Origin: an uncultured Opitutia bacterium
Lineage (GTDB): Bacteria > Verrucomicrobiota > Verrucomicrobiia > Opitutales > Opitutaceae
Length of the DNA stretch: 64,000 nt
Direction of reading: 5' to 3'
Assembly (NCBI GenBank): GCA_903827245.1
Contig: CAIKHO010000030.1
Coordinates: 62,001-126,000 of the forward strand
Each line of letters begins with the position of its first letter. Positions within the stretch are counted from its first letter, which is position 1. The position numbers and the translations under genes are program-made. The notes under the pieces were generated by a model. The model made no database searches, had not been told where the DNA came from, and saw only the letters and a list, made by a program, of their open reading frames with translations. This document shows positions 1-64,000 of this stretch, piece by piece.

Positions 1-121
1 CCACCGGGTCGGTCAGCGTGTTCGGCTCATGGCCGTAGCCCGCACCGACGCGCGCGAATATCTTCGAATGCGTCTTGATCTGGACGTGAACCTCAAGACC
101 GATGACGGCTTCATATTTCAT
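1..121 (-). CDS. gatB: Asp/Glu-tRNA(Asn/Gln) amidotransferase subunit B, N-terminal fragment
   Basis: This is the first 40 codons of GatB; the rest lies beyond the left edge. The start [16 protein letters not shown] and the following THSKIF segment match the conserved N-terminus of the family. GatB is the kinase/tRNA-binding subunit of GatCAB, which converts misacylated Glu-tRNA(Gln) or Asp-tRNA(Asn) to the amide form in the cytoplasm. It starts 13 bp downstream of the gatA stop, so it is the third gene of a gatC-gatA-gatB operon. The family usually has Cys after the SKIF motif, whereas Ala is seen here. Identity is secure despite the truncation. Confidence 0.93.
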
Positions 122-134
122 GGTTGGGCCCGCT

Positions 135-1607
135 TCAGAGTTTCGGGTGCCTGCGTTGCCAGTCGTGGCCGCCCTCGTAGAGATCGGCGATCGCCAGCAG
201 TTCGGCCTCCTTGAAGGGCTGGCCGATCAGCTGCAGGCCGATGGGGAGGCCCCCGGACGAGAAACCACAGGGCACGCTGATGCCAGGCAGGCCAGCAAGG
301 TTCACCCCGATGGTGTAAACGTCACAGAGGTACATCGCCAACGGATCGCTCTTGTCGCCGGCGCGGAATGCAGGTGTCGGTGACGTCGGCGTAAGGATGG
401 CGTCGACGTCCTTGTACGCATTCAGAAAGTCCTGACGGATCAGCGTCCGGACCTTCTGCGCGCGCAGGTAAAACGCGTCGTAGTAGCCGCTGGACAGCAC
501 ATAGGTGCCAAGGATGATCCGGCGCTTCACTTCCGCGCCAAAGCCCTCGGCCCGCGATTTGAAGTACAGATCGACCACATCCTTGGCCTCCTTCGAGCGG
601 TGACCGTAGCGGATGCCGTCGTAGCGGGCGAGGTTCGACGAGCACTCCGCCGTCGCGATGATGTAATATACGCCCACGCCATACTCGGTATGGGGCAGCG
701 ACACTTCCCGGATCTCACAGCCCTGCGACTTGTAGAAACCGATCGCCTTCTCGACGGCGGCGCCAACCTCCGGATCAAGGCCCTCGCCAAAATATTCCTT
801 GGGAATTCCGAGGCGAAACACCTTCTTTTCGCGTCGGATACGGTGCATTTCCTCGCTGTAGCGGGGAACCGGCCGGTTCACCGAGGTGGAGTCCAGCGGA
901 TCGTGTCCCGCGATGGCCTCGAGCAGCAGCGCCGCGTCATCCACCGTGCGGGCAAACGGGCCGATTTGATCCAGCGAGGAGGCGAATGCGATCAGGCCGT
1001 AGCGCGAGACAAGGCCGTACGTCGGCTTCAACCCGACGACCCCACACAGTGCCGCCGGCTGGCGGATGGAGCCGCCGGTATCGGAACCCAGCGTGGCAAT
1101 CGCCTCGCCCGCGGCCAACGCGGCCGCGCTGCCACCGGAGGAACCACCCGGCACCCGCGAGAGATCCCACGGATTGCACGTGGCCTGGAATGCCGAGTTT
1201 TCCGTCGAGGAACCCATTGCAAATTCATCCAGGTTGAGACGGCCCCAGGAGATGGCGCCTGCATCCTTCAGCTTCCGCGTGACCGTCGCGTCATAGGGCG
1301 AGACAAAGTTCGCCAGCATCCGGCTCGAGGCCGTGAGTGGCTGCCCGGCGACAGAAATGACGTCCTTGAAGCCCACCGGAATGCCATCCAGCAGCCCCCT
1401 CGCCTGCCCCGCCGCCCGGCGCGTATCCGAGGCCTCCGCCTGCGCCAGCGCATCAGCTTCATCGTAGGAGTTGAACGCCTTCACGCGGGCGTCGACCGCC
1501 TTGGTCCGGGCAATGACAGCCTTGGTCAGCTCAACAGCGGACACCGTCTTGGCCTCGAGCAGTCCGGCCAGTTCGGTGACCGGCTTGAAAAAAAGCTCGG
1601 TGCTCAT
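135..1607 (-). CDS. gatA: Asp/Glu-tRNA(Asn/Gln) amidotransferase subunit A
   Basis: This is a 490-residue amidase-signature enzyme that releases ammonia from glutamine for the GatB active site. The Ser-cisSer-Lys triad is visible as K81 (GFKDV), S156 in the GGSSGGS motif and S180 in GSDTGGS. The spacing equals that of characterised GatA proteins. The length is typical for the family. Its start overlaps the gatC stop by 4 bp (ATGA), which implies translational coupling, and gatB follows after 13 bp. Together with gatC and gatB it indicates that Gln-tRNA and/or Asn-tRNA are made indirectly in this organism. Confidence 0.97.
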
Positions 1608-1894
1608 TCCACAACCTTTGGCACCACGATCATGTTGTCACGCTGGGCGGGGGCGTTGCGGAGCGCCACCTCGACCGGCAGGGCGGGCTGTGCCACGTCG
1701 TCAGCCCACACATTGTAGATCGGAAACGCATGCGCCGTCGGCTCGACACCGGAGACGTCGACTTTGCTCAACTGCTCGATGTGGTGGAGTACATCGCCCA
1801 ATTGCTGGGAAAACTGCGCCTTTTCGCCGGGCGTGAGCGCTAGGCGGGCCAGTTTCGCCACATGATCGATGTTGAGTTCGGCGGGAGCAGGCAT
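1604..1894 (-). CDS. gatC: Asp/Glu-tRNA(Asn/Gln) amidotransferase subunit C
   Basis: This is a 96-residue GatC, the small belt-like subunit that wraps GatA and GatB. The sequence shows the family N-terminus ([17 protein letters not shown]), a middle segment with [15 protein letters not shown], and a C-terminal part ending near [12 protein letters not shown]. The length is normal. It lies 53 bp downstream of pheT and overlaps gatA by 4 bp, so the amidotransferase genes probably share mRNA with the phenylalanyl-tRNA synthetase genes upstream. Confidence 0.95.
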
Positions 1895-1947
1895 GGTGCG
1901 GTTTCAGCAGCGCAAACCCCGGGGTGCAGTGCCTCGTGGTTGCATGA

Positions 1948-4404
1948 TTATTTGCGGATCTGGTAGGTCGTGGTCTTGGCCAGGTCGTCCTGGATCCTCG
2001 TGAAAACCGCATTGACCTCCTCGTCGGTCAACGTGCGGTCAGCGGCGCGAAAAACCAGCGAAAAAGCCAGGCTCTTCTTGCCCGCGGGCAGTCCTTGCCC
2101 GCGATAGACGTCGAAAACTTTGACCTCCTCCAGCTTGAAGGCGGCCCCCAGTGCGGCCCGGGTTGTCTTCGCCAGCGCCTGGCCCACGTCGCTCGCGGGC
2201 GTGGCTTCATCCACCACCAAGGCCAGGTCACGCAAAGCCGACGGAAACAGGCCAAACTCCGCATAGCGGCGCCGCACGGTGTCGTTCGCGAGTTTCTCCG
2301 GCAGGATCGCAAAGATCCCCGCGTAGACCTTTCCCTCCACTCCCAGCGCCTTGACCATGGCCAGGTTCAGCAGGCCGAACCGCGCGGTCCAGCCGTCGGC
2401 CATCTCCCCGGCGGCAGCGGAATGACCCTCCTGCCATCCATAAAAAGGCCCGCTCACGGGCACCAGCGGCTGACCCGGGAGATCGATGCCTGCCGCGGAG
2501 GCCAGCGCCTCGACGTGGTGCTTGACCGTGTAAAAATCCACCGAGGTGCGCTTCAGCCACGCGCGTTCGCCGATGGGATCGGCCATGACGAAAGCGACCG
2601 TGGCGCACTCCAAATTCTGGCCGTTGCTTTCGATGAATATCCGGCCCGTCTCGCAAAGCCGCGACACCACCACGCCCCGAGACTGGTTGAGCTTGAGCGA
2701 TTCCAGCAGTCCCATGACCAGTGTCGGCCGCAGGTGCGACTGGTCTTCCACGAAGGGATTCGCGAGCGCGAGTTCCGCCGCGGCCGTCTGCGAGACCCAG
2801 GTGGAAAGCTCCTTGGCCGGCCGCAGCGTGTAGTTCACGCACTCATGAAAATCATGCCCCACCAGATAGTCCGTGACCCGCCGGTTGAAACGCACGATCG
2901 GCGCGTCGTCCCCCACGAGGCCGGGCACGGAGACGACCGTCGCGGGAATTTTCTCCGTCCCGTAAAGACGGAGCACTTCCTCCACGAGGTCGATCGGCCG
3001 GTCGAGATCATCCCGCCAGCTCGGAATTGAGACCGTCCAGGCGATGCCGCGCTCCGGCGTGGGCTCCTCGCGCACGATGTTCAGTTCCAGCGCCTCCAGC
3101 GAGGCCCTCATGTCGGCCGCGGGAATATCGAAGCCGAGTTTTTCCCGGATGAAATCGTGCGTGACCACGATCTCGCGTTTCCACGGTACATCCCCGCCGC
3201 TCTTGAACACCGGGCCGGCCACCTGCCCGCCCGCCGTCTCCAAAATGAGGTCAACCGCCCTCCAGGCGGCCTCAAGCGTCGAGTGCGGATCGACTCCGCG
3301 TTCGTAGCGGTAGGACGAGTCGGAAGACAGACTGAGCCGCTTGGACGTCCAGCGGACCGACTGGCGCCTGAATATGGCGCACTCAAGGACCAAGTCGGTG
3401 GTGTCGTCGCCCACGCCGGAATTGCCGCTGCCCATGATACCCGCGATGACCACCGGCCTCGCGCCATCGGCGATCACGAGCATCCGGCTGTTCAGGAGCC
3501 GTTCCTTGCCGTCCAGCGTGACCATTTTTTCGCCATCGCCGGCCGGACGAATGACGATCTGGGCACCGGCGAGTTTGCGGGCGTCAAAGGCATGCAGGGG
3601 CTGCCCGGTCTCGAGCATCACGTAGTTGCCAACATCGACCACATTGTTGACCGGGCGGAGGCCCACGGCCCGGAGGCGTTCCTGCAGCCAGGCCGGACTC
3701 GGACCGATCTTCACCCCCGTGATGATATGCGCAGTGTAAAGCGGGCAGTCTTCCGGCGACTCCACCCGGACCGTGCCGAGCAAATCGGGTCGCGATGCAC
3801 CCGCTGCTTCACCGCGGAATTTTTCCTGCGGATAGACAAGCGGCTGCTTGAACCAGGCGGCGAGTTCGCGCGCGATGCCGAGATGCGAAAGGCAGTCGGG
3901 CCGGTTGGGCGTGACCTCGATGTCAAACACGACATCGCCGGGGGGCAGCACCGCGTTGATCGGGGTGCCGGGCGCTGGCCGGCTGGAAAGGATGAGCAGG
4001 CCGTCGGCCTCGTCCGCCACCCCGATTTCCTTCCCGGAACACATCATGCCGTCGGAAAGCTGGCCGCGGATCTTCGACTGCTTGATAACAAAATTCCCCG
4101 GCAATACTGCGCCGGCCAGCGCCACGGGCACACGGTCGCCGACCTGGTAGTTCTGGGCGCCGCACACGATGGTCTTCACCCCGCCGGCAGCGCCGACATC
4201 CACGGTGCAGACCGAGAGCTTGTCGGCATTCGGGTGTTTGTCGCGCGTGAGCACCTCACCCACGAAGACCTTGTCCAGCGACGGGGCCCCCGTCCGGATG
4301 ACCTGCTCGACCTCGAAGCCCAGAAACGTGACCGCGCGGGAAATTTCCTCGATCGGAACGTCGAGCGCAACGTAGTCACGGAGCCAGTTGAGGGAGATTT
4401 TCAC
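1948..4404 (-). CDS. pheT: Phenylalanine--tRNA ligase beta subunit
   Basis: This is an 818-residue PheT, the large tRNA-binding subunit of the (alpha-beta)2 PheRS. Domains in order are an N-terminal OB-fold tRNA-binding domain (about 40-150, with TRDKHPNADKLSVC), the B3/B4 editing domain (about 210-390), the B5 domain (about 400-480), a catalytic-like core, and the C-terminal anticodon-binding FDX-ACB domain (about 720-818, containing SALRDLALVVDE and ending TTYQIRK). It is full length. It follows pheS after 96 bp, and that spacer holds an inverted-ended repeat instead of the close coupling usual for pheST. Confidence 0.97.
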   Translation of the reverse strand: MKISLNWLRDYVALDVPIEEISRAVTFLGFEVEQVIRTGAPSLDKVFVGEVLTRDKHPNADKLSVCTVDVGAAGGVKTIVCGAQNYQVGDRVPVALAGAVLPGNFVIKQSKIRGQLSDGMMCSGKEIGVADEADGLLILSSRPAPGTPINAVLPPGDVVFDIEVTPNRPDCLSHLGIARELAAWFKQPLVYPQEKFRGEAAGASRPDLLGTVRVESPEDCPLYTAHIITGVKIGPSPAWLQERLRAVGLRPVNNVVDVGNYVMLETGQPLHAFDARKLAGAQIVIRPAGDGEKMVTLDGKERLLNSRMLVIADGARPVVIAGIMGSGNSGVGDDTTDLVLECAIFRRQSVRWTSKRLSLSSDSSYRYERGVDPHSTLEAAWRAVDLILETAGGQVAGPVFKSGGDVPWKREIVVTHDFIREKLGFDIPAADMRASLEALELNIVREEPTPERGIAWTVSIPSWRDDLDRPIDLVEEVLRLYGTEKIPATVVSVPGLVGDDAPIVRFNRRVTDYLVGHDFHECVNYTLRPAKELSTWVSQTAAAELALANPFVEDQSHLRPTLVMGLLESLKLNQSRGVVVSRLCETGRIFIESNGQNLECATVAFVMADPIGERAWLKRTSVDFYTVKHHVEALASAAGIDLPGQPLVPVSGPFYGWQEGHSAAAGEMADGWTARFGLLNLAMVKALGVEGKVYAGIFAILPEKLANDTVRRRYAEFGLFPSALRDLALVVDEATPASDVGQALAKTTRAALGAAFKLEEVKVFDVYRGQGLPAGKKSLAFSLVFRAADRTLTDEEVNAVFTRIQDDLAKTTTYQIRK

Positions 4405-4415
4405 GGGGAAAAGGG

Positions 4416-4493
4416 AATTCAGCGCAAAGACGCTAAGGAATGAAGAAAAGAGAATTTTGGGTTCGAACTTTGCAGCTTTGCATCTTCGCGTTT
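4416..4493. repeat. Inverted-ended intergenic element (GCGCAAAGACGC family)
   Basis: The left end reads AGCGCAAAGACGCTAAGG. The right end, read in reverse complement, is AACGCGAAGATGCAAAGC, so the pheS-pheT spacer has imperfect inverted termini. The same word family (GCGCAAAG) recurs as a perfect 25-nt inverted pair at 52518-52542 and 52666-52690. I infer it is a degenerate member of that repeat family. It has no coding potential. Confidence 0.55.
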
Positions 4494-4500
4494 AATCGAT

Positions 4501-5544
4501 TCAGGCGAATTGCTTCAGGAAACGCAGGTCGTTCTGGTAGAAATATCGGATGTCATCGATGCCGTAGAGCGTCATGGCGAGCCGCTCCAGACCCATGCCG
4601 AAGGCGTAGCCGCTCCAGACCGTCGAGTCGTAACCGACGGTCTCAAACACCGAGGGATCCACCATGCCGCAGCCGCCGATTTCGATCCACTCCTTGTTCA
4701 CCTTCGGCAGATGCTTCGCACTCAGGTCCACCTCGAAGCTGGGCTCGGTGTACCCGAAATAATGCGGACGGAACCGGGTTTTCGTTCCCGCGCCAAGCAG
4801 CGATTCGAAGATGTAGTCGAGCAGCGCCTTGAGGTCGCGCACCGTGACGTTGCGGTCGACATAGAGGCACTCGAGCTGGTGGAAATTCGCGCTGTGGGAT
4901 GCATCGGTGGTGTCGCGCCGGTAAACGCGGCCCGGCGACACGATGCGGATCGGCGGCGCCCCCTTGAGCATCGTACGGATCTGCACCGATGAGGTGTGGG
5001 TGCGCAGCAGGTATTTCTCGCCAGGATTTTTCCTCGAGACGTTGCCGAAGCGGGCGGTCTCGGGGAAATAAAACGTGTCCTGCGCATCGCGCGCCGGGTG
5101 GTCGGCAGGGGTGTTGAGCGCGTCGAAGCAGTAGAACTCGGTCTCGACCTCGGGGCCGTCGGCCACCGTGAACCCGACCTTGCGCAGGATGCGGCACATC
5201 TCCTCGCGCACCAACGTGAGCGGATGATACGTCCCGGGACCGGCATCGGGCGACGGCAGCGTGGGATCAACGGAGGGACCGAGTTGGGCCTGCAGTTCCC
5301 CCGCCTCGATTTGACGCAGCGCACCGTCGAGCAATTCCTGGAGCCGGCCCTTGGTCTCGTTGATGAGCTTGCCCATGGCCGGGCGCTCCTCCTTCGGCAC
5401 GGTCCCCATCTGCTTCATCAGTGCGGTGAGCTCGCCATTCGGGCCGACGAGGCGGGCCTTGGCAGCCTCGAACTCGGGACGCGACTTCAACGCGGCGAGG
5501 TCGGCTTGCGCCTTGGCGACGAGGGCGGTCAGGGTGGCTTGCAT
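4501..5544 (-). CDS. pheS: Phenylalanine--tRNA ligase alpha subunit
   Basis: This is a 347-residue catalytic subunit of PheRS (class II aminoacyl-tRNA synthetase), which activates phenylalanine and charges tRNA-Phe. There is an N-terminal coiled coil (about 1-90), motif 1 around residues 150-175 (FDALNTPADHPARD), motif 2 with FHQLECLYVDR, and motif 3 near the C-terminus (GYAFGMGLERLAM) followed by DIRYFYQNDLRFL. The length is normal. It lies downstream of rplT, separated by a hairpin with a U-rich tail and an inverted repeat, so pheST may be partly uncoupled from the ribosomal protein genes. Confidence 0.97.
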   Translation of the reverse strand: MQATLTALVAKAQADLAALKSRPEFEAAKARLVGPNGELTALMKQMGTVPKEERPAMGKLINETKGRLQELLDGALRQIEAGELQAQLGPSVDPTLPSPDAGPGTYHPLTLVREEMCRILRKVGFTVADGPEVETEFYCFDALNTPADHPARDAQDTFYFPETARFGNVSRKNPGEKYLLRTHTSSVQIRTMLKGAPPIRIVSPGRVYRRDTTDASHSANFHQLECLYVDRNVTVRDLKALLDYIFESLLGAGTKTRFRPHYFGYTEPSFEVDLSAKHLPKVNKEWIEIGGCGMVDPSVFETVGYDSTVWSGYAFGMGLERLAMTLYGIDDIRYFYQNDLRFLKQFA

Positions 5545-5553
5545 GGTGCTTGG

Positions 5554-5634
5554 GTCGTTCTCGTTCTCTTAATCGTTCTTCGTTCCCAAAATTTTCAAAG
5601 GAGAACGATTGAGAGAACGAGGAACGAGAACGAG
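5554..5634. repeat. Inverted GTTCTCGTTCTCG-type element
   Basis: The left arm (5554-5587) is rich in TCGTTCTCGTTCTC. The right arm (5601-5634) is its imperfect reverse complement, with GAACGAGGAACGAGAACGAG. A related copy lies at 20038-20085 upstream of pyrE. It sits just upstream of pheS and could fold into a long hairpin in the leader. No protein is encoded. Confidence 0.6.
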
Positions 5635-5640
5635 GATGAA

Positions 5641-5678
5641 AATGAAAGAGGACGGCACCTCGGTTGAGGCCCGTCCTC
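5641..5678 (-). terminator. Intrinsic terminator or attenuator between rplT and pheS
   Basis: Read on the minus strand, GAGGACGG pairs with CCGTCCTC (5648-5678), and the inner CCTC/GAGG pairing closes a 4-nt loop. The stem is followed by a U-rich tail, UUUCAUUUUC. It lies 52 bp past the rplT stop and about 100 bp before pheS. That position fits an rplT terminator that may allow partial read-through. Function is inferred from structure only. Confidence 0.65.
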
Positions 5679-5730
5679 CGGAGAGTCAGACTGGGAGGCG
5701 AGCCTGTGCCCGGCTCGCGTTTTTCAGAGT

Positions 5731-6108
5731 TCAGGCCTTGGCGCCGGCCTTGGTCTTCAACGCGTCCTGGACTTTTTTGACCAGGCCGTTAAAGGCCACC
5801 TCGTCGCGAATCGCGATGTCGGACAGAATCTTGCGGTCGAGCACGATGTTCGCGGCCTTGAGGCCCTCGATGAAGCGGCTGTAGGTGATGCCGGCGTTGC
5901 GGCAGGCGGCATTGAGACGCACGATCCACAGGCCGCGACGGTCCGCCTTCTTCTTGCGGCGGGCGATGTAGGCGTACTGCCAGGCATGCTGGACGGCTTC
6001 TTTCGCGTAGCGGAAGAGCTTGGATTTGTTACCGAAATAGCCCCGGGCGTATTTCAGTACTTTCTTGTGTCGCTTGCGCGACGCGGGGGAGTTGGTTGCA
6101 CGAGCCAT
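5731..6108 (-). CDS. rplT: 50S ribosomal protein L20 (bL20)
   Basis: This is a 125-residue bL20, which binds 23S rRNA and is needed for early large-subunit assembly. The basic N-terminal helix (SRKRHKKVLKYARGYFG) and the globular C-terminal half (AACRNAGITYSRFIEGLK) are both present and match the family length of about 117-125. It follows rpmI after 91 bp. In some bacteria L20 also represses its own operon. The long upstream space would allow this, but no specific operator was identified. Confidence 0.97.
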   Translation of the reverse strand: MARATNSPASRKRHKKVLKYARGYFGNKSKLFRYAKEAVQHAWQYAYIARRKKKADRRGLWIVRLNAACRNAGITYSRFIEGLKAANIVLDRKILSDIAIRDEVAFNGLVKKVQDALKTKAGAKA

Positions 6109-6199
6109 GTTGTGTTATTCCTTTATCGGTTGATCGCCGGCGGGTCGGCTTTGGGTTTCACCCGCCTGGCGAAGTTATGGTGGAGCGAGGCGCCGCAGG

Positions 6200-6394
6200 T
6201 CAGAGACCGAACGGCAGGCAGCGCTTGAGTGGTTTGGCATGGCCCTCGGCCACGAGCTTGTCACGGGAGGCACGGCGTTTGGACTTCGTGCTCTTCGCGG
6301 CCAGCAGGTGACGGAAGCCAGGCGTGCGGCGCATCAGCTTGCCCGTGGAGGTCAACTTGAAGCGCTTGGCGACGGACTTTTTGGTCTTTTGCAT
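6200..6394 (-). CDS. rpmI: 50S ribosomal protein L35 (bL35)
   Basis: This is a 64-residue bL35, a small basic protein of the large ribosomal subunit. It begins MQKTKKSVAKRFKLTSTGK and contains the FRHLLAAKSTKSKRR segment typical of the family. It precedes rplT as in most bacteria. infC, which normally lies directly upstream, is absent; the upstream neighbour is pabC, 60 bp away on the same strand. Transcription therefore comes from a promoter in or near that short gap or by read-through from the folate operon. Confidence 0.95.
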   Translation of the reverse strand: MQKTKKSVAKRFKLTSTGKLMRRTPGFRHLLAAKSTKSKRRASRDKLVAEGHAKPLKRCLPFGL

Positions 6395-6454
6395 GGAGAG
6401 AGCGGTCGAAAACAGAGATCGCGGGCGGGATTGGCAAGGGGAAAGTTACCCGGT

Positions 6455-7270
6455 TCACGGCGGCGCCGCCACGACGACTGGATCCCAGCCGTAAGTGGCC
6501 CTCCATTCCGTCCGAATTTGCTGCAGGATCCGAGGCTTAGGCTCCAGCTGACGGCCTTCTATCACCGTTACCGCCCTCAGCCCGATCAACGAGTTTGAAA
6601 GCCAGATCTCAGAGGCCTCGGCAAGGTGGCCAACGGGATATGCTCCCTCGCTTACCTGTATTCCCCTCTCCCGGGCCAAGGCCAGCAATCGCCCGCGCAT
6701 GATGCCCGGCAGAGGTCCGACCTCAAGGGAGGGTGTCTGCAAGTGCCCGTCGTGCACAAAAAACACGTTTGAGACGCACGCTTCCACCAGCTGCCCCGCT
6801 GGATCGGAAAATACGGCCTCGTCCCACCCGGCCAAGCGGGCGCGGCGCAACGTTTCCAGCCAGTGTGCACGGTTCAGATGCTTGAAGGGACGGTCTGCCG
6901 TCGCGGTCGGCAATGCCGCGCCAAGGCCAACCCGGAATTCGCGTCGGGCCATATGCGGCCGGGGCGGTCCCGCTTCCATCCTCCAGGTTACACCCTGGCC
7001 GTTCCGCCATGCCGCAAATCGCAGCACACCCGCCCGCACCGCGTTTTCATGGGCCAGCGTTCCCGCGAGAATTCCAATCTCCGCCGCCGGCGCCGGCGGC
7101 TCGAAACCATACCACCGGCAACCGGCCGCGAAACGGGCCCAGTGATCCTCAAGAAATATCGGCTCGCCCGCCTGGAGCAGCAGGGTCTCAAACACGCCCG
7201 GCCCAGCGGGCAATTCGTCCATGCCGGCGCCAGCAGCCGGCACGATCATGCCATCAACGGCCATTTTCAT
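6455..7270 (-). CDS. pabC: Aminodeoxychorismate lyase (class IV PLP enzyme)
   Basis: This is a 271-residue class IV aminotransferase-fold enzyme. It would cleave 4-amino-4-deoxychorismate to p-aminobenzoate and pyruvate, the last step to PABA for folate. The likely PLP lysine is K130 in FKHLNRAHW. A second family motif, GQLVEACVSNVFFV, follows, and GPLPGIMRG lies in the C-terminal half. The start MKMAVDGM was chosen because its ATG overlaps the pabB stop (ATGA); longer open frame upstream lies inside pabB. Branched-chain aminotransferase or D-amino acid aminotransferase are alternatives by fold, but the context favours PabC. Confidence 0.85.
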   Translation of the reverse strand: MKMAVDGMIVPAAGAGMDELPAGPGVFETLLLQAGEPIFLEDHWARFAAGCRWYGFEPPAPAAEIGILAGTLAHENAVRAGVLRFAAWRNGQGVTWRMEAGPPRPHMARREFRVGLGAALPTATADRPFKHLNRAHWLETLRRARLAGWDEAVFSDPAGQLVEACVSNVFFVHDGHLQTPSLEVGPLPGIMRGRLLALARERGIQVSEGAYPVGHLAEASEIWLSNSLIGLRAVTVIEGRQLEPKPRILQQIRTEWRATYGWDPVVVAAPP

Positions 7271-8667
7271 TTTATTGATGCCTCCCGCACCCCGAGGGCT
7301 GCGAACAATGCCCGGCCCTTGACGAGGGTCTCCTCGTATTCGGCCGCGGCATCCGAGTCCCAGACAATGCCTGCTCCCACTTGGAAAAAAGCCCGGTCCT
7401 CGCGGCAAACAATCGTGCGGATCGCGATGTTGAGGTCGATCCGCCCATGGGCGCTCACGTAGCCCATCGCTCCCATGAAAATCCCCCGGCGGTGCGGTTC
7501 CAACCGGTCGATCAGCCGGAGAGCGCTGACCTTCGGGGCCCCGGTGATCGATCCACCCGGAAACACCGCCCGCAACAGATCGCCCAGACTCACGTCCTTG
7601 CGCAGCCGCCCTTCCACCTCCCCGACAAGGTGGTGCACGGTCGCGAAGCTCTCCAACTCGTGCAGCCGGTTCACCTTCACCGTCCCGTAATCGCATACAC
7701 GGCCCAGATCGTTGCGCATCAGGTCGACGATCATCAGGAGCTCAGCCCGCTCCTTCTCGCTCTCCAGCAACGCCTGTGACTGCGCCAAGTCCTCCGTGGG
7801 CGTCTGGCCCCGCGGCCGGGTGCCCTTGATCGGGCACGTCCGAATTTTTCCCGCCGGCTCAACCTCGATGAATCGCTCGGGCGAGCTGCCGAGCACCGCC
7901 CAATCACCGGCATCCTGAAACACGGCGAACGGTGCCGGGTTAAGATCGCGCAGGCGCAGGTAGGTCGCCGCCGGCGACTCAACGTGTGCACACTCGAATC
8001 GCTGCACGAGGTTCACCTGGTAGATTTCGCCCCGGGCGATGGCGGCGCGGGCCTCCTCCACCAACGCCAGGTAGTCTTCCCGCCGCAGGTCACTGGTCGC
8101 AACCTCTGGACGAGGGGCGCTGTTCTCCTGCAAATCGAGGGCTGGCCCTTCCAGCCATCCCGCCAGCTCGCTGGCGGCTTCCTCCGGCGGACGTTCCCAA
8201 CCCGCACCGACGAGCCAGCTGCGTCCCGCTTGATGATCCCACACGATGGCCGCATCGTGCCATGCGAGACGGATGTCCGGCACCGGCCGGTCTTCCTTCG
8301 CGGTTCCCGCGAACGTTTCGAACTGCCGGCCGAGGTCGTACGAAAACCATCCCACCCCGCCGCCCCAAAAAGGCGCCTCCACCCCGGGCTCGTGCAAGAG
8401 CCGGTGCGCTGTCACCAGTTCATCCAGCTTGCGCAAGGGTGCGCCGCTGCCGTCCTCCACTGTCTTCCCTCCGCGCTCGATCCGCCAATCACTACCCTCC
8501 ACCACAAAAACCAACCGCGGCTCACAGCCCATGATCGAGAACCGGCCGTCGCCGGGCCGCGGCAGGCTGCTGTCGAGCCAGAAGACGCCGCGTCTCCGCG
8601 CCAGCCGCCGGAAAGCCTCCGCCGGGGCGTGCCCATCGTAGGGCAATGCAACCGTCCGCATGTTCAT
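7267..8667 (-). CDS. pabB: Aminodeoxychorismate synthase component I
   Basis: This is a 466-residue chorismate-binding enzyme that makes 4-amino-4-deoxychorismate from chorismate and ammonia. K281 in CPIKGTRPRG marks PabB as opposed to anthranilate synthase, which has Ala at this position. Other family motifs are LMIVDLMRNDLGRVC (about 311-325) and FPGGSITGAPKVSAL (about 369-383). The start MNMRTVALPYDG lies 5-6 bp after a GGAGG Shine-Dalgarno (complement of 8672-8676), and its ATG overlaps the folK stop by 4 bp. No pabA glutaminase is seen in this window. Confidence 0.93.
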   Translation of the reverse strand: MNMRTVALPYDGHAPAEAFRRLARRRGVFWLDSSLPRPGDGRFSIMGCEPRLVFVVEGSDWRIERGGKTVEDGSGAPLRKLDELVTAHRLLHEPGVEAPFWGGGVGWFSYDLGRQFETFAGTAKEDRPVPDIRLAWHDAAIVWDHQAGRSWLVGAGWERPPEEAASELAGWLEGPALDLQENSAPRPEVATSDLRREDYLALVEEARAAIARGEIYQVNLVQRFECAHVESPAATYLRLRDLNPAPFAVFQDAGDWAVLGSSPERFIEVEPAGKIRTCPIKGTRPRGQTPTEDLAQSQALLESEKERAELLMIVDLMRNDLGRVCDYGTVKVNRLHELESFATVHHLVGEVEGRLRKDVSLGDLLRAVFPGGSITGAPKVSALRLIDRLEPHRRGIFMGAMGYVSAHGRIDLNIAIRTIVCREDRAFFQVGAGIVWDSDAAAEYEETLVKGRALFAALGVREASIK

Positions 8668-9140
8668 TTTACCTCCGCCAAGCCGAGCGGATCGGCCCGT
8701 TGCAGCCAGTAGTGGAGCGGGTGCCCGTGCAACCGAAGCTCCGGCGCCAGCTCGCACCATGGCGCGAGCACAAAGCTGCGCAGGTGAGCCCCGGGATGCG
8801 GCACGGTGAGTCCGGGGCTGGTCACGCTGAAATTTTCCAGCCAGAGCACATCGATGTCGATGGTGCGTGGTCCCCAATGTTCATGGCGCACCCGGCCGAG
8901 TGCCTGTTCCAATGCCTGGCAGCGCTCCAGCAATGCGGCCGGCTCCAAATCCGTCGCAATCTCGGCCACCGTGTTGAGATACCAGTCCTGGGCCACCGGT
9001 CCCAGCGGCGCCGTGCGGTAAATCCCCGCCACCCGCCGTATCTGCAGTCCGGGAATCGCGCCCAGCGCCGCCAGAGCCGCCTTGAGATGGGCGCGCTTGT
9101 CCCCAAGGTTGCTGCCGAGCCCGAGAAAACCGCGCGTCAT
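8664..9140 (-). CDS. folK: 2-amino-4-hydroxy-6-hydroxymethyldihydropteridine diphosphokinase
   Basis: This is a 158-residue HPPK that transfers pyrophosphate from ATP to 6-hydroxymethyl-dihydropterin before DHPS acts. It begins MTRGFLGLGSNLGDKRAHL and contains the signature GPRTIDIDVLWLENF (about 92-106) with the metal-binding Asp pair, plus VPHPGAHLRSFVL. The length is normal. It overlaps folB upstream and pabB downstream by 4 bp each, so the folate genes appear to be translated in a coupled series. Confidence 0.95.
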   Translation of the reverse strand: MTRGFLGLGSNLGDKRAHLKAALAALGAIPGLQIRRVAGIYRTAPLGPVAQDWYLNTVAEIATDLEPAALLERCQALEQALGRVRHEHWGPRTIDIDVLWLENFSVTSPGLTVPHPGAHLRSFVLAPWCELAPELRLHGHPLHYWLQRADPLGLAEVK

Positions 9141-9502
9141 CGTGGCCGCTCGCGCACCACCTCGATGCCCAGCGAGGAAAATGTCCCGGGCACCGGCGCC
9201 GCGGGTTTGTGGATGCGCAGCCGCACCGCGCCCACCATCGGGAAGGTGGCGAGCAAATCCTGCACGATGGACTCGGCCAGCGCCTCCAGCAGGCGGCAGT
9301 GGCGCGCTTCGGCCACCTGCGTGATCCGCGCCATGACCGCACCGTAATCCACAGTGTCGGTCAGGCGGTCCGAGCGTCCCGCGGGCGCCAGGTCGAGCCG
9401 CAACTCGACGTCGAAGATGAAGCGCTGCCCCAGCACGGCCTCCTCGGGATGGACGCCATGACGCGCGAAGACGGTAAAACCCTCGATGAAGACTTTATCC
9501 AT
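9137..9502 (-). CDS. folB: Dihydroneopterin aldolase
   Basis: This is a 121-residue FolB, which converts 7,8-dihydroneopterin to 6-hydroxymethyl-dihydropterin. It opens MDKVFIEGFTVFARHGVHPEE and contains DTVDYGAVMARI and the LLEALAESIV helix; the C-terminal half has VRLRIHKPAAPVPG. The chosen start gives the normal family length. The frame stays open further upstream, but that portion lies within folP. It overlaps folP by 8 bp and folK by 4 bp. Confidence 0.93.
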   Translation of the reverse strand: MDKVFIEGFTVFARHGVHPEEAVLGQRFIFDVELRLDLAPAGRSDRLTDTVDYGAVMARITQVAEARHCRLLEALAESIVQDLLATFPMVGAVRLRIHKPAAPVPGTFSSLGIEVVRERPR

Positions 9503-10352
9503 GGGAAACCCGGTAGATGGCATCGGCCATGCGCGCCACCCGCACGTGCTCCTGCACGTCGTGGACCCGCACCGCATCAAATCCCGCCGCCACGGCGGCG
9601 ACCGTCGTCGCCAGGGATCCCTCGAGCCGCTCCGCAACCGGGAGATCGAGGACATGGCCGATGAAGGATTTCCGGGATGCACCCAGCAGCAGCGGCAGCC
9701 CGAAGCTCCGGAAGTCGCGCAATTGACGCAGCACGGCGAGATTTTGCTCCGGGGTCTTGCCAAATCCAATTCCCGGATCGAGCACGATCTGCTCGCGCGC
9801 GATTCCAGCCTGCCCGGCGATTCTCAGGGCAGCTTCAAAATACCGATTGATGGCGGGGATCAATCCATCCGGATAATCAGTGCCCCGCTGGTTATGCATG
9901 ATGACCACCGAGGCACCCGCCTCGGCGACGACCCCCGCCATTTCCGGGTCGCCCTGCAGCCCACGGATATCGTTCACCCAGGTGGCCCCGGCCGCCAGGG
10001 CCGCCCGCGCCACCGAAGCTCTGGTGGTATCCACCGAGATGGCCCGCCGGGTCATCGAGCGAACCACTTCGACCACGGGTAGCAATCGCCGCAATTCCTC
10101 CGCCTCCGACACTGGTGCCGCACCCGGCCGGCTGGATTCGGCCCCGATATCGATCCAGTCCGCACCCTCCGCTTCAAACCGCCGCGCCCGTTCCTCCGCC
10201 GCGGGCGGCGCATTGTGCCGGCCGCCATCGAAAAATGAGTCTGGGGTGATGTTCAGGATGCCCACGACCAGCGTGCGCCGGCCCCACGCCAGGGGCATGA
10301 TTTCGAGCGCCCTCGCAGGGGCGCGGGCATGATCGGACTGGATGGCATTCAT
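9495..10352 (-). CDS. folP: Dihydropteroate synthase
   Basis: This is a 285-residue TIM-barrel DHPS that condenses the pterin diphosphate with p-aminobenzoate; it is the classical sulfonamide target. Conserved segments are VGILNITPDSFFDGG (about 29-43), ADWIDIGAESSRPGA (about 60-74), VNDIRGLQGDP, VIMHNQRG, and VLDPGIGFGKTPEQN. It is the first gene of folP-folB-folK-pabB-pabC, all overlapping by 4-8 bp. That makes a nearly complete unit from chorismate and dihydroneopterin to dihydropteroate. Confidence 0.96.
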   Translation of the reverse strand: MNAIQSDHARAPARALEIMPLAWGRRTLVVGILNITPDSFFDGGRHNAPPAAEERARRFEAEGADWIDIGAESSRPGAAPVSEAEELRRLLPVVEVVRSMTRRAISVDTTRASVARAALAAGATWVNDIRGLQGDPEMAGVVAEAGASVVIMHNQRGTDYPDGLIPAINRYFEAALRIAGQAGIAREQIVLDPGIGFGKTPEQNLAVLRQLRDFRSFGLPLLLGASRKSFIGHVLDLPVAERLEGSLATTVAAVAAGFDAVRVHDVQEHVRVARMADAIYRVSHG

Positions 10353-10716
10353 CGGCGCGAGACCCGCGACTTTCCGCGGCTACCCCGCGGAGTCAACCCA
10401 GCCCTCTCGCAGGCCGTGTCTTAATTCAATAAAATGCAGATGCGACAGGCCGCGATTCCGCGCCGCGACGGTCACAAGCACATTTCGGCCGGCGAGCGGA
10501 ATCGTCGCACGACCAGGTCAGGACACGACCTCTCCCGTGCGTGGCTTGATCCCGGCCGGGCCAGACGAGCAGTCAGGCAACCGCCGCGTTAAATCTTTTC
10601 ATCCGCAATGCGGTGGAAAAAATCGCGCCTGAAATCTGCCGCAGAATCAAAGCTCCGCCGGAAATCGCTGTTGACATCACGTGCAGGTTAATGAGTTTTT
10701 TTACCTCTGTGTTTTT
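10353..10716. other. Gene-free spacer upstream of folP and tRNA-Lys
   Basis: This 364-bp spacer has no convincing reading frame. It must hold the promoter of the folP operon (minus strand) and of tRNA-Lys (plus strand). A TTGACA hexamer lies at 10671-10676, 40 bp before the tRNA, but no good -10 hexamer is found at the right spacing, so I do not call a promoter. A short CCGCGG/CCGCGG inverted pair lies near 10374-10391. Confidence 0.5.
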
Positions 10717-10791
10717 GGCTTCCTAGCTCAATGGTAGAGCAGCTGACTCTTAATCAGTAGGTTCGGGGTTCGAGTCCCCGGGGAGCCACCA
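10717..10791 (+). tRNA. tRNA-Lys (anticodon CTT)
   Basis: The cloverleaf folds fully. The acceptor GGCTTCC pairs with GGGAGCC with one G-U, the D-stem is GCTC/GAGC, the anticodon loop CTCTTAA gives CTT, and the T-arm is CGGGG-TTCGAGT-CCCCG. The discriminator is A and the 3' CCA is encoded (10789-10791). It is the first of three closely spaced tRNA genes on the plus strand. Confidence 0.97.
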
Positions 10792-10976
10792 ATTTCAATG
10801 CTCAAGTTCAGGATGGAAGGCCGTCCGTCACCCGCCAGTGCCGTTGTTTGATTCGACATGCCCGTCATATAAAATGAAATTATCCGTCATTGCTTCGGCC
10901 CAGTCGTAGCCGGGCGCCCGGTGAGTTCTTTCCCACTTCCCCTCAGAATTTTTTCGGCAGGCGCCACAGCCCTTGC

Positions 10977-11051
10977 GCCGGCGTAGCTCAACGGTAGAGC
11001 ACCTGTTTTGTAAACAGGCGGTTGCGGGTTCGAATCCCATCGCCGGCTCCA
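10977..11051 (+). tRNA. tRNA-Thr (anticodon TGT)
   Basis: The acceptor GCCGGCG pairs perfectly with CGCCGGC. The anticodon arm is CCTGT-TTTGTAA-ACAGG with anticodon TGT, and the discriminator is T. CCA is encoded (11049-11051). The encoded CCA also starts a CCAGCC/GGCTGG inverted repeat (11049-11074), which could act in 3' processing or termination. Confidence 0.97.
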
Positions 11052-11129
11052 GCCTTCGCCAGGCCTTCGGCTGGCAGGCCAACTTCAAAATTAACCGGAA
11101 GCGTCCGCCCACAGCCAAGGTATCGCACT

Positions 11130-11175
11130 CCGCGAAGGCTGTCCGACGTAGCCTTGGCGAAGTCGGACATTACCC
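11130..11175. repeat. Palindromic repeat between tRNA-Thr and tRNA-Gln
   Basis: GTCCGAC (11141-11147) and GTCGGAC (11162-11168) form a perfect inverted pair. The overlapping AAGGCT/AGCCTT pair (11135-11140 and 11150-11155) offers a competing hairpin. It resembles other REP-like elements of this window in being a compact palindrome in noncoding DNA, but no second copy of this word was found here. Confidence 0.45.
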
Positions 11176-11226
11176 TCCGACCGCGAACGCGCCCGGCTCC
11201 AGCCGCAGCCGCAAAAAAATTTCCAC

Positions 11227-11300
11227 TGCCCGATGGTGTAATGGTAGCACAAACGACTCTGACTCGTTTTGTCTAGGTTCGACTCCTAGTCGGGCAGCCA
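11227..11300 (+). tRNA. tRNA-Gln (anticodon CTG)
   Basis: The acceptor TGCCCGA pairs with TCGGGCA. The anticodon arm is AACGA-CTCTGAC-TCGTT with anticodon CTG, and the discriminator is G. CCA is encoded (11298-11300). Its presence with GatCAB genes in the same window fits indirect Gln-tRNA formation, though GlnRS could also exist elsewhere. Confidence 0.97.
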
Positions 11301-11691
11301 TTCGAAGCGGCCGGCGCACTTCGCGCGCGGCGGCAATTCCCCCTCGAATGCGAAAGCGCCGCGCCGATTGCTGTCCGCGTTTTGCTCATAGCGGACAATA
11401 GAAAGTTTATTAACGGCCACCGGAGGGAAAGTAGGTTGACACGCCACTTTCATTTAATCCTAGTTCCCTCTCTCGTCTCTTTTTACCCCCCGATTTACGC
11501 AGCGTCATGCTGAACATTTCTTTCGCACCCATCGAAATTTTTCATCCAGCCCCGGAACGATTCCTGCAAGCTGGCCGGTCCACCGGAGAATTATTCGAAG
11601 GCCGCGCTGCGAAATAAAAATCAGCCATTTCGTTTATTTGAACCAATTGCCCCTTTTTTCTACTAACCACTCGTAACTAACGCTTCTCACT
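11301..11691. other. Gene-free leader of the ExbB-TonB operon
   Basis: No gene is seen in these 391 bp. A TTGACA hexamer occurs at 11436-11441, followed by AT-rich DNA (TTTAATCC), but no -10 hexamer at 16-18 bp spacing is convincing. A long A/T-richer untranslated leader (about 11580-11691) precedes the exbB ATG, which has no Shine-Dalgarno. The operon promoter must lie here. Confidence 0.45.
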
Positions 11692-12369
11692 ATGATCACT
11701 CCGAATCTCCCCCTCGCGATTATCCTCGGTGACGCCACGCCGATGGAGCTTTTTAAAAAGGGTGGCCCCGTCATGTGGCCCATCCTCTTGCTTACCTTCC
11801 TCGGCATCACCGTCGTGGTCGAGCGCCTGCTCTTCATCATGAAGGAAAACAAGAATCGCCAGCCCGAGGTCGTCGAGAAGATGCTCGAGTGCGTCGAGCG
11901 CCGCGACATCGACGGTGCCCTTGCCGTCGGCAAGAAGAGCCCGGATTTCATCGCCCGCATCCTTGTCTACACCTTGACGAACAAGGAGTTCTCGATGACC
12001 AACGCCTTCATCCGCGCCTCCGGTCAGGAACTCGCCCGCTTCGGTCAGGGCATGGCCACCCTCGACACCGTCATCACCGCTGCCCCTTTGCTCGGTTTGC
12101 TTGGCACCGTGACCGGCATGATGCGCACCTTCGGCAACCTCGGCGGTGGCGACATGAGTGCGGCCATGGGTTCCATCACGGGTGGTGTGGCTGAGGCCCT
12201 CATCGCCACGATGTGCGGTATCTTCATCGCCGTCACGGCCCTCCTCCCCTACAATTATCTCAACGCCCGCACGGAAGAGGCCAAGCATGAGGTAGCCGAT
12301 GCCTCCAACGCCCTCGAGATTCTGGTCAAGAAGTCCGAGACGATGCCCCCGTTTGCCCCCCGCCACTAA
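11692..12369 (+). CDS. exbB: MotA/TolQ/ExbB proton channel protein
   Basis: This is a 225-residue inner-membrane channel subunit that uses the proton gradient to drive TonB. Three transmembrane segments are visible at about 28-48, 122-144 and 168-190, with a cytoplasmic domain between the first two. The family signature APLLGLLGTVTGM (about 131-143) and AEALIATMCGIFIAV are present. It is the first gene of a seven-gene plus-strand operon, followed after 48 bp by exbD. TolQ is the alternative by sequence, but the adjacent TonB makes ExbB more likely. Confidence 0.9.
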   Translation: MITPNLPLAIILGDATPMELFKKGGPVMWPILLLTFLGITVVVERLLFIMKENKNRQPEVVEKMLECVERRDIDGALAVGKKSPDFIARILVYTLTNKEFSMTNAFIRASGQELARFGQGMATLDTVITAAPLLGLLGTVTGMMRTFGNLGGGDMSAAMGSITGGVAEALIATMCGIFIAVTALLPYNYLNARTEEAKHEVADASNALEILVKKSETMPPFAPRH

Positions 12370-12417
12370 GAAAAGTCCGGCAGCATCGTTATCCCCTAAT
12401 ACTCGACCCACTCTACC

Positions 12418-12858
12418 ATGGCCGGAGGCTCCAGTTCACGCGGCAGCGGCGGTAAAAAGAAGGCGCGCATTGAGATCATCCCTCTTATTGACGTCATCTT
12501 CTTCCTGCTGGCCACCTTCGTGCTCTTCACGCTCTCCCTGAACAAATCAGGTGGCCCCAAGGTTGACCTCCCGCTCTCCGAGACCGGCGAGGTGCGCGAT
12601 CCGGCCGGCTCCGTCACCATCACAGTGACCGCCGAGGGTGGGGTGGCCTGGGACAAGGACGCCATCCCCTTGGATGAGTTCATCCCCCGTCTCCAGCGCT
12701 ATAAAATCGAAAATCCCGACGGTCGCATCCTGATCAACGGCGATGCGAACGCCAATTTCAGCCAGGTGTTTGGCTACGTGGTCGACGAAATCCGCAAGGC
12801 CGGTTTCCAGAAGGTTCTCATCGATACCCGCGTCCATCCCCCGGGCCTCTCCTCCTAA
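12418..12858 (+). CDS. exbD: ExbD/TolR biopolymer transport protein, copy 1
   Basis: This is a 146-residue single-span inner-membrane protein that forms the proton path with ExbB. A basic KKKAR stretch precedes the transmembrane helix (about 20-42). The protonatable Asp is D25 in IPLIDVIFF. The periplasmic part (about 50-146) has the TolR/ExbD fold pattern (PDGRILINGDANANFSQV). A paralogue follows 53 bp downstream. The two share a 56-nt stretch with only one difference, although their periplasmic domains have diverged. Confidence 0.92.
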   Translation: MAGGSSSRGSGGKKKARIEIIPLIDVIFFLLATFVLFTLSLNKSGGPKVDLPLSETGEVRDPAGSVTITVTAEGGVAWDKDAIPLDEFIPRLQRYKIENPDGRILINGDANANFSQVFGYVVDEIRKAGFQKVLIDTRVHPPGLSS

Positions 12859-12911
12859 ATCGCACCTTCGGGCCCGATTTGCATCTTTAATCAATCAAGC
12901 AACATTTACCT

Positions 12912-13346
12912 ATGGCCGGTGGTGGATCCAGAATGGCAGACGAAGGCAAAAAGAAGGCGCGCATTGAGATCATCCCTCTCATTGACGTCATCTTCTTCCT
13001 GCTCGCGACCTTCGTGTTATTTACCCTTTCGCTGGATAAGATCCAGTCGCTGCCGGTGACCCTGCCCGTGCCGTCACCCAACACGACCGAGAAGCCGCCG
13101 GATGACGATGTGACCCTGCAGGTTTCCGACCAGAATACCTGCTATTGGAACAAGGAGCTGATCGGGATGGACGAGATCGAGGCGCGCATTGAACAGTACA
13201 AGAGCCAGGTCGCCGAGCCGCGCATCCTGATCACAGGCGACGAAAAGGCCAAATTCGGATCCACCGTCCGTATCCTCGACTTGGTGCGGAAGGCCGGCAT
13301 CCAGCAGGTCTCCGTCGAGACCCGAACTCGTTTAACCGGCAAGTAA
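12912..13346 (+). CDS. exbD: ExbD/TolR biopolymer transport protein, copy 2
   Basis: This is a 144-residue paralogue of the preceding gene with the same layout: MAGGGSR start, KKKAR, transmembrane helix about 20-42 with D25, then a periplasmic domain (ITGDEKAKFGSTVRILD). The periplasmic sequence differs clearly from copy 1, so the two may form heteromers or serve different partners. It lies 13 bp upstream of tonB. No Shine-Dalgarno is seen, which is usual for this operon. Confidence 0.92.
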   Translation: MAGGGSRMADEGKKKARIEIIPLIDVIFFLLATFVLFTLSLDKIQSLPVTLPVPSPNTTEKPPDDDVTLQVSDQNTCYWNKELIGMDEIEARIEQYKSQVAEPRILITGDEKAKFGSTVRILDLVRKAGIQQVSVETRTRLTGK

Positions 13347-13359
13347 GGCCCATTCACAC

Positions 13360-14013
13360 ATGCGTCGCGACTTAATCATCGGTATGGTTGTAGCCTTTGC
13401 GCTCCTTGGCGGAACCGCCGGGATCGGTGAGTGGCTCAGGCCCGGGGCCCAGAAGGTCGTCAAACAGGAGGAAGAGCACACCATCGCCCTGAAGATGCCC
13501 CCGATCGAGCCCGACGAGCCGGACGTCAAGGAAGTCGAGGACACCCCCACCCCCGTGGTCGATTTCGCCCCGCCGATGCAGAACGACGTTCCCCAGCTCG
13601 TGCAGGTAGATTCCTTCGTCCAGCAAATCCAGCCGCCACCGCCGGAAGGACTCAAGCCGGTCACCGGCGTGATCAACATCCCGCAGGGTCGGCTCGTAGC
13701 CGGTTCCGGAATGGGCCAGATCTTCGATATTTCGCAACTGGACCAGATTCCCCAGGCCACGGTCCAAGGACGCCCCCTTTATCCGTTTGAAATGCGCCGT
13801 GCCGGCATCACCGGCACCGTTACCGTGGAGTTCATCGTCCAGAAGAATGGTGTCGTGCGCGATGCTTTCGCCCTGAAGTCCACCCAGCGTGAATTTGAAG
13901 CCGAGGCCGTGAAGGCCGTGATGAAGTGGAGATTCAAGCCGGGCAAACGCGGCGGAGCCGAAGTGGACACGCGCATGCATGTCGACATCGTATTCAGCCT
14001 CAACGACGACTAA
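13360..14013 (+). CDS. tonB: TonB energy transducer
   Basis: This is a 217-residue TonB. An N-terminal membrane anchor (about 5-27, IIGMVVAFALLGGTAG) is followed by a proline-rich periplasmic linker (about 45-110, repeated PPIEPDEPD and PPPPEG words). The C-terminal TonB domain (about 135-217) has YPFEMRRAGITGTVTVEF and AVMKWRFKPG. It would link ExbB/ExbD to TonB-dependent outer-membrane receptors through their TonB boxes. A close paralogue stands alone at 41839-42531. Confidence 0.93.
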   Translation: MRRDLIIGMVVAFALLGGTAGIGEWLRPGAQKVVKQEEEHTIALKMPPIEPDEPDVKEVEDTPTPVVDFAPPMQNDVPQLVQVDSFVQQIQPPPPEGLKPVTGVINIPQGRLVAGSGMGQIFDISQLDQIPQATVQGRPLYPFEMRRAGITGTVTVEFIVQKNGVVRDAFALKSTQREFEAEAVKAVMKWRFKPGKRGGAEVDTRMHVDIVFSLNDD

Positions 14014-14019
14014 TCAGCC

Positions 14020-15447
14020 GTGATCGCATCCATTTTCACCCTTCCGCCCCGTCCTTTTCGCAAGGTATTTTGCCTTCTTGCGGTATTTGTCGCGCTCGCC
14101 CTGCCCTCCGCGGCACCCGCGCAGGACCAGCCGGACAGCGACAAGAAGGTGTTCTCCGACAAGGTCCGGGAGGGGCTCACCAAGTTCGGTGAACTTCAGA
14201 GCAAGGAAAAGTGGGACGATGCCCTGGCTCTGATTGCGGACTTGGTAAAGACCGCCGAGCCCGGCTCGTACGATGAGTACATGCTCAATTACATCAAGGG
14301 CCAGCTCTACCTGAGAATCGACCAGACGCCCAAGGCCTTGGCGCCGCTCGAGATCGCGCTGCGTGTTTCCGACCAGCATAATTATTTCGACGACAAGGAG
14401 GAGCGCACCGTCCTCAAGTATCTGGCCCAGATCTATTATGGCGAGGGATCGGCCAAGGGCATTACTCCCGCGCGCCAGCAGGAATGTTTCATCAAAGCCA
14501 GCGAGTACATCGGCCGCCTCGTCAACAAGGAGCGCACCAACAAGTCCCTTAATCCCGATGACGTCCTCTTCTATGCCTACCTGCTGTTGAATCGCGTGCA
14601 GGTTAACGCCGAAAAGCCGGATCCCGTGCTGCTCAAGCAGACCCAGAAGCTGTCCGAGGAAGGGCTCGCACTGACCATCACCCCCAAGGCCGAATTCTAC
14701 CGCCTCCTGCTCAGCACCCTCATCCTGCAGAACAATTACGTGGATGCCGCCGAGGTGCTCGAGCTGCTCCTGCAGAAGGATCCCACCAGCAAGGATAACT
14801 GGGTGCAGCTCAGCGCCATTTATCTCAGCCTTGGCGCCGACGAGAAGGACAAGGAGAAGGCCCGCGAGAACAACATCCGCGCGATCCTCACTTTCGAGCG
14901 CGCCCAGGCCATCGGCCTGTTGAAGACGCCAAAGGACAATTACAATCTGGTCGGCACCTATGCCAATATCGGCCAGATCGAGCATGCCGCCCAGTTGCTG
15001 GAGACCGGCCTGCTGAACGGGACGATCGAGCCTGAAAAAACCAAGTGGCAGTACCTCGCCGCGTGGTATCAGCAGCTCAACCAAGCCCAGAAAGCGGTCA
15101 CCATCCTGAAAGAGGCCGCCAAGCACTTCCCTGATTCCGGCGAGTTCGATTTCATGGCCGCCCAGAATTATTACGGACTCGAAAAATTCGATGACGCCCT
15201 GATGGAGGCCAAGGTCGCGGCGACCAAGGGCCTGGGCGATAAGACATGGCAGGCATGGCAGTTCATGGCCTATACTGCTTTCGAGCTCGGAAAATATGAA
15301 GAGGCCGTGGAGGCGGCGGACAAGGCGCTCAGCTTTCCTGCCTCGAAGAAGGACGCCCAGTTGCCCGGCGTGAAGGAAGCGGCCCAAAAGGCCATCGACG
15401 ACCGCAACGCGCAGACTAAGGCCCTAGAGGCCAGGCAGAAGCTGTAA
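14020..15447 (+). CDS. Periplasmic TPR protein of the TonB operon
   Basis: This is a 475-residue protein with an N-terminal signal peptide (about 1-35, hydrophobic VFCLLAVFVALALPSAAPAQ) followed by several tetratricopeptide-type helical pairs (for example around 70-130, 225-270, 330-400). The start is GTG, 6 bp after the tonB stop; no in-frame ATG would keep the signal peptide. TPR proteins are scaffolds. Sharing an operon with ExbBD-TonB suggests it assists TonB-dependent transport in the periplasm, but this is inference. The body is mostly charged and soluble. Confidence 0.8.
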   Translation: MIASIFTLPPRPFRKVFCLLAVFVALALPSAAPAQDQPDSDKKVFSDKVREGLTKFGELQSKEKWDDALALIADLVKTAEPGSYDEYMLNYIKGQLYLRIDQTPKALAPLEIALRVSDQHNYFDDKEERTVLKYLAQIYYGEGSAKGITPARQQECFIKASEYIGRLVNKERTNKSLNPDDVLFYAYLLLNRVQVNAEKPDPVLLKQTQKLSEEGLALTITPKAEFYRLLLSTLILQNNYVDAAEVLELLLQKDPTSKDNWVQLSAIYLSLGADEKDKEKARENNIRAILTFERAQAIGLLKTPKDNYNLVGTYANIGQIEHAAQLLETGLLNGTIEPEKTKWQYLAAWYQQLNQAQKAVTILKEAAKHFPDSGEFDFMAAQNYYGLEKFDDALMEAKVAATKGLGDKTWQAWQFMAYTAFELGKYEEAVEAADKALSFPASKKDAQLPGVKEAAQKAIDDRNAQTKALEARQKL

Positions 15448-15460
15448 CCCCAATTTTATC

Positions 15461-16012
15461 ATGAAGAAGACCTACGTTTACTTCCTCGTCCCTCTGGTCG
15501 GCCTCGTTATTTTCGGAGCCATCTACTGGAACTTCAGTTCCGGTTACGATAAGCATCTGGAAGACATTGCCGCCCAAGCCAAGGAGGCTAAGCAGAAAAA
15601 GCTCGAGGTTTCCAACTTGGAGAAGAAAAAGGCCTACGATGAGGCGGTCGCCGCCTCTGATCGCCGCAAGAAGGAAAAGGATGCCAAAGAGAAGCGCGAT
15701 GCCGCCGACGCTGAGGCCCGCGAACAGGCCATCGATCAGCGCAATCGGGTTCAGCGCGAGGCTTTCAGCCTTACCCAGAAAATTGACCGCCTGACCAAGG
15801 ACGTCGAGGCCGCCAAGAAGGAAATCGCCGACATCGAGGACGACAAGACCAAGGCCGTCGCCGAGCAGGCCCACCTCCGCACCTTGGTCCAGATGGCCCA
15901 GGAAAATGCCAAGGGCATGGAGGCCGTGCTGCAGAAGATCAAGGATGCCGACGAAGCCGCCATCGCCGCCGCCAAGGCCGCCGCCGCCGCCGCCGCGGCC
16001 GCCAAGAAATAA
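15461..16012 (+). CDS. Membrane-anchored coiled-coil protein, copy 1
   Basis: This is a 183-residue protein of unknown function. One transmembrane helix lies at about 7-24 (VYFLVPLVGLVIFGAIYW). The remainder is a near-continuous, Lys/Glu/Ala-rich coiled coil (about 35-165) that ends in an alanine tail (AAAKAAAAAAAAAKK). By orientation it is an inner-membrane protein with the coil on one side, probably the periplasm. It is followed 17 bp later by a protein of the same design. Its place after TonB and the TPR protein suggests a structural role across the periplasm. No named family is recognised. Confidence 0.75.
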   Translation: MKKTYVYFLVPLVGLVIFGAIYWNFSSGYDKHLEDIAAQAKEAKQKKLEVSNLEKKKAYDEAVAASDRRKKEKDAKEKRDAADAEAREQAIDQRNRVQREAFSLTQKIDRLTKDVEAAKKEIADIEDDKTKAVAEQAHLRTLVQMAQENAKGMEAVLQKIKDADEAAIAAAKAAAAAAAAAKK

Positions 16013-16029
16013 CTCCATTCTATTTTATC

Positions 16030-16569
16030 ATGAAAAAGTGGATGTATGTAATTTTCCCCACCGTGGGCCTGGGCCTGTTTCTCATTCTCTACTTCGCTGA
16101 AGTGAAGAAAATGGACGAAAAGGAGCAGGCGCATGCGGTCGAGGTCGCCCAGCTCAAGAAGGCCGATGACGATCGCAAGGCCAAGCTGCAGGACGAGGCC
16201 AACGCCAGCGCGGCCAAGAAGGCCAAGGAGCGCGATGACGAGCGCACGCGTAAAGAGGCGGAAAAAGCCGCCAAATGGAAGGCCGAGGGCGACAAGATCC
16301 AGGAGGACACGGACAAGTACAAGGCCGACGCCGCCGCGGCTACGAAGAAAATCACCGACCTCGAGGCTCAGATCGAAAAACTTCGTGCCCAGAAGGACCA
16401 GGCCAATCGCGACTATCTTGCTGCGATCAAGGCGGTCGAACTCGGCAAAATCGAGCGGCGCAACGCCGAGATCGAGATCCAGCGCACGACCAAAATGCTG
16501 GTCACCCGCGCGGAGGACAGTTCGTTTGCCAAAATGCCGCCTCCCTTCGTTCCGCCGGTCGCTCGTTAA
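16030..16569 (+). CDS. Membrane-anchored coiled-coil protein, copy 2
   Basis: This 179-residue protein has the same layout as its upstream neighbour. It has an MKKWMYVIFPTVGLGLF membrane helix (about 5-24), then a long coiled coil (about 27-160) rich in Lys, Glu, Asp and Ala, and a short Pro-rich tail (PPPFVPPVAR). The two probably arose by duplication and could pair as a heterodimer. It is the last gene of the operon; a strong terminator starts 38 bp after its stop. Function is unknown. Confidence 0.75.
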   Translation: MKKWMYVIFPTVGLGLFLILYFAEVKKMDEKEQAHAVEVAQLKKADDDRKAKLQDEANASAAKKAKERDDERTRKEAEKAAKWKAEGDKIQEDTDKYKADAAAATKKITDLEAQIEKLRAQKDQANRDYLAAIKAVELGKIERRNAEIEIQRTTKMLVTRAEDSSFAKMPPPFVPPVAR

Positions 16570-16606
16570 CCGTACAGTCCGGTCCCAACCCCGGCTACCA
16601 ATCATC

Positions 16607-16640
16607 GGGCGGCTCTGGTCCTCTGACCGAGCCGCCTTTT
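16607..16640 (+). terminator. Rho-independent terminator of the TonB operon
   Basis: GGCGGCTC (16608-16615) pairs with GAGCCGCC (16629-16636), extended by GGTC/GACC across a one-base bulge, with a 4-nt loop and a TTTT tail. It lies 38 bp after the last gene of the exbB-tonB operon. It is the clearest intrinsic terminator of the window. Confidence 0.9.
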
Positions 16641-16857
16641 AAGTGTCCGCACGCCACGTGCCCCGGTGTAGCCAAGGTATTGGCTGTAGGAGCGGCTTAA
16701 ATCGGAGCACACCCCAAAAATCCGAACTGGCTGTGCCGTGCAACCGTCACGAATCCGACTTCCTCTTTCGTGAATTCTTTTCGTGTGTTTTGTGGGTTTC
16801 GTGGTGAGCTCTCAATGCCTTCGCTCGGGTTGCCCAGCCGACTTCGTATCGCCAGCC

Positions 16858-17811
16858 ATGCATTACCGCCCACTCGGCCAGACCGGTCTCAATGTCTCCA
16901 TCTTGAGCTACGGGGCCTCCCCGCTCGGGGGAGTCTTCCGCCAGACCGATGACTCGGAAGGCATCCGCACGGTGCACGCCGCGCTGGATCTCGGCATCAA
17001 TTTCATCGATGTCTCGCCCTACTATGGCGCGACCAAGGCGGAAGCCGTGCTCGGCCAGGCTCTCCAGGGCGTTCGGCGGGACCGCTACATCCTCGCCACC
17101 AAGGTCGGCCAGTATGGCGATGGCCAGTTCGATTTTTCCGCCGCCCGGGTCGCCACCAGTCTCGATGAAAGCTGCGCCCGTCTCGGCGTGGATTACATCG
17201 ACCTGCTGCAATGCCATGACATTGAATTCGCCGACCTTAACCAGATCGTGGACGAAACTCTGCCCGCCCTCGTCCGCCTGCGTCAGGCCGGTCGTATTGG
17301 CCACATCGGCATTACGGGTCTGCCTCTCAAGGTCTTCCCCGCCGTCATCGACCGGGTGGAGCCCGGCGTGGTCGAGACCATCCTGTCCTTCTGCCGCTAT
17401 GAGCTCAACGATTCCGCCCTTGAGTCGCTCCTGGCCTATTTCGAGCAAAAGGGTGTGGGCGTGATCAACGCGTCACCGACCGGCATGGGCCTGCTCACCG
17501 AGCGTGGCGTGCCGGGCTGGCATCCTGCCCCGCAGGCCATGATCGAGGGCAGCCGCCGGGCGGTCGAGTATTGTCGCTCCGTCGGCGCCGATATCGTCAA
17601 ACTCGCGATCCAATTCGCCGTCTCTCAGCCCGGCATTGCGACCACCCTCGTCGGCACCGCCAGTCCCGACAACATCCGGAAGAATGTCGCCTATGCCGGG
17701 GAGCCGATCGATTCCGAACTCATGGCCCGGGTGCTCGAGTTGCTCCGGCCGATCAAAAACCACAATTTCACCCGCGGTCGCCCGGAAAACCGCGATCCGA
17801 TCGTCGCCTGA
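16858..17811 (+). CDS. Aldo/keto reductase, L-galactose dehydrogenase-like
   Basis: This is a 317-residue aldo/keto reductase. The start MHYRPLGQTGLNVS is the normal family N-terminus; a longer open frame upstream lacks family similarity. The catalytic tetrad is visible as Asp and Tyr in INFIDVSPYYG, Lys in ATKVGQYG and His in QCHDIEF. The words DVSPYYG, QCHDIEF and GITGLPLKVF are characteristic of the L-galactose/L-fucose dehydrogenase branch. It probably oxidises a sugar at C1 with NAD(P). A zinc alcohol dehydrogenase follows after 111 bp, so the pair may act in one sugar-oxidation route. Confidence 0.82.
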   Translation: MHYRPLGQTGLNVSILSYGASPLGGVFRQTDDSEGIRTVHAALDLGINFIDVSPYYGATKAEAVLGQALQGVRRDRYILATKVGQYGDGQFDFSAARVATSLDESCARLGVDYIDLLQCHDIEFADLNQIVDETLPALVRLRQAGRIGHIGITGLPLKVFPAVIDRVEPGVVETILSFCRYELNDSALESLLAYFEQKGVGVINASPTGMGLLTERGVPGWHPAPQAMIEGSRRAVEYCRSVGADIVKLAIQFAVSQPGIATTLVGTASPDNIRKNVAYAGEPIDSELMARVLELLRPIKNHNFTRGRPENRDPIVA

Positions 17812-17922
17812 CTCTCATCAATCTAACCATCGGACCCGGATCAACCCGGACTGCGGAAACCAGTCCCGAATCCATCCCCGTTACTCGGCATCGCCCTTGT
17901 TAGAAACTACCTGCCAACCGCC

Positions 17923-18939
17923 ATGCTCCAGATCGTCCTCGAAAAGCCCGGCCAGTTCATTACCCGCGAAGGCGTCGAACCCGTCGCGGCACCCGGCCAG
18001 GCGCTGGCGCGCGTGCACCGCATCGGGGTCTGCGGCACGGACCTGCATGCCTTTGCGGGCAAGCAGCCGTTCTTCAATTACCCGCGCATCCTCGGCCACG
18101 AGCTCGGGGTCGAGGTGATCGACCCGGGCGATGAGCCGAATGGCCTCAAACCCGGCGATCGCTGTTCCGTGGAACCCTACCTCAATTGCGGCCATTGCAT
18201 CGCCTGCCGCCGCGGCAAACCCAATTGCTGCATCGAGCTCAAGGTGCTGGGCGTCCATGTCGACGGTGGCATGCGCCCGCTCATCAGCGTCCCCGCGCGC
18301 AAGCTGCACCCGTCGGCCGTGCTCGATTACGACCAACTCGCCCTCATCGAGACGCTCGGCATCGGGGCGCACGCCGTCGAGCGCGCCGAGATCAAGCAGG
18401 ACGACTTTGTCCTGGTCATTGGCGCCGGGCCCATCGGGCTGAGCGTCATCCAGTTTGTCCTCGTGACCGGGGCCACGCTTGCCGTCGTGGACGTCAGCGA
18501 GTCCCGCCTCGCGTTCTGCCGTACCCAACTTGGGGTCAAGCACACCTTCGCCGCCGGCCCGGACGTGCCGGCCCTGCTCAAGGCCACAGCCGGCGATCTG
18601 CCGACCATCGTGATCGACGCGACGGGAAACCCCGCGTCAATGGCCGGCACCTTCGAGCTCGCCGCCCATGGCGGCAGGATCGTCTTCGTGGGACTTTTCC
18701 GAGGGGATGTGGCTTTCAACGATCCCAATTTCCACCGGCGCGAGTTGTCTCTCTGCGCCAGCCGCAATGCCCTGCCCGGTACCTTCCGCGACATCATCCG
18801 GCTCGTCGAAAGCGGCCGCGTGAACACCCGCCCGTGGATCACCCACCGTTTCACCCTGCCCGAGACTCCCGCCATTTTCCCGGCGTCCATTGCGGGCAAT
18901 CCGTCCGTGCTGAAGGCCATGATCGAGGTGCCGGCCTAA
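17923..18939 (+). CDS. Zinc-dependent alcohol dehydrogenase (sugar/polyol type)
   Basis: This is a 338-residue medium-chain dehydrogenase. Catalytic zinc ligands lie in GVCGTDLHAF and ILGHELG (N-terminal GroES-like domain). The structural zinc cysteines are in NCGHCIACRRGKPNCC (about 85-100). The NAD(P) Rossmann motif is VIGAGPIGLSV (about 165-175). It resembles sorbitol/L-gulonate/L-galactonate 5-dehydrogenase-like enzymes. Next to an L-galactose dehydrogenase-like reductase this suggests oxidation of a deoxy- or hexonic sugar, but the substrate is not determined by the sequence. Confidence 0.83.
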   Translation: MLQIVLEKPGQFITREGVEPVAAPGQALARVHRIGVCGTDLHAFAGKQPFFNYPRILGHELGVEVIDPGDEPNGLKPGDRCSVEPYLNCGHCIACRRGKPNCCIELKVLGVHVDGGMRPLISVPARKLHPSAVLDYDQLALIETLGIGAHAVERAEIKQDDFVLVIGAGPIGLSVIQFVLVTGATLAVVDVSESRLAFCRTQLGVKHTFAAGPDVPALLKATAGDLPTIVIDATGNPASMAGTFELAAHGGRIVFVGLFRGDVAFNDPNFHRRELSLCASRNALPGTFRDIIRLVESGRVNTRPWITHRFTLPETPAIFPASIAGNPSVLKAMIEVPA

Positions 18940-19026
18940 CGGGCCGCTTATCCGTTTGATGCCCGAGGATTTTCTGCTTGCGGATGAGTGCTGCGTGCCG
19001 CTTTCTGACCTGCTCGTTTGGTTGAT

Positions 19027-19103
<77 letters not shown>

Positions 19104-19105
19104 TT

Positions 19106-19951
19106 TCAGACGACGAACGGATTGAAACGGAGCTCGTTTTCCGCCGTCGTCATCGGTCCATGACCGGGTGCAATGACGGTGTTGGGCGGGATCGACTCCA
19201 GCACGCGCCGAAGCTGGGCGTGGAGCTGCCGGTGGCAGAAATATCCCCCGCCCGCGGAACCGGCAAAAATCAGGTCGCCCGAGATCAGCAAGGGGCTGCT
19301 GCCACGCACCGCCGGCGCGCGAACCAGATAGCAGTTATGGGCCGCCGCATGCCCGGGCGTGCTGAAAGCCGTCACCTCGTACTGGCCGATCGTCCGCGTC
19401 TCAGCCTCCCCGAGCGCCCGGCCGCAGGGAGCCAACGCCCCCACCGGCACGTAGGCGGACTCAACCCCGAAACGCGCCACAACCTCGCACAGGCCGCCCG
19501 CATGTTCTCCCTCGACATGCGTGAGGAAAACCGCGTCGACGGTCTTGATGCTGCGCGGCCAGACGTCCGTGAGCGCCTGGAGACTCGGACCCACATCGAA
19601 CAGCAGGCCGTGGCTGCCACCACATTCACCGACGACATAGGCATTGGCCACGCCAATGCCGTACGGCATGCGCAGGGGCCAGACACAGAAGGGCAGCGCC
19701 CCGATCTCGGGCAACGGGTATTGGTCCTGCGCGAGGGCACAGAAGCCGACCTCGTTGAGCCGCAGGACAGTCGCCAGCCGGCGGAGTTCCGCCATCTCCA
19801 GGTCGTAGCGGTAATCGATCGCGTCGCGAATCTTCGCCACCTCCACCCCGGCCCGCGTGGCCACTGTCTCCATCGACAGCCCCGCATGATGCAGCGCCTT
19901 TTCCAAGACGTCGCCCAATTCGTCTTCCAGCGGGATGCGGGTGATCAGCAC
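19106..19951 (-). CDS. HTH - metallo-beta-lactamase-fold fusion protein
   Basis: This is a 281-residue protein with two parts. Residues about 10-70 look like an XRE-type helix-turn-helix (ALHHAGLSMETVATRAGV, then RRLATVLRL). Residues about 90-275 are a metallo-beta-lactamase (glyoxalase II-like) domain with FLTHVEGEHAGG, FSTPGHAAAH, ISGDLIFAGS and IAPGHGPM. The first metal motif is H145-x-E147-x-E149-H150 where the family standard is HxHxDH; the later His and Asp ligands are intact. It could be a hydrolase with altered metal binding or a sensor. No partner gene is adjacent: tRNA-Pro converges on it and pyrE is divergent. Confidence 0.75.
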   Translation of the reverse strand: MLITRIPLEDELGDVLEKALHHAGLSMETVATRAGVEVAKIRDAIDYRYDLEMAELRRLATVLRLNEVGFCALAQDQYPLPEIGALPFCVWPLRMPYGIGVANAYVVGECGGSHGLLFDVGPSLQALTDVWPRSIKTVDAVFLTHVEGEHAGGLCEVVARFGVESAYVPVGALAPCGRALGEAETRTIGQYEVTAFSTPGHAAAHNCYLVRAPAVRGSSPLLISGDLIFAGSAGGGYFCHRQLHAQLRRVLESIPPNTVIAPGHGPMTTAENELRFNPFVV

Positions 19952-20260
19952 GACGGAACGCTAAACCGGCCGGCCCCCGGATGCAATCCACCGTGTCGGC
20001 CGGTGCTGTTCTAGTTTCGCCACGCCCGGTTCAAAACCGTTCTCGTTCCTCGTTCTCGAGTCGGTATTCGGAGGGAAAACGAGAAGGAGACCAACAAGAT
20101 CGGCTCGGATCGGATGTGAAATCGGGACGGCACCTGCCGGCTGGGAGCCATGGCGCCATGGACCCACCCCCAGGGAACCCGGATTTTCCTCCGGATGTTT
20201 TTCGGGATTCCGGCGCGAAAATAATTTTGTTTTTTCCCGGGCTTCTCGCAGCGTCACGCC
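19952..20260. other. Spacer with inverted GTTCTCG element upstream of pyrE
   Basis: No gene is seen in these 309 bp between the divergent HTH-hydrolase and pyrE. At 20038-20085 the words CGTTCTCGTTCCTCGTTCTC and the partial complement AAAACGAGAAGGAG form an imperfect inverted element, related to the copy at 5554-5634. Promoters for both flanking genes must lie here; none is clear. Confidence 0.5.
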
Positions 20261-20836
20261 ATGGACGCCATCCAACAGGAGGTTCTCGCTATTTTCACCC
20301 GCACCAAGGCCCTCCTGCAGGGCCATTTCGTGCTGCGCTCCGGCCTGCACAGCGGCCATTATTTCCAGTGCGCGCAAGTCTGCCAGCGGATGGACGCGGT
20401 CGAGCGGCTCACGGAATTGCTCCTCGCGAAAATACGCGCCCAAGGGCTGGCGTTCACCACTATCCTCGCGCCCGCGATGGGCGGGCTCGTCATCGGCCAG
20501 GAAGTCGCACGCCAGGCCAAGGCGCGTTACATTTTCGCGGAAAAGGAGAATAACGTGCTCGTGCTGCGGCGGGGCTTCACCCTCGCCCCAGGCGAGCCGG
20601 TGCTCGTGGTCGAGGATGTCGTGACCCGCGGCGGGCGCGTGAACGAATGCCTCGAGATCATCCGCCAGGCCGGCGGGGCCTGTATCGGCGTGGCCATGCT
20701 GGTCGACCGCAGTGCCGGCACCACCCGTTTCCCCGTGCCAGCCGTTTCGCTGCTGGAGCTGAGTTTCCCAACCTATCCGGCCGATGCCGTGCCGGAATCC
20801 CTCGCCCGGATTCCCATCGAAAAGCCCGGCAGCTGA
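20261..20836 (+). CDS. pyrE: Orotate phosphoribosyltransferase
   Basis: This is a 191-residue enzyme making orotidine 5'-phosphate from orotate and PRPP in pyrimidine synthesis. The PRPP-binding motif is VLVVEDVVTRGGRV (about 112-125). Upstream are FVLRSGLHSGHYFQC and ILAPAMGGLVIGQEVA, and the flexible catalytic loop region has RYIFAEKENN. Length and order match PyrE. It is a single gene here, ending 50 bp before the convergent htrA 3' end, with a palindrome between them. Confidence 0.93.
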   Translation: MDAIQQEVLAIFTRTKALLQGHFVLRSGLHSGHYFQCAQVCQRMDAVERLTELLLAKIRAQGLAFTTILAPAMGGLVIGQEVARQAKARYIFAEKENNVLVLRRGFTLAPGEPVLVVEDVVTRGGRVNECLEIIRQAGGACIGVAMLVDRSAGTTRFPVPAVSLLELSFPTYPADAVPESLARIPIEKPGS

Positions 20837-20848
20837 AAATGCCCGGTG

Positions 20849-20880
20849 GGTGGAGCGTGTTGACCTCAACGCGCTCCGCC
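20849..20880. repeat. GGTGGAGCG(C/T)GTTGA palindrome between pyrE and htrA
   Basis: GGAGCGTGTTGA (20852-20863) and TCAACGCGCTCC (20866-20877) form a 12-bp stem with one G-T and a 2-nt loop. It lies 12 bp past the pyrE stop and 6 bp past the htrA stop, so it may block read-through from both sides. The same word is at both ends of the elements at 51431-51504 and 62716-62834. Confidence 0.8.
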
Positions 20881-20885
20881 ATAGC

Positions 20886-22319
<1,434 letters not shown>

Positions 22320-22801
22320 GGAGGTGAGAAAGTCCTACTCTTAGCGCATTTCCCACCGGACGCAACCATGGCAGCCGGCGGATGGTGTCCTAAAGTCGCT
22401 TTCTGGAAGCGGGATCACCGGTCTGGCCGTCTTCGGTTTCCCTCGGATTGGCTCCTGTAAACCTTCGGATCCGAATCCTTTCACAGGAGGCAGACCGAGG
22501 ACGATCCGAGCCAGTGGAGGCCGGGACCAGCCCCAGATTGATTGCGCAGGTTTTACTAATCCCAAATTCAGCAGTCGGATTTGAACCGCAGGATCGCAAA
22601 GGGCACAGATCGGATATTTATGAAGCAGGCCGGGCCGACGAGACTTTCACCTGTGGGGTGAAGCGCGCTTTTATCCCGGTTGCCAGCTTGGCCTCCGTGC
22701 ACTTTGTGCCTTTGTGGTTGAACTGCGGTTTCCAGGTTGATCGCAGCCTTACCGGCGCCCGGAGGTCGCGGTCCACCTTGAGCCCGTCGCCCGATCCCGG
22801 C
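22320..22801. other. Gene-free spacer with two inverted elements (htrA-prs)
   Basis: This 482-bp stretch lies downstream of prs and upstream of htrA, both on the minus strand, and has no credible gene. At 22441-22500 CCTCGG...GCTCCTGT pairs with ACAGGAGGC...CCGAGG around a central TTCGGATCCGAA palindrome. At 22580-22735 the ends are inverted: GAACCGCAGGATCGCAAAGG on the left, and the reverse complement of the right end reads AACCGCAGTTCAACCACAAA. The htrA promoter should be in 22320-22440. Confidence 0.6.
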
Positions 22802-23749
22802 TCAAAAGCCCTTGATCCGAAACAAGCCGGTCACGCTTTCGTTGCTGTTGATGCGCACAATGGCCTGGCCCAGCAGATTGGCGATGCTGAGCACGGTGAT
22901 GGGCAGGCCGCGCGTGTCGACCGGCGTGGAATTGGTGGTGATGAGCTCGTCGATCAGACCGCTCCGCAGGCGCTCGACCGCGACCTCATTGAGGATGCAG
23001 TGGCTCACGGCGGCGCGGATGCTGCGGGCGCCATGCTCGCGGAGGATCTTGGCGGCGGCAATGAGCGTGCCGGCGGTCTCGGTGATGTCGTCCACCAGGA
23101 GCACGTCGCAGCCCTCGACCTCGCCCACCACGTTGATGGCCTCGACGTTGGTCGCGCTCTTGCGCTTCTTCGCCACCAGGCCGAGGCCGGCGCCCAGCAC
23201 ATCCGCATAGGCGGCCGCCATCTTCATGCCCCCGACGTCAGGCGAGCACACGACCAGCTTGTCGCTCTTGGTTTTTGCGAGGTAGTCAAAAAAGACCGGC
23301 GAGGCGAAGAGGTGGTCCACCGGGATGTCGAAGAACCCCTGGATCTGCTGGCTGTGCAGATCCATCGTGAGGATGCGCGTGGCCCCCGCGGCGACGAGCA
23401 GGTTGGCCACCAGCTTCGCGGTGATCGGCACGCGAGGCTGGTCCTTCCGGTCCTGGCGGGCATAGCCATAGAACGGCAGCACCGCGGTGATGCGCTGGGC
23501 CGAGGCGCGCCGCGCGGCATCGATCATGATGAGCAGCTCCACCAGGTGGTGGTTGGTCGGCGGGCAGGTCGACTGGATGATGTAGACATCCTGGCCACGC
23601 ACGTTCTCGTTGATCTTCACGAATGACTCGCCGTCGGGAAAGCTGTTCACCGTCGCCTCGCCCAGTGGCATCCCGATGTGCCGGCACATCTCCTCGGCCA
23701 GGGAACGGTTCGAATTGCCGGAAAAAATCTTAAGTCGCGATTCGCTCAT
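22802..23749 (-). CDS. prs: Ribose-phosphate pyrophosphokinase
   Basis: This is a 315-residue PRPP synthetase that makes the phosphoribosyl donor for nucleotides, His and Trp. Family landmarks are KIFSGNSNRSLAEEM at the N-terminus, FPDGESFVKI (about 38-47), YGYARQDRKDQPR (about 96-108) and the PRPP loop LLVDDITETAGT (about 217-228). The length is standard. PyrE, which uses PRPP, is 2 kb away but on the other strand. The gene has its own spacer on both sides. Confidence 0.96.
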   Translation of the reverse strand: MSESRLKIFSGNSNRSLAEEMCRHIGMPLGEATVNSFPDGESFVKINENVRGQDVYIIQSTCPPTNHHLVELLIMIDAARRASAQRITAVLPFYGYARQDRKDQPRVPITAKLVANLLVAAGATRILTMDLHSQQIQGFFDIPVDHLFASPVFFDYLAKTKSDKLVVCSPDVGGMKMAAAYADVLGAGLGLVAKKRKSATNVEAINVVGEVEGCDVLLVDDITETAGTLIAAAKILREHGARSIRAAVSHCILNEVAVERLRSGLIDELITTNSTPVDTRGLPITVLSIANLLGQAIVRINSNESVTGLFRIKGF

Positions 23750-23788
23750 GTGGGCGGAAGCGTGACGAGAATGGCATGGGGCGGAAGA

Positions 23789-24820
23789 CTATTTTAGCCG
23801 GGCCTCAATTGCATCCATGCGCTTGAAGAGCTCGGGCAGGCGGCGCTTGAGCACCTGGATTCTCCGGTCCAGCAGGTAGGGAATGGCCACCGTGCCGTTG
23901 ACACTGATACCGGCCGGTATGTCGGTGCTGATTCCCGCCTGTCCGCCGGCCTTCGCGCCGCGTCCAATCGTGATATGCCCGCTCACCCCCACCTGACCGC
24001 CCAGGATGACGTAGTCCTCCAGCGTCGTGCTGCCGGAGATGCCCACCTGCGCGCAAAGAATGCAATGACGCCCGATGATCACATTATGGGCCACCTGCAC
24101 CAGGTTATCGATCTTGGTGCCTTCGCCCACGACGGTGCGGCTGAAGCGCGCCCGATCCAGCGTGCTGTTGGACCCGATCTCGACATCGTCCTCGATCACA
24201 ATGGTGCCGACCTGGGGTACCTTTTCGTGCCGGCCACCGGCAAACTCGTAGCCAAAACCGTCCGAGCCGACCACCACGCCGGGCTGCAGGCGCACGCGAT
24301 TCCTCAGGATCGACTCGGCGGCGATGATCACACCCGGCATCAGCCAGCAATCAGCACCGATGCTCGCGCCGCGGCCGACAAAGACCTGGGCCTGCAAATG
24401 CGTGTGCGCGCCGACCACAGCATCCGCCTCGATGACGCAAAGCGGTCCCACCGTGGCCGTGGCGGCAACCTTGGCACCCGGGGCAATCCAGGCCGTCGGG
24501 TGAATCCCCGGGGCCGGCTTCGGCCAGAGCACCTGCTCAATGCGCGAACAGAGGCGGGCCAGCGCCGCCGAGGGCCGTTCGACCAGCAGGTACAATTGAT
24601 TGGGTCCCGGCTCACCGGCAAAATCAGGCGGCAGGAGGACAATCGACCCCTGCGTGGCCGCCACCTGCGGCTTGTACTTGGGATTTCCGAGAAAGGTCAG
24701 GTCACCGGCCACCGCGCTTTCCAGCGCGGCGATACCCCGCACGGTTTCAGTGGTGGCTCCACGCGTGCCCAGTGGCGCGACGATGGCCGCAATTTCGTCC
24801 GGGGTGAAGGAAATCTGCAT
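23789..24820 (-). CDS. lpxD: UDP-3-O-(3-hydroxyacyl)glucosamine N-acyltransferase
   Basis: This is a 343-residue LpxD, the third enzyme of lipid A synthesis. It has an N-terminal substrate-binding domain (about 1-100) followed by a left-handed parallel beta-helix of hexapeptide repeats (about 105-320, e.g. [18 protein letters not shown]). The likely catalytic His lies in [14 protein letters not shown]. The C-terminal helix ([20 protein letters not shown]) matches the trimerisation region. It lies downstream of bamA and skp as in many Gram-negatives, but an intrinsic terminator separates skp from lpxD here. Confidence 0.95.
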
Positions 24821-24860
24821 GGCTTCAGCGTGGAGTTTTCGGCGAGTGGCGCAACGCCAA

Positions 24861-24893
24861 CAAAAAGCCCCGTTCCGGTGGCGGAGCGGGGCT
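24861..24893 (-). terminator. Intrinsic terminator between skp and lpxD
   Basis: On the minus strand AGCCCCG (complement of 24887-24893) pairs with CGGGGCT (complement of 24866-24872), with additional pairing inside the stem. The stem is followed by TTTTTGTTGG. It lies 24 bp after the skp stop and would separate lpxD from the bamA-skp transcript, or allow only partial read-through. Confidence 0.85.
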
Positions 24894-24916
24894 GCAAGGC
24901 TGAGGAGCGGAGCGCG

Positions 24917-25606
24917 TTACTTCTTCGCGCCCGGCACCGTGATCATCGGCGCGCCGGCCGCCGGGGCCGCGGGCGCCACGGCCGGAGCCGCCGTGTCGGT
25001 CTTGCCCGGGGCGGGCATCGCGGAAGCCGCGGGACGATCCTTGTTAATTTCCTTCATCACCTCATCGGTGATGTCGTAGGCAGGGTCGGAGTAAATGATG
25101 TTGGAGACACCGATCAGGGACGGGCCCGACTTGTCGATCAGGAGCGTGGCGCCCTTGTCCTTCGCGATCTTGCCCGCGGCATTGCTGATCTGCTCGAGCA
25201 TGAGGTCGCGGAAGGTCTTGATGCGCTGCTGGAGCGAGCGCTGGGTGTTGGTCTGGAAGGTCTGGATATCGGTCTGCTTGCGCTGGATCTCCTCGACCTT
25301 CTTTTGCGCGTCCGCCTGGGCCTTGGCCCGCGCCTCGGTCGTCAGGGCCGGGCTCTTCGACTGCTCGTCCAATTCCTTGTACTGGTCGACGAGAGCCGTG
25401 CCCTCCTTGTTGAGCTGCTCGAGCTGGTCCTGCGCCAGCTGCTGGTCGTGATTCAACTTGGCGTTCTGCTCTTCGGTCTGCCAGTGGCCGTCGTAGAGCT
25501 TCGCCATGTCAACGACGAGGATTTTGGGCGCCGGCTGGGCATGGCCGACAAGGGTGGCGGCACTGAATAGCGCCAGCGATAACAGGGTTTGAACAATGTT
25601 CTTCAT
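24917..25606 (-). CDS. skp: OmpH/Skp-family periplasmic chaperone
   Basis: This is a 229-residue protein with a signal peptide (about 1-23, ending VGHAQPAP) and a long, mostly helical body (about 30-170, rich in Gln, Lys and Glu) typical of Skp tentacles. The C-terminal tail (about 190-229) is rich in Ala and Pro and is longer than in the E. coli protein. Skp escorts unfolded outer-membrane proteins to the BAM complex. It lies 41 bp downstream of bamA, the conserved order, which supports the call. Confidence 0.87.
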   Translation of the reverse strand: MKNIVQTLLSLALFSAATLVGHAQPAPKILVVDMAKLYDGHWQTEEQNAKLNHDQQLAQDQLEQLNKEGTALVDQYKELDEQSKSPALTTEARAKAQADAQKKVEEIQRKQTDIQTFQTNTQRSLQQRIKTFRDLMLEQISNAAGKIAKDKGATLLIDKSGPSLIGVSNIIYSDPAYDITDEVMKEINKDRPAASAMPAPGKTDTAAPAVAPAAPAAGAPMITVPGAKK

Positions 25607-25647
25607 GGAATGGTTGCAGGGTGGTTTAAGGGGTCAGCCAAGCGCAT

Positions 25648-28053
25648 TTAGAAGCGCGTGCCAAAGGAAAAATTGAACTGGTTGCCCTTTTTGTTGATCA
25701 GGTCGTGGGTGAGCGGGATGCCCAGGTCCAGGGCGACCGGCGCGCCGGCCACAAACAGCCGCAGGCCCACGCCAAAATCGTCGTTGTAGTTGGCCGGGCT
25801 GAAATCGTAGGCGTTCGAGTTGACGAAGCCCGCGTCATAAAACACCGCAAAGCGGATCGGGCTGACGATATCGAGCGTATATTCGGCGCTGAAAAAGCCG
25901 TAGGACTTGCCGCCGATCGGCTCACCCAGGGAGTCCCTCGGCCCTACATCACGGTTCTCGAACCCGCGCAGATCGTTGGGACCGCCCAGGAAATACCGGT
26001 CGTAATAGGGTACGGTCGGGCTCCGGCCGAAATTCTGCTTCACGCCGAAACGACCGATCAGGGACAGCACCTGGGCCTGGGTCTGGAAAAGCGGCAGGAA
26101 GTCCGAGCCGCGGAATTCCAGCGCATAATAATTCTCGTCACCGCCGAATGGTCCGCCAGCGACATCGGTGTCCAGCTCGATGCGATTGCCGCTCGTGGTG
26201 TTGATGATCTTGTCCCGGGTGTCCCGGAGGAGCTGGAAGCTGAGCTTCGAGATCTTGGTCTGGCCACCCAGCGACTGGATGACCGCCGAGGCGTTGGTAT
26301 CGATGTTGTCGATGGTCACGATCTCGTAAGTGTACGAGAGCGTGCCCTCGATGGCCAGTTGGGGCAGCAGCATCTTGCGGAGATAGACCGTCGCGCCGGT
26401 GCGGACTTCCCGGTAGAATGAGCTGCTGTAGTCCGAACTTGTGCGGAAGAGGCTGAAGCCGAGCGCCAGCCGCTTCTGGAAGAGCCACGGTTCCTCGAAC
26501 GAGGTGATGATCTCGTTCGATTTCGAGCCCAGTTGCAGCCGGAGCCGGAACTTCTGGCCGTCGCCCTGGAAAAACGAATGCCCATGGTTGAAGATGTCGA
26601 AATTGGACTGGGAGAGCTCGATGAAAAGCGTGCCCTGCTCCAGCGAGCTGAACCCGGCGCCGAACTGGAGGTTGCCGGTGCGGCCTTCCTTGACCGCGAT
26701 CTTCAGGTTGCGGCGGCCCGGCAGGTTCGTCGCCTCGTCCGTCGCGTCCACCGAGTCGAAGAAGCGCGTGTTGTCCAGCGTCAGCTTGCTGATCTTCATG
26801 CTCACCGTGTTGAAGACATCGCCGGGACCCAGCGTGAGCTCCCGGAGGATCACGGTGCTCATGGTCTTCGTGTTACCCTCGAGGGTGATCGACTCGACGT
26901 TGAACTTCTCGCTCTCGGTGACCTGGTACTCGATGTCGATGTTGCCCGTGGTGAGATTGGGGTTGCGCTTCATGTACACGCGCGTGTCGAGGTAACCGCC
27001 CCGCGTGTGAAAGTCCGTGAGGGTCTCGACATCCTTGTCGAGCTTCGAGGGCGCGAAGATCGCCCCCGGATGCTGGTGGATCACGTGCTTGAGCAGCTCG
27101 CTGGGGTATATCTTGTTGCCGGAAATGCTGATCTCCCCGACATGGTACTGGCGGCCCTCGGTGACCGCGATGGTGATGACCAGCTTGTCGGGTTTCGGGT
27201 AGTCATACTGGATTTTTTCCGGCGCGATTTCCACGTCGAGGAAGCCGTGCTCGCGGTAATAATCGCGCAGCTTGTCGAGATCGTCGTCGAAGGTGTCGTC
27301 CTTGAAGCGGCCGGAACCGGTCAGCCAGGAAAACATCCACCATTTCTTCGTGTCCATCGTGCCGCGCAGCACTTTCGTCTTCACGCTCGTGTTGCCGGTG
27401 AAGCGCACATCGGCGATTTTGACCTTGTTGCCCTCCTTGATCTTGAAGGTGACCGTGCCGTAGCCGGCACTGCGGTCGCGATCGATGGCATAGGTGACCG
27501 ACACCTGGTTGTAGCCCTCCTTCTGGTAGTAATCGCGGATTTTTTCGGCGTCCTCCTTCACCTGGCGTTCATCGAGCGCCAGGTTGGTCTTGGACTTGGT
27601 CTCCTTGAGGAGCTGGCGGGAGGATATCTTGGCGTTGCCCTCGAACTTGATGCTCAGGACGCGAAACTTGGGGGTCACCTCGATCACGAGGTTGATGGTG
27701 TTGGCGCCGACCACCGGCTCGTGCTTCACCTGCACGTACTCGAAGAGATTCGTCCGGTAGAGCGACTTGATGTCACGATCGATCATCGTCTCATCCAGGT
27801 CCCCGCCCTCGTGCATCTGGACATTGGCGCGGACGACCTGCTCGTTGACATTGGCGGTGCCGACGAACTTGACCGTGATGGTGCCGACCTTGAAGACCGG
27901 CGCCGCTGGCTGGCCCGGATCGGCCGCCTGGCCCGCCGGCCTGGCCGGCGCAGCCTGGGCCCACCCCCGCGACCCGCCAGCAGTCAAGGCCAGCAAAACG
28001 GCAAAAAGAAGGCGGGTGACCCTCCGATGAGGGTTACTGGGTGTAGTTTTCAA
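25648..28053 (-). CDS. bamA: Outer-membrane protein assembly factor BamA
   Basis: This is an 801-residue Omp85 protein that inserts beta-barrels into the outer membrane. It has a signal peptide (about 1-33) and a short Ala/Pro-rich segment (34-52). POTRA domains span about 55-420 (for example GNTSVKTKVLRG, GNKIYPSELLK, LEGNTKTMSTVILRE). The C-terminal barrel (about 440-801) has the lid-loop motif DLRGFENRDVG and ends in Phe (SFGTRF), the outer-membrane signal. Its start lies 20 bp inside the dnaB 3' end. That is tight for a promoter, so it may be expressed from within dnaB. Confidence 0.96.
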   Translation of the reverse strand: MKTTPSNPHRRVTRLLFAVLLALTAGGSRGWAQAAPARPAGQAADPGQPAAPVFKVGTITVKFVGTANVNEQVVRANVQMHEGGDLDETMIDRDIKSLYRTNLFEYVQVKHEPVVGANTINLVIEVTPKFRVLSIKFEGNAKISSRQLLKETKSKTNLALDERQVKEDAEKIRDYYQKEGYNQVSVTYAIDRDRSAGYGTVTFKIKEGNKVKIADVRFTGNTSVKTKVLRGTMDTKKWWMFSWLTGSGRFKDDTFDDDLDKLRDYYREHGFLDVEIAPEKIQYDYPKPDKLVITIAVTEGRQYHVGEISISGNKIYPSELLKHVIHQHPGAIFAPSKLDKDVETLTDFHTRGGYLDTRVYMKRNPNLTTGNIDIEYQVTESEKFNVESITLEGNTKTMSTVILRELTLGPGDVFNTVSMKISKLTLDNTRFFDSVDATDEATNLPGRRNLKIAVKEGRTGNLQFGAGFSSLEQGTLFIELSQSNFDIFNHGHSFFQGDGQKFRLRLQLGSKSNEIITSFEEPWLFQKRLALGFSLFRTSSDYSSSFYREVRTGATVYLRKMLLPQLAIEGTLSYTYEIVTIDNIDTNASAVIQSLGGQTKISKLSFQLLRDTRDKIINTTSGNRIELDTDVAGGPFGGDENYYALEFRGSDFLPLFQTQAQVLSLIGRFGVKQNFGRSPTVPYYDRYFLGGPNDLRGFENRDVGPRDSLGEPIGGKSYGFFSAEYTLDIVSPIRFAVFYDAGFVNSNAYDFSPANYNDDFGVGLRLFVAGAPVALDLGIPLTHDLINKKGNQFNFSFGTRF

Positions 28054-29428
28054 AGCGGGTAAAGTCTCGGAGGAAGGTAAGTTTCAATTCTCCTACCGGC
28101 CCGTTTCGTTGCTTGGCAACGATTAACTCGGCCGAATCGGCGGCAACTTGGAATTTTTCGTCGGCGTCCTTGGGGCGGGCAAGCATAAGCACTACGTCGG
28201 CATCTTGCTCGATCGATCCGGATTCGCGCAGATCGGCCAGTTTCGGGCTGCGGTTCTCCTTTTCAGACGAGCGGTTAAGCTGACTTAATACAAGGACGGG
28301 CACATTGAGTTCCTTCGCCAGCGCCTTTAATCCGCGGGAAGCCTCGGCCACCTGCTGCTCGCGGGGCATGTTGGAGTCGGTCGGGCTGAGCAACTGGAGG
28401 TAATCGACCACGATGAAGCCCAGCGCATGGCGCGCATGGATCCGCCGGGCCTTGGCCCGCAACTGCATGATCGAGAGGCTGCTGGAATCGTCGATGAAGA
28501 TGGGGGCCTTGGAGAAATCGTCCGCGGTCTTGATCAGTTCGGCCTGCTCGGACCCGTTTTTCGACAACAGGCCGTCGCGCAGCAGCTTCATGTTCACTTT
28601 GGCCCGCGAGCAGAGCATGCGGAGCGCCAGCTGCGGGGCGCTCATTTCCAGCGAAAAGATCAGTGTCGGGACCGGATCGCCCCGCTTGGGCAGCGCGGCC
28701 GCCTCCGCAAAATTCAGCGCCAGCGACGTCTTCCCCATCGAGGGCCGGGCCGCCAGCACGATCATTTCCTGGCGCTGGAAACCCCAGGTCAGGTTGTCGA
28801 GGTCCTTGAAGCCGCAGCTCACGCCGGTGAGCTCCCCTTTCTTCATCATCATCTTGGTGATAACGTTCATCGCCTCGCGCGTGGGCCCGCTCATCGCCTT
28901 CGCGCTTTCGTTCACCCGGTCCTGCGTGACAGCGAAGATGCGCTGCTCGATCTGGTCGACAAACTCCTCGATCCCACCCGAGAACTTGTAGCACTCCTCC
29001 ACCGCGCCGGTGGCCGACCGGATCAGCTCGCGCAGCAGGTGCAGCTCGCGCACCTTGTCGATGTAATAGCCGGCCTGCGCCGTGGTCGGTATCCGGCTGC
29101 TGACCTGAGTGAGGAAGGCATAGCCACCGACCTCCTCGAGCTGTTTCCTCGTCTTCAGTTCCTCCGAGAGCACGCCCACATCCACCGGGGCCTGCCGGTT
29201 GTACAGCTCCAGCAGGCGTTCGTAAATGATGCCGTGGGCCGGGAGGTAGAACGACTCGGGCCGGATCCTTGCCTCCAGGCAGCGCGAGATCACGTCAGCC
29301 CCGTCGAGCAGGCAGCACGACAGCAGGTACTCCTCGGCCTCGACGCTGTGCGGCGGCATCCGCCCGGCCGCGGCGGCGGCCCGGTCCGCATGGCGGGGAG
29401 GAGGGGAAATCAGCGTGTCTTCGGCCAT
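28034..29428 (-). CDS. dnaB: Replicative DNA helicase
   Basis: This is a 464-residue hexameric fork helicase. The N-terminal helical domain (about 20-130, PPHSVEAEEYLLSCC) is followed by the RecA-like motor. Walker A is ARPSMGKTSLALNF (about 228-241). Other motifs are FSLEMSAPQLALRML and the Walker B-like VVDYLQLLSP, and the C-terminal QLNRSSEKENRSPKLADLR lies before the DADVVLML segment. The length is normal and no intein is present. It follows rplI after 149 bp (terminator between) and overlaps bamA by 20 bp. Confidence 0.97.
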   Translation of the reverse strand: MAEDTLISPPPRHADRAAAAAGRMPPHSVEAEEYLLSCCLLDGADVISRCLEARIRPESFYLPAHGIIYERLLELYNRQAPVDVGVLSEELKTRKQLEEVGGYAFLTQVSSRIPTTAQAGYYIDKVRELHLLRELIRSATGAVEECYKFSGGIEEFVDQIEQRIFAVTQDRVNESAKAMSGPTREAMNVITKMMMKKGELTGVSCGFKDLDNLTWGFQRQEMIVLAARPSMGKTSLALNFAEAAALPKRGDPVPTLIFSLEMSAPQLALRMLCSRAKVNMKLLRDGLLSKNGSEQAELIKTADDFSKAPIFIDDSSSLSIMQLRAKARRIHARHALGFIVVDYLQLLSPTDSNMPREQQVAEASRGLKALAKELNVPVLVLSQLNRSSEKENRSPKLADLRESGSIEQDADVVLMLARPKDADEKFQVAADSAELIVAKQRNGPVGELKLTFLRDFTRFENYTQ

Positions 29429-29520
29429 ACAGGCGGCGTCAATGCGAGCGGGCGAACGGGGTTAAGGCAATGCGGAGTTATTGGCATTGGACTCACAGCC
29501 CCGCCGTGGTGCGCCGGCGC

Positions 29521-29553
29521 CAGAAACGCAAAAGCCGCGCCCAAGGACGCGGC
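29521..29553 (-). terminator. Intrinsic terminator after rplI
   Basis: On the minus strand GCCGCG pairs with CGCGGC (29534-29553) around an 8-nt loop and is followed by TTTTGCGTTT. It lies 25 bp past the rplI stop and so ends the rplY-pth-rpsF-ssb-rplI transcript before dnaB. Confidence 0.85.
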
Positions 29554-29577
29554 CGGTGCGAAACTGGCTCCGGGAGC

Positions 29578-30060
29578 TTATTTTTTCTCCTCGGCGGCGA
29601 CAATCGGGTTCTCCGACACGACATCGAACGCGAGCTCGACCGTCACGTCGGCGTGCAGCTTCACCTTCACGGTGTGCTTGCCGATCGTCTTCACCGGCGT
29701 GTGCAGGTGGATGCGCCGCTTCTCGATGGTGATCCCGGCGGCCGTGAGCTTCTCATGGATGTCAGCCACGGTGATCGCGCCGAACATGCGGCCGCCCTCG
29801 CCGGTCTTGACCGCGAAGGCGAGGCTCGTCTTCTCCAGCTTGCGCGCCAGTTCCTGGGCGCCGGAGAGTTCATGCGCCTCGCGCTCGGCCCGGCGCTTCT
29901 TCAGCGACTCGACCTGCTTGCGGTTCGCATGCGTGACGGGCACCGCAATGCTGCGGGGCAGGAGATAATTGCGCGCGTAGCCGGCGCGGACCTTGACTTG
30001 GTCACCTTCGCCGCCGAGTCCGTCGACGGGTTTGACTAGGAGTACTTCGCTGTAGGCCAT
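29578..30060 (-). CDS. rplI: 50S ribosomal protein L9 (bL9)
   Basis: This is a 160-residue bL9. The N-terminal rRNA-binding domain reads EVLLVKPVDGLGGEGDQVKV and ARNYLLPRSIAVP, a long connecting helix spans about 45-80, and the C-terminal domain has MFGAITVADIHEKL and KTIGKHTVKVKLH. It is slightly longer than usual (about 150). It lies downstream of ssb and upstream of dnaB. rpsR (bS18), usually in this cluster, is missing. Confidence 0.96.
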   Translation of the reverse strand: MAYSEVLLVKPVDGLGGEGDQVKVRAGYARNYLLPRSIAVPVTHANRKQVESLKKRRAEREAHELSGAQELARKLEKTSLAFAVKTGEGGRMFGAITVADIHEKLTAAGITIEKRRIHLHTPVKTIGKHTVKVKLHADVTVELAFDVVSENPIVAAEEKK

Positions 30061-30150
30061 GGGAGTGTTGGTTTAAGAGGTGTAAGGTTTAAGTGGTAAG
30101 TGGTGTCAGCGGTTTCCGGCTTTCAAGTTTCAGCCTTCAACCTGGCTCGA

Positions 30151-30627
30151 TCAAAACGGCACATCCTCGTCGATGTTCCCCGCGGCCGGGCCGGGTTTGG
30201 CGGCCGGAGGCCGCGCCGGGGGCGCATGGCGCTCGGGCGAGGCCGCTTCGCCGCCCTCCTCGGGCGCGGGCGCCCCCCCGCCGCCGGCGGAGCCGCGGGT
30301 GGAGAGAAATTGCACGTTGTCGAGGACGACCTTGATCTTGCTGCGCTTCTGGCCGCTGGTCTTGTCCTCCCACTGGTCGAGCTTCAGGCGGCCCTCGACC
30401 ATCGCGAGGCTGCCTTTCGAGAGATACTTGGAAACGAGTTCGCCCTGTTTGCCCCAGGCCTCGATGTCGACAAAGGTCGTCTCATCGCGGGTCGCGCCGG
30501 ACTCGTCCTTGAACTGGCGGTTCACCGCGATGCCAAACTGGCAGATGGCCGTGCCCTTCGGCGTCACCCGCAGTTCCGGGTCGCGCGTCAGGTTGCCGAT
30601 CAGGAAGACTTTGTTCAGGTAGGCCAT
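30151..30627 (-). CDS. ssb: Single-stranded DNA-binding protein
   Basis: This is a 158-residue SSB. The OB-fold covers about 1-110 (MAYLNKVFLIGNLTRDPELR, GKQGELVSKYLSKGS, SKIKVVLDNVQFL), followed by a Gly/Pro/Ala-rich tail and the acidic tip NIDEDVPF, which recruits replication and repair partners. The length is normal. It sits 28 bp after rpsF, as in many bacteria, where SSB production is linked to the ribosomal protein genes. Confidence 0.96.
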   Translation of the reverse strand: MAYLNKVFLIGNLTRDPELRVTPKGTAICQFGIAVNRQFKDESGATRDETTFVDIEAWGKQGELVSKYLSKGSLAMVEGRLKLDQWEDKTSGQKRSKIKVVLDNVQFLSTRGSAGGGGAPAPEEGGEAASPERHAPPARPPAAKPGPAAGNIDEDVPF

Positions 30628-30655
30628 GGGGACGGGGCAGCGGTCCGGCGGGCGC

Positions 30656-30952
30656 TCAGGCCGACTGGACGAAGGTGCGGTAGACGCTGCTGTTGAGGCG
30701 GAGGCGCTCCTTGAGCTGCGCGGGCCCCTCGGCCGGGGCGGAAAAGTTGACGTGCACGTAGGCCGCGCCCGTAAACTTCTTGTCGGTCACGCGGACGAAG
30801 TCCTTCTTGCCGATGTTCTCGACGGCGGTGACCTCGCCCTGCACGGAGGCGATGTCCTTTTTCACGCCCTCGATGATTTGCTCGATGCTGTCTTCCTTGC
30901 CGCGGTTATCGAGGATGAAGGTCGCGCGGTAGTTACGTTTGGTCGGGTTCAT
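30656..30952 (-). CDS. rpsF: 30S ribosomal protein S6 (bS6)
   Basis: This is a 98-residue bS6 with the alpha/beta ferredoxin-like pattern: RNYRATFILDNRG at the N-terminus, a central helix (SIEQIIEGVKKDIASVQG) and the C-terminal segment LKERLRLNSSVYRTFVQ. It binds bS18 on the 16S rRNA platform. Its first 20 bp overlap the end of pth, so both genes are probably co-transcribed and coupled. Confidence 0.93.
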   Translation of the reverse strand: MNPTKRNYRATFILDNRGKEDSIEQIIEGVKKDIASVQGEVTAVENIGKKDFVRVTDKKFTGAAYVHVNFSAPAEGPAQLKERLRLNSSVYRTFVQSA

Positions 30953-31532
30953 TTTGGTCTCTACGATTGAGGGTGTTCATGGCCTGGGCAACACCGCTTT
31001 CCAGCAGGAGGGTCAGGCCGTTGAGATAGTGGTCGAGATTCTGGTTGATGAAGATGAGTTGGTCGGGAGTGAATTTTCCGAGGACGAAATCCTTGAGGTC
31101 CATCTGCGGGGGCTCTTTCGGGCCGATGCCAAGGCGATAGCGGACAAAGCCGTCGCCAAGATGCTCGAGGAGGCTGGCCACACCGTTGTGGCCGCCGGCG
31201 CTGCCGGTCACCGAGACTTTCACGCGGCCCAGTTCGATCGTGAGATCGTCATGGATGGCAAGAATACCGGCGGTCGGCACCTTGTGAAAGCTCGCGAGGC
31301 TACGAAGGGCGGTGCCGCTGTCGTTCATGAACGTCAGCGGCTTCACCAGCCAGCGGGTGCGGCCAGGTGCGAGGTCCCAGCGGGCGACTTCCGCGTCAAA
31401 CCGCGGCACGGCCTGCCAGGCAAGGCCCAGGCGCCGGGCGAACGCGTCGACCACCACCCAGCCAAGGTTGTGGCGGGTGCCGGCGTAATCGCGGCCCGGG
31501 TTGCCGAGACCGGCAACGAGCGAGATGGACAT
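30933..31532 (-). CDS. pth: Peptidyl-tRNA hydrolase
   Basis: This is a 199-residue Pth, which frees tRNA from peptidyl-tRNA dropped by ribosomes. The catalytic His is in YAGTRHNLGW (about residue 20-22). The conserved Asn is in PLTFMNDSG, where the usual MNLSG has Asp in place of Leu, and the Asp is in AIHDDLTIELG. GSAGGHNGVASL and YRLGIGPKEP complete the set. It lies 62 bp downstream of rplY, a very common pairing, and overlaps rpsF by 20 bp. Confidence 0.95.
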   Translation of the reverse strand: MSISLVAGLGNPGRDYAGTRHNLGWVVVDAFARRLGLAWQAVPRFDAEVARWDLAPGRTRWLVKPLTFMNDSGTALRSLASFHKVPTAGILAIHDDLTIELGRVKVSVTGSAGGHNGVASLLEHLGDGFVRYRLGIGPKEPPQMDLKDFVLGKFTPDQLIFINQNLDHYLNGLTLLLESGVAQAMNTLNRRDQNEPDQT

Positions 31533-31594
31533 GACTCAAAGAACAATCGTCCCGACCCGTCGCGGTCAAGCGGCGGGCCGGAAGCGGAAAAGAC

Positions 31595-32395
31595 TTACTT
31601 CTTGGCGGGAGCGGCGGGCTTGGCTCCGGCCGCGGGCTTCGCGCCGGCAGCGGGGGCGGCGGCCTTCTTGTCGCCACCAGCGGCAGGCGCACCGGCCTTG
31701 GCGTCGCCCGCGGGGGCGGCACCGGCGGCAGCGCCGGCGGCGGGGGCCACGGGCTTGCCATCGGCTCCGACAGCCGGGGCGGCAGCACCCTCGACCGGAG
31801 CGGCGGCGACGACTTCCTGCACGACCTCGGCCACGGGCTCGACGCACGAGACGACGGGCTGGCTCTTGTCGTCCATGAACTCAACCCCGGGGATCGTCTT
31901 GATTTCACCCACATGGATGGTCTCTCCGACCTTGAGGGCGGTGACGTCCACCTCGATGAACGGCGGCAGGTCCTTCGGGAAGCAGCGGATGCGCAGCGTG
32001 TAGGTGGGCGTCTCGAGCACGCCGCTCTGGTTCTTCACGCCGAACGACTCGCCGGAAAGGTGCAGCTTGACGCGGATCTCGAACTTCTCGTCGGCCTTGA
32101 CCTCGCGGAAATCGACATGGAGGTACTTGTCGGTGATCGGGTCGCGCTGGACCTCCTGGAGGAAGGAAAGCGCCTTCTCGGGCTTGTCCTTGCGCTCGAG
32201 CTCGACGAGGGCGGCGGAGCCGGCGATCGCCTTGATCAGGCGGGTGAACTCGGGGCCATCGATGGCCAGGGTCTCCGGCGGCGTGTGCTTCCCGTAAAGG
32301 ATCGCGGGAACCTGGTTGGCCTTGCGCATGCGGCGCGAAGAACTGCGGCCGGTCTGGGCGCGGGGCGTGACGTTGAGTTTAAGCTGTTGTTTCAT
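31595..32395 (-). CDS. rplY: 50S ribosomal protein L25/Ctc (bL25) with Ala/Pro-rich tail
   Basis: This is a 266-residue bL25 of the two-domain (TL5/Ctc) type that binds 5S rRNA. The N-terminal L25 domain covers about 5-95 (RMRKANQVPAILYGK, DKYLHVDFREVKADEKF). The C-terminal beta domain covers about 100-190 (LRIRCFPKDLPPFIEVDV). Residues about 200-266 are almost only Ala, Pro, Gly and Lys, which is longer than in most relatives. It heads the rplY-pth-rpsF-ssb-rplI transcript. The low-complexity tail is probably disordered. Confidence 0.93.
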   Translation of the reverse strand: MKQQLKLNVTPRAQTGRSSSRRMRKANQVPAILYGKHTPPETLAIDGPEFTRLIKAIAGSAALVELERKDKPEKALSFLQEVQRDPITDKYLHVDFREVKADEKFEIRVKLHLSGESFGVKNQSGVLETPTYTLRIRCFPKDLPPFIEVDVTALKVGETIHVGEIKTIPGVEFMDDKSQPVVSCVEPVAEVVQEVVAAAPVEGAAAPAVGADGKPVAPAAGAAAGAAPAGDAKAGAPAAGGDKKAAAPAAGAKPAAGAKPAAPAKK

Positions 32396-32836
32396 GGTTT
32401 CGTTCCCCCTGTCACCCCGGAATTGGAGGCAGGCGTAATGGAAAAGAGGGTCAGGTCATACGGTCGGCCCGGGTGAAGGCAACCAAAACTTTGGGCACGT
32501 GAAGATTTTGGCCCAAACAGGCCCAGGATGTAAAACCCGCCCTGGCTCCGGCCGAAAGACCAGGCGACAGGCCCCGCACACTGGAATGAAAGGGACCGGT
32601 TGTTACCAACGCAGGGGTGTCCCACGGCTTCTTTCAAGCTTGGCACACCTGCCCTCATCCAGACTCCTGCATCCCGGCGCGCCTTCTTCATTTTCCCCGC
32701 GTCACCGCATCCCTCGTGGTGCGTCATGCGGCGGTACGGCATTTTTCTCGCGCTTCGCGGGAGGCCGCGCATCTTTTTCTTACCCCAAAATCGGTCGTTG
32801 TTACCCACCCCGGCGACAGCGGATCCCGCCTTCGAC
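32396..32836. other. Gene-free spacer, divergent promoters (rplY / DUF1592 operon)
   Basis: These 441 bp separate divergent genes. The frame of the downstream DUF1592 gene stays open to about 32600, but that part (rich in Pro, Arg and Phe) does not look like a secretion signal or a family N-terminus, so I treat it as untranslated. Both promoters should be here; no clear -35/-10 pair was found and no repeat element of the families described elsewhere was recognised. Confidence 0.45.
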
Positions 32837-35242
32837 ATGCCCTTTTCCCCTCGGTCGAATCATAGTCCCTCGTCCATTGTGACGACATCATGGCCGCTGG
32901 CCGTCATCCTCGGCTTGACCGGCTTGGGTCATGACGCGACCGCCGCGGACACCCGCGCGGTTCATGCTCCGCCGTCCAACCCCACTGCGGCCCTCGTTGA
33001 TCATTACTGCCTCGATTGCCATGATTCGGCGACCAAGAAGGGCGGCGTTTCGCTCGAGGAGCTCGACGCCGCCCGCCCGGCCGCGAACCCGGAGGCGTGG
33101 GAGCGCGTCGTTCGCAAGCTCAGCCACCGGCAGATGCCGCCCATCGGCGAGGCCCGTCCCGACGAGGCGGCCTACAACCAAGTCGTCGCCAGCCTCCAGT
33201 CCGCGCTCGATCGCGCCGCGCAGTCGCATCCCAATCCCGGCCGCACGGACACCTTCCGCCGTCTCAACCGCACCGAATACCAGAATGCCGTCCGCGATCT
33301 GCTCGGCGTGCAGATCGATGCCGCTGCCCTGCTGCCCAACGACGAGTCCAGCCATGGCTTCGACAATGTGACCGTCGGCAACCTCTCCCCGACCCTCCTC
33401 GACCGCTACGTCACCGCCGCGGAGCGCATCAGCCGCCTCGCGGTGGGCACGCCCCTGCGCACGCCCGGGGGCGACACGATCCGCATCCGGCCCGACATCA
33501 CCCAGGAGGAGCATGTCGAGGGCCTGCCAGTCGGCACCCGCGGCGGCGCCCTGATCCCCTACGAGTTTTCCGAGGACGGGGAGTACGAGATCCAGATCCG
33601 GCTCACGCGCGACCGCAACGAAATGGTCGAGGGTCTCTACAAGCCGCATGACGTGGAACTGCTGCTGGACCGCGCGCGCGTCGCCGCGTTCACCGTGGCG
33701 CCGCCCGAGGGCACGAAGAGCTACGAGGCCGTCGACCAGCATCTCAAGGCCCGCGTCCAGGTGAAAGCCGGCCCGCACCAGCTCGGGGTCACTTTCCCGA
33801 AAAATCCCTCCGACCTGCTCGAGACCGAGCGCCAGCCGTTCACCGCGCATTTTAACATGCACCGGCATCCGCGCATCACGCCCGCCGTGTATCAGGTTTC
33901 GATCACCGGTCCCTACGGCGCGGCCAGCCCCGGCGATACCCCCAGCCGCCGCCTGATCTTCGGGACCGAACCCCAGCACCCGGCCGACCCCGCGGCCGAG
34001 GAGGCCGGCGCCCGGAAGATCCTTTCCAACCTCATGCGCCGCGCCTATCGGCGGCCGGTGACCGAGGACGACTTCCGCAAGCCCATGGAATTTTTCCGCG
34101 ACGGCCGTGCGAATGGCGGATTCGACGCCGGCATCGAGTCCGCCCTGAGCGCGGTGCTCGTAAGCCCGCGATTCCTGTTCCGGGTCGAGGCGGACCCCGC
34201 CGGCGTTGCCCCAGGCAAAGTGTACCCGATCAGCGACCTCGAACTCGCCTCGCGCCTGTCGTTCTTTCTCTGGAGCAGCATCCCGGACGACGAGCTGCTC
34301 GACGCGGCGGTGCGCGGAGACCTCCGGCGGCCCGCGGTGCTCGAGCACCAGGTGCGCCGCATGCTCGCCGATGATCGCGCCGCGAGCCTCGCCACCAACT
34401 TCGCCAACCAGTGGCTCTACCTGCGCAACCTCGACTCGATGAGTCCGGACCTGCGGCTCTTCCCGGACTTCGACGACAATCTGCGTCAGTCGATGCGCCA
34501 GGAAACCGAGTTGTTCTTCGAAAGCATCCAGCATGAGGACCTCAGCGTGCTCGACCTGCTGAAGTCGGATTACACCTTCCTGAACGAACGCCTCGCAAAG
34601 CACTATGGCATCCCGAACATCTACGGCAGCCGCTTCCGGCGCGTGACGCTCGACCCCGCCAGCCACCGCGGCGGGCTGCTGCGGCAGGGCAGCATCCTCA
34701 CCGTGACGTCCTACGCCACCCGGACCGCGCCCACCATCCGTGGAAAATGGATCATGGAAAACCTCTTTGGCACCCCGCCGATTCCGCCGCCGCCCAACGT
34801 GCCCGCGCTGAAGGAAAGCACCGTCTCGGCCAGCCTGCCCATGCGTGCACGCCTCGCGGAGCACCGCGCCAATCCCGCCTGCGCGAGCTGCCACAACCTC
34901 ATTGATCCCGCCGGCTTCGCGCTGGAAAACTTCGACGCGATCGGCCGCTGGCGCATCGTCGAGGACGGCCAGCCGATCGACCCCAGTGGCGGCCTGCCCG
35001 ACGGCAGCACGTGCTCCGGTGTCACCGGGCTCGAGCAGGGCCTGCTCGCCCGCCCCGAGATCTTTGCCGGCACGATGACCGAGAAACTGCTGACCTACGC
35101 GCTCGGTCGCGGCGTCGAGGATTACGACGCCCCCGCGATCCGGCAGGTCCTGCGCCAGGCACGGACGGACAACTACCGCTTCTCCTCTTTGATTTTGGGC
35201 CTAGTCAACAGCACACCGTTCCAGATGAGGAAATCACCATGA
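32837..35242 (+). CDS. DUF1592 domain-containing cytochrome c-like secreted protein
   Basis: This is an 801-residue protein of the Planctomycetes/Verrucomicrobia family with DUF1587-DUF1595-DUF1592-DUF1588-DUF1585 architecture. A hydrophobic segment at about 20-36 can act as an export signal. A haem-type motif CLDCH lies at 58-62. TFRRLNRTEYQNAVRDLLG (DUF1587) follows, and a second CASCH motif with NLIDPAGFALENFDAIGRW lies near residue 685. The start MPFSPRS was preferred over longer frames. Its last 4 bp overlap the DUF1552 gene. Proteins of this type are thought to be exported redox proteins, but no activity is established. Confidence 0.85.
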   Translation: MPFSPRSNHSPSSIVTTSWPLAVILGLTGLGHDATAADTRAVHAPPSNPTAALVDHYCLDCHDSATKKGGVSLEELDAARPAANPEAWERVVRKLSHRQMPPIGEARPDEAAYNQVVASLQSALDRAAQSHPNPGRTDTFRRLNRTEYQNAVRDLLGVQIDAAALLPNDESSHGFDNVTVGNLSPTLLDRYVTAAERISRLAVGTPLRTPGGDTIRIRPDITQEEHVEGLPVGTRGGALIPYEFSEDGEYEIQIRLTRDRNEMVEGLYKPHDVELLLDRARVAAFTVAPPEGTKSYEAVDQHLKARVQVKAGPHQLGVTFPKNPSDLLETERQPFTAHFNMHRHPRITPAVYQVSITGPYGAASPGDTPSRRLIFGTEPQHPADPAAEEAGARKILSNLMRRAYRRPVTEDDFRKPMEFFRDGRANGGFDAGIESALSAVLVSPRFLFRVEADPAGVAPGKVYPISDLELASRLSFFLWSSIPDDELLDAAVRGDLRRPAVLEHQVRRMLADDRAASLATNFANQWLYLRNLDSMSPDLRLFPDFDDNLRQSMRQETELFFESIQHEDLSVLDLLKSDYTFLNERLAKHYGIPNIYGSRFRRVTLDPASHRGGLLRQGSILTVTSYATRTAPTIRGKWIMENLFGTPPIPPPPNVPALKESTVSASLPMRARLAEHRANPACASCHNLIDPAGFALENFDAIGRWRIVEDGQPIDPSGGLPDGSTCSGVTGLEQGLLARPEIFAGTMTEKLLTYALGRGVEDYDAPAIRQVLRQARTDNYRFSSLILGLVNSTPFQMRKSP

Positions 35243-36585
35243 TCATCACCAAGAAGGCACTGCCACGACGCACGTTTCTCCGGGGCATGGGCGCCATGCT
35301 GGCCCTTCCCCTGCTCGATGCGATGGTCCCCGCCGCCACCGCCATGACCAGCACGCCGGCGAAACCTGTGCGCCGCCTCGGCTACATTTTCATGCCGATG
35401 GGCTGCGATCTCTCGCGCTGGACGCCCCCCGGCACCGACGGTCGCCTCGATACGCTCTCGCCGATCCTCAGCTCGCTCAATTCCGTCAAGGACCAGGTCA
35501 CCGCCGTCACCAACCTCGAGCTGGCCAATGCCTACCCCGGCACGCATGCCACCTCCAACGCCGCCTTCCTCAGCGCCGCGCGCGCAAAGCACACCGAGAG
35601 CTCGGATTTCTACCTCGGCACCACGGCCGACCAGATCGCCGCCCAGCAGATCGGCCAGGAAACGCAGCTGCCCTCGCTCGAGCTCGCCATGGACATGCTC
35701 CAGACCGTCGGGCAGTGCGACAACGGCTACGCCTGCGTCTACCAGAACAACCTCTCGTGGTCCTCGCCCACCACCCCGCTCCCAGCCGAGGCCCACCCGC
35801 GGCTCGTGTTCGAGACGCTCTTTGGCGAGGGCGGCAACATGGCCGAGCGCCGCGCCGCGCTGCGGAAGCGTGCCAGTCTCCTCGACTGGGTCACGGAGGA
35901 CTTGGGTAGTCTGCGGTCGAAGCTCGGCGTCGCCGACCGGGCCCGCATCTCGGAGTACCTCGACACCGTGCGCGAGGTCGAGCGCCGGATCCAGCGGGCC
36001 GAGGCCGACACGGCGGACAACCCCCTGCCCGACCTCGACCGCCCCACCGGCGTGCCGGCCTCCTACACCGAGCACGCGAAGCTGATGTTCGATCTCCAAG
36101 TGCTCGCCATGCAGGGCGACATCACGCGCGTCATGACTTTCCAGCTCGCCCGCGAAACCAGCACGCGCGTCTACCCCGAGACCGGCGTGACCGACCCCCA
36201 CCACCCGCTGTCGCACCACGGCAACGACCCGGACAAGATCGCGCGGATGGCAAAGATCAACCAGTTCCACGTCTCCCTCTTCGCCTATTTCCTCGAGCGC
36301 CTGAAGGCCACCCCCGAGGGCAACGGCACCCTGCTCGACCACTCCCTCCTCCTCTACGGCAGCGGCATGGGCAATCCCAACGTCCACGACCACACCAACC
36401 TCCCCGTCCTCGTGGCGGGCGGCGCCGCCGGCGGCATGAAGGGCGGACGTCACATCCGCTACGACAAACCCACCCCGCTCGCCAACCTCCATCTGACCCT
36501 CCTCGAGAAGGTCGGCGTCCGCATCGACTCCTTCGCCGACAGCAACGGGACGATGGACGAACTGTTCGCCCCACTTGCGATATGA
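35239..36585 (+). CDS. DUF1552 domain-containing Tat-exported protein
   Basis: This is a 448-residue DUF1552 protein. A twin-arginine signal is seen at the N-terminus (LPRRTFLRGMGAMLALPLLD). The body has family features such as GYIFMPMGCDLSRWTPPG and a C-terminal region with LLYGSGMGNPNVHDHTNLPV, as in sulfatase-like fold proteins. The start ATG overlaps the stop of the DUF1592 gene (ATGA); an upstream in-frame region was rejected because it lies within that gene. DUF1592 and DUF1552 genes are regularly paired, so they probably form one exported system. Confidence 0.87.
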   Translation: MIITKKALPRRTFLRGMGAMLALPLLDAMVPAATAMTSTPAKPVRRLGYIFMPMGCDLSRWTPPGTDGRLDTLSPILSSLNSVKDQVTAVTNLELANAYPGTHATSNAAFLSAARAKHTESSDFYLGTTADQIAAQQIGQETQLPSLELAMDMLQTVGQCDNGYACVYQNNLSWSSPTTPLPAEAHPRLVFETLFGEGGNMAERRAALRKRASLLDWVTEDLGSLRSKLGVADRARISEYLDTVREVERRIQRAEADTADNPLPDLDRPTGVPASYTEHAKLMFDLQVLAMQGDITRVMTFQLARETSTRVYPETGVTDPHHPLSHHGNDPDKIARMAKINQFHVSLFAYFLERLKATPEGNGTLLDHSLLLYGSGMGNPNVHDHTNLPVLVAGGAAGGMKGGRHIRYDKPTPLANLHLTLLEKVGVRIDSFADSNGTMDELFAPLAI

Positions 36586-38120
36586 AGCGCGTAGATAAAC
36601 CGGTAGGGCGCGGACTCCGCTCCGCGCCGGGCACACCCTCGGGCCCGTTCAAACAGTTTGCCCTCGCCGCCGCGGCCTTCCTCCTTCTCTCCGCTCCATT
36701 CGCCTCCGCCGCCGACACCCGTCTCGCCGACGCCGTCGAAAAACAGGATCGTGCCGCGATCACGCTCCTCCTCGACCAGCGGACCGACCTTAACGCGGCC
36801 CAAGTCGACGGCATGACCGCGCTCCACTGGTCCGTCTATCAGGACAACCTCGACCTCGCGAAGCGACTGGTCGCCGCCGGCGCCGCGGTGAAGACCGAGA
36901 ACCGCTATGGCGTGACCCCGCTCTCCCTCGCCTGCACCAACGGCAATACCGCGATGGTCGAGCTGCTGCTCACCGCCGGTGCCGATCCGAACAAACCCCT
37001 TCGCGGCGGAGAGACGCCCCTCATGACCGCCGCACGCACGGGCCTGACCGGTCCGGTCAAGGCGCTGCTCGATCACGGCGCGACCGTCGATGCCAAGGAT
37101 GCCCAGTCGCAAACCGCGCTGATGTGGGCGGCCGCCGACGGCCAGGTCGCCGTTGTCAATCAGCTCATCGCCGCGGGCGCGGATCTCCGCACACCCCTCG
37201 CCACCGGCTATACCCCGCTGTTCTTCGCCGTGCGCGAAGGCCGGACCGAGGTCGTCCGCGCCCTGCTCAAGGCCGGGCTTCCGATCAACGAGCCCATGCA
37301 GCCCAAGCGCACCGGTGGTAAATTCCCCAAGGTCGGGACCACGCCGTTGCACCTCGCGGTCGAGAACGGTCACTTCGAGCTCGCTGTCGCCCTCCTCGAC
37401 GCCGGCGCCAATCCGAACGACCAGGGCCCCGGCTACACCCCGCTGCACATGATGACCTGGGTCCGCAAGCCGAGCAGCGGCGACGACGGCGATCCCTCCC
37501 CCGTCGGCTCGGGCAATCTCAACAGCCTGCAATTCGTCCGCCAGCTCGTGGCCCACGGCGCCAACGTGAACCTGCGCCTCGAAAAGGGCGTGGCCGGAGG
37601 AGGCCGCCTCACCCGCAAGGGCGCGACCGCGTTCCTGCTCGCGTCCGAGACTGCGGACCTGCCGCTCATGCACCTGCTCCTCGAGCTCGGCGCCGATCCG
37701 ATGCTGCCGAACGCCGAGCACGCCACGCCGTTGATGGCGGCCGCCGGGGTCGGCACCCGCGCGCCGATCGAGGAGGCCGCCACCGAGGACGAGGCCCTTG
37801 AGGCAGTACAGCTGCTGCTCAGCCTCGGCGCGGACATCAACACGGTGGACGACAACGGCGAGACCGCGATGCACGGTGCCGCCTATGCGAATTTCCCGAA
37901 GATGGTGCACTTCCTCGCCGCCAAGGGCGCGAAGATTGAGATCTGGAACAAGAAGGACAAGCTCGGCTGGACCCCGCAGCTCGTCGCCGAGGGCCACCGC
38001 CCCGGCAACTTCAAGCCTTCCTATGAGACCCTCGACGCCGTCAAGGAAGTGATGATTGCCAACGGCGTCACCCCGCCTCCTCCCACGCCGTATATTCCCG
38101 TCATGGGTTACGGAAAATGA
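36582..38120 (+). CDS. Exported ankyrin-repeat protein
   Basis: This is a 512-residue protein with about ten ankyrin repeats (about 60-490; typical words GMTALHWSVYQDNLDLAKRL, GETPLMTAARTG, GHFELAVALLDAGANPNDQG). A hydrophobic export segment FALAAAAFLLLSAPFASAAD lies at about 26-45. The ATG overlaps the DUF1552 stop by 4 bp. Residues about 5-18 are encoded by a palindromic repeat (36603-36630), so the true N-terminus may be later. Ankyrin proteins bind other proteins; in this operon it may be the scaffold for the exported DUF1592/DUF1552 pair. Confidence 0.85.
   Translation: MKRVDKPVGRGLRSAPGTPSGPFKQFALAAAAFLLLSAPFASAADTRLADAVEKQDRAAITLLLDQRTDLNAAQVDGMTALHWSVYQDNLDLAKRLVAAGAAVKTENRYGVTPLSLACTNGNTAMVELLLTAGADPNKPLRGGETPLMTAARTGLTGPVKALLDHGATVDAKDAQSQTALMWAAADGQVAVVNQLIAAGADLRTPLATGYTPLFFAVREGRTEVVRALLKAGLPINEPMQPKRTGGKFPKVGTTPLHLAVENGHFELAVALLDAGANPNDQGPGYTPLHMMTWVRKPSSGDDGDPSPVGSGNLNSLQFVRQLVAHGANVNLRLEKGVAGGGRLTRKGATAFLLASETADLPLMHLLLELGADPMLPNAEHATPLMAAAGVGTRAPIEEAATEDEALEAVQLLLSLGADINTVDDNGETAMHGAAYANFPKMVHFLAAKGAKIEIWNKKDKLGWTPQLVAEGHRPGNFKPSYETLDAVKEVMIANGVTPPPPTPYIPVMGYGK
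36603..36630. repeat. GTAGGGCG-type palindrome inside the ankyrin gene start
   Basis: GGCGCGGA (36607-36614) and TCCGCGCC (36621-36628) form a perfect 8-bp stem with loop CTCCGC, preceded by GTAG. The same GTAGGG(G)CG lead word begins the palindromes at 40336 and 62835 and, reversed, at 41681-41710. Here it is in frame and encodes part of the region before the signal peptide of the ankyrin protein. Confidence 0.75.
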
Positions 38121-38170
38121 ACTTCGGCGTGCCTTCCGGCCGCCCAACTCCCGCTTCAATCCACGCCTCC

Positions 38171-39040
38171 ATGAAAAAACTCTTCCGAAATCTGTCGCTC
38201 GCGTTCGTCGCCGCTTGCGCCGCCACGGCTGTGATGGCACAGCCGGCTTCCGTCAAATATGCCCCGCCGTCGCAGTCGACGCCGCTCGGCACGACCTTCG
38301 TCGACTGGGATTCGCTCACGCCCAAGACCACCCCCGTCGGCCAGTCCCGCTCCGTCTTCGACAGCCCCACCCCAACCCTCGAGAAATTCGAGGTGCACAT
38401 CACCACGCTCCGCCCCGGCATGACGTCGCACGCGGAGCACCACCATCCTTGGGAGGAAATGCTCCTCATCAAGGAGGGCACCCTCGAGGTCTCCATTAAC
38501 GGCCAGAAGCATTCCGCCGGGCCCGGCAGCCTCGTCTTCTTCGCCTCGCATGATGTTCACAACCCGAAGAACGCCGGCGACATACCCGTCACGTACTACG
38601 TCATCAACTTCTACACCGACCTCGTCCACACCGTCGCCGACAAGCCCGCCGCCGAACAGGCCGTGCCGGGCAAGCTCCCTTCCTCCGTCATCGACTGCAA
38701 CAGCCTCCCGACCACCCCCACGCCCACCGGCTCCCGCGTCACCGTCGTCGATTCCCCCACGCTCACCTTCAACACGCTCCACAGCCACATCACGACGCTC
38801 AACCCCGGCCAGACCACGCAGGCTGATATGATCGATTCGGGCGATGAGCTCTTCATCCTCAAGGCCGGCACCCTCGAGGCGCGGGTCAACGGTGTCACCT
38901 GCCGGCTCAAGGAGGGATCGCTCTTCTATTGCGCGCCGAACGACAAGCGCACCTTCAAGAACATCGGAGCCGGGCCCGCCTCCTACCAGGTCATCAAGAT
39001 TGTCTCCGCCAATACCCCGAAGGCGGCGCCGGCAAAGTAA
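38171..39040 (+). CDS. Exported bicupin protein
   Basis: This is a 289-residue protein with a signal peptide (MKKLFRNLSLAFVAACAATA, cleavage after VMAQ) and two cupin domains. In the first (about 75-155), metal-ligand candidates HAEHHHPWEE and HDVHNPKN are intact. In the second (about 195-280), GDELFILKAGTLEARVNG keeps the fold but the His residues are replaced (DMIDSGDE), so it probably lacks the metal. An alternative ATG at 38117 overlaps the ankyrin stop but would bury the signal peptide, so I use 38171. It may be an exported sugar- or acid-modifying protein; the substrate is unknown. Confidence 0.8.
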   Translation: MKKLFRNLSLAFVAACAATAVMAQPASVKYAPPSQSTPLGTTFVDWDSLTPKTTPVGQSRSVFDSPTPTLEKFEVHITTLRPGMTSHAEHHHPWEEMLLIKEGTLEVSINGQKHSAGPGSLVFFASHDVHNPKNAGDIPVTYYVINFYTDLVHTVADKPAAEQAVPGKLPSSVIDCNSLPTTPTPTGSRVTVVDSPTLTFNTLHSHITTLNPGQTTQADMIDSGDELFILKAGTLEARVNGVTCRLKEGSLFYCAPNDKRTFKNIGAGPASYQVIKIVSANTPKAAPAK

Positions 39041-39072
39041 GCCACGGCAATCCACGAACCTGTCGGATCAAT

Positions 39073-39250
39073 CCGTTTTTGCCACAGATTGCACTGATGC
39101 GGGAAATCCCAAGGAATCCCGCTTGCCAGTCTGGGTTGGAGCAGCGACCTCCCGGTCGCTGTCAGAACGCGACCGGGAGGTCGCGCCTCCATCTTCCGTC
39201 GGCTTGAATTAAATATCAGTGCCAACCGTGAAATCAGTGGCCAAAAAACC
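39073..39250. repeat. Inverted-ended element upstream of the Tat amidohydrolase
   Basis: The left end has TTTTTGCCACAGATTGCACT (39075-39097). The right end, reverse-complemented (39214-39250), reads TTTTTTGGCCACTGATTTCA. Between these ends lies another repeat (39134-39190), so this looks like one element inserted in another. The right end stops 15 bp before the amidohydrolase start codon. Confidence 0.65.
39134..39190. repeat. GTTGGAGCAGCGACCTCCCGGTCGC repeat, double palindrome
   Basis: GCGACC-TCCC-GGTCGC (39144-39159) is followed by its exact inverse GCGACC-GGGA-GGTCGC (39169-39184). Each can form its own hairpin, and the two can pair with one another over 16 bp. Related copies are at 40446-40472, 44411-44450 and, degenerate, 55371-55412. 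A conserved word near GGGTTGGAGCA precedes the palindrome in several of them. Confidence 0.85.
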
Positions 39251-39265
39251 TTCCCCGTTCCTTTC

Positions 39266-40249
39266 ATGAAAAAATCCCTCATCTCCCGCCGGCACTTCCT
39301 CGGCACCGTCGCCGTGGCCGCCGCCCTGCCCCGTGTCCTCAAGGCCGCCACCGCCGGGGTCGCCGACATTCCGATCATCGACACCCACATCCACCTCTTC
39401 GACGGCAATCGCCCACAGGGCGCGCCGTACAAGGGCGGCCGCAAGTTCGTCGGTGGCGTGGCGCTCCCCGCCATGTATGCCAAGTTCGCCCGGCCGCTCG
39501 GCATCGTCGGCGCGCTGGAGGTCGACGCCAGCCCCTGGGTCGAGGATAACCTCTGGGTCCTCGAGACGATCCAGCCCGAGACCCTCATGGTCGGCACGAT
39601 CGGCAACCTGCAGCCCGAGAAGCCGGAGTTCGGCGCCTACCTCGAGCGCTACGCCAAGAACCCGCTCTTCCGCGGCATCCGTTACGGCAACAACTGGGGC
39701 TACAACATCGCCCAGCAGGCGGACAACCCCGTCTTCATCGATGGCCTCAAGCTCATGGCCAAGGGCAAGCTCGTCCTCGACACTGCCAACCCCCGCATGG
39801 ACCTGCTGCAGGCAGTGGTGAAGGTCAGCGACAAGGTGCCGGACCTCCGCATCATTATCGATCACCTGCCCTCGTTCGACCCCACGCCGCAGAACCAGGC
39901 CGACTACGACGCCGTGCTGAAGGAAATCGCGTCGCGTCCGCAGATCTACACGAAGCTGTCGGAAATCGTCCATCCGGTCGGTCCCCAGCCCGGCACCCTG
40001 ACGCCCGGCCTGGCCGCGTACCGCGACCGCCTCGACACCCTGATGCGCTGCTTCGGCGAGGACCGCGTGGTCTTCGGCAGCGACTGGCCCAACTGCGTCG
40101 GCGTCTCGGAGGTACCCGACACCGTGGCGCTCGTACGCGAATACTTCTCCACCAAGTCCCGCGCCGCCGCGGAAAAATACTTCTGGAAAAACTCCATTGC
40201 CGCCTACAGCTGGATCAAACGCGAACCCGGCCAGCCGGCCCTTGCCTAG
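39266..40249 (+). CDS. Tat-exported amidohydrolase (amidohydrolase-2 family)
   Basis: This is a 327-residue TIM-barrel hydrolase. A twin-arginine signal (ISRRHFLGTVAVAAALPRVL) is at the N-terminus. Metal-site motifs are IIDTHIHLFDG (about 36-46), IIIDHLPSF and VFGSDWPNCVG near the C-terminus. The pattern resembles L-fuconolactonase and other sugar-lactone hydrolases, but the substrate is uncertain. It is followed 270 bp later by a secreted alpha/beta hydrolase, with repeat elements between. It may act in the periplasm on a lactone or ester product of polysaccharide breakdown. Confidence 0.83.
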   Translation: MKKSLISRRHFLGTVAVAAALPRVLKAATAGVADIPIIDTHIHLFDGNRPQGAPYKGGRKFVGGVALPAMYAKFARPLGIVGALEVDASPWVEDNLWVLETIQPETLMVGTIGNLQPEKPEFGAYLERYAKNPLFRGIRYGNNWGYNIAQQADNPVFIDGLKLMAKGKLVLDTANPRMDLLQAVVKVSDKVPDLRIIIDHLPSFDPTPQNQADYDAVLKEIASRPQIYTKLSEIVHPVGPQPGTLTPGLAAYRDRLDTLMRCFGEDRVVFGSDWPNCVGVSEVPDTVALVREYFSTKSRAAAEKYFWKNSIAAYSWIKREPGQPALA

Positions 40250-40335
40250 GAAGCCCGAACTCAAACCAGCTTCGCGCCACGACGCAGCGACGCCACGATT
40301 CCAAGCCTGTTTTCAATTCTATTTTACCTTCCGAG

Positions 40336-40395
40336 TAGGGGCGTTGCTTGACGACGCCCCGACGCGGTCACACCGCGTCCCTCCGTAAAAACCGC
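40336..40395. repeat. Tandem GTAGGGGCG / GACGCGGT palindromes
   Basis: GGGGCGT (around 40338) pairs with ACGCCCC around a 9-nt loop. It is followed directly by GACGCGGT-CAC-ACCGCGTC. The lead word GTAGGGGCG is shared with 62835-62858 and the ankyrin-gene copy at 36603. It lies about 90 bp past the amidohydrolase stop. Confidence 0.75.
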
Positions 40396-40445
40396 CAGCA
40401 AACCGTCTCCAGCCAGAGCCCGACTCCATCCCATCGACTACAAAT

Positions 40446-40472
40446 GTTGGAGCGGCGACCTCCCGGTCGCCG
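40446..40472. repeat. GTTGGAGCGGCGACC repeat
   Basis: CGGCGACC-TCCC-GGTCGCCG (40453-40472) is a perfect 8-bp stem with a TCCC loop, preceded by TGTTGGAG. It belongs to the family at 39134-39190 and 44411-44450. It lies about 50 bp upstream of the alpha/beta hydrolase start and thus within its leader. Confidence 0.8.
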
Positions 40473-40519
40473 CCCGACGCGCCTAGGACGTCACATCTTC
40501 ACCCTCTCCCCTACCCCTC

Positions 40520-41500
40520 ATGAAATCCCTCCTCCTGTTTTTCACGCTCTGTGCGTTTTCTACCATGACCTTTGCCGCCGACGCCCAACCGGCCGCCCCC
40601 GCCACCGCCAAGGCCCCTGTCGACCAGCCGCCGCCGACCATGACCAATGTCGCCTATGGCACGCACCCGCGCGAGGTCCTCGATTTCTGGCAGGCGAAGT
40701 CGAGCAGGCCCACGCCGCTGGTGCTCCATATCCACGGCGGCGGCTGGGTGACGGGCGACAAGGCCGTCGTTCCCGGCCTGAAGCTCTATCTCGCGGCCGG
40801 GATTTCCGTGGTGTCCATCAATTACCGGTACATCACCCAGGCCATCGACGCGGGCGTGATGCCGCCGGTCAAGTGGCCGATCGAGGACGCCGTGCGGGCG
40901 CTGCAGTTCATCCGGAGCAAGGCCAAGGAGTGGAACATCGATCCGGTGCGGATCGGCGCCACCGGCAGCTCCGCCGGCTCGTGCTCGAGCCTCTACCTGG
41001 CGTTTCACGACGACATGGCCGACCCCGCCAGCAGCGATCCGATCGCGCGGCAGTCGACCCGCCTGTGGTGCGCCGCGGTGAACGTCGCGCAGACCTCGCT
41101 GGATCCGCAGCAGATGATCGAGTGGACGCCGAACAGCCGCTACGGCGGCCACGCGTTCGGCTTCTTTCCCGACCCGAAGGACCTCAAGACCCGCGACACC
41201 GCGTTCGCGCAGTTCCTCGCTGGTCGCGAAAAAGTTCTCCCTTGGATCAAGGAATACTCCCCCTACGAGCACGTGACCCGCGATGACCCGCCGATCTATC
41301 TTTTCTACCCCGCGCCCCCCGCCCTCGGCAAACCGGCGCCCGACCCGACCCACACGGCGAACTTCGGCGTGAAGCTCCAGGAACATGCCCGCAGCGTCGG
41401 CGTCGACTGCGAACTGGTCTACCCCGGCGCTCCCGACGTGAAGCATCCGCAGATCACCGACTACCTGATCGCGGTCCTCAAAGCACCGGCGAGAATGTGA
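40520..41500 (+). CDS. Secreted alpha/beta hydrolase (esterase)
   Basis: This is a 326-residue hydrolase with a signal peptide (MKSLLLFFTLCAFSTMTFAAD). The oxyanion-hole motif is HIHGGGWVTGD (about 73-83), and the nucleophile elbow is ATGSSAGSCSS (about 154-164) with Ser in the G-S-S-A-G context. A C-terminal His in DVKHPQITDYL may complete the triad. These features fit the hormone-sensitive lipase/BD-FAE-like esterase group, often involved in removing acyl groups from plant polysaccharides. No other gene of its strand is close, so the true substrate is open. Confidence 0.83.
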   Translation: MKSLLLFFTLCAFSTMTFAADAQPAAPATAKAPVDQPPPTMTNVAYGTHPREVLDFWQAKSSRPTPLVLHIHGGGWVTGDKAVVPGLKLYLAAGISVVSINYRYITQAIDAGVMPPVKWPIEDAVRALQFIRSKAKEWNIDPVRIGATGSSAGSCSSLYLAFHDDMADPASSDPIARQSTRLWCAAVNVAQTSLDPQQMIEWTPNSRYGGHAFGFFPDPKDLKTRDTAFAQFLAGREKVLPWIKEYSPYEHVTRDDPPIYLFYPAPPALGKPAPDPTHTANFGVKLQEHARSVGVDCELVYPGAPDVKHPQITDYLIAVLKAPARM

Positions 41501-41838
41501 CCGGCTGCTGCGTATCTAGGACCTGAGCCCGGCGCTTGAACGCCGGTAGGCGTGGGTGGCCGCCGACCTCCGGGCGGCGGATTCCGGTTGGCGTTGTGCC
41601 ACACCGCCGCCGATGCGTGACATAATGCCAATGTCTTTTAACTTTTAGGTCTTAGGTAAGCGAACCATACTGGGGAGCACGCGGCTCGGCAGGGACGCCT
41701 CGCCCTACCCACGGACACTCAGGCTGCGTTTATCCATTTTTTAAGGGACGTTGGTGTTACTCCGAACCGCTGTCTGGGATAATGTCTCGTTGGCCCGTCG
41801 CGCCTAAGAAACGCGCGCCCGCTTCGTTATTCTTTATC
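41501..41838. other. Gene-free spacer with hairpins upstream of the orphan tonB
   Basis: These 338 bp contain CCGGCG-CTTGAA-CGCCGG (41529-41546), a CCGCCG/CGGCGG hairpin near 41561-41580, and a GTAGGGCGAGGCGTCCC-type word in reverse at 41681-41710. The tonB frame is open from 41782, but the residues before 41839 do not resemble the paralogue, so translation more likely starts at 41839. A promoter was not identified. Confidence 0.5.
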
Positions 41839-42531
41839 ATGACACGTTCACTCGCCTTACCCTTAACCCCCACTTCCGTGCGCCGGGACTTTGTCATCGG
41901 TGTGCTGGTCGCGTTCATCACCCTCGGAGGAACAGTCGGCCTGGGCGAATGGCTCAAGACTTCCTCCCTCAAGCCCGTCAAAATCGAGGAGCCGAAGCCC
42001 TATCAAATGGTAATGCCTCCCATTGAGCCCGATAAGCCGGAGATCAAAGATCCCGAGGACTCGCCCGCACCGGTCGCCGCGTTGGCACCCCCGATGCAGC
42101 CCGATGTTCCTCAGACGATTCAGAGCGATTCCATTGTTCAGCCCATCGAACCTCCCAGCCTGAGCACACTCGCGCCCATCACGGGCCTGATCGCCATTCC
42201 CCAGGGACACCTGCCGGCCGGTCCCGGCGGCGGCCAGATCTTCGATCCGTCCCAACTGGACCAACTCCCCACGGCAACCGTGCAGGGCAAGCCCCAATAT
42301 CCCTTCGCCATGCGCAGTGCCGGCATCACGGGCACCGTCACCGTGGAATTCATTGTCGAAAAGACCGGTTTGGTCCGCGATCCGTTTGCCCTCAAATCCA
42401 CCCTGCCCGAATTCGAAGCCGAGGCGGTAAAGGCCGTGATGAAATGGAAATTCAAGCCCGGCCTGCGGCAGGGCGCCCCCGTGACCACCCGCATGCGCGT
42501 GGATATTGTTTTCAGCCTGAACGAGACCTGA
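41839..42531 (+). CDS. tonB: TonB energy transducer, orphan paralogue
   Basis: This is a 230-residue TonB closely related to the one at 13360-14013. The anchor RRDFVIGVLVAFITLGGTVG is at about 14-33, followed by a Pro-rich linker (PPIEPDKPEIKDPED, APPMQPDVPQ) and a C-terminal domain (QYPFAMRSAGITGTVTVEF, AVMKWKFKPG). The two proteins align end to end with most motifs shared. No exbB/exbD genes lie beside it, so it would use the proton channel encoded at 11692-13346 or another set. It may serve other receptors. Confidence 0.92.
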   Translation: MTRSLALPLTPTSVRRDFVIGVLVAFITLGGTVGLGEWLKTSSLKPVKIEEPKPYQMVMPPIEPDKPEIKDPEDSPAPVAALAPPMQPDVPQTIQSDSIVQPIEPPSLSTLAPITGLIAIPQGHLPAGPGGGQIFDPSQLDQLPTATVQGKPQYPFAMRSAGITGTVTVEFIVEKTGLVRDPFALKSTLPEFEAEAVKAVMKWKFKPGLRQGAPVTTRMRVDIVFSLNET

Positions 42532-42687
42532 CGAGCCCCAGAAAATGGACAGGTTATCAGGAGTGCCATTTCGCGCGCTTCGTGTCTTTCGTGGTTAAAT
42601 CCGGCGGGATGGTTCGATCCGACGCAAGTGGCAGGGTCTATTACCTCCTTGATTCCGCACCGCCAAGAAAGGCCCCGTGTCAGCCAT
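42532..42687. other. Convergent spacer with TTTCGTGG word
   Basis: This 156-bp gap separates convergent genes. It contains CGCGCTTCGTGTCTTTCGTG (starting near 42574), a word close to CTTTTCGTGTGTTTTGTGGG upstream of the aldo/keto reductase at about 16776. These look like fragments of yet another repeat family. No intrinsic terminator is clear. Confidence 0.35.
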
Positions 42688-43428
42688 CTAGCCACTGCAG
42701 CTCGCGGTTCGGGTGCGGCGGCAGACCAAGAGGACTTCGTGGACACCGGCCAGGTCGATCAGGCCGTCCGACAGCTTCAGGCGTTTTTGCAACAGCATGC
42801 CCAACGGCAGGCACAGCCAGTTGTACCAGCGGATCGCCGCCGCCCGGTGCTCGGTCAGCCATTTGACCGCGAAGCCCAGCATGCGCGGGTTGTTCGATTG
42901 CATCCCGAACACGGCGCTTTTCTCCACGACCAGCCCGTGGACGGCGATCAGAGCCAGCAGCTCGGCGGGGATGTAGCGCCGCGCGTGGCCGACGTAGTCG
43001 TCGAACACGGTCCAATGCGCGGGATGCAACGGCACGGAAAAGACCAGACAGCCGCCTTCCTTCAGCACGCGGCCCAACTCGCCGAAGACGCGCCGGTCAT
43101 CCTCGACATGCTCGATCACGTCGAAGGCCACCACGAGGTCGAAGCTGTGGTCGGCGAACGGGAGCTCGGTGATCTGGCCGGCCCGGGCCAGCCCGCCGCC
43201 GGCTTTCAGGCGCGTGATGGCGGGCGGGCTGAGGTCGAGGAAATGCGTGCCGGCGAACGGCAGGCGCGGGCGCAGGCCGGGGCCGACTTCCAGCCGCATC
43301 GCGGACGAGGGCAGCAGCGCCGAGATCATCGGCCACGTATTGAAGTGCCGCGGGCTGGTCAGGTAAGTCCGTGACCACAGGGTATCGTAAAACTCGCTGT
43401 TTTTCGCAACGAGGCTTTCAGGTTTCAT
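42688..43428 (-). CDS. Class I SAM-dependent methyltransferase
   Basis: This is a 246-residue methyltransferase. SAM motif I is RLEVGPGLRPR (about 45-55), then HFLDLSPPAITRLKAGG. Motif II/III is SFDLVVAFDVIEHVEDDRRV (about 98-117) and LKEGGCLVFSVPL. The C-terminal 60 residues are hydrophobic-aromatic (IRWYNWLCLPLGMLL) and might contact a membrane or a lipid substrate. UbiE/Coq5-like or glycan-tail methyltransferases are possible; the substrate cannot be told. It is a single gene between convergent tonB and the downstream lipoprotein gene. Confidence 0.8.
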   Translation of the reverse strand: MKPESLVAKNSEFYDTLWSRTYLTSPRHFNTWPMISALLPSSAMRLEVGPGLRPRLPFAGTHFLDLSPPAITRLKAGGGLARAGQITELPFADHSFDLVVAFDVIEHVEDDRRVFGELGRVLKEGGCLVFSVPLHPAHWTVFDDYVGHARRYIPAELLALIAVHGLVVEKSAVFGMQSNNPRMLGFAVKWLTEHRAAAIRWYNWLCLPLGMLLQKRLKLSDGLIDLAGVHEVLLVCRRTRTASCSG

Positions 43429-43586
43429 TGGCGGTGCATTCCGCAGGTCATCAATGAACCGGATGCGGCCGGGCGCCAGTCCTATAATCCCATGCCAAGC
43501 CCGATGGTCTCCGATTCATGATTCGAGCTCTGGCGGCCTGCCCCCGGGATCGGCAGGTCTTTTCACGGTGTGCCGCAAGATCAGCG

Positions 43587-44225
43587 CTAGGACTGGGGGA
43601 CGACGAGCTTCTCCTTGACCAATTCCGCCCGGATGGCCGATGCGGCGTCCTTGATGAGCTGCTGCAAGTCGCCGGGGTTCGTACTGGTGGTCGCGGCCGA
43701 CCAGATCAGACGCTGGCCCGGCGCTTCGTAGATATTGGTCTCGATCTTCACGATGCGATCCGTGGTGAAGTAGCCGGATTCATAGACGAAGGGGCTCAGG
43801 GCATAGGACTGGTTGTAATAGCCGCCGAAGGTCCGATAAGGCCCGGGATACATCATGCCGGGGACGTAGCTGATCTTGTCCTTGTCCGACACGGGGCGCA
43901 TCACGACGATGCCATCGACCCCCGACGCCTTGAGGGCCGCCGAGACCTTGGCAACATCCCTGAGGTCCGATTCCGCTCCCAGCAGCGAATAGCTGGTGAT
44001 GCATTCCGCGTGAGTGATCTGGGCCTTGAGGGCATCCTCCGCGGCGCGGCGGGTCACCCCGTCGGGGAAAGTCGCGACGACCATGATCTTATTGAAGCTG
44101 ATCTTCGAGACATCCGGCGCGGTCCAAGTGTCGACGACCGAGGTGGAATTGCAGCCGGCAAACAGCAGCAGCGAAAAGGCGAACAGCGCGGATGCGGCGA
44201 GAGAAGGGATGGATTTTGTTTTCAA
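43587..44225 (-). CDS. Exported lipoprotein of unknown function
   Basis: This is a 212-residue lipoprotein. I start it at the TTG at 44225, giving MKTKSIPSLAASALFAFSLL and the lipobox LLFAGC with Cys at residue 25; earlier in-frame ATGs add 47 residues that do not look like protein. The mature part has FNKIMVVATFPDGVTRRAAED and later a Tyr-rich patch (MMYPGPYRTFGGYYNQSYA) and IKETNIYEAP-like strands. It is reminiscent of the DUF4136-type lipoproteins that include a nucleotide-binding-like fold, but I do not claim the family. It is divergent from the exported 321-residue protein. Confidence 0.7.
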   Translation of the reverse strand: MKTKSIPSLAASALFAFSLLLFAGCNSTSVVDTWTAPDVSKISFNKIMVVATFPDGVTRRAAEDALKAQITHAECITSYSLLGAESDLRDVAKVSAALKASGVDGIVVMRPVSDKDKISYVPGMMYPGPYRTFGGYYNQSYALSPFVYESGYFTTDRIVKIETNIYEAPGQRLIWSAATTSTNPGDLQQLIKDAASAIRAELVKEKLVVPQS

Positions 44226-44579
44226 GGTTTTAATTCGTGTGCAGGCAAAGACATTTTTGTCCAACGGCTGCGGGGAAGTTAGGCCCAAATGCCACCTGGG
44301 GCCATGGGGTGTTGCCCTAACCCCGATGTTGCGCAGCACGCTCAGGCCGAACGCGCCGTCAAGCAACGATCACACCACCGTCGGTCAGATCAGGGCGTTC
44401 TTTCAACCCCTGTTTGTCATTCTGCGCTGGAGCAGCGACCGGGAGGTCGCGTCCCCAATCCCTGCTATTTCCTTGCCCGGGTTCCGCCGCCCTTCAAGCG
44501 TGATGGTGATCGCAGGCCGCCGGATCGTTCCGGCGATTTCGCATCCTTCCGTTTCCCACGGCGTCATCCCTTGCGTACC
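44226..44579. other. Divergent spacer with GCTGGAGCAGCGACC repeat
   Basis: The 354-bp region lies between divergent start codons. At 44411-44450 there is a CATTCTGCGCTGGAGCAGCG word followed by GCGACC-GGGA-GGTCGC (44435-44450). It is the same palindrome family as at 39134, but with the loop GGGA in place of TCCC, as if the core were flipped. Both promoters should lie here and are not resolved. Confidence 0.65.
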
Positions 44580-45545
44580 GTGAATTGCCCCCGTTCCCGT
44601 CTATCCCCGAGCCGTTCGCTCCTCCTTCTCCTCGCCGGTTGCTTTCTCGGCGCGGCCGCGCTGCGGGCCGATGACCGCGTCACCGTCCGGGGCAAGGCGA
44701 GCGCCGGGTACATGGCCTGGAAATTCGGTTTCAAAGACAGTGACATCAAGAACGAGTCGTATGTCTTCAACCAGGGCCGGTTCTATGGTGGTTCAAACCG
44801 CGATGCGGGCCTGGAAAAAGCGCCCTTCCTCGACCTCGCCAAGTCGCTGGCCGGTGACCTCGCCGGCCAGCACTACTATCCCGCCACAGGGCTCCAGAAA
44901 GCCAACCTGCTGATCGTCGTCGACTGGGGCGTGACCACGGTCGCGAGCAGCACCTACGCGGACATGGCCGTCAACAACTCGCTCGGCGTGGGCAACCTCG
45001 ACGCCGGCCGCCAGGATACCTTGCACCAGATGGCGACGGACGAGCGGGCCAAGGGCACCCCGACGCCGGCGGTCCAGATGCTGGACCAAGGCTACGAGAT
45101 GAGGCGCCTCAATGGCCTGGCCAGCGACGCGGAACTCCAGGAGCTCGATCAGAAATCGATGAACCAGAGCATCGTCTCGAATGCCGCGCTCGTCGGGTTC
45201 GACGACGACCTGCGGGCCGACGACTCCAGTCCCTTCGGCACCAGCAAGGGGGCGATGTTGCGCGCCTTCATGAGCGACGAGCGTTACTTCATCGTGCTGA
45301 ATGCCTACGATTGCCAGGCGTACCTGAAAACCAAGCAGCTCAAGCTGGTCTGGAGCCTGCGCCTCAGCGCCCGGGCGCTCGACGGGGATTTCCGCGGGAG
45401 CGTCGGCCGCATGATCGCCGCGGCCCGTGACGATTTTGGCCGCCAGACCGACGGCGTCGAAATCAAGCGGCCCGCGGAAAAGCCGGCCCGCATCGAGCCC
45501 GGCGCCGCCGAGGTGTTCCCGCAGGACACCGGCCGCTCGAAGTGA
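44580..45545 (+). CDS. Exported protein of unknown function
   Basis: This is a 321-residue protein with a signal peptide (SRSLLLLLAGCFLGAAALRAD). The start is GTG at 44580; the frame is open for 97 more codons upstream, but that stretch includes a repeat and lacks protein-like composition. The mature protein is soluble and mixed alpha/beta, with no motif I recognise (characteristic words: GYMAWKFGFKDSD, LLIVVDWGVTTVASS, RLSARALDGDFRGSV). It is convergent with the Rieske gene 20 bp away. I make no functional assignment. Confidence 0.65.
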   Translation: MNCPRSRLSPSRSLLLLLAGCFLGAAALRADDRVTVRGKASAGYMAWKFGFKDSDIKNESYVFNQGRFYGGSNRDAGLEKAPFLDLAKSLAGDLAGQHYYPATGLQKANLLIVVDWGVTTVASSTYADMAVNNSLGVGNLDAGRQDTLHQMATDERAKGTPTPAVQMLDQGYEMRRLNGLASDAELQELDQKSMNQSIVSNAALVGFDDDLRADDSSPFGTSKGAMLRAFMSDERYFIVLNAYDCQAYLKTKQLKLVWSLRLSARALDGDFRGSVGRMIAAARDDFGRQTDGVEIKRPAEKPARIEPGAAEVFPQDTGRSK

Positions 45546-45565
45546 CGGGCGGGGCGGACTGCGGT

Positions 45566-46000
45566 TCAGAGTTCCACGACGAGGTAGTTTTGCTCGATGG
45601 AGACGGGATACGTCTCCGCCACATACGGTCCGGGCACCAGATCGGGCGCAGGAGGCTTAAGGTTTTTTCCGGCGACGACCGCGACCTCGTAGTTTTTCAC
45701 GCGCACCCCCTTGGGATCGAACCAGGACTGGCCGGTCCGGACATCGAACTCCCAGCCGTGCCAGGGACAGCGGAGGATCTCCCCTCCCCGGCTCATCTCA
45801 TAGTGTCCCGGGCCCGCCGAGCTGATGCAGCTACCGAGCGGCCCTTCGCAGAGGGCGCCGCCCTGGTGCGGGCAGCGGTTGCGCAGCGCGAAAAATTCGC
45901 CGCCGAGATTGAAGATGCCGATGCTCCTTCCGGCCACGTCCACGAGTTTTCTCCCCCCGGGGGGAATTTCCGCAACCGTGCCCACCACGTGCTTGGTCAT
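45566..46000 (-). CDS. Rieske [2Fe-2S] ferredoxin-like protein
   Basis: This is a 144-residue Rieske protein. The cluster ligands are C43 and H45 (NRCPHQGG) and C78 and H81 (LRCPWHGWEF). The 32-residue spacer between the two pairs is longer than the usual 16-17 residues. The remainder forms the Rieske beta-sandwich (YEVAVVAGKNLK, VSIEQNYLVVEL). No transmembrane or oxygenase domain is present. It starts 2 bp after the second amidohydrolase and is the last gene of the glycosidase-amidohydrolase-amidohydrolase-Rieske operon, probably serving as the electron-transfer partner or a redox sensor for a linked enzyme. Confidence 0.88.
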   Translation of the reverse strand: MTKHVVGTVAEIPPGGRKLVDVAGRSIGIFNLGGEFFALRNRCPHQGGALCEGPLGSCISSAGPGHYEMSRGGEILRCPWHGWEFDVRTGQSWFDPKGVRVKNYEVAVVAGKNLKPPAPDLVPGPYVAETYPVSIEQNYLVVEL

Positions 46001-46002
46001 GT

Positions 46003-47070
46003 TCAATTGGTTTTCAGCCCGTACAACGCGCAGGCGTTGTCGTGCCGGATGGCCTGGCGCACCCCGGCCGGCAGGATCGACGGTAGCGCGTGGTCGGGGC
46101 TGTCGAAGTCCCAGTGCGGATAATCCGACGAAAACAGCAAGTGGTCGTTCATCCCGAGGTGTTCGAGCATCGCCGTGAACTGGGCGGGCTCGGGCGGCTC
46201 CTCGATGGGCTGGGTCGTGAGCCAGAAATGACGCCGGAAATACTCCGAAGGTTTGAGCCGCAGGCGGGGCGTTTCCGCGCGGAGATGCTTCCATGACCGG
46301 TCGAGACGCCACAGCAGCGGCGCGATCCAGCCCAGCCCGGCTTCGATGAAAACAATCTTCAGGTCCGGAAACTCCTCGAACACGCCCTCGCAGATCAGGC
46401 TGATCAGCTGGGCTTGGAAGGTCTGGCTCATGCCCGTGTGATATTCCAAATAGTACGCCGGCCAGCCCGCGCCGGAGATCGGAAACCCGCCCGCCCAGCC
46501 GCCGAAATGCAGCCCGATCGGCAACCCGCGCTCCGCGGCCGCGCCCAGGACCGGCCAGTACTTGCGCTGGCCGAGCGGCAGGCTGGTGCGGGACGGAATC
46601 AGCACCTGCACAAAGCGCCGGTCCGATCCGTGACGCGCGATCTCCGCCACCGCCAGCGGCGCATCCTCGAACGGCACGAGCAGCGAGGCGCGCAGGCGCG
46701 GCTCCGGCTCCAGCCACTCGGCGATTTGGCAGGCATTCGCCGCCGTGGCCATCGCGGCATCGTACTCCCGCTCCTGGTTGCGGATCGTGATCAGGGTGTT
46801 CAGGACCCCGATGTCGATAGGCCACGCATCGAGCAGCTGCCGCCGGAGAAAGTTCAGGTCGGATCCGGGCGGACCGCCCGTGGGGGGCCAGGTATCCGTG
46901 CGCGAGGCAAACGGCATCGCCTTCGGATAAAAATCGCCCGGCAGCTGTCGCCGCCCGAACTCACGGTGATACTCCTGCCATTTTTTCGGCAGATAGGGCA
47001 TCAACGCCTCGGCGGTGATCGTGTTGTGGATGTCGCAGTCCACCAGGCGCGTGAGGGAAGCCGTGCTCAT
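46003..47070 (-). CDS. Amidohydrolase-2 family protein, copy 2 of the operon
   Basis: This is a 355-residue TIM-barrel protein of the ACMSD/aromatic-decarboxylase type. Metal-site segments are LVDCDIHN (about 9-16), IGLHFGG (about 198-204), IVFIEAGLGWI and LLFSSDYPHWDFDSP near the C-terminus. It is a paralogue of the preceding gene, with the same motif order and many matching words (RLRASLLVPFED versus RLRASIVVPSQF). The start ATG overlaps the upstream gene's stop by 4 bp. It could hydrolyse or decarboxylate a small carboxylate; the Rieske gene starts 2 bp after it. Confidence 0.85.
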   Translation of the reverse strand: MSTASLTRLVDCDIHNTITAEALMPYLPKKWQEYHREFGRRQLPGDFYPKAMPFASRTDTWPPTGGPPGSDLNFLRRQLLDAWPIDIGVLNTLITIRNQEREYDAAMATAANACQIAEWLEPEPRLRASLLVPFEDAPLAVAEIARHGSDRRFVQVLIPSRTSLPLGQRKYWPVLGAAAERGLPIGLHFGGWAGGFPISGAGWPAYYLEYHTGMSQTFQAQLISLICEGVFEEFPDLKIVFIEAGLGWIAPLLWRLDRSWKHLRAETPRLRLKPSEYFRRHFWLTTQPIEEPPEPAQFTAMLEHLGMNDHLLFSSDYPHWDFDSPDHALPSILPAGVRQAIRHDNACALYGLKTN

Positions 47071-48122
47071 GGTTCAAACCGGTACACCGCGCGGGCATTC
47101 TCGCATTTGATCCTGGTCGCAAAGGCCGGGGACAGGAATTCGAGTTCGGTCACCGCCCGGTCCTCGCCATGGGCATGGGGATAATCCGAGGCGTATAGCA
47201 GGATCGAGTCGCTGCCCAGCTGGGCGACCACCTCGCGGAGCTGCTGCGCGTCGTCCGGGGCGTCGAATGGCGCGGTCGTCAGCCGGACATGGTCCCGCAC
47301 ATACTCCGATGGCAGGCGCCGGACCCACGGGATCTCGCGGCGCAGACCCTTCCAGTTCTTGTCCAGCCGCCACAGCATCGGCGGCAGCCAGGCGACGCCG
47401 GCCTCGATCAGGACCAGCCGCAAATCCGGGAACGTGTCGAAGAGGCCGCCGGCCACGATGCTGATGAGCTGCGTCTGAAATACACCGGTCATGCCGGCAT
47501 ACTCCTCCAGATAAAACGACGGCCAGCCCACCGGCGTCGGGGGATTGCCCGGGGCGCCGCCAAAATGAAGGCCCACAGGCAGGCCGTGGCGGGCGGCCGC
47601 GGCAAACAGCGGGCGGAAATTGCGCGAGCCGTACGGCTCGGCGGAACGCACGGGCAGCAGGACCTGCACAAAGCCGGGGCGGCCCGACATCCGGTCGATC
47701 TCGGCCGCGGCCAGCTCGGGAAACTGCGACGGCACCACGATGGAGGCGCGGAGCCGGGGATCGCGCGCCAGCCATTCGGCGGCGATCCATTCGTTCAGCG
47801 CGGACGCGACCGCCGCCGCCGCGTCGGGATTGTGCAGCGTCTCAACCGCGCAGTCGTAGTTGAGGATCGCCCACTGCAGTTCCGGCCGCGCGTCCAGCAC
47901 GTCGCGCTGCAGGTATTCTACTTTCGACGCCGGGATCTCGTCCTTGATTGTGGCCGCGGCCGCCACCGCTCGGGCCGAATACCACCGGTCCACCGGGCCC
48001 TTAAAACCGGTCTGCGCGATTTGTTCGCGCCAATAGTCCGACAGGTATGGGAGCAGCGCCGCGATGCCGGGCAGCACGGCGTGGACGTCGCAATCGATGA
48101 GGGAAGGTCGCACGGAGCCCAT
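47067..48122 (-). CDS. Amidohydrolase-2 family protein, copy 1 of the operon
   Basis: This is a 351-residue paralogue of the following gene. Motifs are LIDCDVHAVLPG (about 8-19), VGLHFGGAPGNPP, LVLIEAGVAWLPPMLWRLDK and ILLYASDYPHAHGEDRAV. The start MGSVRPSLIDCDVH was preferred to a longer frame upstream because it begins at the typical DxDxH strand and lies 1 bp after the glycosidase stop. The two proteins probably act as partners or on successive substrates. Confidence 0.85.
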   Translation of the reverse strand: MGSVRPSLIDCDVHAVLPGIAALLPYLSDYWREQIAQTGFKGPVDRWYSARAVAAAATIKDEIPASKVEYLQRDVLDARPELQWAILNYDCAVETLHNPDAAAAVASALNEWIAAEWLARDPRLRASIVVPSQFPELAAAEIDRMSGRPGFVQVLLPVRSAEPYGSRNFRPLFAAAARHGLPVGLHFGGAPGNPPTPVGWPSFYLEEYAGMTGVFQTQLISIVAGGLFDTFPDLRLVLIEAGVAWLPPMLWRLDKNWKGLRREIPWVRRLPSEYVRDHVRLTTAPFDAPDDAQQLREVVAQLGSDSILLYASDYPHAHGEDRAVTELEFLSPAFATRIKCENARAVYRFEP

Positions 48123-48123
48123 G

Positions 48124-49452
48124 TCAGGAAATCGTCTCCGGCACGCACCAGAACAAGGTGACCGCCGCCGTCCAGGAGAAATCGCTGCCGCCATAGCCCT
48201 CGCCGGTCAGCGGGTTGAAGTACTCGCGAAATCCCCCGCGCGCGATCAGCGACCGGGTGGAATGGCGAAGCGCCGTCGGTGGCGCCGCGTGTCCCGCCTC
48301 GGCCAGGCCCTGGGCAATCAGCCAGTTCATGTGGGGCCACACCGGCCCGCGCCAGTAGCGCTGCGGCTCGAACTCGGGCGCGTCAGGATGGGTCGACGGC
48401 AGGCCCTGCGGGACACGCGCCAGCCAGTCGTTGCAGCCGGCCAGGAGGCGGCGGTCGACTTCCACGGAGTGCGCGACCCGGCCGTACCAGGCGAGAAATG
48501 TGGAGTGCGTACGGGCCTCGAGCAGCCGTCCGGTGCGGGTGTCGCGCGAGACATAGACGCCGGACTTTTCCGACCATAAGCCGGCCAGGGCCCGCCGCGA
48601 ACGGTCCGCCGCCGCGCCCATCTCCTCGGCCGCGCCGGGTTCGTCGTGACGGTGGCAAAGCTCCGCCAGGTCGTCCGTCGCGCGCAGGAGGATCGTGTTG
48701 AGCCCGAAATCCGCGACGCGGTATGGGCATTCGGCATAAATCCGCGCCGGATCGAATTTCGTCTGCCGGAAGAAATCCATCAGGTAGACGTAACGATCGT
48801 AGTCTGCCTGCCGCGGCCGCCGCGCGGCATCGACAAACCCGGTGTCCCGCCGCGCGTACGCGCGCGAGGTCGGCGGCACCGCGGCGAGCGGCTCATCCCA
48901 GGCCGGGCTGTTGTCGAGACCGGACTCCCACGGGTGAAAGGTCGCCACCAGTCCGGTCCCCTCCGGATCGCGATCGCGGAACCACCACCGGTGCCACGCG
49001 AGCAACTTCGGGAGGAGTTGCGCCACCGCGCGCTTCGCCAGGTCTGGGTCCGCTGCGCGTTCGCTCATCATCCGCACCATCGTGGCCGCGAGTGGGGGCT
49101 GGGAAATACTGCTGGTCGGGGGATGATGCCGGTCTGCGGTGCCCCACTCGCCCGGCCCGGGAAAATAGGTGTCGGCCGGAACATGGAAGACAATGTGCGG
49201 CAGCAGGCCGCTGTCCCATTGGCCCTCAAAGAGCCGGTCCAGCTCCCGCCAGGCCCGGGATTCGTCAAATGTCATCCAGCCGAGCGCGACCACGGCGGAA
49301 TCCCAATTCCACTGGAAGGGATACAGCCCCGGGGACGGAACGGTGTAGCCGCCGCGGTCGTTCTGCGCGAGCACCCGGCGCGCCCGCTCCCGCCACCCGG
49401 CCGCATCGGCCATGGTTGCATCCGGGGGCGTTGCTTGGGCTGAAGGCGTCAT
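48124..49452 (-). CDS. GH63-like (alpha/alpha)6 glycosidase
   Basis: This is a 442-residue glycoside hydrolase with an (alpha/alpha)6 barrel, like mannosylglycerate or glucosylglycerate hydrolases and related GH63 enzymes. Recognisable words are YPFQWNWDSAVVALG (about 43-57), HPWESGLDNSPAW (about 172-184), the RYWRGPVWPHMNWLI strand and the C-terminal EYFNPLTGEGYGGSDFSWTA. No signal peptide is seen, so it is cytoplasmic. A start at 49413 (MADAAGW) is possible and removes 13 unconserved residues. It is the first gene of the four-gene operon. Confidence 0.85.
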   Translation of the reverse strand: MTPSAQATPPDATMADAAGWRERARRVLAQNDRGGYTVPSPGLYPFQWNWDSAVVALGWMTFDESRAWRELDRLFEGQWDSGLLPHIVFHVPADTYFPGPGEWGTADRHHPPTSSISQPPLAATMVRMMSERAADPDLAKRAVAQLLPKLLAWHRWWFRDRDPEGTGLVATFHPWESGLDNSPAWDEPLAAVPPTSRAYARRDTGFVDAARRPRQADYDRYVYLMDFFRQTKFDPARIYAECPYRVADFGLNTILLRATDDLAELCHRHDEPGAAEEMGAAADRSRRALAGLWSEKSGVYVSRDTRTGRLLEARTHSTFLAWYGRVAHSVEVDRRLLAGCNDWLARVPQGLPSTHPDAPEFEPQRYWRGPVWPHMNWLIAQGLAEAGHAAPPTALRHSTRSLIARGGFREYFNPLTGEGYGGSDFSWTAAVTLFWCVPETIS

Positions 49453-49538
49453 GCCGTGCAGGGGTTTCCGGAAACGTCCTTCGGCGGGCCGTTTTCCACA
49501 AGATAATGTTGGGGAAATGTCAGTAATGGTATGTTTTG

Positions 49539-49597
49539 CGTTTGTAGTCCCGGCTTCAGCCGGTCCGAAATTCCGGCTGAAGCCGGAACTACAAACG
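49539..49597. repeat. Near-perfect 59-bp palindrome (TGTAGTTCCGGCTTCAGCCGG type)
   Basis: The left arm (CGTTTGTAGT, then CCGGCTTCAGCCGG) and the right arm (CCGGCTGAAGCCGG, then ACTACAAACG) pair over 24 of 25 positions. The loop is TCCGAAATT. Each arm also contains its own inverted core (CCGGCT..AGCCGG). It lies between the divergent glycosidase and sigma-factor starts. It may be a mobile palindromic element; no ORF. Confidence 0.85.
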
Positions 49598-49700
49598 GGG
49601 AGCCCTCAATACGTACCACCGCCCGTCCGCGCGGCTGCTGCTGGTCGGCATTCAAGATTTTATGTCGGATTTGCACCGGCGGCGGCGTTATTCTTGTTGA

Positions 49701-51326
49701 ATGAGCACGGATGATCAGGAGTTGATCCGCGACTACGCCGCGGACGGTTCGCAGGCCGCCTTCACGGCCCTGGTGAATCGTTATGTGGATCTGGTCTACA
49801 CCGCGGCCCGTCGGCAGGTACAGTCGCCGGACCTCGCCGAGGAAGTCACTCAGACCGTCTTCATCGCCCTCGCCCGTCACGCCCGCGAACTGAAGCCCGG
49901 GACACCGCTCGCCGCATGGCTCTACCTCGTCACCCGCCGGGCCGCCTTGGATGCGCTGCGCCGGGAATCCCGCCGCCTGGTGCGCGAACAAACCGCCTTT
50001 GAACTCGCCGCCATGAAATCGAATTCCCCCGCGTGGTCGCAGATCGAGCCCCTGCTGGACGAAGCCATGGAGGCACTCGCCGAGACCGACCGCCGAGCCA
50101 TCCTGCTGCGCTACTTCGAAAACCTGAGCCTGCGCGAGGTCGGCCAGAGGCTCGGCTCGTCAGAGGATGCGGCGCAAAAGCGCGTGGGCCGGGCGCTGGA
50201 ACAGCTCCGGGCCTTCTTCTCCAAGCGCGGGGTCGCGGTCGGCGCAACTACCCTCGCCGCCGACCTTGCCGGCGCCGCCGTCCAGGCCGCCCCCGTCGGG
50301 CTTGGACTCTCCATCTCTTCGGCCACGGCGCTGGTCGGCGCCGCCGGGCAGATCGCGACCCTCGAAACCGCCAAGACAATTGCCATGACCTCACTCCAGA
50401 AAACCCTCATCGTGACCACGCTCGCCACCATTGTGGGTGCGGGCCTGTACCAAGGCCATCTCATCAGTCGCCGCGACGACCAGATTGCGGAACTGCAACA
50501 GCAGGTGGACCAATGGCGCGGCGAAACCCGCCGCCTGCAGGCCGAGCGGGACAAACTCACGTCCCGGCTCGCGGACGCCCAGCGGGAAAGCGAAGCCGTT
50601 CGTACAAGGCTAGCCGGTAAAGAGGACGCCCTGCCGACCGGAGATCCGGTCGTGGATTCGGAGTTGAAGGCCATCTCCGCCCGGGTGAACACCCTCAAGG
50701 CGCAGCTCACCCAGCATCCGGAACAACAGATCCCCGAGCTTCGCTTTCTCACGGTTCAGGACTGGATGGATGCTGTCGCGAAACACAATCTGGACACGGA
50801 CGACGACGTCCGCGAAGCCCTCGCCGAATTGCGCGGCCACGCCAAAGCCAATTTCACCGAGCCCGTGTCGGGCGCTCTCTGGAAATACACCCAGGCCAAT
50901 GACGGAAAGCTACCCTCCGACATCATGCAGCTGATGCCCTTCTTCGATCCGCCGGTTGAGCCCGAATTGCTGCAGCGCTACGGCATCATGAACACCGGCA
51001 ATATCCGGGACCTACCGCTCTCTACCTTCGTCGTGGCCGAGATCGCCCCGCCGATGGATCCCAACGAAGGGACCCTCTACCTGAGCGGACCTAGGACCCA
51101 GCCCAACGAGGGCAACGTTTCGCTCAATCGTGGCAAATACAGCGAAATTACCGGCACGGTGCTCAGCGCGGTGGCGGAATTCATCAAGTCCAAGGACGCG
51201 CAACCCTTGACCGACCCGGCTCAGCTTCAGCCCTACCTCAAGACACCGGTCGATCCCGCGCGGCTCCAAGGCTTTTGGAATTCAAGCGGACTGCCGAATC
51301 ACCTTCACCCCACGTCCAACGACTGA
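49701..51326 (+). CDS. ECF sigma factor fused to a membrane-spanning C-terminal domain
   Basis: This is a 541-residue protein. Sigma region 2 is at about 18-90 (FTALVNRYVDLVYTAARRQV, AEEVTQTVFIALARHAR, PGTPLAAWLYLVTRR). Sigma region 4 is at about 118-175 (RRAILLRYFENLSLREVG, AAQKRVGRALEQLR). An Ala/Gly-rich link leads to one transmembrane helix (about 235-252, KTLIVTTLATIVGAGLY), a coiled coil (about 258-305) and an unrecognised C-terminal domain of about 200 residues that would be periplasmic. Classical ECF factors end near residue 190 and pair with a separate anti-sigma; here sigma and sensor-like parts are one polypeptide. Its targets are unknown. Confidence 0.85.
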   Translation: MSTDDQELIRDYAADGSQAAFTALVNRYVDLVYTAARRQVQSPDLAEEVTQTVFIALARHARELKPGTPLAAWLYLVTRRAALDALRRESRRLVREQTAFELAAMKSNSPAWSQIEPLLDEAMEALAETDRRAILLRYFENLSLREVGQRLGSSEDAAQKRVGRALEQLRAFFSKRGVAVGATTLAADLAGAAVQAAPVGLGLSISSATALVGAAGQIATLETAKTIAMTSLQKTLIVTTLATIVGAGLYQGHLISRRDDQIAELQQQVDQWRGETRRLQAERDKLTSRLADAQRESEAVRTRLAGKEDALPTGDPVVDSELKAISARVNTLKAQLTQHPEQQIPELRFLTVQDWMDAVAKHNLDTDDDVREALAELRGHAKANFTEPVSGALWKYTQANDGKLPSDIMQLMPFFDPPVEPELLQRYGIMNTGNIRDLPLSTFVVAEIAPPMDPNEGTLYLSGPRTQPNEGNVSLNRGKYSEITGTVLSAVAEFIKSKDAQPLTDPAQLQPYLKTPVDPARLQGFWNSSGLPNHLHPTSND

Positions 51327-51340
51327 AGGAGGACGATGGA

Positions 51341-51504
51341 GTTGTTGGAGCCTGCTCGCAGGCGATAGTGCCCTGATAGGGCCGTTGCGCGGTGACGCCC
51401 TCGGAGCAGGCCAAACCGGGTGTCGCTCAGGGTGGAGCGCGTTGGCCGCAACGCGCAGGGTCGTTCCGCGTCGAGCCAACGTATTGGGGTCAACACGTTC
51501 CACC
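51341..51504. repeat. Three different palindromic elements in tandem
   Basis: The first is GTTGGAG followed by GCCTGC-TC-GCAGGC (51350-51363). The second is a GTAGGGGCG-like copy, AGGGCCGT...ACGCCCT (51377-51402). The third (51431-51504) has inverted ends: GGTGGAGCGCGTTGGCCGCA on the left and, reversed, GGTGGAACGTGTTGACCCCA on the right. The group fills the gap between the sigma-factor gene and the DUF1080 gene. Confidence 0.75.
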
Positions 51505-51569
51505 CCCTATGGCCGTCGGAGGAATTCAAGTTTGCCTTGGCGCGGTCGCCGGGGCACTAACGAAACCTC

Positions 51570-52469
51570 ATGCATTACCCCCGATACCTGATATCCGGCA
51601 TGTTCCTGGCGGCTGTCGCCTTGCATGCCGAGGACACCTGGCGACCGCTCTTCAACGGCAAGGATCTTGCCGGCTGGAGCATGTTCATGGCGGCCCCTCC
51701 CCCCGAGACCGATGTCCCCGGCCTGAAGCGCGACGACAAGGGCAATTACCTCGAGCCGGTCGGTTTCAACCGCGACCCGCTGCATGTCTTCAACGTCAAG
51801 CTGGTCGACGGCAAACCGGCCATCTACGTCACCGGCGCGGGCTTCGGCGTGATCACCACGGACGAGTCCTTCTCCAACTTCCACCTCCGCCTGCAGGTCA
51901 AGTGGGGCGAGAAGAAATGGGGCTACAAGCTCGCCACCCATGCCGCGCTCGACGCCGGCCTGCTCTACTTCTCGCGCGGCCCCGCGGGGGTCGACCACAT
52001 CACGTGGCCGCGCTGCCTCGAGTTCCAGATCCAGGAAAAGGACTTCGGCGATCTCTACGCCCTCGGCCTGACAGAGGTCAGCGGCAACGCCCGCATCGTC
52101 CAGGATACCGCCCCGAACGGCCGCCAGGTCAAAACCTACTTCCACGACCCCAAGGGCACGCCCGTCGTCTTCGTCGCCCGCGCGCCCATCGGCAACCGGC
52201 TGCGGCGAACGGACGACATGGAGCTCCCGCATGGCGAGTGGAACACCCTCGACCTCGTCTGCTTCGGCGACACCAGCATCCACATCGTGAACGGCAAGGT
52301 CGTGAACCGCCTGTACCACGCACAGATTCCCGACGGCAAAGGAGGACTCGTGACGCTCGATTCCGGCCAGATCTGCCTCCAAACCGAGGGCGGCGAGGTC
52401 TACTATCGCGATATCCAGATCCAGCCGATCACCGAGATCCCGGCGGAGTACGCCGAGAAATCCAACTGA
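51570..52469 (+). CDS. Exported DUF1080 (3-keto-disaccharide hydrolase) protein
   Basis: This is a 299-residue protein of the DUF1080 family, known to include 3-keto-glucoside/disaccharide hydrolases in Bacteroides and Verrucomicrobia. It has a short signal peptide (LISGMFLAAVALHAED) and the conserved opening TWRPLFNGKDLAGWS, then beta-sandwich strands (NFHLRLQVKWGEKKWGYK, CLEFQIQEKDFGDLYAL, HGEWNTLDLVCFGD, EVYYRDIQIQPI). It is exported and may act on oxidised sugars outside the cell. It is a single gene; a composite repeat begins 5 bp after its stop. Confidence 0.85.
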   Translation: MHYPRYLISGMFLAAVALHAEDTWRPLFNGKDLAGWSMFMAAPPPETDVPGLKRDDKGNYLEPVGFNRDPLHVFNVKLVDGKPAIYVTGAGFGVITTDESFSNFHLRLQVKWGEKKWGYKLATHAALDAGLLYFSRGPAGVDHITWPRCLEFQIQEKDFGDLYALGLTEVSGNARIVQDTAPNGRQVKTYFHDPKGTPVVFVARAPIGNRLRRTDDMELPHGEWNTLDLVCFGDTSIHIVNGKVVNRLYHAQIPDGKGGLVTLDSGQICLQTEGGEVYYRDIQIQPITEIPAEYAEKSN

Positions 52470-52473
52470 CCCC

Positions 52474-52780
52474 GTGGGGGAGCGGCTTTGCGCCGCGATG
52501 CTTGGTTTAATGGTACAGTTTCGCGCAGAGGCGCAAAGCCGCAGGATAAAAGCAGATTTCGCGAGGTACGGAGGAAACATCGTAGTTCGCCGATGATTGG
52601 TCTCTGCGCCCTCCGTTCCACTGTGTGAAATTCCGGGCTCCGAGCCCAACCTCCTGTCTTGCTCCGCGGCTTTGCGCCTCTGCGCGAAACCGGCCTGGTA
52701 GGATTGATCTCAAACTGTACGATTACTCGATGCTTGGGTCTTTCGGACAAGCCATCGCGGCAGAAAGCTGCTCCTACAAC
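52474..52780. repeat. Composite nested inverted repeat (307 bp)
   Basis: The outer ends are inverted: GGGGGAGCGGCTTTGCGCCG on the left, and TTGTAGGAGCAGCTTTCTGC on the right in reverse complement. Inside are two perfect 25-nt inverted copies (52518-52542 and 52666-52690). Their core word is GCGCAGAGGCGCAAAGCCGC. A direct repeat CGATGCTTGG occurs at 52496-52505 and 52728-52737. No protein is encoded. It begins 5 bp after the DUF1080 stop and ends about 50 bp before the ABC transporter. Confidence 0.85.
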
Positions 52781-52832
52781 TACATGCCGCCCGCCTTGTG
52801 TTTTCGGCGAAGCGACGTGAGTTTCAGCGCCC

Positions 52833-54758
52833 ATGGCCCGTAGCAATCCCTCGCAGGAAGACATCGCCCTCGACCGTCTGCCCAAGGCCCCGCTCAACCG
52901 CGAGAATCTCCGGCAGACCCTCGAACTCGCCCGCTATGTCCGGCCCTACCGCCCGCGGTTCTTCGGCGGGCTCGCCACCCTCTTTGTCAGCGCCGCCCTC
53001 GGCCTCGCCTTCCCCCTTCTCGCCGGTTCGCTGATCGATGCCGCCCTGCATCCGGGCCAGGCCACCCTGCCCTACCTCGGTGTCCTCAGCCTCAACCAGG
53101 TGGCGCTCCTGCTGGCCGCGTCGGTCTCCCTCCAGGCGCTTTGCTCCTTCAACAGCGCCCTTTCCTTCAACCGCGTCGGCCAGAGCGCTCTCGCCGATCT
53201 CCGCCGCGACTGCTACCAGCGGCTCATCTCCCTGCCGATGGCCTTCTTCGCCCGGCGCCGCGTCGGCGAGCTGACCAGCCGCATCTCCACCGATGTGGCC
53301 CAGATCGAGGGCGCGCTGATCGACTCGCTGCCCCAGTTGTGCCGCCAGACGGTCTTCCTACTCGGCGGCATCACCATGATCGCCTTCACGTCAGTCCGGC
53401 TCACCGTCGTGATGCTCGGCACGCTGCCCCTGCTGATCGCCGCCGCCGTGTTTTTCGGCCGACGGCTGCGCCGCTACTCGCGCGAGACCCAGGACCAGCT
53501 CGCGGCGACTAACACGATCGTCGAGGAAACCCTCCAGGCCATCGCCAGCGTGAAGGCTTTCGCCAACGAGGCCTTCGAGCTGGGCCGCTACTCCCGCGCC
53601 AACGCCCGCGTCCTCACCGCCGCCCTCGGCGCCGCCCGCTGGCGCGCGACCTTCGTCGCCTTCTTCATCATCGCGCTCTTCGGCGGCATCGTGATCGTGC
53701 TCTGGGTCGGTGCCGGCCTGCTGGAGACCGACGCCATCAGCCCCGGCAAACTCACCCGCTTCGTCCTCTACACGACGTTCGTCGCCGGCGCCATGGGCCA
53801 GTCCGCGGAGCTCTTCAGTCAAATCCAGAAGACCGTCGGCGCCACCCAGCGCGTGCGCGAGCTGCTCCGGGAAGAGGTGGAGATCGAGCTGCCCGGGGTG
53901 GGCGGGGGAACGCGGGCGAGGGACGCGGAGCAGGCGACAGTTGACAATGGACGGGAGACGGGCGCTTGGCCGCTGCCGGTGCGGTTACGGGGCGAGGTGG
54001 TGTTTGAGGGGGTTAATTTCCGTTATCCTTCGCGGCCGGAGGTGGCGGTCCTGCATGACGTCTCACTCACCGCCCGGCCCGGCGAACGCATCGCCCTGGT
54101 CGGTCCCAGCGGCGCCGGCAAGTCCACCATCACCGCCCTGCTCCTCCGTTTCTACGACCCTGAGAGCGGCCGGCTGCTGATCGACGGCCGCGACGCGCGC
54201 GATTACCCGCTGAGCTGGCTCCGCGGCCAGATGGCGATCGTGCCCCAGGATGTCCTGCTCTTCGGCGGCTCCATTGCGGAGAACATCGTTTATGGCCGCC
54301 CCGGCGCCGATGATGCGGCGGTGCGCGAGGCCTCCCGGCAGGCCAACGCCGACGACTTCATCTCCGCCTTCCCGGAGGGCTACGCGACCCTGGTCGGCGA
54401 CCGCGGCATCAAGCTCTCCGGCGGCCAGCGCCAGCGTGTCGCCATCGCGCGCGCCATCCTCAAGAATCCCGCCATCCTCATCCTCGACGAGGCCACGAGC
54501 TCCCTCGACAGCGAGAGCGAACGCCTCGTGCAGGTGGCGCTCGACCGGCTGATGCAGGGCCGCACCACGTTCATCGTCGCCCACCGGCTGGCGACCATCC
54601 GCAACGCCGACCGCATCGCCGTGATCGAGGCAGGCCGCGTGGTGGAAGTCGGCAGTCACGACGAGTTGTCCGCCAAGCCCGACGGCCTCTACCGCCGTCT
54701 CAGCGCGCTGCAGTTCGGCCAGCCGGGCGACGCGTTGGAGTTCTCCCCAACCGATTGA
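52833..54758 (+). CDS. ABC exporter, fused transmembrane and ATPase domains
   Basis: This is a 641-residue ABCB/MsbA-like half transporter. The transmembrane domain (about 40-340) holds six predicted helices, for example GLATLFVSAALGLAFPLLAG and MIAFTSVRLTVVMLGTLP. The ATPase domain (about 385-630) shows Walker A GPSGAGKSTI, the Q-loop VPQDVLLFGG, signature LSGGQRQRVAIARA, Walker B ILILDEATSS and the His switch VAHR. A hydrophilic stretch GVGGGTRARDAEQATVDNG (about 355-373) joins the two domains and is longer than usual. A dimer would export a lipid, peptide or drug. Its partner genes are not seen. Confidence 0.9.
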   Translation: MARSNPSQEDIALDRLPKAPLNRENLRQTLELARYVRPYRPRFFGGLATLFVSAALGLAFPLLAGSLIDAALHPGQATLPYLGVLSLNQVALLLAASVSLQALCSFNSALSFNRVGQSALADLRRDCYQRLISLPMAFFARRRVGELTSRISTDVAQIEGALIDSLPQLCRQTVFLLGGITMIAFTSVRLTVVMLGTLPLLIAAAVFFGRRLRRYSRETQDQLAATNTIVEETLQAIASVKAFANEAFELGRYSRANARVLTAALGAARWRATFVAFFIIALFGGIVIVLWVGAGLLETDAISPGKLTRFVLYTTFVAGAMGQSAELFSQIQKTVGATQRVRELLREEVEIELPGVGGGTRARDAEQATVDNGRETGAWPLPVRLRGEVVFEGVNFRYPSRPEVAVLHDVSLTARPGERIALVGPSGAGKSTITALLLRFYDPESGRLLIDGRDARDYPLSWLRGQMAIVPQDVLLFGGSIAENIVYGRPGADDAAVREASRQANADDFISAFPEGYATLVGDRGIKLSGGQRQRVAIARAILKNPAILILDEATSSLDSESERLVQVALDRLMQGRTTFIVAHRLATIRNADRIAVIEAGRVVEVGSHDELSAKPDGLYRRLSALQFGQPGDALEFSPTD

Positions 54759-54910
54759 GCAGGGCGAGGTCTCTGACCCGCCCCGACCGCAGTCGATGTC
54801 CCGAAAGCGCGGGTTTAAACCCCGCCCACTCCAAGCCATGGCTTCTGCCGGCCGCCAGAAATCAGCCGGGGCGATCGGCAACAGACCACATTATTCCCGG
54901 TCCGTATCCT

Positions 54911-55330
54911 GTGCTGAAGTCCCTGCAAAACGAATGCCTCAAGGTGTGGCGTTCCTCCCCGGGCGATCGGTTTCACGCGCGCTACCGGCGCACGCGCCGC
55001 CGGAAGGACAACGACGAAACCGGCCCGCGGGTGATCCGCATCGTGGTTGCCATCATCTGCGTCGGCCTTGGCTTAGCCTTCCTCCTCCTGCCGGTTCCCT
55101 CTACGCCCTTTTTCCTTACAAGCGGGGCGCTGCTCGCCTCGGAGTCTTCGTCGCTGGCCCATTTGTTTGATCGGGTCGAACTGCGCGTCCGGTTCTGGGC
55201 CGGGGCGGTGCGGAAAAAATGGCGCTCCTTCTCCCCGGCGGGAAGGTGGTTCGTGGCCGGCCTCTGCTTCGCCGCCGTCATTGGGAAGTTCTATCTTCTC
55301 TACCGGATCTATTCCGCCTGCATCAAGTGA
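54911..55330 (+). CDS. Small two-helix membrane protein
   Basis: This is a 139-residue protein with a basic N-terminus (YRRTRRRKDND) and two hydrophobic segments: about 48-70 (VVAIICVGLGLAFLLLPVPS) and 113-130 (WFVAGLCFAAVIGKFYLL). I use the GTG at 54911 because the earlier in-frame region (from 54755, overlapping the ABC gene by 4 bp) is not protein-like. It resembles PGPGW/DUF454-type small membrane proteins. It may be part of the ABC exporter unit, but no function is known. Confidence 0.6.
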   Translation: MLKSLQNECLKVWRSSPGDRFHARYRRTRRRKDNDETGPRVIRIVVAIICVGLGLAFLLLPVPSTPFFLTSGALLASESSSLAHLFDRVELRVRFWAGAVRKKWRSFSPAGRWFVAGLCFAAVIGKFYLLYRIYSACIK

Positions 55331-55830
55331 GCGATTGAGCTTCGCCGCCTCAGGAGGAGTGTTTTCAAACGCTGTCTGCCATTCCGGGTTGGAGCAACGA
55401 ACTCCCGGTTCCATCTCCACTCAGCCGGGACGATGCAGTCGCCTGTAGCAGCCGACGGGAGGAGGCTGGTTTGAGGTGAGTCACCCAACCCAGCCTCGCC
55501 GCTCGGCTGCTACGTCCAACGCCCCGTCGTTCCGGCCAAGGCAATTTCGCTGCATGGAAAAAGAATCCGGGATGAAATCCGCGGTTTGGAAAGACGCCCT
55601 AAACTGACGACGGAGGTCCGGGATAGCGCGGCGCCTCAATCCGCGCCTTGCGTCCCGGAACGCAACTGAAGTACCGCGCTGTTCCTTGCCGCTTTCGTCA
55701 GTCTGAAGCAAGGGACGCAATATTTCCGCCCGGCATTGCCGGCCCATGCCGCCGGAAAATCGTGCCCGACAGGAGGCGGATTGCTTCGCCTCGCGTGCGG
55801 CAATCGTTCTCACTGGATCCCATCCCTCCG
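55331..55830. other. Spacer with two palindromic elements upstream of the NIPSNAP gene
   Basis: The 500-bp region has no credible gene. The frame of the NIPSNAP gene stays open back to 55648, but that part is Arg/Pro-rich and does not look like protein. At 55371-55412 a degenerate GTTGGAGCAACGAACTCCCG copy occurs. At 55443-55513 GTAGCAGCCGA...GAGGCTG on the left and CAGCCTC...TCGGCTGCTAC on the right form a long hairpin with a 20-nt loop. The NIPSNAP promoter should lie between 55513 and 55830. Confidence 0.6.
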
Positions 55831-56592
55831 ATGAAAACCCTGCTTTCCCATTTTGTCCTGATGCTCGCGGCCACGGCGTTCCTGTCCGCCGCCGACAACG
55901 GTCCCGTCTACGAACTCCGTACCTACACCGCCGCGCCCGGGCGCCTCGACGATGTCCTCGCGCGTTTTCGCGATCACACCATCGCCATCTTCAATCGCCA
56001 CGGCATGGTGAGCATCGGCTACTGGGTGCCCCAGGACGCCGCCGATGGTGCGGGCGAAAAGCTCGTCTACGTGCTGCAGCACCCGAGCCGCGAGGACGCG
56101 GCAAAAAACTGGGCCGCCTTCCGCGCCGATCCGGAGTGGCAGGCCGTCTCCAAGGCCAGTGAAGCGCACGGCAAGATCGTGACCCACACCGAGTCCGTCT
56201 TCCTCGCGCCGGCCGATTTCTCGCCCGCCCTCAAGGCGGGTTCGGGCCCGGGCGCGCCGCGCGTGTTCGAACTCCGCACCTACACGACCCCCGAGGGAAA
56301 ACTCCCGGAGCTCGACGCCCGCTTCCGCTCGCCGGAGCGCAGCTACTTCGTGCGCCACGGTATGATGGAGGTCGGCTATTTCCACCCGCTCGACGCCGCC
56401 AACGGCGCCGGCCACACGCTTGTGTACATGCTCGCGCACGCCAGCCGCGCCGCCGCCGCGACGTCCTGGGTCGGATTCCGCGCCGACCCGGACTGGGTTA
56501 CGCTGAAGGCCACGTCGGAAAAGAACGGCCCCCTGACCACCAAAACCGCGTCGGTCTTTCTCACGCCAACGGACTTTTCGCCGCTGAAATAG
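55831..56592 (+). CDS. Exported NIPSNAP-domain protein
   Basis: This is a 253-residue protein with a signal peptide (MKTLLSHFVLMLAATAFLSA) and two NIPSNAP domains. These are dimeric alpha/beta-barrel-like repeats: VYELRTYTAAPGRLDDVLAR (about 26) and VFELRTYTTPEGKLPELDAR (about 143). Each is followed by an HGM and a GYWVPQDA or GYFHPLDA segment. In Verrucomicrobia and Planctomycetes such exported NIPSNAP proteins are common but have no proved activity. It is upstream of the rhamnogalacturonan genes and may belong to the same regulon. Confidence 0.82.
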   Translation: MKTLLSHFVLMLAATAFLSAADNGPVYELRTYTAAPGRLDDVLARFRDHTIAIFNRHGMVSIGYWVPQDAADGAGEKLVYVLQHPSREDAAKNWAAFRADPEWQAVSKASEAHGKIVTHTESVFLAPADFSPALKAGSGPGAPRVFELRTYTTPEGKLPELDARFRSPERSYFVRHGMMEVGYFHPLDAANGAGHTLVYMLAHASRAAAATSWVGFRADPDWVTLKATSEKNGPLTTKTASVFLTPTDFSPLK

Positions 56593-56650
56593 CGCCGGGA
56601 CCGCTGGTCCTCCGGAATTCCCGTAAGTGGTGCAACCACGTCGAACCTCG

Positions 56651-56770
56651 GTTTTTGCCGCGAAAAGGCCCGACATGACACACAAATGACCGGCAGGTTT
56701 GGTCTTCGAACCACAATGCTTTCCGATAGGTTCCTGTCGTGTCATCTTGTGCTTTTTCGTGGCAAAAAAT
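56651..56770. repeat. Inverted-ended element (TTTTTGCCGCGAAAAGG type)
   Basis: The left end is TTTTTGCCGCGAAAAGGCCC, and the right end in reverse complement is TTTTTTGCCACGAAAAAGCA. The next words also match: GACATGACACACAAATG and GATGACACGACAGG. It lies in the 325-bp gap between the NIPSNAP and GH106-like genes, which otherwise shows no gene. It may represent a small nonautonomous mobile element. Confidence 0.7.
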
Positions 56771-56917
56771 TAGTGGTTGTTTGTTGTGACGGAACCATTG
56801 CCGCGACTCCAGACTCCTTGTCTTTCCGCTGCCGCAACAATAAAACTTTGCCCCGGAGACTAGGCCCTTGGCGGCGGTCATCGTGACCGACGCCCCCTGT
56901 CCCTCCCCCCAACCCCC

Positions 56918-59809
56918 ATGAATATCCGTTTCAAACCCCGGTATCCCTTTGTCGTGACACTCGCCCTTTCGGCCGCCGCGTCGCTCTCCGCCGCCCAGGC
57001 TTGGCGGGAAATCACCATGCCGACAGTCGCCGAGGCCGCCGCCGCGTTTCCCCAGCCGCCCACGGAGTTCAGCGCCATTCACTGGGCCATCTGGGGCGGC
57101 CCCCAGACCAAGGAGCGCATCATCGCCGACATCGAGCACGCCCATGCCAACGGCGTCGGCGTCTACATGATCGACAACTCCCAGCGCGTGCAGCCGAAGT
57201 ACCTCTCCCCGGAGTACATGGACCTCGTGAAGACCGTCGTCCAGGAGTGCAAGAAACGAGGCATGAAAGTCTGGATCGAGGGCGACTGCGGCTATCCCGA
57301 CGGTTTCGCCGGCGGCCTGATCACTCGCGACTATCCGCAACTCGGCATGCAGGGCATCCTCGCCGACGCGCACAGCACCGTCCCCGCCGGCCAGACCCTC
57401 GATCTTCCCTTGCCCGCCGATACCCTCGGCATCCTGGCCTACGCTCGTCCCGAAGCCGGAGCACCGCCGGCCGACGCGGCCGCACCGTCAGTGAAGGAGT
57501 TTCCGCTGCCGGCCGACAATATTTTCAAGTACACGGCGCCGCGGGGTGGCGCCGGTGAGCTGACCGTCCAGTTGCCCAACGCCGAGGTGCGCTACAACGT
57601 CACCGTCGGCGAGCCGTTCAGCATCCCCGTGCCCGCTGGCACGAAACGCATCTTTCTCACCGCGGCCGCCGCGGGCGGCGGCCGCGGCCGGGGTGGTCGC
57701 GGCGCTGGCGGCGCGCCCGAGGGCACCACGGTGCCGCTGCCGGCCGACGGGCATCTCAAGTGGACCGCGCCCGCCGGCACGGGATCATGGGAGATTGCCT
57801 TCATCCGCCATGCCTACCGCACTTCGCCCACGCGCAATGACAACGGCGACGACGGTGGCGCCACCAAGGACACGCTCTTCACGCTCATCGACTATCTCGA
57901 TCCCGTCGCCACCGACACCTACCTGAAGGTGATCTACGGCGCCTACGAGCAGGCCGTCGGCGAGGAGTTCGGCAAGACCATCCTCGGCTTCCGCGCCGAC
58001 GAGACCGACTACTCCGGCGTCACGCCTTGGACGCCCAAGCTGCTCGAGACCTTCCAGGCGATGAAGGGCTACGATCTGAAACCCTACATCCCCCTGATCT
58101 TCGGCGGCCATCTGACGCCCGAGGCGCTGCGCGCCAAGGCCGACTATGCGGACGTGTGGAGCCGCATGTTCCGCGACAACTTCTACCGGCACATGGGTGA
58201 ATGGTGCACGTCGCGCAACATGGAGTTCATGATCCACCTCAACCATGAGGAGACGATGATGTCGCTGGTCGGCAGCGAGGGCTCCTTCTGGCGCGACATG
58301 CGCTACACCGGCGTGCCCGGCATCGACAATCTCAACCAGATCGGCCCGGGCATCACCGCGGACTTCCCGAAGCTCGCCGCCTCGGCCGCGCACATCGACG
58401 GGCATCCCCTCGCGTGGGAGGAGTCCGGCGGCAGCCCCAGCCAGACGGGAAAGTTCACCACCGACTACCACCTCGTCCGCGGCGTCAATTACCTGAACAT
58501 CCGCGGCCTCAATGGCGCGCCGCCCGCGGCCGGCGCGACCCTGCTCGACCTGCCTTCCACCATGGGTCACTACGTCAGCCGCGCCCAGTACCTGCTGGCC
58601 GTCGGCCGGCCGGCCGCGCAGGTCGCACTGCTCCACCCGACCGACAGCATGTGGTATGGCGACCGTGACGCGGACACCGACACCGTGAGCATCGTGACGC
58701 AGTTGCTCGAGCATCAGATCGACTTCGATCACATCGACGCGGAATCGTTGATCACAGACTGCACGTTCGCGAACGGCGGCCTGAGGAATCTTAGCGGACA
58801 GGTCTACCACGCCGTGATCGTCCCGACTTCCACCGTGATCCAGCAGGCCGTGCTGGCCCGGCTGAGGGAATTTGCCCGCGGTGGCGGCAAGGTCGTCTTT
58901 GTCGGCCGGACGCCGACGATGGTAATGGACCGTAATTTCCTGCAGGTCGCGGACGGCGCGCCAGACCTGGGCTTTGCGACGCTCGAGCCAACCCCCAGGA
59001 TCACCGCGCGCGTCGTCGCGGCGCTGCCCGCGCCCGACGTCAAGCTCGACGCCGTCGCACCGGCAATTAAGTACAACCACCGTTCGTACAAGGACGGCGA
59101 GGTATATTTCTTCTTCAACGAATCCAAGGAAACTCTGGCCCGCACCGCGACGATTGCTGGCCAGGGTCAGGTTCAGGTGTGGGACGCGACCACCGGGACC
59201 ATCCACCCGCTGGCCGGCGTGGCGCGTGCCACGGGCAGCGTGGTGGTGCCCCTGAATCTTGCGCCGCAGGAAGCGCGTTTCATCGTGATCGGCGCCCTCC
59301 CGGCGAGTGCCGGCGACCCGGTGCCGAGCGTCTCCACCGGCCAGCCTGTCGCCAGTCTCGACGGGGACTGGTCGGTGACGCTGGGTGAAAAGCAACTGAC
59401 CGCGCCGCTCAAACCGTGGGACGAGATGGGCGTCACGGCATTCGCCGGCACGGCCGTGTACAAGCGGGACTTCACCTCGGACGCGGCTCCGCAGGGGAAG
59501 CACGTCTATCTCGACCTGGGCAATGTCCATGAACTCGCCCGCGTCCGCCTGAATGGCGAGGAATTCGCCGCGAGTCCCTGGCCGCCGTACCTCTGGGATG
59601 TGACCGCTGCCATCAAGAGCGGCGCGAACACGCTCGAAGTTCAGGTGCAGCCCGCTCCACCCGCCGCGGCACGCGGCCGGGCGATGGGGCCTCCCGGCGC
59701 TCCCGCCGGCGTTCCTCCCGGAGGCTTCGGGCCCCCGCCGCCAGCGACTCCCGCCCCAGCCGCCACCGGCTCGGGCCTGCTCGGTCCGGTGCGTATCGTG
59801 GCGCAATAA
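56918..59809 (+). CDS. GH106-like alpha-L-rhamnosidase, exported
   Basis: This is a 963-residue exported glycosidase. It has a signal peptide (about 1-29, FVVTLALSAAASLSAAQA) and a TIM-barrel-like catalytic part (about 35-700; words SAIHWAIWGGPQTKERIIAD, GFRADETDYSGVTPWTP, MIHLNHEETMMS, LAWEESGGSPSQTG). The C-terminal beta-sandwich (about 830-935) has AVYKRDFTSD and LGNVHELARVRLNGEE. It fits the GH106/rhamnogalacturonan-acting family. A Gly/Arg-rich insert lies at about 253-270 (GGGRGRGGRGAGGAPEG), and the C-terminus is Pro/Ala/Gly-rich. With the two genes downstream it suggests rhamnose removal from pectin. Confidence 0.75.
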   Translation: MNIRFKPRYPFVVTLALSAAASLSAAQAWREITMPTVAEAAAAFPQPPTEFSAIHWAIWGGPQTKERIIADIEHAHANGVGVYMIDNSQRVQPKYLSPEYMDLVKTVVQECKKRGMKVWIEGDCGYPDGFAGGLITRDYPQLGMQGILADAHSTVPAGQTLDLPLPADTLGILAYARPEAGAPPADAAAPSVKEFPLPADNIFKYTAPRGGAGELTVQLPNAEVRYNVTVGEPFSIPVPAGTKRIFLTAAAAGGGRGRGGRGAGGAPEGTTVPLPADGHLKWTAPAGTGSWEIAFIRHAYRTSPTRNDNGDDGGATKDTLFTLIDYLDPVATDTYLKVIYGAYEQAVGEEFGKTILGFRADETDYSGVTPWTPKLLETFQAMKGYDLKPYIPLIFGGHLTPEALRAKADYADVWSRMFRDNFYRHMGEWCTSRNMEFMIHLNHEETMMSLVGSEGSFWRDMRYTGVPGIDNLNQIGPGITADFPKLAASAAHIDGHPLAWEESGGSPSQTGKFTTDYHLVRGVNYLNIRGLNGAPPAAGATLLDLPSTMGHYVSRAQYLLAVGRPAAQVALLHPTDSMWYGDRDADTDTVSIVTQLLEHQIDFDHIDAESLITDCTFANGGLRNLSGQVYHAVIVPTSTVIQQAVLARLREFARGGGKVVFVGRTPTMVMDRNFLQVADGAPDLGFATLEPTPRITARVVAALPAPDVKLDAVAPAIKYNHRSYKDGEVYFFFNESKETLARTATIAGQGQVQVWDATTGTIHPLAGVARATGSVVVPLNLAPQEARFIVIGALPASAGDPVPSVSTGQPVASLDGDWSVTLGEKQLTAPLKPWDEMGVTAFAGTAVYKRDFTSDAAPQGKHVYLDLGNVHELARVRLNGEEFAASPWPPYLWDVTAAIKSGANTLEVQVQPAPPAAARGRAMGPPGAPAGVPPGGFGPPPPATPAPAATGSGLLGPVRIVAQ

Positions 59810-60178
59810 ACGTTACACACGTATGGTGGGCCAGTTTGAGATTCTTCGTAGGCCGCGAGTTTGCTCGCGCCCTCAGAGCGCCTGCGAGAAGGCGGCCTAC
59901 CATGGAATACCGCTCGACGACCTGACGCAGCATCAACCGAAGGCCCGAGCCTTGAGCGAACCCTGAGTCTTCGTCCCTCGGTGGTGAAAAATCCGGATCA
60001 AAAACCGGATTAACCACGGAGACACAGAGGGACGAAGGCCGGACGCAATTTGGTGGGCAACTTCCCCACATGCCGCCCGTCTGGCCTCGGCTGACCCAAT
60101 CCTTCTGCCCCTGTTAATCCCGCCCCATCTATAACCGACCCTCTCGGTTCAAGCCTTTCCGTCGTTCGCGCTGCCCCC
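59810..60178. other. Spacer with two palindromic elements upstream of the propeller gene
   Basis: At 59848-59900 GTAGGCCGC on the left and GCGGCCTAC on the right are a perfect 9-bp pair, with a GCGAG/CTCGC hairpin inside. At 59969-60037 CTTCGTCCCTC pairs with GAGGGACGAAG over 11 bp, with ATCCGG/CCGGAT and the word AACCACGGAGACACAGAGG inside. No gene or clear promoter is seen in the 369 bp. Confidence 0.65.
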
Positions 60179-61954
60179 ATGAAGACATTCCTGATTGCAC
60201 TGGCTTTGGTCTCTTTCCTGCCCGCCATGTCGCGCGCCGCCGCGCCCGTGCGCTCGGGCATCGTGGTCCTCGATGCCACCTCGTTTTTGGGCGAACTGCC
60301 CGATGGCGACACCGCGCAAAACGGCCCGCCGCGCACCGGCGGGGGCGGACGCCGCGGGGCGGCTCCGGCGACGGCCGCCGCGCGTCCGGTCCCGACCTTC
60401 ACGTTTGAGAACTTCGCCATCAATCTCACCGCGCCGACTCCGTTCTCCGCCAAGGCCGACATTCCGCAGGCCGGCACGTGGTATCTCTATGTGCGGTCGC
60501 GCAGCGCCACGGAAGGGAGTTCCTTCAAGGTTTCCGTCGGCGGCAAACCCAGCCCCGAAACCTTCGGCGCGGCCCCTGCCGGCGCGTTCCAGTCCGGCGG
60601 GAGCTTCACTCTTCCCGCCGGCCCGCTCAAGGTCACGCTCACCGACATCCATCCCGGCAGCGCGTTCGACGTCCTGCTGCTGTCGACCAAGCCCGATCTC
60701 AAGGAATCCGATCTGGACCCGCTGCAATATCCCGACGACATCGTCCTCCTGAAGGAATACCCGCTGCCCGTCGTCATCGACGGCGTGAAATTTGGCGACC
60801 TCAACGGCGACGGCAAAACCGACCTCGTCGTCCTGACGCCCAACTACTCGACCTACGCCTACGACAACAGCGGCAAGGAGCTCTGGCACTACGACGCCCC
60901 GGTCGCCGGCACCGCCGAGCGTTCCCAGTTCGAGGCTCCCGGCAACGTCTGGGACTTCGACCATGACGGCAAGGCCGAGGTCATCGCCTGGCGGATGATC
61001 GACGGGAAGGAATACCTCGTGATGTACGAGGGCGCCACCGGGGAAATTAAGTACAAGATCGAATGGCCCACGCCGGCGCTGCCGCACGTGTACAACAATT
61101 TCCGCACCGCCATCGCCAAGCTTCATCCCGGGTATCCCGACAGCCTGATTGTCTACACCGACTCCGGCGGCACCGTTTCGATCAATGCCTACGGCCCGAC
61201 CCTCAACCTGCTCTGGTCCTACAGCCATCCGCGCCTCAAGGACTACCACGGCCATTACATTTATCCCGTCGACATCAACGGCGACGGCCTTGACGAGGTC
61301 TACGTCGCCCACGTGATGCTCGACCACAACGGTCACGAGCTCTGGAACAACTACGCGGAATTTCCCGACAACCACGATCACATCGACTCCGCCCGCGTTC
61401 TCGACCTGAACGGCGACGGCAAGCTCGAACTCATCACCGGCCAGTCCGACGTCGGCACCGTGATGTACGACGCGGTCACCGGCAAACTCCTCTGGCAGCG
61501 CTTCGCCAACCACAACCAGAAGATCGAGGCCGGTTACTACCGCGCCGACATCCCCGGCCAGGTGGTGGTCGCCAGCTCCCGCTTTTATGTCGGCGGCCTC
61601 GGCGCCCTGCTTCGCTGGTACGATCCCAAGGGCAACCGCATCGACATCTGGCCGCACAACCCCATTCCCGGCAACCCGAACTTCGTGAAGGGCGACTTCA
61701 AGGGTGACGGCAAGAACGCGCTTTTCTGGCAGCGCTTCCGCATCGAGCCCGACGGCACCGGCACGATCGCCTTCCCCGACGAGGCCTTCCACATGTTCGA
61801 CTTCATGGGCATCGGCACCGACCAGGTCATCACCGTCAGCCGCAATGGCCTGGTCCGGATCTACGGCTACAAGAACGCCAAGCCCAACCCCACCGCCGCC
61901 AAAAGCGACCCAGTCTACCGCGCCCACTCCATCTCGAACCACACGCATTATTGA
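60179..61954 (+). CDS. Exported FG-GAP beta-propeller, PL11-like rhamnogalacturonan lyase-related
   Basis: This is a 591-residue exported protein with a signal peptide (about 1-21), a Gly/Arg/Ala-rich segment (about 50-68, GPPRTGGGGRRGAAPATAA), a beta-sandwich (about 75-175) and an FG-GAP/VCBS beta-propeller (about 195-575). Calcium-loop words occur in series: DLNGDGKTDLVVL, DFDHDGKAEVIAW, DINGDGLDEVYVA, DLNGDGKLELITG and DFKGDGKNALFW. Propellers of this kind form rhamnogalacturonan lyases of family PL11. Catalytic identity is not certain, so I call it PL11-like. It is the middle gene of the pectin module. Confidence 0.72.
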   Translation: MKTFLIALALVSFLPAMSRAAAPVRSGIVVLDATSFLGELPDGDTAQNGPPRTGGGGRRGAAPATAAARPVPTFTFENFAINLTAPTPFSAKADIPQAGTWYLYVRSRSATEGSSFKVSVGGKPSPETFGAAPAGAFQSGGSFTLPAGPLKVTLTDIHPGSAFDVLLLSTKPDLKESDLDPLQYPDDIVLLKEYPLPVVIDGVKFGDLNGDGKTDLVVLTPNYSTYAYDNSGKELWHYDAPVAGTAERSQFEAPGNVWDFDHDGKAEVIAWRMIDGKEYLVMYEGATGEIKYKIEWPTPALPHVYNNFRTAIAKLHPGYPDSLIVYTDSGGTVSINAYGPTLNLLWSYSHPRLKDYHGHYIYPVDINGDGLDEVYVAHVMLDHNGHELWNNYAEFPDNHDHIDSARVLDLNGDGKLELITGQSDVGTVMYDAVTGKLLWQRFANHNQKIEAGYYRADIPGQVVVASSRFYVGGLGALLRWYDPKGNRIDIWPHNPIPGNPNFVKGDFKGDGKNALFWQRFRIEPDGTGTIAFPDEAFHMFDFMGIGTDQVITVSRNGLVRIYGYKNAKPNPTAAKSDPVYRAHSISNHTHY

Positions 61955-61956
61955 AT

Positions 61957-62062
61957 CGAGCGACACACCCCGTCGCTTCGCGCCACCCCTCTTCCTAGAG
62001 GGGAGCCGAGCCAGATCCCCTCTAAAAAGAGGGGTGCCCAACGGGCGGGGTGTGTCGGCTCG
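61957..62062. repeat. CGAGCGACACACCCCG inverted-ended element with two CCCCTCT hairpins
   Basis: The element starts 3 bp after the propeller gene stop. The left end CGAGCGACACACCCCG and the right end, reversed (CGAGCCGACACACCCCG), are inverted. Two perfect inner hairpins occur: CCCCTCT-TCCT-AGAGGGG and CCCCTCT-AAAA-AGAGGGG. It lies within the 152-bp gap before the CE12-type domain gene and could end the upstream transcript or protect its 3' end. Confidence 0.8.
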
Positions 62063-62106
62063 ACGATCCGCTCCCAGCGAAAACCGGACGAACCACCCAA
62101 TTCACC

Positions 62107-62703
62107 ATGACCCCCGACATTCCCACATCCAATGACCCGCTCACCGCCCCGAGCCCGTCGTCGATCCGTTCTTCCTTCTTCGCAATTCGTACTTCATTCG
62201 CCCTTCTGGGCACCTCCCTGCTCCTTTCCGCCGCCGCCTTCGCCGGCGTCTTCTACCCCGACGGCGCCACGACGATGCACTTCGCCTTCGAGGGCAGCCC
62301 GAACGGCGACCGCCCGATCGTCCGGCCTCCGGCGTTTTATCATGCCGACGACGGCTTCGGTTTCGTCAATTCATCTGGATTGATCGGCACCAACCTCGGC
62401 GTCACCGCGCCAAAATATTTCCGCTTCGACGTCAACTTGCCCGCCGGCACCTACGACGTCTCCGTCACGCTGGGTGGCACGCAGGAGGAATCGGTCACCA
62501 GCATCAAGGCCGAGAACCAGCCGACGTCCGCACAGGACGTCCACGCCGCCCGCGGACAAACCGCCGTGAAATCCTTCACCGTGACCGTCAAGCATGGTCC
62601 CGCCGGCGACAACTCCCTCGAGGGCGACGCCTGCCTGAACCTCGAATTCTCCGGCACGAACCCGTCCATGATGAAGCTCGACATCAAGCCGAGCGCGAAG
62701 TGA
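62107..62703 (+). CDS. Stand-alone N-terminal domain of CE12-type rhamnogalacturonan acetylesterase
   Basis: This is a 198-residue exported protein. It has a signal peptide (about 20-50, ISFFAI-like region with SFALLGTSLLLSAAAFAG) and one galactose-binding-like beta-sandwich (about 53-198; words TTMHFAFEGSPNGDRPIV, FYHADDGFGFV, FRFDVNLPAGTYDVSVTLGG, ARGQTAVKSFTVTV). This matches the N-terminal domain of CE12 acetylesterases. The SGNH catalytic domain (GDST motif) expected next is absent: the frame stops after KLDIKPSAK. Either a truncated gene or a stand-alone binding domain. A repeat element begins 13 bp after its stop. Confidence 0.7.
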   Translation: MTPDIPTSNDPLTAPSPSSIRSSFFAIRTSFALLGTSLLLSAAAFAGVFYPDGATTMHFAFEGSPNGDRPIVRPPAFYHADDGFGFVNSSGLIGTNLGVTAPKYFRFDVNLPAGTYDVSVTLGGTQEESVTSIKAENQPTSAQDVHAARGQTAVKSFTVTVKHGPAGDNSLEGDACLNLEFSGTNPSMMKLDIKPSAK

Positions 62704-62715
62704 TCGGCAGCCATC

Positions 62716-62834
62716 GGTGGAGCGCGTTGACCCCAACGCGCTGAAAACCTCCGTCCGCACTTGGCCGACGACGAAGCCAAACTCCTTCGCCAGGCTCAGC
62801 GCAAGCAAAGCATTGGGGTCAATGCGTTCCACCC
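62716..62834. repeat. GGTGGAGCGCGTTGACCCC inverted-ended element
   Basis: Left end GGTGGAGCGCGTTGACCCCA, itself a hairpin with AACGCGCT. Right end, reversed: GGTGGAACGCATTGACCCCA. The middle (62743-62808) is not palindromic. It is a member of the family also at 20849-20880 and 51431-51504. It starts 13 bp past the CE12-type stop and is followed at 62835-62858 by a GTAGGGGCGTCGTCGG palindrome. Confidence 0.8.
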
Positions 62835-62858
62835 GTAGGGGCGTCGTCGGGCGACGCC
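62835..62858. repeat. GTAGGGGCG palindrome
   Basis: GGCGTCG (62840-62846) and CGACGCC (62852-62858) form a 7-bp stem with loop TCGGG, after the lead word GTAGGG. It abuts the right end of the previous repeat directly, so two families sit side by side within the leader of the alcohol dehydrogenase gene. Confidence 0.8.
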
Positions 62859-62935
62859 GCTGCCATCGTATTTCCCTTCGCAAGTTGCAGTTCCCGCGAA
62901 GCTGCCAACGTTGGGCTCCAATCCGATCCCCTCCC

Positions 62936-63997
62936 ATGACCAAACCCATTTGCTATTCCACCAAGGCTTTCTCCACCGCCAGCGCCACTTCCCCGCTCGG
63001 CGCGACCAACATTGAGCGCCGCAACCCGACCGCCAGCGACGTCCAGATCAAGATCCTCTACTGCGGCGTCTGCCATTCCGACCTGCACTTCGCGCGCAAC
63101 GAGTGGGGCTTCACGCAGTATCCGGCCGTGCCCGGCCATGAGATCGTCGGGCGCGTGACCGCCGTCGGGAGCGGGGTCACTAAGTTCAAGGTCGGCGACA
63201 CGGTGGGCGTCGGCTGCCTCGTCGACTCCTGCCGCACGTGCCCGAACTGTCGCGCCGGCTTCGAGCAATTCTGCGACAGCGGCATGGTCGGAACCTACGG
63301 CGGCATGGACAAGCATCTCGGCACGCCGACGCTCGGCGGCTATTCGCAGAGCATCGTGGTGACGGAGGACTTCGTGCTCCGGATGCCCGCCAACCTCGAT
63401 CCCGCGGCCGCCGCTCCGCTGCTCTGTGCGGGCATCACCACCTATTCCCCCCTGCGCCACTGGAAGGTCGGCCCCGGGCAGAAGGTCGGCATCGTCGGCC
63501 TGGGCGGCCTCGGGCACATGGGCGTCAAGTTCGCCAAGGCGTTCGGTGCCCACGTCGTGCTGTTCACCACGTCGCCCGGCAAGATCGCGGACGGCAAGCG
63601 CCTCGGCGCCCACGAGGTGGTCGTCTCCACGGACGAGGCCCAGATGCAGGCCCAGGCCGGCAGCTTCGATTTCATCCTCGATGCCGTGTCCGCCAGCCAC
63701 GACCTCAACGCCTACCTCAACCTTTTGAAGCGCGACGGAAACCTGGTGCTGGTCGGCGCGCCCGAAAAGCCCCTGCCCGTGGCGGCGTTCCCGCTCCTGA
63801 TGCGCCGCCGCTCCCTCTCCGGTTCGCTGATCGGCGGACTGCCCGAGACGCAGGAGATGCTGGATTTCTGCGGCACCCACAACATCACCAGTGACATCGA
63901 GATGATCCGGATGGACCAGATCAACGGCGCCTACGAACGCATGCTGAAGAGCGACGTGAAATACCGCTTCGTGATCGACATGGCCTCGCTCGCCTGA
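62936..63997 (+). CDS. Zinc-dependent NAD(P) alcohol dehydrogenase (YahK/CAD type)
   Basis: This is a 353-residue medium-chain dehydrogenase. The catalytic zinc region is LYCGVCHSDLHFARNEWG, then VPGHEIVGRV. The structural zinc cysteines are in CRTCPNCRAGFEQFC, and the cofactor motif is VGIVGLGGLGHMGVKFAKAFG. It resembles YahK and cinnamyl-alcohol dehydrogenases that reduce aldehydes with NADPH. The start MTKPICYSTKAFS begins at the family N-terminus; the open frame continues upstream through a repeat. It ends 3 bp before the right edge. A link to the pectin genes is possible but not shown. Confidence 0.87.
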   Translation: MTKPICYSTKAFSTASATSPLGATNIERRNPTASDVQIKILYCGVCHSDLHFARNEWGFTQYPAVPGHEIVGRVTAVGSGVTKFKVGDTVGVGCLVDSCRTCPNCRAGFEQFCDSGMVGTYGGMDKHLGTPTLGGYSQSIVVTEDFVLRMPANLDPAAAAPLLCAGITTYSPLRHWKVGPGQKVGIVGLGGLGHMGVKFAKAFGAHVVLFTTSPGKIADGKRLGAHEVVVSTDEAQMQAQAGSFDFILDAVSASHDLNAYLNLLKRDGNLVLVGAPEKPLPVAAFPLLMRRRSLSGSLIGGLPETQEMLDFCGTHNITSDIEMIRMDQINGAYERMLKSDVKYRFVIDMASLA

Positions 63998-64000
63998 GGC

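Follow-up and report, generated by a model that had tools for sequence, protein, structure and literature searches.

A probable membrane-tethered ECF sigma factor family with exchangeable outer domains and predicted self-recognition

Sigma factors are regarded as switches for gene sets. A gene at 49701..51326 on the plus strand of the window (the whole 64,000-nucleotide stretch of DNA analysed here) encodes an ECF sigma domain built into a 541-residue membrane-tethered protein.

Architecture and family of the tethered sigma factor

The first-pass annotation had treated the locus as a single gene whose product continues past its sigma regions, through a membrane helix and a coiled coil, to residue 541. 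Our analysis bears this out. The ORF (49701-51326) runs uninterrupted from ATG to TGA, Pfam sigma matches end by about residue 171, and fused, full-length orthologues are present in independent genomes, aligning end to end at identities of 65% (G002), 54% and 43% (G024), and 41% (G006). These orthologues rule out a frameshift or assembly join and, together with 94 fused relatives, make it exceedingly improbable that a frameshift, an assembly error or chance has fused two genes; nothing was found in favour of any of the three. Close relatives do not end at residue 190 but run on through the linker and helix. The nearest orthologue, that of G002, contains a single in-frame TAG near codon 51, so either the gene may be damaged in that genome or its sequence may be in error. 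The ordinary short ECF factors of the same genomes are distant relatives only (about 30% identity).

The sigma domain consists of region 2 (residues 24-92; 49770..49976, plus strand; PF04542, Sigma70_r2, E 1.4e-14) and region 4 (residues 119-171; 50055..50213, plus strand; PF08281, Sigma70_r4_2, over 119-169, and PF04545). These two regions alone, with a short linker between them, place the protein among ECF factors by Pfam and TIGR02937, and the structure of the domain matches SigW, SigE and SigK. Within region 4, on the same strand, lies the recognition helix SEDAAQKRVGRALEQL, whose residues D156, Q159 and K160 are assigned to specificity by their covariation with the -35 element described below. 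A Pfam scan of the 541-residue protein gave no credible match beyond residue 171. There follows an Ala-rich hydrophobic linker (residues 178-225; 50232..50375, plus strand) with a proline, P198, that is invariant in the 94-row alignment; this linker could form a second membrane segment. It carries no zinc-finger anti-sigma motif: HxxxCxxC after region 4 occurs in none of the 94 members, and the 541-residue window protein contains no Cys.

A membrane helix (residues about 227-252; 50379..50456, plus strand), recognised by hydropathy and alignment, begins with a conserved M(S/T)xxK signature. In the window protein it is only moderately hydrophobic, the 19-residue Kyte-Doolittle maximum being about 1.4 around residues 227-255. 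The peak is clearer in most of 92 relatives, where it typically reaches 1.6-2.7 and falls close to residues 225-245, which supports a C-terminal membrane helix across the family. The coiled coil named next in the annotation is assigned to residues 253-304 (50457..50612, plus strand) from the AlphaFold model, in which one continuous helix, 232-304, spans membrane segment and coiled coil; model confidence is low for residues 190-261. Translation might also begin internally, at the conserved Met that precedes the membrane helix; this was rejected, Shine-Dalgarno matches there being weaker than at control Met codons.

The C-terminal tail (residues 310-541; 50628..51323, plus strand), which in the window's subfamily follows the coiled coil, is modelled confidently by AlphaFold, with a mean pLDDT of 84 over residues 260-541. 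It had been described as unrecognisable, and it belongs to no Pfam family; against the PDB, Foldseek returned no match (best E 3.1) and VIA-align only weak helical ones. By eye, the tail contains an internal repeat at about residues 391-428 and 488-526. The charges flanking the membrane helix do not by themselves decide topology. In paralogues, the same place is taken by TonB_C (14 of 94), GspG or a complete serpin, the remaining tails being unassigned. TonB_C and GspG domains normally function in the periplasm, and the C-terminus is therefore probably outside the cytoplasm, which lends indirect support to the periplasmic placement first proposed. Individual examples include a serpin fusion (L082, 2279-4312; PF00079, 2.6e-94) and sigma factors joined to a TonB C-terminal domain (L005, 1054-2346; L063; L097).

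A search for homologues of the same architecture yielded the 94 fused relatives, drawn from 77 loci, which have in common the sigma domain, the Ala-rich linker with P198 and the hydrophobic helix, and which differ in their tails. Besides the window gene, the genome from which the window derives encodes four fused paralogues of its type, a truncated copy and more distantly related fusions, L007 among them. A profile built on region 4 together with linker and helix gave high-scoring matches to many genomes of the same taxonomic family and, here and there, to others in the phylum. Two distant, very long fused sigma genes (L137 and L138, frames of about 2300 residues) have TTTTTGTAACAATCCG upstream, perhaps a different type of self-promoter. 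No description of the family or of sigma-TonB fusions was found in the literature searched; the family may already bear an ECF group number, models of the numbered groups lying outside this comparison.

As the annotation had stated, there is no anti-sigma gene among the neighbours, which encode a glycoside hydrolase, a 3-keto-disaccharide hydrolase, an ABC transporter and an amidohydrolase; the sole zf-HC2 match in the genome sits on a different contig. In five of 11 compared relatives, a tail-only protein with its own membrane helix is encoded directly downstream of the sigma gene, and it is the only neighbour that recurs among these 11 as a potential sigma target; the window has no such adjoining gene. 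The shared tail suggests that this protein pairs with the sigma protein through the coiled coil. Upstream of the window gene, at 49543-49593, lies a REP-like inverted repeat, CCGGCTGAAGCCGG(A/G)ACTACA, present in the window as one pair only.

An upstream promoter and its covariation with region 4

Most fused genes are preceded, 40-50 bp before the start codon, by the motif TGTnCGGTTT-N16-TAT. One exact dyad is common to the upstream regions of 19 genes, compared with at most 6 in shuffles. A motif model comprising TTTTTGTnCGGTTTT, TAT about 16 bases on and an A-rich position, with the ATG 40-50 bases from the motif start, scores above 8 bits in 78 of 93 upstream regions, compared with 4.7% of shuffles, and its distance from the ATG is fixed. 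The model was trained on the very sequences that it scored, so the held-out test described below offers cleaner evidence. A clear motif is lacking in about one in six family members.

In the window, the conserved upstream motif takes the variant form TGTCGGATT (49663..49671, plus strand), a 9-mer that occurs once on the plus strand of the window and is read as the -35 element from its covariation with residues 156, 159 and 160. The -10 element GTTATT (49687..49692, plus strand) was assigned from its family-like spacing and from the column statistics of the 78 anchored promoters, which show TAT at columns 30-32 and an A-rich stretch at columns 39-40. The predicted promoter is thus TGTCGGATT-N15-GTTATT, and transcription is predicted to start a few bases before the ATG, giving a nearly leaderless mRNA.

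We then compared the bases of the -35 motif with all variable sigma residues. Position 7 is most strongly associated with residue 160 (z 45.7) and next with 156 (23.2), whereas position 8 is most strongly associated with residue 159 (24.3), which is also the strongest partner of position 10. The resulting rule for position 7 assigns C to proteins with K160 or R160; in all others, N156 is paired with G and D156 is paired with T. Q159 is matched by a G in position 8 and an A in position 10. The D156/N156 and T/G pairing is concordant in 49 of 49 genes, and a basic residue 160 coincides with C in 74 of 75. In a tree from which the helix was left out, D/N and T/G each change 13 times; on fully supported branches, independent pairs are concordant in 5/5 and 4/4 cases, which are too few for significance alone.

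The position-7 rule was fixed beforehand and applied to 54 genes from genomes outside its derivation set, where it predicted the base correctly in 51; the misses comprise two genes with C whose helices read D-x-x-x-V and one that combines D with G. By eye, another five loci all fit the code. The window gene (D156, Q159, K160) with TGTCGGATT also fits, having been part of the derivation set. Covariation of the -35 element with the recognition helix of the same protein, together with the held-out prediction, indicates that each sigma factor recognises its own promoter through region 4. For the window protein, the code predicts that replacing D156/Q159/K160 by N156/R159/M160 should shift the preference to TGTGCGGTTT. 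That many paralogues have the motif in common might also suggest the site of another shared regulator. We consider this very unlikely, given that the bases vary together with residues of the recognition helix that the very same gene encodes, that 51 of the 54 held-out genes obey the rule, and that the spacing from motif to TAT suits promoters of the sigma70 family.

Target sites and possible modes of action

In the window's genome, the pattern TTGTNCGGTTN{12,19}TA, representing the TGTnCGGTT form, occurs at 3 sites, each preceding a fused sigma paralogue. The window-type pattern TGTCGGATTN{11,18}GWTA occurs at two, one before the window gene and one within a hemL-like coding sequence. A looser search for the window-type -35 element found ten places, with promoter geometry only at the window gene and the truncated copy. 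That copy (L006, 1498-1872) ends before region 4 and retains a window-type TGTCGGATT promoter. As candidate targets, the other window-type matches were discarded: none of those examined is placed like a promoter, and several, such as the hemL-like one, lie within coding sequence. The comparison of relatives indicates that the factor recognises the promoter of its own gene; by these strict searches of its genome, it recognises almost nothing else.

Relatives extend this picture and limit it. All 13 sites in G024 precede fused sigma genes, as do 37 of 41 sites (hand count) across thirteen genomes that carry fused genes, one of the sites belonging to a frameshifted remnant. Among window-type sites in nine genomes, the five that have the spacing of the window promoter all precede fused genes; two further matches, inside coding sequences resembling TonB-dependent receptors, were rejected. 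In G004, G007, G010 and G014, most pattern sites lie away from fused sigma genes, and we therefore confine the claim of near self-only targeting to strict sites in the named genomes. Strict patterns also miss degenerate target promoters, so that a regulon of one gene is a minimum estimate. Tandem fused sigma genes were observed in G024 (L043-L046, contigs 102 and 55) and G052 (L047, contig 1). Most genes in such arrays have their own promoter copy, with differing -35 classes, which predicts cross-activation within a class.

The annotation had proposed a tethered factor that bypasses a separate anti-sigma factor and is either released by proteolysis or acts at the membrane. Covalent tethering and the lack of an adjacent anti-sigma gene stand; the interpretation left out the paralogous family, the gene's own promoter and the scarcity of other sites. 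Taking these together, we think it likely that the protein is a one-component ECF factor, tethered to the membrane, which activates its own gene, works without an anti-sigma factor and belongs to a family whose outer domains are exchangeable. The sigma domain would be anchored on the cytoplasmic side of the inner membrane, with coiled coil and variable domain in the periplasm, and linker, helix and tail would restrain or position it without an anti-sigma partner. A signal at the tail would activate the sigma domain, by proteolysis or through action at the membrane, and the active domain would bring RNA polymerase to TGTCGGATT-N15-GTTATT. Because this promoter drives its own gene, activation is predicted chiefly to yield further copies of the membrane protein itself, which would close a positive feedback loop. 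The outer domain could be either sensor or payload.

A more conventional reading, to which we assign a lesser but substantial probability, is that a site-1 and then an RseP-type site-2 protease release the factor to transcribe a normal regulon of envelope genes, with the usual autoregulation. Release by Prc and RseP is known for IutY and has been proposed for ECF52 (PMC8999054), and SCO4117 (ECF52) combines autoregulation with other targets (PMC5826349). The window's genome has an RseP-like M50 protease, but so do 14 of 14 control genomes. Against a wide regulon stand the strict scans: in the window's genome they reveal no further site resembling a promoter, and in G024 only sigma-fusion genes lie behind the sites; neither an anti-sigma-like zinc finger nor a FecR domain was seen.

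It is also conceivable, with a slightly lower probability, that the sigma part is a private transcription module that sets the level of an attached outer payload. Sites almost confined to the fused genes themselves (window's genome, G024), tails that swap freely while sigma domain, linker and helix are kept, the complete serpin and the downstream tail-only gene of five relatives would all suit such a module. Degenerate targets are possible, however, the tails might equally be sensors, and the many paralogues per genome argue for signalling. At its furthest, and only tentatively, the self-activating reading would make this a large family of self-transcribing membrane proteins, in which the sole natural promoter of each sigma factor drives its own gene and sigma factor and payload form a closed, autonomous unit. 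Membrane attachment might then favour action of each factor on the gene that encodes it, although the promoters of its paralogues are nearly identical. A widespread family that switches on mainly itself, with an anchor and interchangeable outer domains, would follow a different logic from that of a switch for gene sets. Natural variation in the family has moreover yielded a readable code between three region 4 residues and the -35 element, which helps to predict promoters of uncharacterised sigma factors.

Comparison with known systems

One close parallel is ECF52 (SCO4117 of Streptomyces coelicolor), which, like the window protein, unites an ECF sigma domain with a membrane helix and an outer domain in a single polypeptide and for which autoregulation has been suggested and proteolytic release proposed (PMC5826349, PMC8999054). 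ECF52 carries an anti-sigma domain of the zinc-finger type, ends in a proline-rich carbohydrate-binding tail and is said to be confined to Actinobacteria, whereas the window protein has no Cys and a different linker and belongs to a family with many exchangeable tails. The actinobacterial ECF48 and ECF53 likewise have C-terminal fusions with membrane helices (PMC8999054). They too are described with a zinc-finger anti-sigma domain; the window protein lacks the zinc finger between sigma domain and helix that characterises ECF52, ECF48 and ECF53, as does its family. In IutY (ECF243, Pseudomonas putida), too, an ECF sigma factor is joined to a regulatory part that spans the membrane, and Prc and RseP activate it (PMC8999054). 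IutY differs in carrying a fused anti-sigma factor and in serving an iron cell-surface signalling system; no Pfam match to the FecR-type domain typical of ECF243 was found in the window protein or among the 25 most frequent Pfam families of the 94 members.

Planctomycete ECF factors resemble the family in forming large paralogous sets, many with C-terminal extensions (WD40 or other), and some were recovered in detergent-soluble fractions (PMC8567305). The listing of 25 Pfam families from a scan of the 94 members includes no WD40 family. In ECF41 and ECF42, the extensions are soluble domains without a membrane helix. These factors (SnoaL_2 or TPR extension) are likewise one-component systems, the C-terminal extension acting as regulator (PMC8103513). 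Tethered ECF factors and autoregulation are already known; the present family is new in its exchangeable tails, its nearly self-restricted target sites and its readable -35 code, and in having no anti-sigma domain of the zinc-finger type.
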